A DNA stretch of 40,017 nucleotides. It comes from Bacteroidales bacterium (GTDB taxonomy: Bacteria; Bacteroidota; Bacteroidia; Bacteroidales; F082). This document shows positions 1-40,017 of the stretch, in pieces. The stretch's first letter is position 1, and each line of letters opens with the position of its first letter. A program made the translations under genes and the position numbers. Where the stretch lies: the NCBI GenBank assembly GCA_015489465.1, contig WFZS01000176.1:1-40017 (forward strand). Direction: 5' to 3'. Below the pieces are notes generated by a model. The model worked only from the letters and a program-made list of their open reading frames with translations. It made no database searches and was not told the origin of the DNA.

Positions 1-2385
1 AATTTTGCTTTCAGCCAGCCGGTTGAACTGCGTTTTAATGAACTGTTGACGGGTGTACGCGAAGACATAGCCGTGAAAATATACGGAGAAGACCTTAACA
101 TCCTTGCGAAAAAAGGTGAGGAAGCGGCAGCTATCATAAAAACCATAGAAGGTGCCGAAGATGTTACCCTTGAACGCACTTCGGGTTTGCCGCAAATGAC
201 GGTTCGATATAACCGTAAAAAGATAGCTCAATACGGACTGGACATCAGCAAGCTAAACAGTTATGTTTCTTCGGCATTTGCAGGTAACAAGGCGGGAGTG
301 ATTTTTGAAGGGGAAAAACGTTTCGACCTGGTTATACGATTTGATGAAAATCACAGGAAAAGCATAGACAACCTCCGTAATCTTTACATCGATCTGCCCA
401 ACGGAAGCCAGATTCCGATTAAGGAAGTTGCCGATATTAATTTCAGACCGGGACCCATGCAGATATCACGCGATAATACTTTTCGTCGAATTTATGTGGG
501 TGTAAATGTCAGGGACAGGGATGTTGAGTCGCTGGTTCATGAAATACAGGAAAAACTCGATAAAAAGCTTGACTTACCTCCGGGGTATTACATTACTTAC
601 GGAGGTGCTTTCGAAAATTTACAAAGAGCAAAAAAACGCCTTTCGGTTGTTGTACCCATAGCTCTGGCTTTGATATTCATCCTGTTATACTTTGCTTTAC
701 ATTCTATTTCCCAAACGGTTATGATTTATATGGCGGTTCCGTTGGCGGCAATAGGAGGAGTGTTTTCCCTTTGGTTGCGTAACATGCCTTTCAGCATATC
801 GGCAGGAGTGGGATTTATTGTATTGTTTGGTGTGGCTGTCCTTAACGGGCTGGTTCTTATCAGCAGGTTCAACAGTTTGAAAACGGAAGGTGTCACCGAC
901 ATTAAAGAACGAATTTTTAAAGCTACCCACGAAAGGTTGCGTCCGATTTTGCTTACGGCTACAGCCGCCATGTTCGGTTTTATGCCCATGGCAATTTCAA
1001 ATTCCGCCGGTGCCGAAGTTCAACGTCCGCTTGCAACTGTGGTTATAGGAGGATTGTTCAGCGCAACATTGCTTACCCTTGTTGTTATTCCGGTGCTTTA
1101 CTATTTGGTTGAATCGAGGAAAAACAGAAGAAAAAAAAGTAATATGAAAAGACCGGTTAAATTAACCGTTATACTTGTTATTATAGGTGTTGGGGGAATT
1201 TTAAATCCTTCACCGGCACAAAATACGGACAGTTTAAATTCTATATCAATTGAAGATGCCGTTAAAAAAGCCGTGGCAAACTATCCGGCACTAAAAGCTG
1301 CACGGTTGAAAGTAGAGAGTAATAAAACCTTGAAAAAAACTTCGTGGGATATTGGAAATACCGAAATATCCACGGGAGCCGAAGAGCTTGGGAACAACAC
1401 TGCCGACGGAGTTTATAACAGGTTTACCATAACACAAAACTTCGATGTTTTCGGAATTGCCGCAAAAAACAAAACGGCAAACGCAAAAATAGAAATATCG
1501 GAAACAGCCCTTGATTTAACAAAATTGGAGTTAAAAAGAGAAGTGGAAACCGATTGGGCTAATGCTTACAACGCTAAAAAACAATACGAGTTGTACTGTC
1601 AGCTGGATTCCATTTTTGAGAAATCGGTTAAAGCGGCAAAAATACGTTTTGAAACCGAAGCCATATCGCGACTAGAATACCTGTCGGTAACAAACCGTGC
1701 AAAACAAATCACCATAAACAAAGAAAATGCATACCGCAACTTTGTTATTGCATTACGTAACTTGAACCGGTGGTTTGTCAGTGACACGTTGTTTTCCGTT
1801 GACAATAATATTGACAAACTTATCTCCGAACCGGAAGTCACTTATTATGATTCTATTACGTTTCATCCTCAATTGTTGCTTTACAGCCAAAACATAAAGC
1901 TCGCCGATGCTAGTTTAAAGCAGCAACAGACAGGGTTTGCTCCGGTATTGTTTGCTCAGTACGGAAGTCAGAAAATTGGAAATCAAAAAGGGTTTTATAA
2001 ATATGAAATAGGGATAAGCATCCCGCTTGTGTTCGTTTCACAGTTGGGAAAAACCCAATCGGCAAAAATAAACCGGCTAATTTCCGAAGAACAATACATT
2101 CAAAAGAAAATAGAAATCAATACTGAATACGGTAATGTTTTAGACGAATACCGCAAATGGCTTCAAACATGGAAATATTATAAAGAAGAAGCCTTGCCTA
2201 TGGCCGTGGAACAAAAGAGAGGCACTGCACTGGCTTATGAACAGGGCGATATTGATTACGTAACTTTTTTACAAAATATTCGTGATGCCGTGCAGGTGGA
2301 ATTTGAAACACAACAGGCTTTCGTAAATTACCTTAAAGCACGGTTCAATCTTGAGTATTATTTAAATAATGGGAGAAATCAATAA
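1..2385 (+). CDS. CusA/CzcA-type RND metal efflux pump fused to a TolC-like outer-membrane factor (5' end missing)
   Basis: Proton-driven export of heavy-metal ions from the periplasm or cytosol across the outer membrane. The frame is open from base 1, so the gene begins outside the window; a TTG at 46 is internal. Counting the first codon as residue 1, residues 1-375 are the C-terminal half of a heavy-metal RND pump: periplasmic sequence resembling CusA (FSQPVELRFNE, then GVNVRDRDV), and the last transmembrane block with LLTATAAMFGFMPMA and a final helix ending near 373. After a basic linker, residues 382-409 form a second, signal-peptide-like segment (MKRPVKLTVILVIIGVGG, then SPAQ). Residues 410-794 are a TolC/CusC-like helical domain (ISIEDAVKKAVANYPALKAARL). 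RND-OMF fusions are known in Bacteroidota. The adaptor gene follows after 36 bases. The metal cannot be read from the visible part; copper is suggested by the neighbours. Confidence 0.9.
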   Translation, partial: NFAFSQPVELRFNELLTGVREDIAVKIYGEDLNILAKKGEEAAAIIKTIEGAEDVTLERTSGLPQMTVRYNRKKIAQYGLDISKLNSYVSSAFAGNKAGVIFEGEKRFDLVIRFDENHRKSIDNLRNLYIDLPNGSQIPIKEVADINFRPGPMQISRDNTFRRIYVGVNVRDRDVESLVHEIQEKLDKKLDLPPGYYITYGGAFENLQRAKKRLSVVVPIALALIFILLYFALHSISQTVMIYMAVPLAAIGGVFSLWLRNMPFSISAGVGFIVLFGVAVLNGLVLISRFNSLKTEGVTDIKERIFKATHERLRPILLTATAAMFGFMPMAISNSAGAEVQRPLATVVIGGLFSATLLTLVVIPVLYYLVESRKNRRKKSNMKRPVKLTVILVIIGVGGILNPSPAQNTDSLNSISIEDAVKKAVANYPALKAARLKVESNKTLKKTSWDIGNTEISTGAEELGNNTADGVYNRFTITQNFDVFGIAAKNKTANAKIEISETALDLTKLELKREVETDWANAYNAKKQYELYCQLDSIFEKSVKAAKIRFETEAISRLEYLSVTNRAKQITINKENAYRNFVIALRNLNRWFVSDTLFSVDNNIDKLISEPEVTYYDSITFHPQLLLYSQNIKLADASLKQQQTGFAPVLFAQYGSQKIGNQKGFYKYEIGISIPLVFVSQLGKTQSAKINRLISEEQYIQKKIEINTEYGNVLDEYRKWLQTWKYYKEEALPMAVEQKRGTALAYEQGDIDYVTFLQNIRDAVQVEFETQQAFVNYLKARFNLEYYLNNGRNQ

Positions 2386-2421
2386 CTAACGGAATATCAA
2401 TAAAACATAATATATATCATC

Positions 2422-3612
2422 ATGAAAATAGTAAATAAATTAAACGTAATATACTTTTTTATAATCTCAAGTTTGTTGCTTGTTTTTTTGGCATCTTGTA
2501 ACAGCAAAACAACGGAAAATAAGGAAGAAGAGGAACTGGAAACTTCAGGTGAAATGGTTCCTGTAACCCTCACTTCAACGCAGGTTAGAGCATTATCAAT
2601 AAAAGCCGACACAATGGCTAAATATGTTTTTAAAGATGCCGTTGAGGTTAACGGATATCTTAATGTGCCGCCGCAAAACAAAGCGTCGGTAACGGCAATT
2701 ATAGGTGCCAATGTTTCATCGATTAATGTTTTCGAAGGAGATAAAGTTGAAAAAGGGCAGTTGCTTGCCTATTTGAGCCACCCTAACTTGCTTGACATCC
2801 AAACGGAATATCTTAATGCCGTCAATCAACTGGAGTTTTTAAAACAGGAATTTGAGCGTCAGAAAAAACTTTATGAGGAAAATGTAGGTTCCGGAAAAGC
2901 ATATCAAAAAGCGAGAGCCGATTATTTTACGCTTAAAGGAAATATTATGAACCTGGAAGCAAAACTGAAACTTTTAAACTTAAATCCCGGAGAAATTAAA
3001 CGGGGAACCATTTATGAAAAAGTGCCGGTATTAAGTCCCATAGAGGGTTACGTTGAAAAAGTCGATATACAAACAGGCAAGTATGTGGAACCTCAAACAC
3101 CATTGTTTGAAATAGTGAATAACGACAAGGTTCACGCTGACTTGATGGTTTTTGAAAAAGATGTTGCCAAGGTGAAAAAAGGTCAAAAAGTTGTCTTTAA
3201 CGTGGAAACGATTCCGGGTGAACCTTTAATTGCCACAATTTTTGCCGTAGGAAAAACATTTGAGCAGAACCCAAAAGCCGTTCATGTCCATGCCGATATT
3301 AATAATAAAAAAGGCAAACTTATTCCGGGTATGTACATAACGGGAAGGATTGCTACATCAAACAGGTTTGCCGATGCTTTACCCGAAGATGCGGTTGTAA
3401 AGGAGTCGGGTAAGTCATACATATTTACTGTTCAAACCGGGGATGACAAATGGATTTTTACTCCCGTGGAAGTTGTTACCGGTGATGAGGAAGACGGTTG
3501 GGTTGAAATAAAACCGCTTACATCGTTAAAACCGGGAGTAAAAATAGCCCGTAACGGTGCATATTACATCCTTTCGGAAATGAAAAAGAACGAAACCGGA
3601 GATGATGATTAA
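2422..3612 (+). CDS. RND efflux periplasmic adaptor (membrane fusion) lipoprotein, CusB-like
   Basis: Adaptor that links the inner-membrane RND pump to the outer-membrane channel. The 396-residue product begins with a lipoprotein signal (FFIISSLLLVFLASC), with the lipid-anchored Cys near residue 26. A barrel-sandwich/lipoyl-like segment follows (VTAIIGANVSSINVFEGDKV, near 90-115), then a helical hairpin (NQLEFLKQEFERQKKLYEEN), the second half of the lipoyl domain (VPVLSPIEGYVEKVDIQTG) and a beta-barrel domain. This is the normal HlyD/CusB order and length. It lies 36 bases after the pump-channel fusion and 30 bases before the cytochrome gene, in one operon. No N-terminal metal-binding extension is evident. 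Confidence 0.93.
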   Translation: MKIVNKLNVIYFFIISSLLLVFLASCNSKTTENKEEEELETSGEMVPVTLTSTQVRALSIKADTMAKYVFKDAVEVNGYLNVPPQNKASVTAIIGANVSSINVFEGDKVEKGQLLAYLSHPNLLDIQTEYLNAVNQLEFLKQEFERQKKLYEENVGSGKAYQKARADYFTLKGNIMNLEAKLKLLNLNPGEIKRGTIYEKVPVLSPIEGYVEKVDIQTGKYVEPQTPLFEIVNNDKVHADLMVFEKDVAKVKKGQKVVFNVETIPGEPLIATIFAVGKTFEQNPKAVHVHADINNKKGKLIPGMYITGRIATSNRFADALPEDAVVKESGKSYIFTVQTGDDKWIFTPVEVVTGDEEDGWVEIKPLTSLKPGVKIARNGAYYILSEMKKNETGDDD

Positions 3613-3642
3613 AACATATGTCGAACAAAAAAATTTAAAAAA

Positions 3643-4365
3643 ATGAAAAAGAAATTATTTATCCCTGCAACTATTATATTGTTAGTTGTAATTACCTTAA
3701 CGGGATTTAAAAATATTAACACTGTTAGTAATATTGATGATAAAAATCCCCTACAAGATTCTACACTTGTAACAGGTAAAGATATCTATCTACAAAACTG
3801 TGCAGCATGCCACAAACCCGATTTGTCGGGAACACCGCCTTCTTTCCCGAGTTTAAAAGATATCTCGAAAAAGTATAGCAGGGAAGAGCTTGCTTCAATA
3901 CTGGAAAACGGAAGAAATGCCATGCCTTCTTTCAAACATTTGTCAAAACAGGAAAGAGATGCAGTAATAGGTTTTCTTTTGGGTGAAGAGACAACAGCCG
4001 AAGTAACAACAAACATTTCCCCCGTAGAAAACGGACACAGGCTTTTTGTTGCCAACTGTTCAAGTTGCCACAAGGCAAAACCTGATGACCCCGAACCCAC
4101 AGGGGTAAAAGATTACGGTATGAAACCGGCTGTTTTGGGAGGTATAAACAAAGTTTACGACTTTGAAAAATTTACGAAAGTGCTAAATGCAGGTCCCTGT
4201 TACATGCCTTCTTTTGTTGATCTTTCCGAAAAAGACAAAAAGGATATTTACGATTATCTTAGTAGCATTAAAAATGATGAAATGCCCCGTGGGAAAATGA
4301 TGCATGGAAAAGAAAAGATGTGCAGAGGACGAGGCATGGGAATGGGCAAATGCAAAATGAAATAG
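3643..4365 (+). CDS. Dihaem c-type cytochrome with Met/Cys-rich C-terminal tail
   Basis: A 240-residue exported electron-transfer protein. An N-terminal hydrophobic segment (residues 5-20) serves as signal peptide or membrane anchor. There are two cytochrome c domains, with haem motifs CAACH near residue 52 and CSSCH near 137. Each is followed by a candidate axial Met (NAMPSF near 106; CYMPSF near 190). The last 25 residues are rich in Met, Cys, His, Lys and Gly (GKMMHGKEKM, then GMGMGKCKMK), which resembles a soft-metal binding tail. It lies inside the metal-efflux operon, 30 bases after the adaptor and 21 before the transporter. A role in copper redox or handling is inferred from tail and context; the cytochrome assignment itself is direct. 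Confidence 0.88.
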   Translation: MKKKLFIPATIILLVVITLTGFKNINTVSNIDDKNPLQDSTLVTGKDIYLQNCAACHKPDLSGTPPSFPSLKDISKKYSREELASILENGRNAMPSFKHLSKQERDAVIGFLLGEETTAEVTTNISPVENGHRLFVANCSSCHKAKPDDPEPTGVKDYGMKPAVLGGINKVYDFEKFTKVLNAGPCYMPSFVDLSEKDKKDIYDYLSSIKNDEMPRGKMMHGKEKMCRGRGMGMGKCKMK

Positions 4366-4386
4366 CAATAATTTAAAAATAAGGTT

Positions 4387-5181
4387 ATGTATAAAAGTGT
4401 TTTTAAAATACCGAAAATGGATTGTCCTTCGGAGGAGAATATGATTAAGATGAAACTTGAAGGACTTCCGGAAATAAAAAAACTGCAATTCGATTTGGAG
4501 AACAGGGTGTTAACCGTTTATCACGACAAAAAGAATCCGGAGATAGAAAAACGGTTGGATGAACTTGATTTGGGTTCACAACTGGTAGAACGTGAATTAA
4601 CGGAGAACAAAAATATTACCCTTGAGCACAAACAACAGACTAAACTGTTGTGGGCGGTGCTTATTATCAACTTTTCGTTTTTTGTAATAGAAATGACAAC
4701 AGGGCTTATTTCGCGTTCCATGGGTCTTGTAGCCGATTCGTTGGATATGCTCGCCGATGCTACTGTTTACGGTTTAAGTCTGTGGGCGGTAGGTTCAACA
4801 ATTGTAAGAAAAAAGAGAGTGGCGAGGTTAAGCGGGTATTTTCAAATCCTTCTTGCTTTACTGGGATTTGTCGAAGTAATTCGAAGATTTATCGAACCCG
4901 AAGCATTGCCCGGATATACGATGATGATTGTGGTTTCGGTGTTTGCCCTTGTTGCCAACGCTGCAAGTCTTTTTATACTTCAAAAATCAAAAAGTGACGA
5001 AGCTCACATCAAAGCAAGTATGATATTCACCTCCAATGATATAATAATAAACATCGGGGTTATCATAGCAGGAATATTGGTGTTTGTTACACATTCAAAA
5101 TATCCCGACCTTATTATTGGTGCCATAGTGTTTTTTATAGTTGTAAGAGGAGCCGTAAGAATTTTGAAATTGGGGAAATAA
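4387..5181 (+). CDS. CDF-type cation transporter with degenerate N-terminal HMA-like domain
   Basis: Membrane cation transporter of 264 residues. Residues 1-65 look like a ferredoxin-fold HMA domain, but the usual MxCxxC motif reads MDCPSEE, so only the first Cys remains. Residues 80-264 form a cation-diffusion-facilitator-like membrane domain with about six helices. The helix-2 region has LVADSLDMLADA (a DxxxD pair). In helix 5, where most CDF zinc transporters have HxxxD, the sequence is FTSNDIIINIG, so the His position is Phe. There is no C-terminal cytoplasmic CDF domain; the protein stops soon after helix 6. It sits 21 bases after the cytochrome gene and 20 before the regulator. Substrate unknown; copper or zinc by context. 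Confidence 0.8.
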   Translation: MYKSVFKIPKMDCPSEENMIKMKLEGLPEIKKLQFDLENRVLTVYHDKKNPEIEKRLDELDLGSQLVERELTENKNITLEHKQQTKLLWAVLIINFSFFVIEMTTGLISRSMGLVADSLDMLADATVYGLSLWAVGSTIVRKKRVARLSGYFQILLALLGFVEVIRRFIEPEALPGYTMMIVVSVFALVANAASLFILQKSKSDEAHIKASMIFTSNDIIINIGVIIAGILVFVTHSKYPDLIIGAIVFFIVVRGAVRILKLGK

Positions 5182-5201
5182 AACATTAACTTTGATGACT
5201 T

Positions 5202-5774
5202 ATGGAAAATACTACACTTTACATAAAAAACATGGTTTGCAACCGTTGTATCATGGCGGTTGAAAACGAATTGAAAAATCTTGGACTTAAACCCATGAAT
5301 GTTATTTTGGGTGAGGCTGTTGTTGAAGGTGATGTTGACAAGGAAACTTTAAACAAACTTGATGAAAACCTTCAAAAAATAGGATTTGAGTTGATTGATG
5401 ACAAGAAAAGTCGCCTTATAGAAAGTATCCGTACCGAGGTTATTAACTATGTTCATTACGACCCCGAAAGAATAGGAAAGATAAATTTCTCGGATTATAT
5501 TTCGGACAAACTGGGCTACGATTACTCTTATCTGAGTACCCTTTTTTCGGCAGTAGAGGGAATTACCATTGAGAAATTTATAATACTTCAACGAATTGAG
5601 AGGGTTAAAGAACTTTTGATTTATGATGAGGAGACTCTTTCTGAAATAGCTTATCTTACAGGATATTCAAGCGTACAGCACCTTTCCAATCAATTCAAAA
5701 AAATTATAGGGATGAGTCCCACGGTTTTTAAAAAAACGAGAAAGAAAGAACGCAAACCGCTGGATGAAGTTTAG
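5202..5774 (+). CDS. HMA-domain / AraC-type helix-turn-helix fusion regulator
   Basis: Probable metal-responsive transcription regulator of the upstream efflux genes. Residues 1-65 are an HMA-like domain with an intact metal motif, NMVCNRCIM (Cys13 and Cys16). Residues 75-190 are a compact AraC DNA-binding domain with two helix-turn-helix units (FSDYISDKLGYDYSYLSTLF and LSEIAYLTGYSSVQHLSNQF, then GMSPTVFKK). This architecture, metallochaperone-like sensor fused directly to AraC, is short compared with ordinary AraC proteins of about 300 residues. It is the last gene of the operon. The final codons (RKPLDEV-stop) are duplicated near 6130-6161 beyond a repeat element. Metal sensing is inferred from the intact CxxC. 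Confidence 0.87.
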   Translation: MENTTLYIKNMVCNRCIMAVENELKNLGLKPMNVILGEAVVEGDVDKETLNKLDENLQKIGFELIDDKKSRLIESIRTEVINYVHYDPERIGKINFSDYISDKLGYDYSYLSTLFSAVEGITIEKFIILQRIERVKELLIYDEETLSEIAYLTGYSSVQHLSNQFKKIIGMSPTVFKKTRKKERKPLDEV

Positions 5775-5793
5775 AAGATATTCAGGAATTTTT
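5741..5793 (+). repeat. Left copy of direct repeat covering the 3' end of the HMA-AraC gene
   Basis: About 53 bases spanning the last codons and stop of the regulator gene plus roughly 18 bases beyond. They recur at 6129-6181 with about 80% identity by eye. The two copies bracket the 230-bp element. Confidence 0.75.
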
Positions 5794-5874
5794 ACCGAAA
5801 TAATAAGCCTCGACAATAGGTATATTTTATACTGAAATTCTTTCTTTTTTTTGCAATTTTTAAAAAATGCGTGT

Positions 5875-6106
5875 GGGTTCCCAAAACTACGGGACAGCGT
5901 GAGGGTGAATGATAAAAGGCTTAAAGCTACGAGGAAAAGCGCTTGCGTTTCGGCTTCAAACAATTTAGGCGGGGTTTTAGCGGGAAAGCGTTTGAATGCG
6001 ACTCTTTTTCCGAAGATGTTACCTTTTATCAGAGCAGGAGGAAGTATAAGTTTTGGGTCGCCTTCTTTGGTTCCTTTCTTGGCGAAACAAGAAAGGAACA
6101 TAAAAA
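5875..6106 (+). repeat. Dispersed ~230-bp repeat element, copy 1
   Basis: Non-coding repeat that matches 20100-20327 end to end in the same orientation. Shared blocks are gggttcccaaaac, gcgcttgcgtttcggcttca, gcgtttgaatgcgactcttt and ttttgggtcgccttctttgg. It ends with a perfect 12-bp hairpin at 6070-6099. Open frames run across it on both strands, including a plus-strand frame from 5943 that runs on into the duplicated regulator tail and stops at 6161. Differences between copies are not confined to third positions, so I do not call a protein. Confidence 0.85.
6070..6099 (+). other. Perfect 12-bp hairpin in repeat element copy 1
   Basis: Left arm gttcctttcttg (6070-6081), loop gcgaaa, right arm caagaaaggaac (6088-6099). 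The equivalent hairpin in copy 2 (20291-20320) has two base pairs changed on both arms (T-A to A-T, C-G to A-T), which keeps the stem perfect. There is no T-tract after it, so a simple terminator is unlikely. Confidence 0.88.
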
Positions 6107-6128
6107 AGCTTTGGGAGCTCCAATGTGG

Positions 6129-6181
6129 AAAGAAAAACGCAAGCCGCTGGACGAGGTTTAGAAAAAATTCAGGATTTTTTT
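6129..6181 (+). repeat. Right copy of the HMA-AraC 3'-end duplication
   Basis: Repeats 5741-5793, including an in-frame RKPLDEV-stop ending at 6161. Within those codons the copies differ only at third positions (AAA/AAG, GAT/GAC, GAA/GAG). It also overlaps the minus-strand stop of the DUF2442 remnant at 6169-6171, so it looks like the meeting point of two convergent genes. Confidence 0.75.
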
Positions 6182-6390
6182 CTGTTTGACAGCCATTTTT
6201 TGAAAGATTCCGCACTTTCGCCCGATGGTCTTCCCGATAATAAACCTATTACACTAATATCCTCGTCAATATCATTCCAATGAATTCCGTATCCGTCCCC
6301 TATTAAACGCCAATTTGAACGTTCCCAGTTATCAGCTTCAACAAGTCTCGGAAACCGGGTTAACGGAACGGAAATGGTACGGCAGTGGCA
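6169..6390 (-). pseudogene. DUF2442 gene remnant, 5'-truncated (copy 1)
   Basis: Reading the minus strand gives TISVPLTRFPRLVEADNWE, then RSNWRLIGDGYGIHWNDIDE, then DISVIGLLSGRPSG and a stop at 6169-6171. This is the characteristic core of DUF2442 proteins (..ISVPL..FPRL.., GxGIHWxDxDEDISVxGLL). The first 20-25 residues of the family are missing: just upstream of TISVPL the frame meets a TAG at 6391-6393 and no start codon is present. DUF2442 proteins often accompany DUF4160 in small toxin-antitoxin-like pairs; no DUF4160 is visible here. A related remnant lies at 8589-8776. Confidence 0.8.
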
Positions 6391-6394
6391 CTAA

Positions 6395-6590
6395 AAGCAT
6401 AAAGTCCGAAGGTCGGAGGTCTTAACTTCACCATTGTTCACTCAATCTAAAATCTTAAATCGACATTCATCATTCGATATTCCATTCAGCGTTGTACAAT
6501 ATGGATATAAAAGTTAGTTTTTTTTCGTTAAAAGATTTTTCCTTCCCACATGACTTTCCGGGGTTAATCGTAAAAAGTTTTGCGGGTATT
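6395..6590. other. Intergenic stretch with low-complexity ATCGAATATC-type sequence
   Basis: No gene seen. Contains a short block (about 6440-6495: aatcttaaatcgacattcat, then tcgatattccattcagcgtt) that reappears, inverted and imperfect, near 18630-18680. It looks like decayed intergenic repeat. Confidence 0.5.
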
Positions 6591-6595
6591 GGGGG

Positions 6596-6700
6596 TTGTC
6601 ACGGTGAGTGATGCGACCTTTAGGAGCATCGTATCGAACCGTGCGAGGAATGGCTTGTCCCGCCACATTTCGACAGGCTCAATGTGACAGCCTCCCCTTC
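6596..6700. repeat. REP-like inverted repeats
   Basis: Two imperfect palindromes. One has arms cacggt (near 6610) and accgtg (near 6645), with TGAG and TCGA inside and a nested tgatgc/gcatcg stem. The other reads cacatttcgacaggctcaatgtg near 6663-6685. Both show the CAC..TGAG..TCGA..GTG architecture of bacterial REP sequences. Related palindromes occur near 39710-39800. Confidence 0.65.
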
Positions 6701-6705
6701 CTACA

Positions 6706-6935
6706 ATTACGTCATTTATGATTGTTGAAATTTTTTTCTTCCCCCTACCAATGACGTAACTTGTAAAGGGTGGATAATCAAGGGGATATAAGTTTTGAAA
6801 AATCATATATTTTCACAATATCTCTGTTCTAAACGTCATTTACCGATTGTTGAAAGATTTTTTTCTTCTCTCTCAATGTGACAGCCTCCCCATCCTACAA
6901 TTACTTCATTTACCTATTGTTAAGAAAATTTCTCC
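6706..6935. repeat. Intergenic repeat family, locus 1
   Basis: A block at 6745-6868 matches 18398-18518 (roughly 85% identical by eye; shared segments cttgtaaagg, tggataatcaagggg, atatctctgttctaaacgtc). It is bracketed by a direct repeat of about 33 bases, acgtcattta.. gattgttgaaa then T-rich then cttc, at 6714-6745 and 6834-6867. A weaker third copy is at 6903-6935. No coding potential is evident. Confidence 0.75.
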
Positions 6936-6954
6936 TCCGTAATCATGACAAGAT

Positions 6955-8445
6955 TTACTGTTTTATCAATTCGGAGCTTAACATTTTATTATCATAGAAT
7001 ACTTGCAAAAGATACACACCCTTTTTTAGAGTGCCGATATCCAGATTTTTTGAACTTGTTTTCTTTTCCATAACCACTTTTCCGGTCATATCCGAAATCC
7101 GGACATCATAAGAATTCGCTTTTATATCAAGATGTACTATACCGTTAGCAGGGTTCGGGTATAATTTAAGATTATCGGCTTGTATTGATTTCACTCCCAA
7201 AAAGTTTTGGAACAGGTCACTTATGGAAAAATCAACATAAGGGTTCATATATCCCGGAGTTACCGTGTCGCTTCTAACCGAAACTCTGAATAAATCCATC
7301 TCGGGTACGTAAGTCATAAACTGATAATTGTGAGGCAAAGCGGAGTATTCTTTCATTATATCCCTGTTGAATTCCAAACTGATGTTGGTTCCGTCACCGA
7401 TGTGATTTTTAATACCGTTATATCTGAATCCGAAATGCATACTGTTATTACGTGCTATTTGATAATTAGCGGTATATAAATTTTCACCCGGAATACTGTC
7501 GGGATAAGCATTAGATCTGAAAGTAATATAAGGAACTGCCGGTGCAACCTCGGCAACCAAAGCTATCAAGCTGTCATTTTCTTCCGTTGACCTGGCAAGT
7601 GCGCTTACGATATATCCGTCGGCATAACCATGTTCTTGTTGCCGGCTGATGCAATAAGCCACATCCATTACATTATCCGCATTGTCCTGGTTAGGATCTT
7701 TTTGCTCGATAGCTTTACGCAAGGTAAACCAAATAGGTTCATAATGTTCGGTTTGAAGTCCGTGGTCATCATTGTCAACCATCATAAGCTGAAACACACC
7801 AATATTAGCATTAAAACCCGATAAAACGGATATCATACCCGCAAAACCTATTTGAGCCCACGGTTGTTCGTCTTCTTCGGAAGGAATGTGAATTACCATC
7901 GCCTGATTTCTAACCAATACCGGTAAAACGGTCCAGTCAATATGTCTTGTAACAACGGATTTTCCGTCCAGGTCGGTTCCCGCCGTTGCATCGCCCCAGC
8001 TCATTAAACTGGAGCATGCCACATTTACCTTGGTTGCAAAAATACCGCTTATATCCAATATGGAATTTGCTAACAAAATATCAACGTAATCCAGGTTAAG
8101 CGTATTGGTGTTAGTGGAATTCATTCCGTCAATAACACCTTTTGCTTCTACAACATAAACGCTGTCATAAGTAAACAGGTTGCCTGCGGCGATAAGACCT
8201 TTAACGTAATTATAAATAGCGTCGGAACCGAATGCAGGTTTTATATAATTTTGAACCAAATCGGTAATATGACTACCTAGAAGTTCACCTTGGGCATAAC
8301 CCCGTTCGTAGTGTGTGCCTTCTACTTTTATTACAATAAGGTTGTTAGTATCGGCATATATTACGCCGTGACCGGATTGGGCGGCAGCAGAAAAACTTCC
8401 TAAAAAAAGAAGTGTTACGACAAAAGAGTAAATAAATTTTTTCAT
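6955..8445 (-). CDS. C45-family (acyl-transferase-like) NTN hydrolase with T9SS sorting domain
   Basis: Secreted enzyme of the peptidase C45 / acyl-CoA:6-APA acyltransferase-like superfamily, which cleaves itself to expose a nucleophilic Cys and acts on amide bonds; the substrate is unknown. The ATG at 8445 is chosen because it starts a signal peptide (MKKFIYSFVVTLLFLGSFSA, cleavage near AAAQ); further in-frame codons upstream look non-coding and a promoter lies at 8484-8491. Residues 36-60 contain the family's EGTHYERGYAQGELLG. Cys144 in NVACSSLMSWGDAT is the likely nucleophile, followed by VVTRHIDW. The C-terminal 75 residues are a T9SS sorting domain (LKLYPNPANG, then GTLKKGVYLLQVF), so export and surface attachment by the type IX system is expected. 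It stands alone between repeat-rich gaps. Confidence 0.88.
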   Translation of the reverse strand: MKKFIYSFVVTLLFLGSFSAAAQSGHGVIYADTNNLIVIKVEGTHYERGYAQGELLGSHITDLVQNYIKPAFGSDAIYNYVKGLIAAGNLFTYDSVYVVEAKGVIDGMNSTNTNTLNLDYVDILLANSILDISGIFATKVNVACSSLMSWGDATAGTDLDGKSVVTRHIDWTVLPVLVRNQAMVIHIPSEEDEQPWAQIGFAGMISVLSGFNANIGVFQLMMVDNDDHGLQTEHYEPIWFTLRKAIEQKDPNQDNADNVMDVAYCISRQQEHGYADGYIVSALARSTEENDSLIALVAEVAPAVPYITFRSNAYPDSIPGENLYTANYQIARNNSMHFGFRYNGIKNHIGDGTNISLEFNRDIMKEYSALPHNYQFMTYVPEMDLFRVSVRSDTVTPGYMNPYVDFSISDLFQNFLGVKSIQADNLKLYPNPANGIVHLDIKANSYDVRISDMTGKVVMEKKTSSKNLDIGTLKKGVYLLQVFYDNKMLSSELIKQ

Positions 8446-8483
8446 GACTATTATTTTTGTTAACGAATTCTTATTAACACACT

Positions 8484-8491
8484 CAAATATA
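8484..8491 (-). promoter_or_regulatory. Bacteroidota -7 promoter box (TATATTTG)
   Basis: On the minus strand TATATTTG matches the TAnnTTTG consensus, 38 bases ahead of the ATG of the C45-family gene. No clear -33 TTTG was found at the usual spacing. Confidence 0.6.
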
Positions 8492-8588
8492 ATAAAATAA
8501 CCGTAATATTTATTGAGTGTCACTTATATGATTTGTCCAAAATTTCAAAGATTATCATGTTTTTAAAAGCTCTTTTTTGGTTAAAATA

Positions 8589-8776
8589 TTAACGGAAAAG
8601 TTTTTCCTGTAATAAACCGATTACACTAATGTCTTAGTCAATATCATTCCTGTGAATTACGTGTCAATCCCTTAACAATAACCGGTTAAACCGTATCTTG
8701 TTTCAGCTTCAACAAGTCCCGGAAACCGGCTTAACGGAACGGAAATGGTACTGACGTCACCCAATTCTACCGTTAT
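8589..8776 (-). pseudogene. DUF2442 gene remnant, truncated and frameshifted (copy 2)
   Basis: The minus strand reads ITVELGDVSTISVPLSRFPG, then LVEAETRYGLTGYC-stop. In a shifted frame it continues NDID-stop-DISVIGLLQEKLFR-stop. This is the same DUF2442 core as at 6169-6390 but with a frameshift and an internal TAA in place of the conserved Glu codon, so it is dead. Its 5' end begins exactly at the stop codon of the acyl-CoA synthetase gene on the same strand; the family's N-terminal residues are absent. Confidence 0.78.
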
Positions 8777-10545
8777 TATTTCCTTCTTCTTAAATTCAGT
8801 TCCGTGGAAAATTCTCTTTCAAAGAATTCAAATTCACCCGTTTTATTTTCTTTTTTAAGGTTTTCATCATAAGCTCTCAAATCTTTACGCATGACTTTAG
8901 CACTTATGGTTTTAGGAAATTCCGAAAGGAACTCTATTGAACGCGGTCTTTTGTACGGAGCCATATTATCCCTTATAAACCTGAAAATTTCAAGAGCCAT
9001 TTTCCTGTTTGGCGTATATTCGTCATTCAATACTATAAAAGCTTTCGGAACGATACGGTTACGGTCGTCAACGGTGGGAATAACGCCGACTTCAAGTACG
9101 GCGGGATGTTCTATAATTTCACTTTCCACCTCGAACGGACTTATTCTGTAATCAAGGCTTTTAAATACGTCGTCAACTCTGCCGACAAAATGGAAATAAC
9201 CCTCTTCGTCCATGTATGCCGTATCACCTGTAAGGTACCAACCGCCTTTAAATATGTTTTTGTTCAAATTGGCATCTTCGTAAGCTGTTAAAAGTCCCAA
9301 CGGTTTTACGGGATAGGTGGCGGCACAAATTTGTCCGTCTCTTCCCGGTGATACCTCATCAAGTTTTTGGTCTAGGATTTTAACTTCGTATCCCGGTGCC
9401 ACTTTACCTATTGAACCGGGCTTGGCTTTCATACCCGGGAAAGTTCCAATCATCAAAGTTGTTTCCGTTTGTCCGTAACCTTCTCTTAACTCAACACCCG
9501 TAAGTTCCTTTGCCATTTTACTGATTTCGGGATTAACTGGTTCACCGGCACTTACCATTTTCTTTAATGAAAGGTTATATTTTGTGAAATCTCTGGTTCC
9601 GAATAATTTCCATACACTTAACGGAGCGCATAAACTCGTAATCTTATATTTGTCCATAGCTTCCAGAACCTTGTCGGGGTCAAACTGGTCATACTTTAAG
9701 GTAAATGTGGTACAGCCGGCATTCCACGGAGCCAAAAAGCTGCTCCAAATAAATTTAGCCCATCCCGGTGAACTTATGTTGTAATGTATGTCATCGGGTT
9801 GAAGTCCCAGCCAATACATTGTGGTAAGATGTCCTACCGGATAATGGTGCGGATGCATGACGAGTTTAGGCTTTGAAGTGGTTCCTGAAGTGAAAAATAA
9901 AAAGAGGTTATCCGTTGAAAAAGTGATAAAGTTGGATTCAAAATCACTTTCATATTTTTTATATTCGTCATAATCAACCCAGCACGGAATATTTTCTTTC
10001 GTTTCGCAAGTGCAGTCCTTTTGAGGTTCTTTAATACATATTAAACCTTTAAGTCTGTAAAGGGCTTCACCCGCTCCGTCAATTTTATCGACATATTTTT
10101 GGTGTGCAACAATATATTTTACATTTCCGCTTATTATCCTGTCCGAAATGTCTGCCGGGGACAAAAGAGTGGATGCCGGAATTATTGAACCGCCTGCTTT
10201 CATTATTCCCAAAAAAAGTTCGTAAATCTCTACCGAAGCATCCATCATTAACATTACACGATCACCTTTTTGTATCCCCAAATCACTTAAAAAATTGGCA
10301 ACTTTATTGGAACGGATTCTCATTTCTTCGAAAGTAACCGATTCTTCATTGCCATCGGTGTCTGCAAATATGAGTGCCGTTTTATTATTGTTTTCCGCTA
10401 TGATATCAAAATAATCGGTAGCCCAATTGAATTTGGTTATTCTGGGCCATTTGAAACCTTTTACGGCTTCTTCATAGCTTTTAACATTTAAAATAAAGTC
10501 TCTTAAATCGAAAAATTTTTTTGCATCGTGTGTTATTTCTTTCAT
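8776..10545 (-). CDS. AMP-forming acyl-CoA synthetase (medium-chain / ACSM-like)
   Basis: Activates a carboxylic acid with ATP and CoA to an acyl-CoA; cytosolic, 589 residues. The ATG at 10545 (MKEITHDAKKFF) is preferred over an upstream in-frame codon at 10575, because the promoter box lies between them at 10573-10580. ANL-superfamily motifs appear in order: phosphate loop FFTSGTTSKPK, YGQTET, YLTGD, GRVDDVFKS, and the catalytic-Lys region PKTISAKVMR (commonly SGK; here SAK). The overall sequence (SSPGWAKFIWSSFLAPWNAG) resembles the medium-chain acyl-CoA synthetase branch. It is divergent from coaX and followed immediately by a DUF2442 remnant. The exact acid substrate cannot be told. Confidence 0.9.
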   Translation of the reverse strand: MKEITHDAKKFFDLRDFILNVKSYEEAVKGFKWPRITKFNWATDYFDIIAENNNKTALIFADTDGNEESVTFEEMRIRSNKVANFLSDLGIQKGDRVMLMMDASVEIYELFLGIMKAGGSIIPASTLLSPADISDRIISGNVKYIVAHQKYVDKIDGAGEALYRLKGLICIKEPQKDCTCETKENIPCWVDYDEYKKYESDFESNFITFSTDNLFLFFTSGTTSKPKLVMHPHHYPVGHLTTMYWLGLQPDDIHYNISSPGWAKFIWSSFLAPWNAGCTTFTLKYDQFDPDKVLEAMDKYKITSLCAPLSVWKLFGTRDFTKYNLSLKKMVSAGEPVNPEISKMAKELTGVELREGYGQTETTLMIGTFPGMKAKPGSIGKVAPGYEVKILDQKLDEVSPGRDGQICAATYPVKPLGLLTAYEDANLNKNIFKGGWYLTGDTAYMDEEGYFHFVGRVDDVFKSLDYRISPFEVESEIIEHPAVLEVGVIPTVDDRNRIVPKAFIVLNDEYTPNRKMALEIFRFIRDNMAPYKRPRSIEFLSEFPKTISAKVMRKDLRAYDENLKKENKTGEFEFFEREFSTELNLRRRK

Positions 10546-10572
10546 AATGATGAATTTTGGGTTAATACCTTT

Positions 10573-10580
10573 CAAAGCTA
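10573..10580 (-). promoter_or_regulatory. Bacteroidota -7 promoter box (TAGCTTTG)
   Basis: Minus-strand TAGCTTTG fits TAnnTTTG and lies 28 bases ahead of the chosen ATG (10545) of the acyl-CoA synthetase gene. Confidence 0.55.
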
Positions 10581-10666
10581 AATAGTATTTTTTTAAAATA
10601 CCAGGGTTTTTTCATTAAAGGTTGTTAATTATAAAGCTTTTTAAATAAAGATATTGGATGTAATTG

Positions 10667-10674
10667 TAAATTTG
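10667..10674 (+). promoter_or_regulatory. Bacteroidota -7 promoter box (TAAATTTG)
   Basis: Plus-strand TAAATTTG matches TAnnTTTG. It ends 18 bases before the TTG at 10693, which argues that coaX starts there and not at the in-frame TTG at 10654, which lies upstream of the box. Confidence 0.6.
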
Positions 10675-10692
10675 CCTGCTAAAAATGTAATT

Positions 10693-11424
10693 TTGAAAAG
10701 GTTAATAATTGACATAGGAAACACTCTCGACAAAGTAGCCGTTTTCGATAATGACAAAACGGTTTTTATTGATAAAGTTAAGAATCTTGATACCGTTGTA
10801 TTACAAAATATCTTTTCCGCATTTCCCGGTATAGAAAGTTCGGTAATTTCAGCAGTAAAAAGCTATCCGCCGGAGATTGACAAATTTATTGAACAAAAAT
10901 GTTTTTTGTTAAAAATAACCGGTAAAGTAAAATTGCCTTTTCGAAATTTATACAAAACCCCTGAAACTTTGGGTAAAGACAGGATTGCTCTTGCAACTGC
11001 CGGGGTAAAAAAATTTCCGGGTAAAAATGTTTTGATTATAGACGCCGGAACAACAATAACGTATGATTTTGTAAATGCAAGCGCCGAGTATCTGGGTGGA
11101 GGTATTAGTCCCGGTATAAATATGAGATTTAAAGCTCTGAATACTTTTACGGATAAATTACCGTTAATTACCGTAACGGAAGATACCGGTTTGATAGGAC
11201 GTGATACACGTACATCAATTCTTTCGGGAGTTTTGCACGGTATTTGTGCAGAAGTGGATGGTATTATAGACAAATACAAAAAACAATATGACAACCTTAA
11301 AGTTTTAGTTTCCGGAGGTGATCATATTTATTTTGTTAAAAAGTTAAAAAATAGCATCTTTGCAGCTCCAAATTTGGTGTTGGAAGGATTAAATGAAATA
11401 TTGAGTTTTAATGAAGATTTTTAG
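10693..11424 (+). CDS. coaX: Type III pantothenate kinase (CoaX)
   Basis: Phosphorylates pantothenate in the first step of coenzyme A synthesis; cytosolic, 243 residues. Type III motifs are present: DIGNT at residues 7-11, PETLGKDR (P..xGxDR motif) near 87, DAGTTITYDF near 117 and GGGISPGI near 135. No ATG fits. The TTG at 10693 gives MKRLIIDIGNT, the usual N-terminus, and lies just after a -7 box. The gene overlaps the next one (11411) by 14 bases, and heads a plus-strand cluster of envelope genes. Confidence 0.92.
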   Translation: MKRLIIDIGNTLDKVAVFDNDKTVFIDKVKNLDTVVLQNIFSAFPGIESSVISAVKSYPPEIDKFIEQKCFLLKITGKVKLPFRNLYKTPETLGKDRIALATAGVKKFPGKNVLIIDAGTTITYDFVNASAEYLGGGISPGINMRFKALNTFTDKLPLITVTEDTGLIGRDTRTSILSGVLHGICAEVDGIIDKYKKQYDNLKVLVSGGDHIYFVKKLKNSIFAAPNLVLEGLNEILSFNEDF

Positions 11425-12703
11425 AGCAATAGTATTTTTACTGTTATTGTCGGGAAGTATCGGAGTGTTGGCGCAAAGCAGCCAAAATAAAATAAACTCT
11501 CCTTATTCGGCTTACGGAATGGGTAATTTGAAAGGAAGGAATGTTAACGTTGTCCAAAAAGCAATGGGAGGTATTTCCATAGGTTATTCCAGTAATTTGT
11601 ATATCAACCCCAACAACCCGGCATCGTATGCCGTTTACGACTCAATGCATTTTATTTTTGAAACGGGAATAAAAGGTGAGGTCGGGAGTATAAGTAGCAT
11701 AAAAGGAACGGCCAATTCCAACAGTTTCACGTTGAGTTATCTTTTAATGGGTTTTCCCGTTACAAAGTGGTGGGCTTCATCAATAGGGTTGATTCCTTAC
11801 AGCGAAATAGGATATAATATTGATATTAAAATTGATATGAGCCAATACAATTTCGGTGATATCATAAATAATATTGAAGGAGAGGGAAGATTCAACGAGT
11901 TTTATTGGGGTAACGGGTTTAAAATTACAAAGGATTTTAGGGCGGGATTCAATATGAATGTTTTATTCGGAAACGCTTCGTTCAGCAAATTGATTTATTT
12001 TCCCGATTCTGTTTTTATTTTCAATACCAGAACAACCAAGGAATACCATTTGGCAAATATCGTTTTTGATTTCGGTGCTCAATACGATCTTCATTTAAAA
12101 AATAAAAATAAAATGACTTTCGGTTTCATTTACCAACCTACGGTAGATGTTAATGCCAAAAAAACCGAAATGTCAAAGACCTTGACAGGTGGTTACAATG
12201 ATGTTGATTTTGATAAAGACACAGTATATTACCACCCCGATTTGAAGGGGAAAATCGTGATACCGTATAGAATAGGTGGCGGCGTAACTTTTTATAAAAG
12301 TAATCTTTGGATGCTCGGTGCCGAATATGAGTTTCAAAAGTGGCAAGATTTTAAGATTTTCGGTGTTAAAGATTCTATTTCCAATTCATGGACGGCAAGG
12401 GTAGGGGGTCAAATTTCCCCGAAACATACCGTTCTTTCGCCACTGTATAAAAAATTAATTTACAGATTCGGAGGTACATACGGTTTATCATACCTTAAAC
12501 TTGACGGACACCAGTTGAGTGAATACAGTATTTCCGTAGGAGCCACCTTCCCGATACGCAAATCACGTTCAACTTTTAATATAGGAATCGAATACGGGGG
12601 AAGAGGCACAACACAATACGGCTTATTAAAAGAAAATTTTGTTAATTTTACCTTTGGTTTATCAATAAACCAAGTGTGGTTTGTAAAACGTAAATATCAA
12701 TAA
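11411..12703 (+). CDS. Outer-membrane beta-barrel protein of unknown function
   Basis: 430 residues with a signal peptide (MKIFRAIVFLLLLSGSIGVLAQ). The rest is rich in alternating hydrophobic/polar strands and aromatic residues typical of a membrane beta-barrel (for example SPYSAYGMGNL, NPNNPASYA, then a last strand NFTFGLSINQVWFVKRKY). The NPxNPASYA and YGMG segments recall FadL-like or porin-like proteins seen next to coaX in Bacteroidota. Substrate or role is not readable. Start overlaps coaX by 14 bases, implying translational coupling; the TPR gene follows after 30 bases. Confidence 0.75.
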   Translation: MKIFRAIVFLLLLSGSIGVLAQSSQNKINSPYSAYGMGNLKGRNVNVVQKAMGGISIGYSSNLYINPNNPASYAVYDSMHFIFETGIKGEVGSISSIKGTANSNSFTLSYLLMGFPVTKWWASSIGLIPYSEIGYNIDIKIDMSQYNFGDIINNIEGEGRFNEFYWGNGFKITKDFRAGFNMNVLFGNASFSKLIYFPDSVFIFNTRTTKEYHLANIVFDFGAQYDLHLKNKNKMTFGFIYQPTVDVNAKKTEMSKTLTGGYNDVDFDKDTVYYHPDLKGKIVIPYRIGGGVTFYKSNLWMLGAEYEFQKWQDFKIFGVKDSISNSWTARVGGQISPKHTVLSPLYKKLIYRFGGTYGLSYLKLDGHQLSEYSISVGATFPIRKSRSTFNIGIEYGGRGTTQYGLLKENFVNFTFGLSINQVWFVKRKYQ

Positions 12704-12733
12704 AGTAAATATCAATCAAATAAATAGAATATC

Positions 12734-14131
12734 ATGAAAGCGAAAATTTTGTTGGTAATAGCAATGATGGTAGCTGTAACAAGCTTGTTTGCAGGTGGAA
12801 AATCCGGTTTTGCAAATCTTGTTCCCCAAAAACAAGATATTCCGAAATTCGGTAAAGACAGTGTAAAGTGTGTAATGAATCTTTCGTTATACATAGAACC
12901 TTATAAATATTGGAAACAAAGCAGATATAAAAGTGACATAGTAAAAGATGCCATAAAACCCTGGTTATATGTTTTTAACAATTGTCCCAGAGCAAGTCAA
13001 AATGCTTTAATACATGGCGTTAAAATTATGGAATACAGGATTAAACATGCCAAATCCGAACAGGAAAAAGAAAAGCTTATTGATACTCTTTTAATGGTGT
13101 ATGATGCAAGAGCCAAGTATTTTCCTACTTATAAGGGACGTTCACAAATAGGTAAAATAATGGGTTATAAAGGTGTTGATTTATATAAATACCGTCCCGA
13201 TTCCTATAAAGAAGCTAATGAAATACTCCGAAAATCAATAGATGAACAAAAAGACAGAGCTTCCGGTTCCGTTTATATTTATTATTTCAGAACCCTTATA
13301 AGAATGGCTCAAAACGGTGATGTTGATCCGTCGGCAGTAGTAGATGCTTATGATGAAATAAGCGGTTATTTGGATTCTAACATTAAAAAATATAAAGCCG
13401 CCGGAAAACAAAATAAGGTTGAAATATATGAAAATATAAAAGGTTCCATAGAAAGTATGTTCGAACCGTTTGCAAACTGTGACGACCTGGTACGTATTTA
13501 TCAAAAGAAATTTAATGAAAATCCCGAAGATGTTGAACTTTTGAAGAAAATAACCGAAATACTCAGTAAAAGAAAATGTATTGAATCGGATTTGTATTTG
13601 AATGCCGTAGAAAATTTATATAAGCTGGAACCTACACCGGAATCGGCTTATTTGCTCGGTAAAATGTACTTGAAAAAGGAAAATTACGACAAAGCTTTGG
13701 AATATTTGAAACAGGCAACAAAGATGACCGAAACGGAACCTTTGTTCAACACATATATGTTCCTTGCCGACATTTACAGGTATAAAAATAATTACCAGAA
13801 AGCACGTGAAATGGCACTTAAAGCCGCTAAAATAGACCCGACAAAAGGTCAACCTTATGCTTTCATAGGCGATTTATATGCCGAAAGTGCACAAAAATGC
13901 GGTAATAACGATTTAACTAAATTGGATGCTTATTGGGCAGCTGTTGATAAATACAAAAAAGCAAAACAGGTTGAACCCGATCTTGCCGAACAGATGAATA
14001 AAAGAATTGCGGCTTACAGCAAGCATTTCCCTTCAAAAGAAACTCTTTTCTTCTATGGAATTGAAGAAGGTTCTCCGTATAAAGTAGGCTGTTGGATTAA
14101 TGAAAACACTATTGCAAGAGCTGCAAAATAG
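12734..14131 (+). CDS. Exported TPR-repeat protein
   Basis: 465 residues with a signal peptide (MKAKILLVIAMMVAVTSLFA). The N-terminal part (residues 30-270) is helical without an obvious family. Residues 295-430 hold tetratricopeptide repeats (ESAYLLGKMYLKKENYDKAL; FLADIYRYKNNYQKAREMAL; and a third ending DKYKKAKQVEPD). The C-terminus has KVGCWINENTIARAAK. Such proteins usually scaffold envelope complexes; its partners here are unknown. It sits between an outer-membrane protein and LptC in what looks like one operon. Confidence 0.8.
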   Translation: MKAKILLVIAMMVAVTSLFAGGKSGFANLVPQKQDIPKFGKDSVKCVMNLSLYIEPYKYWKQSRYKSDIVKDAIKPWLYVFNNCPRASQNALIHGVKIMEYRIKHAKSEQEKEKLIDTLLMVYDARAKYFPTYKGRSQIGKIMGYKGVDLYKYRPDSYKEANEILRKSIDEQKDRASGSVYIYYFRTLIRMAQNGDVDPSAVVDAYDEISGYLDSNIKKYKAAGKQNKVEIYENIKGSIESMFEPFANCDDLVRIYQKKFNENPEDVELLKKITEILSKRKCIESDLYLNAVENLYKLEPTPESAYLLGKMYLKKENYDKALEYLKQATKMTETEPLFNTYMFLADIYRYKNNYQKAREMALKAAKIDPTKGQPYAFIGDLYAESAQKCGNNDLTKLDAYWAAVDKYKKAKQVEPDLAEQMNKRIAAYSKHFPSKETLFFYGIEEGSPYKVGCWINENTIARAAK

Positions 14132-14152
14132 AGCCTGAAAGGTTATTTTAAA

Positions 14153-14725
14153 ATGTTTAAAATATTTTCAAAAAGCATCATTATAACTTTGTTTGTAATG
14201 ATGCTTTTTTCTTGTGAAAACAGTATTAAAGAAGTAAATAAATTTGCCGGGGATATTTACGATACATCAATGGGAATAAAAGCATATAATATTGAATACG
14301 TGAGGACCGATTCAGGTAAATTGCAGATGATTTTACGGGCTCCCGTGATGATTAAATATGAAGATAAAAAAAATCCTTATGCCGAATTTCCGGGAGGATT
14401 TGAAATATATATGTATGAAAACGATTCCGTAAAAAAAGCTTATGTACGCGCCAATTACGGAATAAATTATTCGAAACGTAAATACCTTGAAGCTCGCAAT
14501 GATGTTGTTGTAAAAAACTTTTTTACCAAAGAACAACTTAATACCGAAAATCTTATTTGGGATCAAAAAAAGAAAAAGATTTTTGCCCGTACATTTGTAA
14601 AAATTACCACTCCCGATAAAATTATTTTCGGAGACAGTATGCATGCCAATGAAGACTTCAGCAAAAGAACCATTTTTAACATACGCAGGTCTGAGATAGA
14701 TGTAAATGAACAGGAATACAAATAA
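14153..14725 (+). CDS. lptC: LPS export periplasmic protein LptC (lipoprotein form)
   Basis: 190 residues. LptC bridges the inner-membrane LPS exporter LptBFG to the periplasmic LptA strand. Here the N-terminus has a lipobox (LFVMMLFSC) in place of the transmembrane anchor of enteric LptC. The body has the LptC/OstA-like beta pattern: GIKAYNIEYVRTDSGKLQMI, FPGGFEIYMYENDSVKKAYV, RANYGINYSKRKYLEARNDV, IWDQKKKKIFAR, and a terminal IIFGDSMHANEDFS (GxGxxAxxD-like). It follows the TPR gene by 21 bases and precedes the CNNM gene by 9. Confidence 0.87.
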   Translation: MFKIFSKSIIITLFVMMLFSCENSIKEVNKFAGDIYDTSMGIKAYNIEYVRTDSGKLQMILRAPVMIKYEDKKNPYAEFPGGFEIYMYENDSVKKAYVRANYGINYSKRKYLEARNDVVVKNFFTKEQLNTENLIWDQKKKKIFARTFVKITTPDKIIFGDSMHANEDFSKRTIFNIRRSEIDVNEQEYK

Positions 14726-14734
14726 CCTTAACTT

Positions 14735-16012
14735 ATGAGTACCGACTGGATTTTAGTAATAATAACCCTTCTTTTTTCGGGATTCTTTTCCGGGCTTGAG
14801 ATTGCTTTTGTTAGCTCCAGCCGTTTAAAGCATGAGTTGGATTTGAAAAATAACAAAAAAGCGGCTAAAATACTTTCCCTCTTTTATAAAAATCCCTCAC
14901 GTTTTATAGGAGCACTACTGTTGGGTAACAATATTGCGCTTGTGGGTTACGGTATAGTGATGGCCCATATTTTGGAACCGGCAATTAAACATTGGCTGCC
15001 CGCTTCGTTAAATTCCGAATTCATTATTTTGCTGATACAAACAATTCTGTCCACGCTTCTTATTCTCGTTACTGCTGAGTTTTTGCCTAAAATTCTTTTC
15101 AGAATAAACCCCAACGGTATTCTGAATTTTTTTGCAATTCCCGTATGGTTATTTTACGTTATTTTTTATCCGTTAATACTTTTGTACATCGGTTTTGCCG
15201 AGTTTATCCTGAAAAATCTTTTCAATGTTGACATTACCGCCGACACTTACAAATTCAGCGCCGTTGACCTGGGAGAATATATCAACGATTATCAACCTTC
15301 GGAAGATGAAGATACCGAAGAAATTCAGATGATTCAAAATGCTATTGAATTTAAGCACGTCAAACTTCGCGATTGTATGATTCCGCGTACGGAGATTGTA
15401 GCTACCGATATAGAAACCGACATTGATTCGTTGATAAAACTTTTTTCCGACAGCGGGCATTCGAAAATTATGATTTACAAAGGTGATATTGACAAGATTG
15501 TCGGGTATGTTCATGCATACGATATGTTTAAAAACCCCGAAGACATTAAAAGTATTGTAAGAAACGTTGAGATATATCCCGAAACAATGCCCGCCAGGGA
15601 TGTGCTTAATGATTTTATAAAAAATCACAAAAGTATTGCCATAGTTGTTGACGAGTTCGGGGGTACATCGGGAATAGTAACCTTGGAAGACATTATCGAG
15701 GAAATATTGGGTGAAATAGAAGATGAATACGATATTACCGATGAAGTGGAAAAAAAGGTAAATGATAATGAATATATCTTTTCCACACGGTTGGAAATAG
15801 ATTATTTGAATAAGAAATATAATTTTAACATTCCCGAAAAAGAAGATTATGAAACTTTGGCTGGCTTTATTTTGTATAACCACGGTAGTATTCCTTCCGA
15901 AGGTGATTTAATAGAGATTCCACCTTATAAATTTGAAATTCTGAAAGCTCACGGAAATAGAATTGAAGAGGTTAAAATGATTTATTTAAAAGAAGAAACA
16001 AGTGAGGATTAA
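14735..16012 (+). CDS. CNNM/CorC (hemolysin-family) membrane protein with CBS pair
   Basis: 425-residue inner-membrane protein of the CNNM family (older name hemolysin family; GldE-like in Bacteroidota), linked in other bacteria to Mg2+/Co2+ homeostasis. Residues 1-185 are the DUF21/CNNM membrane domain (LFSGFFSGLEIAFVSSSRLK, GALLLGNNIALVGYG). Residues 210-335 are a CBS pair (MIPRTEIVATDIETDID; VVDEFGGTSGIVTLEDIIEE, the classic second-CBS motif). Residues 345-425 are a CorC_HlyC domain. It is the last gene of the coaX cluster, nine bases after lptC. Confidence 0.9.
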   Translation: MSTDWILVIITLLFSGFFSGLEIAFVSSSRLKHELDLKNNKKAAKILSLFYKNPSRFIGALLLGNNIALVGYGIVMAHILEPAIKHWLPASLNSEFIILLIQTILSTLLILVTAEFLPKILFRINPNGILNFFAIPVWLFYVIFYPLILLYIGFAEFILKNLFNVDITADTYKFSAVDLGEYINDYQPSEDEDTEEIQMIQNAIEFKHVKLRDCMIPRTEIVATDIETDIDSLIKLFSDSGHSKIMIYKGDIDKIVGYVHAYDMFKNPEDIKSIVRNVEIYPETMPARDVLNDFIKNHKSIAIVVDEFGGTSGIVTLEDIIEEILGEIEDEYDITDEVEKKVNDNEYIFSTRLEIDYLNKKYNFNIPEKEDYETLAGFILYNHGSIPSEGDLIEIPPYKFEILKAHGNRIEEVKMIYLKEETSED

Positions 16013-16114
16013 CGTTAATAGGGAGAATATTGAGTTTTATGATGATTTACAAAACTAACTTATTGATAATAAATTCTTATTTGCAAAATAATTTTCATAT
16101 TTCAACGGATATTG

Positions 16115-16122
16115 TATTTTTG
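16115..16122 (+). promoter_or_regulatory. Bacteroidota -7 promoter box (TATTTTTG)
   Basis: TATTTTTG fits TAnnTTTG, 38 bases ahead of the ATG of the PpiD-like gene, in the 148-base gap after the CNNM gene. This suggests the foldase gene has its own promoter. Confidence 0.55.
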
Positions 16123-16160
16123 CACCTTAATTTTTAAAAACACAAAAAATATATAAATAG

Positions 16161-18287
16161 ATGGCAGCAATAGGAACTATCAGAAAACATTCAACTTTAT
16201 TAGTTGTAGTTATCGGTGTGGCATTAGCAGCATTTGTGCTTGGCGATTTTATTAAACGAAGAAGAACACGTGATGTTAATATCGGTGTGGTTGACGGAAA
16301 AGAAATAACGGTTATGGAGTTCAACAACAGATATGAACAATATTTGGAAAACACCAAGCAACAAAAGCAGACATCTCGAATTTCGGAAGCCGAACAGGCT
16401 CGAATAAGAATTCAAACATGGAACCAAATGGTAAGAGAAATTCTTATGGGAGAGGAGTATAAAGAGTTGGGATTGGATGTAACGGCTGATGAACTTTACG
16501 ATATGATTCAGGGACCAAACCCTCACCCGTTGGTTGTTCAGTCCTTTACGGACCCCAATACCGGTAAATTTGATAGAAACAAGGTTATCCAATATTTGCA
16601 AAATCTTGACAACTATCCTCCCGAAGCAAAACAAAGATGGATAGAGTTTGAAAAATATCTTAAAGAGGACAGGTTAAGACAAAAATTTAACGCACTTATA
16701 GAAAAAGGTTATTATGTGCCGAAAGCCCTTGCAATAAAAGAGTACGAGGATACTTATGACAATGCTTCCACGGATTTCGTAGCTAAAAAGATTTCTTCGG
16801 TACCGGACAGCGTTGTTAATGTTACCGAAGAGGATTATATGGCATATTACGATAAAAACAAAGAAAAATTCAAAACTGATGCGTCAAGGGATTTGAAGTT
16901 TGTTATAATAAAAGTCGTTCCTTCGCAAAAGGATATTCAAAAAGCTAAAAAAGATATTATATCTTTAAAAAACGAACTGGCCAAGATTGATGCCAAAGAT
17001 GTCAGCAGATTTATAAAAGTTAATTCAGATGTTCCTTACGACAGTTCTTGGAAAGAAAAAGGACAACTTCCTGCTGAAATCGATTCCGTTATGTTTGTTG
17101 AAAAACCCGGTTATGTTTCCGATTATTGGTTTAAGAACAACAAGTATCATGTAGCAAGGCTTATGGCTGTTGCGGAACGTCCCGATTCGTTAAGGGCAGC
17201 TCATATTTTGATCGCTTACAAAGGTGCATACAGGGCAAACCCGGCTATTGACCGTTCAAAAGAAGAAGCTAAAAAGCTTGCCGACAGTTTAATGACGGTT
17301 TTAAAGAAAAATCCGAAAAAACTTGAGTCACTTGCTCAAAAATATTCCGATGATCCGTCGGCCAGAACCAATAAAGGGGATTTGGGATGGTTTAAAGACG
17401 GAAGAATGGTTCCCTCTTTCAACGAAGCCGTTGTAAACACCAAAGTTAATGGAGTTACTATAGCCGAAACTCCCTACGGATATCATATTATAGAAGTTTT
17501 GGGTAAAAAAGACCCCGTGAAAAAAGTTAAAGTTGCCGAACTTGTGTTTGAAGTATTACCGAGCAATGAAACTTATCAAACGACATTTGCTTTAGCCTCA
17601 AAACTTGCAACCGAAGCTAAAACAAGCGAAGAGTTTGATAAAAAAGCTAAGGATATGGGACTTCAGGTAATGACTCAACCTAAAATTCGTGAAATAACAA
17701 GCAACATAAGAGGATATAACAATGTTCGTCCCGTTGTAAGATGGGCATTTAAAGATAATACCGAAGTTGGCGACGTTTCGGGAGTTTTTGACCTTGACGG
17801 AGCTTATATGGTTGCCGTTGTTACCGGTAAAGCCGATAAAGGTTATCCTCCGCTTGAGGATGTTAAACCTTACATAGAAAGGGCCGTTATCAACCTTAAA
17901 AAAGGTAATTATATCGCCTCACTAATGAAAAATGCCGGAACGGATCTCGAATCTATCGCAAGCAAAATGAAATTGAGTATAGATCACGACAACAGTCTTA
18001 CTTTTAAAGATAACCAGATTGGTACTTACAACAATCAATATAAAGCAATAGGAACCGTTTTCGGACTTGATAAAGGTGAAGTTTCAAAACCTGTTGTTGA
18101 TAAATCGGCCGTATTCGTTTTGAAACAAAACTTTATTAAAAGTTCGGCTGACAAAGCCAAAAAAGATTATAAAAATATAGTTAAAAAGATAGAGAAACAG
18201 ATTTCGCAACAGGTGAACAGTGATTTACCTTACAATGCGATAGAAAAATCATCCGATATAGTTGACAACAGGATAAAATTCTATTAA
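16161..18287 (+). CDS. PpiD-like membrane-anchored peptidyl-prolyl isomerase (SurA_N/parvulin)
   Basis: 708-residue periplasmic foldase. One N-terminal transmembrane helix (residues 12-29, LLVVVIGVALAAFVLGDF) is followed by a SurA_N-type chaperone domain (VVDGKEITVMEFNNRYEQYL) to about residue 240. A parvulin rotamase domain covers about 348-455 (RAAHILIAYKG, KYSDDPSARTNKGDLGWF, TPYGYHIIEVLGK). A second, more degenerate parvulin-like segment and a helical C-terminus follow. Order and length match PpiD-type proteins of Bacteroidota. It probably assists outer-membrane protein folding; its neighbours are envelope genes. A terminator closes the gene. Confidence 0.92.
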   Translation: MAAIGTIRKHSTLLVVVIGVALAAFVLGDFIKRRRTRDVNIGVVDGKEITVMEFNNRYEQYLENTKQQKQTSRISEAEQARIRIQTWNQMVREILMGEEYKELGLDVTADELYDMIQGPNPHPLVVQSFTDPNTGKFDRNKVIQYLQNLDNYPPEAKQRWIEFEKYLKEDRLRQKFNALIEKGYYVPKALAIKEYEDTYDNASTDFVAKKISSVPDSVVNVTEEDYMAYYDKNKEKFKTDASRDLKFVIIKVVPSQKDIQKAKKDIISLKNELAKIDAKDVSRFIKVNSDVPYDSSWKEKGQLPAEIDSVMFVEKPGYVSDYWFKNNKYHVARLMAVAERPDSLRAAHILIAYKGAYRANPAIDRSKEEAKKLADSLMTVLKKNPKKLESLAQKYSDDPSARTNKGDLGWFKDGRMVPSFNEAVVNTKVNGVTIAETPYGYHIIEVLGKKDPVKKVKVAELVFEVLPSNETYQTTFALASKLATEAKTSEEFDKKAKDMGLQVMTQPKIREITSNIRGYNNVRPVVRWAFKDNTEVGDVSGVFDLDGAYMVAVVTGKADKGYPPLEDVKPYIERAVINLKKGNYIASLMKNAGTDLESIASKMKLSIDHDNSLTFKDNQIGTYNNQYKAIGTVFGLDKGEVSKPVVDKSAVFVLKQNFIKSSADKAKKDYKNIVKKIEKQISQQVNSDLPYNAIEKSSDIVDNRIKFY

Positions 18288-18309
18288 AAATAGATTCCTG
18301 TACATTTGA

Positions 18310-18346
18310 AAGAGGCTGCCCCGAAAAGGCGGCCTTTTTTATTTTT
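18310..18346 (+). terminator. Intrinsic terminator after the ppiD-like gene
   Basis: Stem aggctgcc (18313-18320) / ggcggcct (18328-18335) with one G-T pair, loop ccgaaaa, then T-rich tttttattttt. It lies 26 bases after the stop. Confidence 0.85.
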
Positions 18347-18890
18347 ATGGGTAGTGTGCAGGTGCCCCACCCTGAGAGAGAAAATTTTTTCTACCTACTA
18401 CCAATGTTGTCACTTGTAAAGGATGGATAATCAAGGGGTTAGGAGTTTAAAAAATACAAATTTTCAGCAATATCTCTGTTCTAAACGTCATTTACTGATT
18501 GTTGAAAATTTTTTCTTCCCCCTCATACTTACACCTCTCGCGCCGGGAAATACTATTAACGATTAACTGTTAACTTTTAAACCACTTTGAACAACTCCGA
18601 ACACAAACGCTAAACTCACAATGGAATATCGAACGCTGAATATCGAATATCGATTAACGATTTAAGATTGATTAAATGTTTGATTGGATGATCGGAAAAT
18701 TGAGACGTTGTGACGTTCAGGCTTTTGACCTTTGACTTTCAGACTTTCAGACCTTTGACTTTCTGCCCATGAACGCTAAAAACGTCGCACCCATCACGAT
18801 GTCAAAATAAAAATTCTCGTTAGCCGGTTTTTTATCTTCAAAAAGGTTTAAATAATATTTCTATTTTCTAACTTTACCTGAAAATAAAAT
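18347..18890. repeat. Repeat-rich intergenic region, family locus 2
   Basis: No gene seen. 18398-18518 is a copy of the block at 6745-6868. Further on are an AT-rich stretch of ttaacgattaactgttaac type, a block near 18628-18690 (ggaatatcgaa, gaatatcgat, ttaagattgatt) that matches 6440-6495 inverted, and short tandem ctttgactttcagac repeats at 18722-18770. A weak -7-like TAACTTTA at 18869-18876 may serve the Nudix gene. Confidence 0.7.
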
Positions 18891-18896
18891 GATGAG

Positions 18897-19538
18897 GTGG
18901 ATTTTAATTTATTTATAAAAGAACTTGAAAAAGAATTGGGCAAACCTTTACCGGGTAAGTCCGCTCAATATAAAATGGCACCACCGGGCAGGGATTTGGA
19001 AGCAGCCGGAAAAGAACCGAAAAAAAGTGCAGTGATAGTTCTTTTGTATGAACAAAACGGAAAAGTAAAGGTGTTATTTATGAAACGGGCCGTTAACAAT
19101 TCAGTTCATAGTGGTCAATTGTCGTTTCCGGGAGGACAAAAGGATAATAAAGATAAAACATTGAAAGAAACCGCATTGCGGGAATTATATGAAGAAGTGG
19201 GAATCGGTGATGTTAAAATTATAGGCGAACTGACACCGCTGTACATTTCCGTCTCCAACTTTTCGGTTTACCCTTTTGTGGGATATTTGAATAAAGAACC
19301 TGTTTTTAAAATTAACAGCGATGAGGTGGAAAAAATCGTTACTGTTGATTTGGAAACTCTAAAAGATGAAAAAAACCGTACTTTTACGAAAGTAAACACG
19401 AAATATGCTAAAAACTACAAGGTTCCATGCTTTAAACTCGATGATGAAATTTTATGGGGAGCCACCGCAATGATTACAAACGAACTTTTGGAAATATTAA
19501 AAAACGCGGGAATTCAATTTAAATTGGAAAATGTTTAA
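18897..19538 (+). CDS. Nudix hydrolase, CoA pyrophosphatase-like
   Basis: 213 residues, cytosolic. Nudix box GGQKDNKDKTLKETALRELYEEVGI fits GX5EX7REUXEEXGU (near residues 81-103), with upstream FMKRAVNNSVHSGQLSFPGG, a match to the CoA-pyrophosphatase (UPF0035) signature that hydrolyses CoA to 3',5'-ADP and phosphopantetheine. The frame has no ATG at its start: GTG at 18897 is used here, while ATGs at 18889 and 18892 are out of frame and stop after a few codons. RidA follows after 18 bases. Confidence 0.87.
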   Translation: MDFNLFIKELEKELGKPLPGKSAQYKMAPPGRDLEAAGKEPKKSAVIVLLYEQNGKVKVLFMKRAVNNSVHSGQLSFPGGQKDNKDKTLKETALRELYEEVGIGDVKIIGELTPLYISVSNFSVYPFVGYLNKEPVFKINSDEVEKIVTVDLETLKDEKNRTFTKVNTKYAKNYKVPCFKLDDEILWGATAMITNELLEILKNAGIQFKLENV

Positions 19539-19556
19539 TCAAATAATATTTTAATT

Positions 19557-19937
19557 ATGAAAAGAATAATTAGTACCGATAAAGCGCCTGCAGCAATAGG
19601 ACCGTATAGCCAGGCTGTTGAAATTAACGGAACATTATACATTTCGGGGCAAGTTCCCATAGACCCGGCAACGGGAAAAGTTGTGATAGGCAACATTAAA
19701 GTCCAAACAGAGCAGGTTATGAAAAATATAGGAGCAATATTGACAGCTGCCGGTTATTCATTCAAAGATGTGGTAAAATCAACGTGTCTGTTAAGCGATA
19801 TGAAAAATTTTGCCGATATGAATGAAGTTTATGCGAAATATTATCCCGGAGAACCACCCGCAAGAGCAGCTTTTGCGGTTAAGGAACTGCCTCTGGGAGT
19901 TCTTATAGAAATAGAAACAATAGCCGTAAAAGGTTAA
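19557..19937 (+). CDS. ridA: RidA family enamine/imine deaminase
   Basis: 126 residues, the standard length for RidA (YjgF/YER057c/UK114). It hydrolyses reactive 2-aminoacrylate-type enamines released by PLP enzymes. Motifs visible: APAAIGPYSQAVEINGTLYI, SGQVPIDPATG, and the substrate-binding Arg in PPARAAFAVKELPLG with the closing EIETIAV. It is 18 bases after the Nudix gene and probably co-transcribed. Ten bases after its stop begins the duplicated tail of the convergent gene at 20333-20893. Confidence 0.93.
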   Translation: MKRIISTDKAPAAIGPYSQAVEINGTLYISGQVPIDPATGKVVIGNIKVQTEQVMKNIGAILTAAGYSFKDVVKSTCLLSDMKNFADMNEVYAKYYPGEPPARAAFAVKELPLGVLIEIETIAVKG

Positions 19938-19947
19938 AAACAATCCT

Positions 19948-20012
19948 CTTTACAAATCAACCCCGAATTTCAGTACTGCACCGTGATGCATATCACCGTT
20001 GAAAAATGCTTT
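19948..20012 (-). repeat. Orphan copy of the 3' end of the small outer-membrane protein gene
   Basis: 65 bases identical to 20331-20395 except for two substitutions. Read on the minus strand it encodes FFNGDMHHGAVLKFGVDL-stop, the exact C-terminus of the 20333-20893 gene. With the original it brackets repeat-element copy 2. Confidence 0.9.
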
Positions 20013-20099
20013 ATGCTTACGGTGATATAAAAATCCGATTAAAATAAAAGTTGGCATAATAGATTGTAATAGTTCTATTTTCAGCAAGTATGACGGGGA

Positions 20100-20327
20100 G
20101 GGTTCCCAAAACAGCGAGCCGGCAAGGGCGTGAATTATAAAAAGTTTACAGATACTGCAAAAGCGCTTGCGTTTCGGCTTCAAACATTTAGGCAGGCTTT
20201 GAGTGCAGGCGTTTGAATGCGACTCTTTTGCCATAAATGTTGCTTTTTATAAGAGCGGGGAGAAGCATTTGTTTTGGGTCGCCTTCTTTGGTAACTTTCT
20301 TGGCGAAACAAGAAAGTTACATAAACA
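20100..20327 (+). repeat. Dispersed ~230-bp repeat element, copy 2
   Basis: Second copy of the element at 5875-6106, same orientation, roughly 70-75% identical by eye, with long perfect blocks (gcgcttgcgtttcggcttca; gcgtttgaatgcgactcttt; ttttgggtcgccttctttgg). It lies between the convergent genes ridA and the outer-membrane protein gene. About 87 bases (20013-20099) of unassigned sequence separate it from the left duplicated tail. Confidence 0.85.
20291..20320 (+). other. Perfect 12-bp hairpin in repeat element copy 2
   Basis: gtaactttcttg (20291-20302), loop gcgaaa, caagaaagttac (20309-20320). Stem positions 3 and 4 differ from copy 1 on both arms, so pairing is conserved while sequence is not. 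Confidence 0.88.
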
Positions 20328-20332
20328 ATACT

Positions 20333-20893
20333 TTACAAATCAACCCCGAATTTCAGTACTGCACCGTGATGCATATCACCATTGAAAAATGTTTTCAAAA
20401 ACGCTTTTATCCCCAGTGAAAACCTGTTATTTAAGCGGAATGTATCTTCAACTATGACAAGCGCACCACCGAAGGCCGTTTCATTCCGGAATATATAATC
20501 GTTGTAATAATGCCCCATATAATAATAAGATGAGGATAAATATGTATCCGAAATGTTAAAAACCGATATGCCGCTTCCTACTCTGAAATCATTCAATCCG
20601 TTGTTCTTACAAGGAGATATGAACAAATTTAAACTTCCTTCGATAAACATTGCCGAAGAGTGGTCGCCGGTAAAATTCTTGCCCACATCAAGTGTGGCGG
20701 AAGTTGTAAAGTAGTTGCTGATTTTATAATTAAGTTCGTTTTCAAAGTTGATACACATATAATCCCCCGAACTTAAAAACGATATTCCGGTTCCGGTACG
20801 TAAGTCGAATTTTGAAAAACCGGTATTTTGTTTCGTTTGTGAAAACAGCGTTACGGAAACTAAAATTAAAGCTATTGTAAATATTTTTTTCAT
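20333..20893 (-). CDS. Small outer-membrane beta-barrel-like protein, unknown function
   Basis: 186 residues. The ATG at 20893 is chosen because it opens a clear signal peptide (MKKIFTIALILVSVTLFSQ); codons upstream of it overlap a terminator hairpin. The mature part has alternating strands and glycines (FDLRTGTGISFLSSGDYMCI, LDVGKNFTGDHS, FRVGSGISVFNI, FGGALVIVEDTFRLNNRFSL) and ends GAVLKFGVDL, as in an eight- to ten-stranded barrel. No named family recognised. Its last 60-odd bases are duplicated at 19948-20012. Confidence 0.7.
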   Translation of the reverse strand: MKKIFTIALILVSVTLFSQTKQNTGFSKFDLRTGTGISFLSSGDYMCINFENELNYKISNYFTTSATLDVGKNFTGDHSSAMFIEGSLNLFISPCKNNGLNDFRVGSGISVFNISDTYLSSSYYYMGHYYNDYIFRNETAFGGALVIVEDTFRLNNRFSLGIKAFLKTFFNGDMHHGAVLKFGVDL

Positions 20894-20922
20894 GGTGTTT
20901 GTGTTTTTTGATTGAATGTAAA

Positions 20923-20954
20923 AAAAGCCATACCCGGTTAAAGATATGGCTTTT
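20923..20954 (-). terminator. Terminator-like hairpin after the EF-G paralogue gene
   Basis: Perfect 10-bp inverted repeat: aaaagccata (20923-20932) and tatggctttt (20945-20954). On the minus strand it lies 22 bases beyond the stop of the EF-G-like gene and ends in a run of T. Confidence 0.75.
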
Positions 20955-20976
20955 ATAATAAATGAAGTAAACAAAA

Positions 20977-23112
20977 CTATTCTTCTTCTTGTTGCTGAGC
21001 TTCGTATTCTTTCAAGAGTTTTTCCTGAACATCGCTAGGAACTTGGGCATATTCGGCAAATTTCATTGAGAAAACACCTCTACCCGATGTCAATGAGCTT
21101 AACGATGTTGCATAACGTTGCATTTCAGCCAAAGGAACACGTGCACGAATTATCTGGTTTTTACCTTTTGCGTCCATACCCATTATCATGGCACGGCGTC
21201 CTTGCAAGTCCGTCATAACGGCACCCATCATTTCTTCCGGTACTATAACTTCAACGTCGTAAACGGGTTCCATAATTTTCGGACCTGCTTGTTTAAAGGC
21301 TTCGCTGAAAGCATTACGTCCTGCAAGTTTGAAAGATATTTCGTTTGAATCCACCGGGTGCATTTTACCGTCGTATATGTAAACAACGATGTCCCTGGCA
21401 TAAGAACCCGTTAACGGACCTTCTTCCATTCTTTCCATAATACCTTTCAGGATAGCCGGCATAAATCTGGAGTCGATGGCACCACCTACAATACAGTTGT
21501 TAAATACCAATTTACCGCCCCATGGCAAATCGTGAACGTCTGTTCCTCTAACCGGAATATCGGTAGGATCTTTATATCCTTCGTGGTAAGGCATAACTCT
21601 TAAGTGAACTTCACCGAACTGTCCTGCACCACCGGATTGTTTTTTATGACGGTATGATGCATTGGCGGTTTTGGTAATGGTTTCACGGTAAGGAACTTTA
21701 GGCGGTTTTGTTTCAACTTCTATTTTATGTTCATTATCGAGGTACCATTTTATTGTGTTAAGATGAAATTCTCCTTGTGTTTTAACCAACTGTTGTTTCA
21801 GCTCGCGTGAGTATTCAACGATGATTGTCGGGTCTGTTTTATGCATTTCGTTAAGAACGGCACCGAGTTTTTCATCGTCGGCAGAGTTAACGGCTTTAAT
21901 AGCCACGGTATATAACGGTTCGGGAATCGGGAACGGTTCGAATCCTGCCGAAGCAATTTTCGGATCCATCAACGAATCGTTGGTTCTTACGTCTTTAAGT
22001 TTAATGGTGGTTGCTATATCACCGGCAACAACTTTTTCCACTTTTTCACGGTTTTTACCGTTAACAACGTAAAGTTGTGATATTCTTTCTTTGTTTCCCG
22101 TTCTCGGATTTATCAAATCCTGACCTTCATGCACTTCACCGCCGTAAACTTTAAAATAGCTTACTTCGCCGAGGTGGTGTTCAATTGAAGTTTTCCAGAT
22201 AAACAAAGCTGTCGGGTCTTCCGGGTTACAATTGAATTCACGACCGTCGGTTGTTTTTTTACCTTCAACATCATTAGGTGCCGGACACGATTTAACGACA
22301 AAGTCCATTAAACGTGTTATTCCTATACCGTGTTTTGCCGAAGTAACCATTACCGGGAAAATAGCTCTTGTCATCAATCCCAAACGGATACCTTCGCGCA
22401 TATCTTCGAGTGAAAGAGTGTCGTTTTCGAAATATTTTTCCATCAATTCTTCCGAACCTTCCGCAGCATTTTCAATAAGTTTGAGGTGAAGTTCATCGGC
22501 TTTTGCTTTTTCAGATTCGGGAATGTCAAGAACTTCGGGTTCGCCGCCGCCATCCTTAAATTTGAGCATTTTCATGTAAACAAGGTCGATAATGGTATCG
22601 AACCCTTCACCCGGATTTACGGGATATTGAACAACGGTAACTTTATCGCCGAAATATTCTTTAAGAGCATTAACGGTTTCGTTAAAGTTTGCTCCGTGGT
22701 GGTCCATTTGGTTAACGGTAAACACTACCGGACTGTTCATAAGTTCCGTTTGGCGGTAAGCCGTTTCGGTAGTGGCTTCAACACCGCTTTGACCGTTTAC
22801 AACCAAAACGGCGGTGTCGGCAACGCTGAGGGCTGCAATGGTTTCACCTATGAAATCGGAAAAGCCGGGATTGTCGATGATGTTTATCTTTTTATTGTTG
22901 TAAAAAGTGTATAAAAGGGTAGAATGAACCGAGTTTTGACGCTCCGTTTCGATGGGTCTGTAATCCGAAACGGTATTTTTGTCATCAACACTACCTTTCC
23001 TGTTTATAACTTTTCCTTCAAAAAGCATTGATTCGGCAATTGTTGTCTTGCCTGATTTCGCCCCTCCAATCAACGCAATATTTCTAATTTCGTTAGTTTG
23101 ATATACTTTCAT
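20977..23112 (-). CDS. EF-G paralogue with altered GTPase motifs
   Basis: 711-residue translational GTPase-family protein with the five-domain EF-G layout: G domain, domain II, III, IV (YRHKKQSGGAGQFGEVHLRV), V (EPVYDVEVIVPEEMMGAVMT). ATG at 23112 is preferred over an in-frame TTG at 23121. The P-loop GGAKSGKT (16-23) is intact, but the motif normally DTPGHxDF reads DNPGFSDF: Phe84 replaces the catalytic His. Switch I, normally ERGITI, reads ERQNSV (Ser61 in place of Thr). G4 is NQMD (134-137) rather than NKMD. It is therefore not the housekeeping EF-G. EF-G-like paralogues of this kind are known, and one in Bacteroides thetaiotaomicron has been reported to lack GTPase activity; orthology to it is inferred. 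Single gene with its own promoter and terminator. Confidence 0.88.
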   Translation of the reverse strand: MKVYQTNEIRNIALIGGAKSGKTTIAESMLFEGKVINRKGSVDDKNTVSDYRPIETERQNSVHSTLLYTFYNNKKINIIDNPGFSDFIGETIAALSVADTAVLVVNGQSGVEATTETAYRQTELMNSPVVFTVNQMDHHGANFNETVNALKEYFGDKVTVVQYPVNPGEGFDTIIDLVYMKMLKFKDGGGEPEVLDIPESEKAKADELHLKLIENAAEGSEELMEKYFENDTLSLEDMREGIRLGLMTRAIFPVMVTSAKHGIGITRLMDFVVKSCPAPNDVEGKKTTDGREFNCNPEDPTALFIWKTSIEHHLGEVSYFKVYGGEVHEGQDLINPRTGNKERISQLYVVNGKNREKVEKVVAGDIATTIKLKDVRTNDSLMDPKIASAGFEPFPIPEPLYTVAIKAVNSADDEKLGAVLNEMHKTDPTIIVEYSRELKQQLVKTQGEFHLNTIKWYLDNEHKIEVETKPPKVPYRETITKTANASYRHKKQSGGAGQFGEVHLRVMPYHEGYKDPTDIPVRGTDVHDLPWGGKLVFNNCIVGGAIDSRFMPAILKGIMERMEEGPLTGSYARDIVVYIYDGKMHPVDSNEISFKLAGRNAFSEAFKQAGPKIMEPVYDVEVIVPEEMMGAVMTDLQGRRAMIMGMDAKGKNQIIRARVPLAEMQRYATSLSSLTSGRGVFSMKFAEYAQVPSDVQEKLLKEYEAQQQEEE

Positions 23113-23161
23113 AATGCTCAAATTATTAAATGATTAGCAATAATTGTTTTTATAAGAAACG

Positions 23162-23169
23162 CAAATGTA
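23162..23169 (-). promoter_or_regulatory. Bacteroidota -7 promoter box (TACATTTG)
   Basis: Minus-strand TACATTTG matches TAnnTTTG, 49 bases ahead of the EF-G paralogue start; divergent from the box at 23237-23244. Confidence 0.6.
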
Positions 23170-23236
23170 AAAAAATAAGTTTAAAACATTACTCTGTTTA
23201 AGATTTAAAATAATGCTAAAAAAGAAATAATTACGT

Positions 23237-23244
23237 TAATTTTG
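23237..23244 (+). promoter_or_regulatory. Bacteroidota -7 promoter box (TAATTTTG)
   Basis: TAATTTTG matches TAnnTTTG, 20 bases before the ATG at 23265. It probably drives the DUF4468 gene and perhaps the mevalonate genes behind it. Confidence 0.6.
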
Positions 23245-23264
23245 CATGTTAAAAAGAAGTTGTC

Positions 23265-23825
23265 ATGAAAAGGCTGTCGATATTTATTTTTTTATCGGTT
23301 TTATTTAGTTATGTCAAAGCCCAGGATTCAACTTCCGTAAAATTTAAAATTCCTTATAACGAAAATACCAAGTCGATAGAATTCAGTAAAATAGTTAAAG
23401 AGAAAGGGTCAAAAAGAGAGCTTTTCAACAGATGTGTTTATTGGCTCTATGATTATTACAAAGATCCGGTAAGGGTTTCACGTGTAAGAGATCTTAATTC
23501 CGGGAAAATAGCCGGTCAGCATTATTTTTATATTTACAAGCAGGATAGTATTACAAACAAAAAGGAAAAATTTGCTAAAATTATTTACTCTTTTACCATT
23601 AAGTTTAAAGATAATAAGTACATGTGGCAAATTAACAAGCTGGAATCCGTTTCGAAAAGTAAAATAGATCTCGATGAATGGATGAAAGTTTATGATCCGA
23701 AGTATAAAAAAGAGTGGGAATATTATTTGGGGCAAATTATTGATTTTGTTAACGGATGGAGTGCCGGTTTGGAGAAAAAGATGTCGGAAGTTCCGTCTGC
23801 AAAGAAAAATAATGACGACTGGTAG
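23265..23825 (+). CDS. DUF4468 exported protein
   Basis: 186 residues with a signal peptide (MKRLSIFIFLSVLFSYVKAQ). The mature part resembles DUF4468, a TBP-like-fold domain common in secreted Bacteroidota proteins: SKRELFNRCVYWLYDYYKDP, GKIAGQHYFYI, then FTIKFKDNKYMWQINKLESV. Function unknown. The C-terminal 35 residues (YYLGQIIDFVNGWSAGLEKK onward) are helical and charged. The HMG-CoA reductase gene begins 31 bases later, which may simply reflect read-through. Confidence 0.75.
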   Translation: MKRLSIFIFLSVLFSYVKAQDSTSVKFKIPYNENTKSIEFSKIVKEKGSKRELFNRCVYWLYDYYKDPVRVSRVRDLNSGKIAGQHYFYIYKQDSITNKKEKFAKIIYSFTIKFKDNKYMWQINKLESVSKSKIDLDEWMKVYDPKYKKEWEYYLGQIIDFVNGWSAGLEKKMSEVPSAKKNNDDW

Positions 23826-23856
23826 TTTTTAGAAGATTAAAAATTGTTTTAAAACG

Positions 23857-25185
23857 ATGAGGAAACGTGATTACATTATCAAAGGCTTTTCAAAACTTTT
23901 GAAAGAAGAAAAGTTGAAAATTGTTGCGGAACTGATGGATAATCAGGTGGAAACAATTGAACTTTTGAAAAGTTTTTGGCATCCCGACAGGCGCAAACAA
24001 AAAATATTCGATGAATTTTCGGAGAACACTTTGTCTAATTTTTACATCCCTTACGGTGTTGCACCCAATGTTAGGGTTAACGGCACAAGCTATCTTGTTC
24101 CCATGGTTATCGAAGAAAGTTCTGTTGTTGCGGCTGCCTCATCCAGTGCCAAATGGTGGCTTGACCACGGTGGTTTTCATTCCGTTGTTAACGATGTTGT
24201 GAAAATAGGACAGGTGCATTTCAGTTGGAAAGGTGATAAAAAGAAGTTGGAAAAAGTTTGGGATGATCTTACTTCGGAAATGAGGAAAGCAACGGCTTCC
24301 ATAACCGCAAATATGGAAAAAAGGGGTGGCGGAATACTTGATTTCGAACTTATCGACATGACATCTAAAATTGATAATTATTATCAAATAAAAGTTTCTT
24401 TTAACACCGTGGATTCCATGGGTGCCAATTTTATCAATTCGTGTCTGGAAGAGTTCGGTGAAGTTTTGAAAAAGTTCGTCAAAGAAAATCCTCTTTTTAC
24501 AGGCGGAGAAAAGGAATTAACCGTGATAATGGCCATTTTGTCGAATTATACACCCGACTGCTCCGTTAAAACGTGGGTGGAATGCGATGTTGAAGAACTT
24601 GATGGTCTTGACGACCAACTTTCGGGTAAACAGTTTGCCGAAAAATTCGAAACAGCCGTTAAAATAGCCGAAGTTGACATTTTCAGAGCCACAACCCATA
24701 ATAAAGGTATTTTTAACGGCATTGATGCCGTGGCAATAGCTACCGGTAACGATTTCAGGGCAATAGAAGCGGCGGGGCATACTTATGCTTCCAAAGACGG
24801 CAGATACAAAAGTTTGTCGCATGTAGAGATAAAAGACGGCAAGTTCAAGTTTTGGCTTGAACTGCCTCTGGCTGTAGGTACCGTAGGCGGGTTAACGTCG
24901 TTGCATCCTTTGGCAAAACATTCGTTGGAAATGTTGGGCAACCCTTCGGCAAAAGAGCTTATGATGATAGCTTCGGCGGTGGGTCTTGCCAATAATTTTG
25001 CCGCCGTAAGGTCATTGGTAACCAAAGGCATACAAAAAGGACACATGAAAATGCACCTTATGAACATCTTGAACCACTATAATGCAACGGAAGAAGAAAA
25101 ACAGAAAGCCATAGAGTATTTCAAAGACAAAAAAGTGTCGTTTGCCGAAGTAAGTAAGTTTATAAAAGAGTTACGTGAAGGTTGA
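23857..25185 (+). CDS. Hydroxymethylglutaryl-CoA reductase, class II
   Basis: 442-residue soluble enzyme that makes mevalonate from HMG-CoA (or runs in reverse in degradative users). Visible motifs: EESSVVAAASSSAKWW (substrate-binding ExxSVVAAxS), NTVDSMGANFINSCLE (DxMGxN), THNKGIFNGIDAVAIATGND (catalytic Lys and Asn; TGND), LPLAVGTVGGLTSLHP, and a C-terminal KGHMKMH with the catalytic His. Length and lack of membrane domain fit class II. The GHMP kinase start overlaps its end by 11 bases, so the pair is coupled and a biosynthetic isoprenoid role is likely. Confidence 0.93.
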   Translation: MRKRDYIIKGFSKLLKEEKLKIVAELMDNQVETIELLKSFWHPDRRKQKIFDEFSENTLSNFYIPYGVAPNVRVNGTSYLVPMVIEESSVVAAASSSAKWWLDHGGFHSVVNDVVKIGQVHFSWKGDKKKLEKVWDDLTSEMRKATASITANMEKRGGGILDFELIDMTSKIDNYYQIKVSFNTVDSMGANFINSCLEEFGEVLKKFVKENPLFTGGEKELTVIMAILSNYTPDCSVKTWVECDVEELDGLDDQLSGKQFAEKFETAVKIAEVDIFRATTHNKGIFNGIDAVAIATGNDFRAIEAAGHTYASKDGRYKSLSHVEIKDGKFKFWLELPLAVGTVGGLTSLHPLAKHSLEMLGNPSAKELMMIASAVGLANNFAAVRSLVTKGIQKGHMKMHLMNILNHYNATEEEKQKAIEYFKDKKVSFAEVSKFIKELREG

Positions 25186-26098
25186 AAAAAAAGAGTCATA
25201 TCGTTCAAACGGAAAGCTGCTTCTAACCGGAGAATACCTCATTTTGGAAGGGGCGCACGGACTTGCTTTACCTTTAAAGTTGGGACAAACGCTTGATGTT
25301 TACGAAAATAAAGAAAATAACCTGCTAATTTGGAGAGCTCTAGTAAAAGGTTCGGTTTGGTTTGAAAGCAAATTTGAGCCCGGTAGTCTTTTAACCGTTG
25401 AAAGTTCGGATAACGGTTTGTCTGAAAAACTGCGTAATATTCTTTCGGAGGCGAAAAATCTGAATCCTGACATTGATTTTAAAAACAAATTTATTGAAAC
25501 AAACCTTGAGTTCGACACCGGTTTCGGTTTCGGTTCAAGTTCCACTTTGATAATAAACATAGCACGTTGGCTTAATGTGGATCCTTATGAGTTACAAAAA
25601 CGAACTTTTAAAGGTTCGGGTTATGATATAGCTTGCGGAATGTCGGACACACCGGTTGTCTATTTTTTGAAAAACGGCAAGCCCGTTGTTGAAAAAGTTG
25701 CTTTTAATCCTGTGTTTAAAGAAAACCTTTTTTTTGTCTATCTGGGCAAAAAACAGAAATCATCGGAAGAAGTGTCAAAGTTTAAAAGAAAAAAGAACTT
25801 TACTGAAAATGATATAAAACTTATTTCTGCGATTACCGGAAAAGTGTTGCAAACAAGTTCTTTAAACAATTTTGAGGAACTTGTTGAAGAACATGAAAAA
25901 ATAATGTCGCGTATTTTGGAAACCGCAACGGTAAAAGAAAAATATTTTAAAGGTTACGAGGGAGCGGTAAAATCACTTGGAGCCTGGGGAGGAGATTTTG
26001 TTTTGGTAACAAGTAAAAAACCTTTTGACGATTTGAAAACGGAAATGAAAGCAAGAGGTTTTGATGTGGTGTTTAAGTACGATGAATTGGTGTTGTAA
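25175..26098 (+). CDS. GHMP-family kinase (mevalonate-pathway kinase candidate)
   Basis: 307-residue sugar/isoprenoid kinase. It begins at GTG 25175, overlapping the HMG-CoA reductase stop. GHMP signatures: N-terminal SNGKLLLTGEYLILEGAHGL (as in mevalonate and phosphomevalonate kinases), ATP loop FGFGSSSTLIINIARW near residue 119, GSGYDIACGMSDTP near 148 and C-terminal LGAWGGDFVLVTSK (motif 3, GAxGGG-like). Its coupling to HMG-CoA reductase points to mevalonate or phosphomevalonate phosphorylation; the sequence alone does not separate them. An Nramp gene follows after 11 bases. Confidence 0.85.
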   Translation: MKVEKKESYRSNGKLLLTGEYLILEGAHGLALPLKLGQTLDVYENKENNLLIWRALVKGSVWFESKFEPGSLLTVESSDNGLSEKLRNILSEAKNLNPDIDFKNKFIETNLEFDTGFGFGSSSTLIINIARWLNVDPYELQKRTFKGSGYDIACGMSDTPVVYFLKNGKPVVEKVAFNPVFKENLFFVYLGKKQKSSEEVSKFKRKKNFTENDIKLISAITGKVLQTSSLNNFEELVEEHEKIMSRILETATVKEKYFKGYEGAVKSLGAWGGDFVLVTSKKPFDDLKTEMKARGFDVVFKYDELVL

Positions 26099-26109
26099 TT
26101 TTTAAAGGT

Positions 26110-27369
26110 ATGCTTGAAAACATTGATAAAAAAGGTTACAAGGCAAAGCTTACGGCTTTTGATATTTTCAAATACATAGGTCCGGGTTTGATGGTTACCG
26201 TTGGTTTCATCGATCCCGGAAACTGGGCTTCCAATCTTGCTGCCGGAGCGGATTACGGTTACAAACTTTTGTGGATGGTAACCTTGTCAACAGTGATGTT
26301 GATAATACTGCAACATAATGTTGCACACCTTGGAATAGCAACGGGTTATTGCCTTTCGGAAGCTACGGCAATTTATTTTAAGCCCGGATGGGCTAAATTT
26401 ATCCTGTCTTCGGCGATGTTGGCATCAATTTCAACTTCGTTGGCGGAAATTTTGGGTGGTGCAATAGCATTGAAAATGTTGTTACATATACCCATTCGCG
26501 AAGGAGCGGTGCTGACAACAATTTTTGTTTCCATTCTGCTTTACACTAATTCATATCTCAAAATAGAAAAATGGATTATAGCGTTTGTATCGTTAATAGG
26601 ATTGTCGTTTTTATATGAGATTTTTATTGCCGATATCGACTGGGGAGCAGCGGCGGCAGGTTGGGTAACACCTTCTTTTCCAAAAGGTTCGATGATTGTA
26701 ATTATGAGTGTGTTGGGTGCTGTTGTTATGCCTCACAATCTTTTTTTACATTCGGAGGTTATACAGAGCCGGCAGTGGAATTTAAAAGATGAAAAGATAA
26801 TCAAAAGGCAGCTCAAATACGAATTTACCGATACACTGTTTTCCATGGGGATAGGCTGGGCTATTAACAGTGCCATGATATTGTTGGCGGCAGCCACATT
26901 TTATAAAGCCGGAACACCGGTAACGGAACTCGAACAGGCGAAAAGTCTTTTGGAGCCGCTTTTAGGTGAAAGTGCCGCCCTGATATTTGCCATAGCTTTG
27001 TTGTTTGCGGGGATATCATCCACCGTAACATCCGGCATTGCAGCAGGAAGTATTTTTGCAGGTATTTTTAAAGAGCCTTACGATATAAAAGATAACCACT
27101 CCAAGCTGGGTGTTGCAATATCGTTGCTTACAGCTTTGGTGTTTATTTTTCTGATTTCCGATCCTTTCAAAGGACTTTTGATATCGCAGATGCTGTTGAG
27201 TATTCAGTTGCCGTTTACGATTTTTACCCAGGTTAAACTTACCTCTTCCGAAAAAGTAATGGGCAAGTTTAAGAATAAGCCGTCAACAAAATATCTATTA
27301 TATTTTATTGCGGCGGTGGTATCACTTTTGAATATATATCTTTTTATCAGTGTGTTGTGGGATTTGTAA
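26110..27369 (+). CDS. Nramp/MntH-family divalent metal transporter
   Basis: 419-residue inner-membrane importer with 11 predicted helices, coupled to protons, for Mn2+/Fe2+-like ions. The helix-1 motif GFIDPGNWASN (Asp35, Asn38) and the helix-6 motif GAVVMPHNLFLHSEVIQSR, including the metal-selective Met, are both intact. The helix-1 follow-on ASN differs from the commoner ATD/ATS. It sits 11 bases after the GHMP kinase and reads in the same direction. Five bases after its stop begins a 75-base orphan copy of the 3' end of the next gene. Confidence 0.92.
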   Translation: MLENIDKKGYKAKLTAFDIFKYIGPGLMVTVGFIDPGNWASNLAAGADYGYKLLWMVTLSTVMLIILQHNVAHLGIATGYCLSEATAIYFKPGWAKFILSSAMLASISTSLAEILGGAIALKMLLHIPIREGAVLTTIFVSILLYTNSYLKIEKWIIAFVSLIGLSFLYEIFIADIDWGAAAAGWVTPSFPKGSMIVIMSVLGAVVMPHNLFLHSEVIQSRQWNLKDEKIIKRQLKYEFTDTLFSMGIGWAINSAMILLAAATFYKAGTPVTELEQAKSLLEPLLGESAALIFAIALLFAGISSTVTSGIAAGSIFAGIFKEPYDIKDNHSKLGVAISLLTALVFIFLISDPFKGLLISQMLLSIQLPFTIFTQVKLTSSEKVMGKFKNKPSTKYLLYFIAAVVSLLNIYLFISVLWDL

Positions 27370-27373
27370 CGGA

Positions 27374-27448
27374 CCGGGAATTTATTTTTACAAACTTTCA
27401 AACCCGGAAAACAAAACCGTAGAAACGGGAAACCGGATAAAAAGGTGA
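27374..27448 (+). pseudogene. Orphan 3'-terminal fragment of the T9SS protein gene
   Basis: 75 bases, no gaps, 69 identical to 29157-29231, the end of the gene at 27759-29231. In frame it encodes PGIYFYKLSNPENKTVETGN, then RIKR-stop, the end of a T9SS sorting domain. The homology starts 5 bases after the Nramp stop and finishes at the stop codon. Either a relic of a deleted tandem paralogue or a moved gene end. Confidence 0.88.
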
Positions 27449-27603
27449 AAAGATTATAAAAAGTAGAAAGATACCTGTTAAAAAAATGATTTTAAATAAT
27501 TTAAGGTGTTTATAAGTTAACATATTTATCAAAGTGTATTTAATACTTTACCGTAAAAGTAAAAAGTGAGATATTTCACATTGAATACGTGACGTAGTGG
27601 TTT

Positions 27604-27723
27604 TTATCTTTTTGATTCTTTCTCGATTACACTTTCAATTTGGTCATGTAATTCAGGGATTTTAGATTCAATTCCTAGTGCAAGTTTTTTATAAATATAT
27701 TTACAAAAATAAAAAACTTGCAC
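27604..27723 (-). pseudogene. Possible 3' remnant of an unknown gene
   Basis: An open minus-strand stretch of 39 codons without ATG ends at 27604-27606. It reads VQVFYFCKYIYKKLALGIES, then KIPELHDQIESVIEKESKR. The charged amphipathic composition looks protein-like rather than random, but no family is recognised. It may be another orphan gene end or chance. Confidence 0.25.
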
Positions 27724-27739
27724 TTAGTGGTTGAATCTA
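27663..27739. repeat. 77-base imperfect inverted repeat
   Basis: Inner arms agtgcaagttttttat (27677-27692) and ataaaaaacttgcact (27709-27724) are perfect over 16 bases around a 16-base AT loop. Outer arms tagattcaa (27663-27671) and ttgaatcta (27731-27739) pair over 9 bases, with a small mismatched bulge between. It lies 20 bases ahead of the T9SS protein gene. Confidence 0.85.
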
Positions 27740-27758
27740 CCAATAAACACTTTATACT

Positions 27759-29231
27759 ATGAATTACATAACTATTCTTTTTAGTTTATTACTTTTCGGT
27801 AATACTTTTATTTTCCCCCAAAGTATTAAAAGTTATAAAATTCATTCTCCTGAAGATGAAACCGTTGAAGCCGGATTGGAATTGCAACCGGATAAATATT
27901 TATTTCTTACCCGCCATGGAGTGTTTTCGGATACTTTGAATATGAATTGGTGGGGCATCTTTGGATACAACAGCAGACTTTATGTTTCAGACAGTAACTT
28001 GAATATTGAAGACTCTGTTGATTTAACAATTCCCGATTACTACACTGTTGCATATAAAATTCAATTAATAAGAGACACTATAATCATATTGGGGCGTGCA
28101 ATTAAAACCGATTTATCCGAAGAACATATTTTTTTCTCTTCATTTACAAAAGAGCTGGACAGTATTCAAACGGGAATTTTAGGAATTCAAGGTAACTACG
28201 AATTGTTTTTTGATGCGGACACAAATTTTAAAGGTCAAATCGTTATTACCGCTATTTCCGGTAATTTTGAACATGAACATCACAATTTATTTATTGTTAC
28301 AAACAACAAAAAAGAATTAATAAGTTATATTAACGATTCAACGAGTAGCGGGTATGCAAGGATACATTACAATATTTCATCAAATACCTACCATTTAATC
28401 GGTTCTTTTTCGGTTTCATTTTACGACACAAATTTTTGTAAAACCCAGGAAAAAGGGTTTCCGTTTAACGGTCATTTTTTCAATCAATTCTATATTATGC
28501 CCGTTAATGACTATTCGTATGCACTGCAGGGGCTTGGTTTTTTTCAACGCAATTGCGAAGAAAGCGGGTTGGACATAAGTTATTATTTAATTGATACCGG
28601 ATTATCGGTTCTTGATTCAAACTATATATATCTACCCGACTCGTTGGATAATGCCGGCGGCATGGATTTCAGAACCACCGACTCTGTATTTATGGGAGGT
28701 ACGCATAATACGAATTGGGATGTAACATACCCTCCGCAATTTGAACACGAAAACCATAAACTTGTATTACAGTGTTCAAATCTTTATACGGATGAAATTT
28801 ACTGGACAACTATGTTTGCAGGTAATGGAAACTATATGATGAAAAATTTATTTGTAACATCCGACAATCAATGCGTTGTCATGTCCACCTTTTACGATTG
28901 GCAATCGAACCCGGTTCAAGAACGCGATATAGTCCTGTTTAAAGTTAATGGCAACGGGGTTGTTACATATTCCGGTTACGTTAATGATCAAAATCAGAAA
29001 TTTACATCTTACCCCAACCCCGGCACAGACCGTTTGAACATTAAAACAAACAACAATGAACTATATTTTGAACTGTTTGATATAAACGGACGACAGGTTA
29101 TAGGAAATAAAAAAATCAATGACAACAAACCGGTAATCAACACGTCATCACTGAAACCGGGAATATATTTTTACAGACTTTCAAACCCGGAAAACAAAAC
29201 CGTTGAAACGGGAAAGTGGATAAAAAGGTAA
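27759..29231 (+). CDS. Secreted protein with T9SS C-terminal sorting domain, unknown function
   Basis: 490 residues. Signal peptide MNYITILFSLLLFGNTFIFPQ. The body (25-405) is beta-rich with recurring strand patterns typical of a propeller-like extracellular domain, but no catalytic motif is recognised. Residues 415-490 are a type IX sorting domain (FTSYPNPGTDRLNIKTNN, FELFDINGRQVIG, SSLKPGIYFYRLSNP). Cell-surface or secreted location is expected. The last 75 bases are duplicated at 27374-27448. Two bases past its own stop begins an orphan copy of the 3' end of the gene at 31823-33223. Confidence 0.75.
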   Translation: MNYITILFSLLLFGNTFIFPQSIKSYKIHSPEDETVEAGLELQPDKYLFLTRHGVFSDTLNMNWWGIFGYNSRLYVSDSNLNIEDSVDLTIPDYYTVAYKIQLIRDTIIILGRAIKTDLSEEHIFFSSFTKELDSIQTGILGIQGNYELFFDADTNFKGQIVITAISGNFEHEHHNLFIVTNNKKELISYINDSTSSGYARIHYNISSNTYHLIGSFSVSFYDTNFCKTQEKGFPFNGHFFNQFYIMPVNDYSYALQGLGFFQRNCEESGLDISYYLIDTGLSVLDSNYIYLPDSLDNAGGMDFRTTDSVFMGGTHNTNWDVTYPPQFEHENHKLVLQCSNLYTDEIYWTTMFAGNGNYMMKNLFVTSDNQCVVMSTFYDWQSNPVQERDIVLFKVNGNGVVTYSGYVNDQNQKFTSYPNPGTDRLNIKTNNNELYFELFDINGRQVIGNKKINDNKPVINTSSLKPGIYFYRLSNPENKTVETGKWIKR

Positions 29232-29233
29232 AA

Positions 29234-29320
29234 CCGGGAATTTATTTCTATTCTGGAGATGAACTGTTTTCCTTGTCAACGGATAATTCCATTTGTGGAG
29301 AGAAAATTAAATATCGTTAA
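29234..29320 (+). pseudogene. Orphan 3'-terminal fragment of the gene at 31823-33223
   Basis: In frame this encodes PGIYFYSGDELFSLSTDNSI, then CGEKIKYR-stop. It matches 33134-33223 (GFYFYSGDKIFYLSTDNSIC, then VEKIKYRQ-stop) at about 83% of bases, including the unbroken run ttgtcaacggataattccat. It begins 2 bases after the upstream stop codon. Confidence 0.85.
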
Positions 29321-29791
29321 TCATATTATTGGGAATAGTCTGCTTTAAAAGAAAAGTTGCTGTTACTTCTGATTTAAGTTTGCAACTTAAACCCTCAAAT
29401 TGATCAAACTCCATGTAAGCCCAAAGCCGGCCTCTTTCTTATTTGGAAAGAATATAGATTAAAACAATTCAGTTTTTTTTTCGTTTTTTTTTACTTTGGA
29501 AATTAGACAATTGTTAATAATGAAAAAAGCGGAGTTTCCCACCAGATCTTTCCGTTGCGTTACATATAACTAAAACAAAATAAAACCCCCTTTAAATGAA
29601 TATGACCATACAACCAAATATGTATCATAAACAAAGAAAGGAGGTGTACCGGCAAAGATAATTAAATGTAACGACTATTTAATACGGAACGGGATGTTTC
29701 GTATTGGAAGCCCTGTTATTAAACTTACAAAAGTCAGGGAAAACAAAACTTTTTCAATAAAAATTCATTTAATAATTTAAAATATGTTGAA
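29321..29791. other. Intergenic region with repeat module and small hairpin
   Basis: 470 bases without a confident gene. 29376-29408 (tgcaacttaaaccctcaaat, then tgatcaa) resembles 31642-31672, and the T-rich stretch at 29465-29497 resembles 31750-31773, so the two gaps share a module. A short open frame from ATG 29519 stops after 17 codons. Arms aatacggaac (29681-29690) and gtttcgtatt (29696-29705) form a 10-bp hairpin with one G-T pair. A GGAGGTG at 29640-29646 leads no gene. Confidence 0.5.
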
Positions 29792-30808
29792 ATGAGAAAG
29801 ATAATTTATCTCTTTGCTATAGGTTCTTTTATTATGTTTGGATGCTCAAAAGAAGAGACAAATGAGCAGGTTTTCAATAATAGTACAGGTAATGTAAAAT
29901 TGATTACCTTAAGCGATGGAAATCGAACCACATTAACAATGTTGGAATTCAGCGATATTAACGCTTATGAAACAACCTTAGCAGACCTCGAAGAAAAACT
30001 TGAAATGCATGACGATTCTTTCATACAGGAGTATGGATATCTTGATGACGAAGCTTTGAATGACAAAGAAGAAGAAATTGGGTTTAATGACCAGCTACCG
30101 CTCATTGAATTTGAGAATCAACTTGGGTTTCAAAATTCAATGCGGAAGGCATTCGTAATTGCCGAAAAGGAATGGCTCAATAATGAAGTTCTTGATCCTG
30201 CAACTGATCCTTCAAATACGTACGTATTTGGCAATGCTGAAATGGCGTTGTTAAACGAGGGTGGAGAAGTAAAGATAGGTAAATCACTCCTAAAACTTAC
30301 CAAAGACGGATTTGTTGAGATTACCGATGGAGATATGAACAAATTAGTACGTTTTGACAATGGTGATATGAGTGTGCTTGATGAACCAAATGTTAAAACA
30401 AATCTTGATGAGGCTTCACGTAGTGCAAACTGTAAATCATGGAAGGGGGAAGATAATACAGATAAATATTCCTCTGATAAAAAGGTTATAAAGCATGAAC
30501 ACTTTCATGCTTATCCCTGGAAAGGTACATCCGAAGCGCAAATCACATCTTATAAAAAAAGGGGTAGTGGATGGGTAAAATACCGGATGAATCTTGGTGT
30601 TGCAAATCAGAGTTATTTTTATGACAATGATTGTGGCTCAATAGAATCACTAGGCTGGACAGGTTGGAAACGTAAAAAAAAGAAAAGCATCAGCCAGCAT
30701 TTTGCTTCCCGGGGAGCATTTCCCGCATACAGGGCAAAAAATAATGTATCTGTAATAGGTTTTTTTGAGTATGCTGGTAAAAGTAATTACGATGTACTAT
30801 CATGGTAA
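29792..30808 (+). CDS. Lipoprotein of unknown function
   Basis: 338 residues. Lipobox FIMFGCSKE places the lipidated Cys at 18. Residues 50-130 are acidic and helical (LADLEEKLEMHDDSF, LDDEALNDKEEEIGF). Residues 210-338 are a basic, aromatic-rich, probably beta-structured domain with Cys pairs (SANCKSWKG; YDNDCGSIES) and an HEHFHAYPW cluster that could bind metal. No family recognised with confidence. The next gene starts 7 bases before its stop, so the two products are probably made together and may interact. Confidence 0.7.
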   Translation: MRKIIYLFAIGSFIMFGCSKEETNEQVFNNSTGNVKLITLSDGNRTTLTMLEFSDINAYETTLADLEEKLEMHDDSFIQEYGYLDDEALNDKEEEIGFNDQLPLIEFENQLGFQNSMRKAFVIAEKEWLNNEVLDPATDPSNTYVFGNAEMALLNEGGEVKIGKSLLKLTKDGFVEITDGDMNKLVRFDNGDMSVLDEPNVKTNLDEASRSANCKSWKGEDNTDKYSSDKKVIKHEHFHAYPWKGTSEAQITSYKKRGSGWVKYRMNLGVANQSYFYDNDCGSIESLGWTGWKRKKKKSISQHFASRGAFPAYRAKNNVSVIGFFEYAGKSNYDVLSW

Positions 30809-31635
30809 AACGTAGTGTAATAATAACAACAATAGTGGGGCTTGTCCTCACTATTGTTTTTGCGCCAAAAGCATTTAGCCAGGTTACTTTTGAATATTAT
30901 GCCCTGAAAAAATATCACAAGTGGGGCATCATTACCGGGCCGGTACTTTACAACCGTGCCAAATTAGAACCTCAATACGGCGAATATACGTTTGAGAATA
31001 GACCTATTTGGGGTTTCAATGCAGGATTCGATTATGATTTCCACCCTGCTAATAAATGGTCTTTCATTACAGGTTTAATTGTTGCATTGGAACCTGTTTA
31101 CAATATTAAATATAGTTTTAAAGAAGAAGATATTTATCCCCAGTTTAAAGGAGGGGATGTTGATAAAGCAAAAATGTATGCAATGACATCATTTTCCGCC
31201 CCTTTATTAATAAGATTAAATCTACAGATTGGTGATAAAATGTTTATGAATTTCCGAACAGGTCTTAAAGTAATGTACTTTCCTTCCGGTTTTGCAAGTT
31301 TCAGTTTAACTTACCATAACAAAGATAACACGGAAGCACGTGAAGTGTTCGGTTTAAAAGCGGAAAGTCCTGACAATTGGATTCAGGGTAGTTTTGTAAT
31401 CGGGACGGGTGTTAGTTATGCTTTAAAAAAAATATTGATCAAAGCAAATTTGGTTTATGTAATGAATTTTCAGAATACAATGGAAGGAGAGTATTTATTT
31501 GACAATTTGTTTGTGTCACCACGTTCGTATGGTTTCTACAAATTATCCGGAAATTATATCGGCTTATTGTTTACCATAAATCTGGCGAAGAGACAAAAAA
31601 ATGGTAAAAGAACTAGTATTTCCCCCTCTCGTTAA
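30802..31635 (+). CDS. Outer-membrane beta-barrel protein (PorT/OmpW-like fold), unknown function
   Basis: 277 residues with a signal peptide (MVKRSVIITTIVGLVLTIVF, cleavage near KAFSQ). The rest resembles the outer-membrane beta-barrel families common in Bacteroidota: WGIITGPVLYNRAKL, WGFNAGFDYDFHPANKWSFI, GLIVALEP, FSAPLLIRLNLQIG, FRTGLKVMYFP and a final strand YIGLLFTINLAKR. Translationally coupled (7-base overlap) to the lipoprotein gene upstream. Confidence 0.75.
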   Translation: MVKRSVIITTIVGLVLTIVFAPKAFSQVTFEYYALKKYHKWGIITGPVLYNRAKLEPQYGEYTFENRPIWGFNAGFDYDFHPANKWSFITGLIVALEPVYNIKYSFKEEDIYPQFKGGDVDKAKMYAMTSFSAPLLIRLNLQIGDKMFMNFRTGLKVMYFPSGFASFSLTYHNKDNTEAREVFGLKAESPDNWIQGSFVIGTGVSYALKKILIKANLVYVMNFQNTMEGEYLFDNLFVSPRSYGFYKLSGNYIGLLFTINLAKRQKNGKRTSISPSR

Positions 31636-31822
31636 AGTCATTGCAACTTAAATCCTCATATTGATTAACCACCGGACATAAGTCACAGACTTAAGCCAGG
31701 GGAGGTCTCCGACTTTGTCCTTTTGTTAAAAATACAAAAAAAAACTTGCTTTTTGTCGTTTTTCTTACCTTTAAACTCTCCTGTTTTTCGGGAAAGCCAT
31801 ACATTTTAATAATTGCTCTCTT
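31636..31822. other. Intergenic gap sharing a module with 29376-29497
   Basis: Contains the gene-proximal copy of the module described at 29321-29791. TACCTTTA at 31766-31773 is one base off the -7 consensus and may be the promoter of the next gene. Confidence 0.45.
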
Positions 31823-33223
31823 ATGAAGAAATTAATCATCCTAAACTTATTGTTGGTTTCTTTTTTTCATTTATCCGCCCAAGACAGCTGCGTTATCAAA
31901 GTTTGCCCCAATGACTGCCTTAATTGTTATGCGGGAATGCAGAATGTTGAAACCACCGGCAATAATATTAAGAAAACCATTGTTTTTCCAGATATGTCGT
32001 CTGCGGAAGTAAAAGAATATCTTAATCACGTTTTAAACATTTCGGATACAAGCCTTTATAACATCATAGTTTCCGATTCAATTTACAATTCCATGAGTAG
32101 TAGTTTGTCATCGGAAGTATATGTTTATGATGAAAATAAATTGGAAAAACATTCACTACTCAAAAAATTTGACGGTTTTGAAAAGAAAAACGGTTTTGAA
32201 ATTAAAATACCTGATACGATAGCTATTTCAACATCAGGCTCTATTATTAATGCCCGTGAGTTTTTTCTTATTTCCGATTACACATTCGGAAAATTTGTTT
32301 TTGTTGATAAAAACAAAGATAATAACGTGTCGGTTTTAACCGGTGAAGAATTGACAACCCGTGAAAACTATATTAAAATTACGGGCGATACCTCAGCTTA
32401 TAACCTTTTTTTAAAATATAAAAATCAATTACGCAGAGGAAATGCAGACCGTATCAGAATTGATCCGGCAAGAGGAAGCAGAAATCAACCGGTTTCTTTT
32501 TTAATGGCACCCGACATAAAATTTATTAACGGTACTATGGGTATAGGATTTAAAACCGGTATTATAGATTTTAATACCCCCGAAGATTACAAAATATTTC
32601 AAATTGACGAAAAATCACATCCTTCGGAGTATTATGTTAATCCCGGAGCATATACCGAATATAAAGGTAAATATTATTTGCAAATGGGTAAGGTTGATAA
32701 AAATGCAAACGACCAAAATATGATAGGGGAGTTTGTTTTATCGGACGGTAAATATATATTCTCAAAATTTCTGAATTATAAATTACCTACGGAGTATCAA
32801 CCTGCAATACGTTACAGTAATTTGGGTAAGGTTCTTACTTTTGTTAATCCTTATGCATTTTTACAATACAGCCTTTCGTATTATGATTTGGACAGTGACA
32901 AAACTTTAAAATTGCCGTTTGACACCGTTAAACTCGACTTCTTTTTTAACAGCGTAAATTACAGCTTAACCAAGCTGGAATCCAATTATGTTTTTGTTGA
33001 TGCTTATGTCACCGGTAAAACAATCAGGTTATTATTTATGGAAAATAATAAATATTATTTAGCCGAAATAGACAGGAAAGACGGTCATTTGATTAGTAAA
33101 AAAGAGATTTTGAAACCTGATAAAAAAATAAAACTGGGATTTTATTTCTATTCGGGAGATAAGATATTTTACTTGTCAACGGATAATTCCATTTGTGTGG
33201 AGAAGATAAAGTACCGGCAATAA
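31823..33223 (+). CDS. Secreted propeller-like protein of unknown function
   Basis: 466 residues with a signal peptide (MKKLIILNLLLVSFFHLSAQ). Just after cleavage is a Cys cluster, SCVIKVCPNDCLNCYAGM. The remainder is beta-rich with repeated F/Y strand motifs (FLISDYTFGKFVFVDKN; GAYTEYKGKYYLQMG; YVFVDAYVTGKTIRLLFMEN), consistent with a beta-propeller; no T9SS domain. Its last 90 bases have an orphan homologue at 29234-29320. It converges with uvrC, 20 bases apart. Confidence 0.7.
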   Translation: MKKLIILNLLLVSFFHLSAQDSCVIKVCPNDCLNCYAGMQNVETTGNNIKKTIVFPDMSSAEVKEYLNHVLNISDTSLYNIIVSDSIYNSMSSSLSSEVYVYDENKLEKHSLLKKFDGFEKKNGFEIKIPDTIAISTSGSIINAREFFLISDYTFGKFVFVDKNKDNNVSVLTGEELTTRENYIKITGDTSAYNLFLKYKNQLRRGNADRIRIDPARGSRNQPVSFLMAPDIKFINGTMGIGFKTGIIDFNTPEDYKIFQIDEKSHPSEYYVNPGAYTEYKGKYYLQMGKVDKNANDQNMIGEFVLSDGKYIFSKFLNYKLPTEYQPAIRYSNLGKVLTFVNPYAFLQYSLSYYDLDSDKTLKLPFDTVKLDFFFNSVNYSLTKLESNYVFVDAYVTGKTIRLLFMENNKYYLAEIDRKDGHLISKKEILKPDKKIKLGFYFYSGDKIFYLSTDNSICVEKIKYRQ

Positions 33224-33243
33224 ATATTTCAGGTGGTTATTTA

Positions 33244-35043
33244 CTAATGAAAATGATCATACACGGTTTTTGCTTTTGCTTTGCCTACAACTCCGGCAAG
33301 GTCGTCAAAAGAAGCTTTTTTGATATTTGCCACCGACCTGAACTTTCGTAACAGCTTTTGTGCCGTGGCAAAACCTACACCTTCAATGGAGGTAAGTTCC
33401 GACCTCATGGTTTTTTTATCCCTACGTTTCCGGTGGTGTGTTATCCCGAACCTGTGGGCTTCATCGCGGATATGTTGTATCACCTTTAATGTTTCCGATG
33501 TTTTGTCGAGGTATAAAGGAACGGGATCCCCAGGAAAGTACAACTCTTCAAGTTTTTTGGCTATACCTATTATCGTTATCTTTCCGAAAAGCCCCAGTTT
33601 TTTCAAGCTCTTTACCGCTGCCGAAAGTTGTCCTTTGCCTCCGTCAATCACAATAAGTTGCGGGAGAGGTTTGTTTTCACGCAAAAGACGCCCGTAACGG
33701 CGTTCTATTATCTCTTCCATCGAAGCGAAATCGTTGGGACCTTCCACCGTTTTAATATTAAAATGCCTGTACTCTTTTTTGTTGGGTTTGCCCTTTACAA
33801 ACTGTACCATGGCAGCCACAGGTTCGTCACCTTGAAAGTTGGAGTTGTCGAAACACTCAATCACTTCGGGAGTTTCGTTCATGTTCAAGTCCTTTTTCAT
33901 CACTTGCATAATCCTGCGTGCATGCCTTTCGGGGTCAACAAGCTCACGCTGTTTGTTGCGCTCCAAACGGTAAAAGTTGGCATTACGCAAACTTAAATCC
34001 AGCAGCTGTTTTTTGTCCCCTCTTTTGGGAACGGTAAAAACAACCCCGGGTATCTCTATATCCGGTAAAAAAGGCACGACAATTTCGGTGGTATTGCTGC
34101 CGAACCTTTGACGAAAGTCGGTGATGGTGTACAGTAACAACTCTTCGGCGGTTTCGTTGAGTTTCTTTTTTACTTCAACGGAATGTGCCTGAACGATGGC
34201 ACCGTTAACAACTTTAAGCCAGTTTACCCATGCCATATCATCGCTGTCAACAATACTGAAAACATCAATATTGCTGATTTTGGGATTGACAACGGTGGAC
34301 TTGCTTTTGTAGTTTTCAAGAATTTCGATTTTTTCTTTTACGGTTTGAGCTTTCTCAAACTCCATCTTTCCGGCATACTCGAACATCAAAGCTCGTAACT
34401 CTTTTATGATTTCCGTGATGTCGCCTTTTATTATCCGTCTTACGTTTTCTATCTGTTTGTTGTACTCTTCTTCGGTTTGTTTGCCAACGCAAGGTGCCAT
34501 GCAATTGCCTATGTGGTATTCGAGACACACCTTGAATTTCTTTTTTTCGATGTTTTTCGGAGTAAGGTTCAGTTTACAAGTCCTTAACGGATATAGTTGT
34601 TTGATGATATCGAGGAGGGTGTTCATCATCTTTACCGAAGTGTATGGTCCGTAATATTCCGAACCGTCTTTAATGATGTTACGGGTAGGGAAAACCTTCG
34701 GAAAAGGTTCGTTTTTAATACATATCCACGGAAAGCTTTTGTCGTCTTTCAGCTGGATGTTGTATTTGGGTTGGTATTTTTTTATCAGGTTGTTTTCCAA
34801 AAGCAAAGCATCCGACTCGGTGTCGGTAACAACAAATTTTATGTCGGCAATTTTGCGTACAAGCAGTCGTAATCTTCCGCTTTGGTGACTTTTTGTAAAA
34901 TAGCTGGATACTCTTTTCTTTAAATTTTTGGCTTTGCCTACGTAAATAACATTACCTTCCTTATCAAGATAGCGGTAAACTCCCGGCTTACCCGGGAGGG
35001 TTTTTATCAAACTATCAAGATATTTGTTTTTGTTTTCTTCCAC
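33244..35043 (-). CDS. uvrC: Excinuclease ABC subunit C (UvrC)
   Basis: 599-residue nuclease of nucleotide excision repair that makes both incisions around a lesion with UvrB. Domains: GIY-YIG nuclease at 15-95 (GVYRYLDKEGNVIYVGKAKN), Cys-rich segment CLEYHIGNCMAPCVG near 175, UVR (UvrB-binding) motif near 205-240, RNase H-like nuclease (ECFDNSNFQGDEPVAAMV, VIDGGKGQLSAA), and C-terminal helix-hairpin-helix (SIEGVGFATAQKLLRKFRSV). Starts at GTG 35043. It follows the PurF-like gene after 39 bases on the same strand. Confidence 0.95.
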   Translation of the reverse strand: MEENKNKYLDSLIKTLPGKPGVYRYLDKEGNVIYVGKAKNLKKRVSSYFTKSHQSGRLRLLVRKIADIKFVVTDTESDALLLENNLIKKYQPKYNIQLKDDKSFPWICIKNEPFPKVFPTRNIIKDGSEYYGPYTSVKMMNTLLDIIKQLYPLRTCKLNLTPKNIEKKKFKVCLEYHIGNCMAPCVGKQTEEEYNKQIENVRRIIKGDITEIIKELRALMFEYAGKMEFEKAQTVKEKIEILENYKSKSTVVNPKISNIDVFSIVDSDDMAWVNWLKVVNGAIVQAHSVEVKKKLNETAEELLLYTITDFRQRFGSNTTEIVVPFLPDIEIPGVVFTVPKRGDKKQLLDLSLRNANFYRLERNKQRELVDPERHARRIMQVMKKDLNMNETPEVIECFDNSNFQGDEPVAAMVQFVKGKPNKKEYRHFNIKTVEGPNDFASMEEIIERRYGRLLRENKPLPQLIVIDGGKGQLSAAVKSLKKLGLFGKITIIGIAKKLEELYFPGDPVPLYLDKTSETLKVIQHIRDEAHRFGITHHRKRRDKKTMRSELTSIEGVGFATAQKLLRKFRSVANIKKASFDDLAGVVGKAKAKTVYDHFH

Positions 35044-35082
35044 AAAATGTTTTTACGTTGGTATTTAACGGTATTAATTGTT

Positions 35083-36984
35083 TTAATAAGCTCTCTCGTT
35101 CCGTCCCTCTATGTAATTTATAAACGACTGGTTTACAACTTTGTTACCCCCGGGAGTAGGATAATCGCCGGTAAAATACCAGTCTCCGGTATGGTGAGGT
35201 ATGGCTTTATGTAAGTTTTCGATTGTTTGATAGATTATCTGTATCTCGGCTTTAACGTCCGGCGCTGTAACAAGTTCGGCTATTTTCTGTGAAATTTGTT
35301 GAACCGTAAAAGGTTTGTAAATTTCTTTCACATGGTTTACGATTTTTTCTTTGGGAAGTTTTTCCTGGTCTTTGCAAAGTTTGTAAACATGATTAATAAC
35401 GTGCTCCATATGATTTTCACGCAAAAGGGTTATTGCGGCTTTAAAAGCGATAAAATCGTTGAGCCGTGCCATGTCGATACCGTAACAGTCGGGATATCTT
35501 ATTTGCGGTGCCGACGAAGCTATAATGATTTTTTTAGGATTCAAACGGTCGAGAATCCTAATTATACTTTGTTTAAGTGTGGTTCCTCTAACTATGGAAT
35601 CGTCAAGAACCACCAGAGTATCTTTATTGTCTTTTACAACGCCGTAGGTAACATCGTAAACATAACCCACAAGGTCGTCACGGGCATTATCTTGGGTTAT
35701 AAAAGTTCTAAGTTTGGCATCTTTAACGGCTATGGTTTCAACGCGTGGTTTGTAATCCATTATTTTTTCAAGCTCGTTGCGCCCTACCTTTTTGCCGGTG
35801 TCCAAAATATTATTGGTAATCTTTTGTACCGTAAATTCGTTTACCTTATCGATTAGTCCCTGAAATGCCACAGATGCCGTATTGGGAATAAAAGAAAATA
35901 CGGTATTTTTCAAATCATAATTTACTTCTTCCAAAATCATAGGTGCCAAAAGGCGCCCCAGTTCTTTGCGTTCCAAATAAATATCTTTGTCTGTTCCCCT
36001 GGAAAAATAAATCCTTTCGAACGAGCATGATTTTTTGGGTAACGGTTCGGTAAACTTGTCGCAAATCACCTTGCCGTTCTTTTTTATTACAAGTGCATGA
36101 GCAGGTTTCAGCTCTTGAATTTGTTCTATTTTCAAGTTGAAAGTGGTTTGTATTACCGGCCTTTCCGAAGCAACCACCACCACCTCGTCATCGGCATACC
36201 AAAAAGCAGGTCTTATCCCCGCCGGGTCGCGCATGACAAAAGCATCACCATGCCCCAGAAGTCCGCCTATAACGTAACCTCCGTCCCAATGTTTGGCGGA
36301 AAGGTTCAGTACTTTGTGTAAGTTTATTTCGTTGGCTATAAGTCCCGTAATCTCAATTTTGGAATGACCTTGTTTTCTGAATTTATTATACAAAAAATCG
36401 TTTTCTTTATCCAAAAAATGACCTATTTTTTCCAATACCGTTACCGTGTCGGATGTTTCGAGCGGATATTGACCCAAAGCCACTAATGTTTGAAAAAGTT
36501 CGTCGTTGTTGGTCATGTTGAAATTTCCGGCAAGAATAAGGTTTCTGGTTTTCCAGTTGTTTGCCCTAATCAAAGGATGAAGATGGAGGATGGAATTACC
36601 GCCGTAAGTTCCGTATCTGAGATGTCCCAAAAAAAGTTCGCCCGTAAATCCCACATTATTTTTTAACCAGTTAACGTCATTCAGTCTTTTCGGGTTATCT
36701 CTCTTTACTTTTTCCAATTCTTCGTAAACTTCATTAAAAATATCTTTAATAGGAGTCGAGCTGTTGGAACGTACCCTGTCCATATACAGTTTACCGGGAG
36801 GCAAATCGAATTTTACGCAAGCCATTCCCGCGCCGTCCTGTCCTCTGTTATGTTGCTTTTGCATTAACAGATGTAGCTTTTGAAGACCGTAAACAGCCGT
36901 TCCGTATTTTCCAAGGTAATATTCAAGCGGCTTAAGCAATCTAACCATTGCTATACCACATTCATGATTTATTTGCTCGCTCAT
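35083..36984 (-). CDS. PurF-like amidophosphoribosyltransferase (long form)
   Basis: 633 residues; typical PurF has 470-510. Class II glutamine amidotransferase domain: Cys9 in HECGIAMVRL is the expected N-terminal nucleophile, so an eight-residue leader must be removed. KQHNRGQDGAGMA and GHLRYGTYGGNS follow. The phosphoribosyltransferase domain carries the PRPP loop VVLDDSIVRGTT near 460 and YPDCYGIDMA. Similar long PurF-like proteins occur in Bacteroidota beside a normal PurF, so this may be a second copy with its own role. Extra length lies in the 60-100 region and the C-terminal 110 residues. It is divergent from the GNAT gene. Confidence 0.85.
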   Translation of the reverse strand: MSEQINHECGIAMVRLLKPLEYYLGKYGTAVYGLQKLHLLMQKQHNRGQDGAGMACVKFDLPPGKLYMDRVRSNSSTPIKDIFNEVYEELEKVKRDNPKRLNDVNWLKNNVGFTGELFLGHLRYGTYGGNSILHLHPLIRANNWKTRNLILAGNFNMTNNDELFQTLVALGQYPLETSDTVTVLEKIGHFLDKENDFLYNKFRKQGHSKIEITGLIANEINLHKVLNLSAKHWDGGYVIGGLLGHGDAFVMRDPAGIRPAFWYADDEVVVVASERPVIQTTFNLKIEQIQELKPAHALVIKKNGKVICDKFTEPLPKKSCSFERIYFSRGTDKDIYLERKELGRLLAPMILEEVNYDLKNTVFSFIPNTASVAFQGLIDKVNEFTVQKITNNILDTGKKVGRNELEKIMDYKPRVETIAVKDAKLRTFITQDNARDDLVGYVYDVTYGVVKDNKDTLVVLDDSIVRGTTLKQSIIRILDRLNPKKIIIASSAPQIRYPDCYGIDMARLNDFIAFKAAITLLRENHMEHVINHVYKLCKDQEKLPKEKIVNHVKEIYKPFTVQQISQKIAELVTAPDVKAEIQIIYQTIENLHKAIPHHTGDWYFTGDYPTPGGNKVVNQSFINYIEGRNERAY

Positions 36985-37052
36985 TTTGAAGAATTAGAAA
37001 TGATTATTTTATTTTCTTTGCAAAGAAACAACCTTATTTTCTTGTACGAAAA

Positions 37053-37060
37053 CAAATTTA
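37053..37060 (-). promoter_or_regulatory. Bacteroidota -7 promoter box (TAAATTTG)
   Basis: Minus-strand TAAATTTG matches TAnnTTTG, 68 bases ahead of the PurF-like gene start. Confidence 0.45.
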
Positions 37061-37065
37061 AAAAA

Positions 37066-37521
37066 ATGATAAATATTCGTCTTGCCAATATTGAAGATGC
37101 CGGTGTTATAGCAAGATTTCAAACGGAAATGGCTTATGAAACGGAAGATATTCTGCTGGATAAGGAAACCGTTGAAACGGGTGTGAAGTCGGTGTTTTAC
37201 GATCCTCAAAAGGGTAAATATTTTGTAGCCGAGACAGACGAAATGATTGTTGCATCGTTACTTATTACTCCGGAATGGAGCGACTGGCGTAACAAATGGG
37301 TTTGGTGGTTTCAGTCCGTTTACGTAACACCTTATTACAGAGGTAAAAAGATTTTTAAAAGAATGTACGAATATGTAAAAACACTAATTGAAGAAGATCC
37401 TGTGGCTGCGGGATTGAGGTTGTATGTGGATTCAAAAAATAAAAATGCAATTGCCGTTTATAAAGCTTTGGGAATGAATGGCGAGCATTACAAAGTTTTT
37501 GAATGGATGAAAGAAGAATAA
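37066..37521 (+). CDS. GNAT-family N-acetyltransferase
   Basis: 151 residues; transfers an acetyl group from acetyl-CoA to an unknown amine. The ATG at 37066 (MINIRLANIEDAGVIARFQ) is the normal GNAT beginning; the open frame upstream overlaps the divergent PurF-like gene and is rejected. Motif A, VYVTPYYRGKKIFKRMYEYV, holds the acetyl-CoA pyrophosphate loop (R/Q-x-x-G-x-G/A form: RGKKIF), and motif B is LYVDSKNKNAIAVYKALGM. Confidence 0.87.
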   Translation: MINIRLANIEDAGVIARFQTEMAYETEDILLDKETVETGVKSVFYDPQKGKYFVAETDEMIVASLLITPEWSDWRNKWVWWFQSVYVTPYYRGKKIFKRMYEYVKTLIEEDPVAAGLRLYVDSKNKNAIAVYKALGMNGEHYKVFEWMKEE

Positions 37522-37579
37522 ACTTTTAAAATTGATTTTGATAACGCAATAAATTTAATTTTAGCAAAAAAAATATTTT

Positions 37580-39169
37580 ATGAAAAAATCATTGATACTT
37601 TTACTTTTTTTACCTGTTTTAAACCTTTATTCACAGGTAGATAAATCCGATTGGAAAGGAGGCTTTCCGGAAGGCTGTACCACCATTACCGTCGGTAAAC
37701 TTGCATCGTGGGACGGGTCGGTCATTACTTCGCATACCGACGACAGTCACAGAACACGTTCGTGGATAAATATCGTACCTCCAAAAAAACATAAAAAAGG
37801 CGAAACCGTTACCATGTACAAACGTGTAGCCGTTGACACCCTTGCAATGCCTGCTTACGGCCATATACCTATCGGAGAAATTCCTCAAGTGAAATACACC
37901 AACGGTTATATCAACACTGCATATCCCGGTTTGAACGATAAGCAACTCGGTATAGGCGAATCCACATTCGGCGGCAGGGAAGAGCTGCAGAGCGACAGCG
38001 GATTAATAGATTGTCAACGATTGTGCAAATTGATGCTCGAAAGATGCGATAATGCCCGTGATGCAATAAAAACCGGTGGAGAGTTGATAGAAAAATACGG
38101 ATGGATTGATGAAGGCGAAGCTCTTACCATAGCCGATAAAAATGAAGTTTGGCATATGGAAATCGTAGGTCCCGGAAAAGGTAAAAAAGGTGCCGTTTGG
38201 GTGGCTCAAAGGGTCCCTGATGACCATATTGCCGTTAATGCCAATGCCAGTACCATAAAAGAGATAGACCTTAATAATCCCGACTATTTTATGGCATCCG
38301 GAAATGTGTTTGACGTTGCCAAGGAAAACGGCTGGTGGAACCCGGAAAAAGAACCTTTCCGTTTTTGCTATGCTTATGCTCCCGAAAGCAGAACTTCATT
38401 GGCTGCACGCAGAAGAGAATGGAGGGTTTTCGATCTTTTGGCTCCGTCGTTAAAACTGGACCCCAACGACAAGGACTATCCTTTTTCGGTAAAGCCCGAC
38501 ACTTTGGTAACTCTGGAAGCGTTGATGAATGTTTTCAAAGACTACTATGAAGGTACTCCTTTTGATATGAGAAAAACATTGACGGTTGCGGATGACAGCG
38601 GAAAGGTTATTATCTCGCCGTTGGCAAATCCTTTTATGCCTTATGATGCCAACAAACTTTTTAAAATAAACGGAGGGTGGGGTTGGCTCGGAGAAAGGAC
38701 GATAGCCCGTTGGTACACAATGTACGGAACTATAATACAACTACGCAGCTGGTTGCCCGACGAAATAGGCGGCGTTGAATGGTTGGCAATGGATAACATT
38801 GCTTCGTCGGTGTATGTGCCTGTTTACGGTAGTGTAACGGACCTCGCCGAAGAGTATAAAGTGCCCGGAAGAGTGAACGGCTACACTTTGAAATCGGCAT
38901 GGTGGATTTTTAACCGTTTGGGAACTCTTGCCGCACACCGTTGGGGTGATGCAAAAAAAGATGTTGACGACACCTGGATTCCGGTTCAACGCAAGTTTAT
39001 TAACGAACAAAAGGAAATTGACAAAAAAGCTCTTGAACTATACAACAAAAAGCCTTCAAAAGCCGTTGAATTTCTGACCGGATACTCGAAAAAGAGTGCA
39101 AAGGAAGTTATGAAAAAAGGTATTGAATTGGGTGATAAATTATGGACAAAATATGATGAGAAATTTTAA
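37580..39169 (+). CDS. C69-family dipeptidase (PepD-like), exported
   Basis: 529-residue N-terminal-nucleophile hydrolase that cleaves dipeptides. A signal peptide (MKKSLILLLFLPVLNLYSQ) is followed by a short propeptide, then Cys33 in EGCTTITVGKLASWDGSVI, the expected nucleophile after self-processing. Other family features are SHTDDSHRTRSW, GIGESTFGGREEL, GEALTIADKNEVWHMEIVGP and WVAQRVPDDHIAVNAN. The secreted location suggests periplasmic peptide scavenging. A short TPR lipoprotein gene overlaps its 3' end. Confidence 0.92.
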   Translation: MKKSLILLLFLPVLNLYSQVDKSDWKGGFPEGCTTITVGKLASWDGSVITSHTDDSHRTRSWINIVPPKKHKKGETVTMYKRVAVDTLAMPAYGHIPIGEIPQVKYTNGYINTAYPGLNDKQLGIGESTFGGREELQSDSGLIDCQRLCKLMLERCDNARDAIKTGGELIEKYGWIDEGEALTIADKNEVWHMEIVGPGKGKKGAVWVAQRVPDDHIAVNANASTIKEIDLNNPDYFMASGNVFDVAKENGWWNPEKEPFRFCYAYAPESRTSLAARRREWRVFDLLAPSLKLDPNDKDYPFSVKPDTLVTLEALMNVFKDYYEGTPFDMRKTLTVADDSGKVIISPLANPFMPYDANKLFKINGGWGWLGERTIARWYTMYGTIIQLRSWLPDEIGGVEWLAMDNIASSVYVPVYGSVTDLAEEYKVPGRVNGYTLKSAWWIFNRLGTLAAHRWGDAKKDVDDTWIPVQRKFINEQKEIDKKALELYNKKPSKAVEFLTGYSKKSAKEVMKKGIELGDKLWTKYDEKF

Positions 39170-39575
39170 ATTAAAACACCTTTTCGTCATTGCCGTTATA
39201 TCTTTAACGGTTGTGTCGTGCGGAGGCAATCGTGAAAAATCTTTAAAATACGTTGACAAAGGGGTTGAGCTTTATTATAAATCACAATTCGGTAAGGCAT
39301 TGGAATATTTCAATAAAGCAATCGATGAAGATGACGGAAATTTCGAGGCTTACTTTTGGCTCGGGAATTATTACAATAACAAGAGAAATTACAAAAAAGC
39401 GATAGAGTTTTATAATAAAGCCATTGAACTTGACCCCGGATTTGCCGATGCTTACGCCAACAGGGGAAATGCCAAAAGGGAGATGGGTGATAAAAAAGGT
39501 GCTTGTAACGATTGGAAAAAAGCAAAGCAGCTTGGTAAACCTAACCTTGACAATAATTTACGCTGGTGCGAATGA
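39153..39575 (+). CDS. Small TPR-repeat lipoprotein
   Basis: 140 residues. Start at ATG 39153 (or 39156), overlapping the dipeptidase stop by 14-17 bases; the open frame further upstream lies inside the dipeptidase gene. Signal with lipobox LTVVSCGG. Then at least two tetratricopeptide repeats (KGVELYYKSQFGKALEYFNK; FWLGNYYNNKRNYKKAIEFY) and a third ending GNAKREMGDKKGACNDWKKA, and a final Trp-Cys-Glu. Likely a periplasmic-side protein-interaction lipoprotein; partner unknown. Confidence 0.82.
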   Translation: MMRNFKLKHLFVIAVISLTVVSCGGNREKSLKYVDKGVELYYKSQFGKALEYFNKAIDEDDGNFEAYFWLGNYYNNKRNYKKAIEFYNKAIELDPGFADAYANRGNAKREMGDKKGACNDWKKAKQLGKPNLDNNLRWCE

Positions 39576-39639
39576 TAGACTTTGTTTCCATTAATGACAA
39601 CTTTTAAATTCTGGTAAATCAGCATGTAAAAAGAGTTGT

Positions 39640-39910
39640 TGGATTGTCACGGTGAGAGGGAAGAAAATAAATTTTCAACAATCATTAAATGACGTTATAG
39701 CGGTACATTAGGCAGGTGTCACCCTGAGTCCGGTCGAAGGGTGGCGGGGAAGGCCTCCGCACTGTCACACATTCGATAAACTCAGTGTGACAATTCCAAA
39801 CTCTGATACACAGATATTTACAAGTGACGTTATTGGTAATTGGTCGAACCATGACTGCGTCTCCCGCCCTGATACAACGTCATTTACAAATTGTTAAAAA
39901 AAATTTTCTA
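39640..39910. repeat. Intergenic repeat family locus 3 with REP-like hairpins
   Basis: REP-like palindromes caccctgagtccggtcgaagggtg (near 39720-39743) and gtcacacattcgataaactcagtgtgac (39766-39793) show the TGAG..TCGA layout. The motif acgtcatttac.. attgtt then T-rich is present at 39873-39908 and, inverted, near 39665-39695. tttacaagtgacgttattggta (near 39820-39841) is the inverted form of part of the 6745-6868 block. No gene is seen from 39576 to the end of the window. Confidence 0.7.
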
Positions 39911-40017
39911 GACCACAGAAGCACCATAAATAATCAACTAAAGTGATAATTTTCTAAGTTGTGTTGGTGTGAATGATAAAAGTTTATTCGTAAATTTTAT
40001 CGCGCAAAAACATTATG

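Follow-up and report, generated by a model that had tools for sequence, protein, structure and literature searches.

A structured sequence dispersed in a Bacteroidales genome is probably carried by decayed MITEs of the IS1634 type

Introduction

The window analysed here, a 40,017-nucleotide stretch of contig WFZS01000176.1 from a Bacteroidales bacterium, contains two copies of a sequence of about 230 bp, each of which ends in a perfect hairpin. The locus raises the questions of how the same sequence came to lie at both sites, and whether its folding is maintained as RNA or as a DNA cruciform, both of which an earlier note on this DNA had proposed. The evidence set out below makes it likely that the two repeats are shortened, decayed copies of a non-autonomous IS1634-type MITE, and that they carry a conserved structured core.

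Results and discussion

Two copies of a dispersed sequence in the window

In a search of the organism's own genome, the copies at 5875-6106 and 20100-20327 aligned with 81% identity over 233 bp (E=5e-56), which excludes a chance likeness. The 12-bp perfect hairpin with a GCGAAA loop is present at the end of both. In copy 1 it is formed on the plus strand by the stem arms GTTCCTTTCTTG (6070-6081) and CAAGAAAGGAAC (6088-6099) around the loop at 6082-6087, and in copy 2, also on the plus strand, it occupies 20291-20320, with the arms GTAACTTTCTTG (20291-20302) and CAAGAAAGTTAC (20309-20320) on either side of GCGAAA. Two adjacent stem pairs differ between the copies on both arms (T-A to A-T and C-G to A-T), as the earlier note had described. 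Consistent with the view that no clear protein is encoded, the open reading frames overlapping the copies contain no Pfam family above cut-off. The hairpin indeed lacks a T-tract and is followed instead by A-rich sequence; a terminator search found no terminator-like site, and an intrinsic terminator was rejected on these grounds.

The extent of 230 bp turned out to be too narrow. Copy 1 is a plus-strand remnant of about 5794-6127, with direct repeats on either side and a core homologous to full-length relatives, and copy 2 is a plus-strand remnant of about 20013-20322, again between direct repeats; a complete relative measures 853 bp.

Nor are the window copies alone. The genome to which they belong (G000; 2.74 Mb in 209 contigs, 98% complete) contains seven near-full copies, two of them on contig C176 and one each on C7, C82, C64, C40 and C192, together with two partial copies on C146 and C7. 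Many more are found in relatives, since the element is present in six related genomes, namely three of the four sister genomes of the genus and G006, G028 and G040 of the same family; these carriers are Bacteroidales or Bacteroidetes MAGs. Phage records gave no match to the element, a pattern scan of viral contigs found nothing, and plasmid records gave weak matches, the best in Iodobacter and Variovorax. A literature search with the motif sequences returned no matching paper. On contig C7 of G000, at about 3576-4273 (L130), two cores stand in tandem and have in common a 185-bp flank that is 97% identical, the array being truncated where the contig stops.

The hairpin is the last helix of a larger conserved fold

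The terminal hairpin is not a stand-alone unit. The consensus from an alignment of 23 cores is a nested fold of about 220 nt, in which helices P1 to P4 are joined by the hairpin as the last helix. In copy 1 the RNAalifold consensus and the pair counts over the 23 copies place the core at 5880-6057 of the plus strand, with P1 at 5880-5887/6050-6057, P2 at 5910-5920/6021-6031 and P3 at about 5928-5940/6002-6013; the apical P4 was placed by inspection at 5955-5961/5990-5996. In copy 2 the core, terminal hairpin included, lies at 20104-20321 of the plus strand and scores 234 bits with covariance model R1, of which it is itself one of the source sequences.

The helices change sequence from genome to genome and retain their pairing. 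P1 is CCCAAAAC/GTTTTGGG, and in G006 CCGAAAC/GTTTCGG. P2 is TGATAAAAGGC/GCCTTTTATCA in most copies of the genus, TGGCAAAAGGCA/TGCCTTTTGCCA in G002, TGCCGAAAAGC/GCTTTTCGGCA in G006 and GAAACAGC/GCTGTTTC in G028. P3 consists of stacked segments with conserved bulges, and the P4 hairpin, compared by eye, is entirely different between genera (for example CTCTTGC/GCAAGAG in G006). The sequence TTCTTTGG precedes the terminal hairpin.

Over the 23 copies, 96.6% of 1027 pairing cells are able to pair, against 85.7% after shuffling; double changes occur in 23 of 46 pairs (12.3 in shuffles) and in 105 cells (29.2 in shuffles). None of 500 shuffles reached the observed value on any of these measures, which leave the kinship of the copies uncorrected, and sliding one arm by 1-3 columns lowers pairing to 45-52%. 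Folding of copy 1 as a single sequence was no better than its shuffles (z -0.95). As judged from these alignments, the core has retained its pairing in several bacterial genera despite many changes, which are matched on the two arms. The claim that compensatory change maintains the structure therefore stands, although not for the reason first given: the two-pair difference between the window copies is weak evidence alone, because one quasi-palindrome (template-switch) event is enough to rewrite a perfect hairpin on both arms, and the strong covariation evidence comes from the other helices. Neither the core nor the full-length loci, searched at a permissive threshold, reached the gathering score of any family in Rfam 15, including the group II introns and HEARO, and identity with an Rfam family was rejected.

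The plus strand of the core probably folds as RNA

The G-U and A-C states within the helices bear on the form in which the core is folded. Within P1, P2, P3 and the terminal hairpin there are 39 G-U or U-G cells against 5 A-C or C-A cells, and, with two short helices left out, 14 pair columns have a G-U state against 3 with A-C; in these counts kinship is uncorrected, the cells are not independent and the structure itself was found under rules that allow G-U. A double-stranded cruciform offers no reason for such a preference on one strand, and so the cruciform alternative is disfavoured and the plus strand probably folds in single-stranded form. This suggests that the core probably acts as a folded RNA when transcribed from that strand. 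The transcript would then form P1 to P4 and the terminal hairpin, and candidate functions would be that of a 3'-end structure on mRNAs or that of an RNA encoded by the element.

Template-switch correction is an established mechanism acting on imperfect hairpins, and it could be argued that the compensatory changes are its by-product, from quasi-palindromes, so that the fold has no function. One event could indeed make the two-pair change in the terminal hairpin, and the elements are rich in inverted repeats. Set against this, some 100-170 nt separate the two arms of P1 and of P2, G-U states are retained more readily than A-C, and the sequence of the bulges and of an asymmetric internal loop, CGCTTGCGTTT opposite GACT, stays constant next to helices that vary; such a loop does not look like the product of template-switch repair, which would tend to remove it. 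A by-product of this kind is therefore considered unlikely.

Long direct repeats flank the element

In copy 1, the sequence at 5740-5793, which covers the 3' end of an AraC-type gene (5202-5774), is 87% identical to 6128-6180 (E=7e-14), so that the end of the gene is duplicated to the right of the element. In copy 2, the sequence at 19938-20012 is 93% identical to 20323-20395 (E=1e-28), and the right-hand repeat covers the 3' end of a minus-strand open reading frame (20333-20974). These pairs have the form of target duplications. When the left flank of each copy was compared with its own right flank, all eight copies examined, both window copies among them, matched at E<=4e-11, these copies having been chosen for repeats seen in an earlier scan or for both ends being readable, with those cut by contig ends left out; among mismatched flank pairs only 3 of 56 matched, and weakly (E>=4e-4, <=31 bp). 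The repeats are divergent, of roughly 40-184 bp, and several are the 3' ends of genes: 54 bp at L001, 75 bp at both L004 and L006, about 125 bp at L005, 80 bp at L007, 184 bp at L101, 63-67 bp at L104 and about 41-45 bp at L035. No long repeat was seen at L056, L102, L106, L107 and other tested copies, or at the copies of G006.

The L005 repeat consists of the last codons of uvrB. This gene end is single, with no core after it, in sister genomes G003 and G004 and is duplicated in G000, and the duplication therefore arose in the G000 lineage. The uvrB copy served here in place of window copy 2, for which no empty site was found in the relatives, where synteny is lost.

One could suppose that the direct repeats are tandem duplications that have nothing to do with transposition, and that a repeat-prone core was caught between them. 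The locus L002, which was left out of the duplication count, does lie in a tandem array, with a second partial core preceding the repeat. The same layout, however, recurs at eight different sites with the repeats at or near the ends of the element, uvrB is unduplicated in G003 and G004, and IS1634-type elements have been reported to make such repeats (PMC2266710). Taken together, these points make unrelated tandem duplication very unlikely.

Full-length relatives have the ends of a DNA transposon

Beyond the core, copies from G001, G002, G003, G040 and G028 have left flanks in common over some hundreds of bases, up to about 540 bp, and the full-length relatives measure about 850 bp. The complete element of G003 (853 bp) starts with CTGTTTTCCGCAC and stops with GTCCCAATGCGGAAAACAG, which constitute a terminal inverted repeat of 12-14 bp, and the same inverted repeat, with changes, is present in copies from G002 and G040. 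In the window copies the inverted repeats are eroded or indistinct, in copy 2 especially; a probable eroded right repeat of copy 1 lies at 6113-6127 of the plus strand (CCAATGTGGAAA, compared with CCAATGCGGAAAACAG in G003).

The left half of the full-length element contains a second nested fold, whose stability far exceeds that of shuffles in each of the four copies folded (L101, L104, L035 and L044; z values -7.7, -4.2, -5.0 and -3.2 over the four). In the same four loci, L101 being the left half of the 853-bp element, this fold displays repeated CTAAAA / TTAACG internal-loop motifs. Short palindromic inserts (for example CCCGAAAGCTTTCGGG and CCCGCCTGAATGACTTTAGTCGGGCAGG), apparently other small repeats, are nested inside the element at L041, L056, L052 and L035.

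These ends bear directly on a SINE-like origin, in which a structured RNA would have been copied into DNA by target-primed reverse transcription. Retrotransposition was the first idea after the long repeats were seen, and it would account for a constant 3' end with an A-rich tail, for a 5' end that varies and for duplications of great and variable length; in the window genome the left ends of the copies do differ, an A-rich tail is present, and the length of the duplications is both great and variable. The idea was dropped in view of the terminal inverted repeats of the full-length relatives, which are shared with an insertion sequence (IS) that encodes a DDE transposase, and of the absence of an RVT_1 reverse transcriptase from G000 and from most carriers tested. 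A SINE-like origin now appears highly improbable.

Near the left end of the complete G003 element lies an inverted relative of the TTTGG hairpin. This could suggest a REPIN-like element, whose inverted pairs would be recognised at TTTGG and the hairpin, and moved, by a Y1 (RAYT) transposase, and Y1 transposases are encoded in 12 of the 16 genomes tested. Y1_Tnp is absent, however, from the window genome and from three other carriers, and no convincing core adjoins any of 30 Y1 loci; on both grounds the RAYT/REPIN explanation was rejected. Moreover, IS200/IS605-type transposition is not known to make target duplications. The likeness to REPINs, which are mobilised by RAYT (PMC3116915), thus lies in the full-length copies, where a short motif with its hairpin occurs as an inverted pair, and the difference lies in the lack of a nearby or own-genome Y1 gene, in the long target duplications and in the DDE-type ends. 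There is very little to be said for movement by a Y1 transposase.

An IS1634-family insertion sequence has matching ends

A pattern search with the inverted repeat led to an IS in the sister genome G001 (contig C158), which runs from CCTGTTTTCCGCAC to GCGGAAAACAGG over 1,636 bp to the contig end. Its transposase matches NF033559, the IS1634 family, at E=1.1e-102 (344.6 bits against a cut-off of 100). The IS and the full-length relatives have CCTGTTTTCCGCA ends in common and are homologous over about 85 bp on the left and about 35 bp on the right. A transposase 82% identical to that of G001 is encoded in G005, in an IS with the same left end; no long repeat lies in the short stretch of right flank at hand, this being the only IS copy open to such a check.

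IS1634 of Mycoplasma mycoides and IS1549 of Mycobacterium smegmatis have likewise been reported with long, variable direct repeats, of 8-514 bp, most members of the IS1634 family making duplications of 5-6 bp; a 2008 review gave no mechanistic model for the very long repeats (PMC2266710). The present element has what marks a MITE of this family, namely terminal inverted repeats shared with an IS1634-family partner, long and variable duplications and no transposase of its own, which bears out the earlier suggestion of a non-autonomous mobile element. It differs from the family in lacking a transposase gene, in carrying a conserved structured core that is absent from the IS, and in its Bacteroidales host. 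In the proposed mechanism an IS1634-family DDE transposase would mobilise the MITE in trans, recognising the terminal inverted repeats CCTGTTTTCCGCA...TGCGGAAAACAGG, and insertion would leave about 40-184 bp of sequence, often the 3' end of a gene, as direct repeats; for the window copies the same route may be supposed. The genome to which they belong has no match to the G001 transposase, and its copies therefore look like relics, a status that fits their eroded ends and their 82-93% identical repeats.

Reports of IS1634-type insertions that leave very long target duplications are few, and a Bacteroidales case is hereby added; the availability of a MITE with intact ends together with its likely transposase makes the mechanism of long duplication testable.

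The core recurs in other surroundings

The complete genome G006 contains 14 strong core matches, whose surroundings are of at least two kinds. In one of them the probable inverted repeats are TCAACTTTCGCA...GCGAAAGTTGA; inspection by eye showed short candidate duplications there, and long ones are absent. A further flank type surrounds the core in G028 and G040. The core thus sits in different vehicles, and its recurrence in elements with other ends makes it likely that the core is a module selected for some function in its own right. A covarying structured sequence is thereby exposed that lies outside every Rfam family and inside otherwise different mobile elements; if this cargo is selected for RNA folding, it would offer a useful clue to the role of such repeats at the 3' ends of genes.

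Elsewhere in the phylum, and in Betaproteobacteria, the matches are weaker. With covariance model R1, G422 gave a clear relative (84 bits), and G219, G154, G353 and G310 gave weaker ones (30-47 bits). In the alignments of these relatives, P1, P2, the GAGCG segment, TCTTTGG and the terminal hairpin are all kept, and the stem sequences are largely different. On an Iodobacter plasmid (Betaproteobacteria), a 44-base stretch surrounding the hairpin matches at 93% and the score is 35 bits, and loci in Oscillospiraceae have mainly the hairpin segment in common. The spread of the core across phyla is at present a lead rather than a result, because single-sequence folding of the Iodobacter, Variovorax and G154 core loci was no better than shuffles. 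Tentatively, the core could belong to an old, unnamed family of structured RNAs in Bacteroidota and Proteobacteria, possibly also Firmicutes, which became transposon cargo through a shared RNA function; its plan would have P1 as the outer helix and, inside it, a long hairpin with GAGCG-type internal loops at its limits, followed by TCTTTGG and the terminal hairpin. This joint reading, plan included, is put forward as a possibility to which we give somewhat less than an even chance.

Several observations were made at these distant loci. Repeats on betaproteobacterial plasmids, in Variovorax (L163, about 1370-1560) and Iodobacter (L162, about 1870-2050), end in GGGTCGCCTTCTTT and the hairpin motif, and the Variovorax repeat also matches Comamonas. 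An Oscillospiraceae MAG contains the CTTCTTTGGTTCCTTTCTTG hairpin (L082, L089 and L091), in one case as two inverted copies separated by about 500 bp. Two contigs of G310, C17 and C20 (L241 and L242), hold many families of non-coding direct repeats, the core-like elements lying in one orientation per contig. An integron-like array was considered for this one-orientation arrangement, on a contig crowded with non-coding repeat families; no integron was identified in G310, in a search that included no direct test for integrase genes or attC sites.

Bacterial MITEs and small structured repeats are exemplified by ERIC, Correia/NEMIS and bcr1, and the present element resembles these in being short, non-coding, dispersed, intergenic, foldable and moved in trans. 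It differs from them in its length of up to 850 bp with two nested folds, in its very long target duplications and in a core common to elements with different ends. A separate and more abundant dispersed repeat lies in the window at 6593-6931, with dozens of matches in the same genome, some at 90-98% identity.
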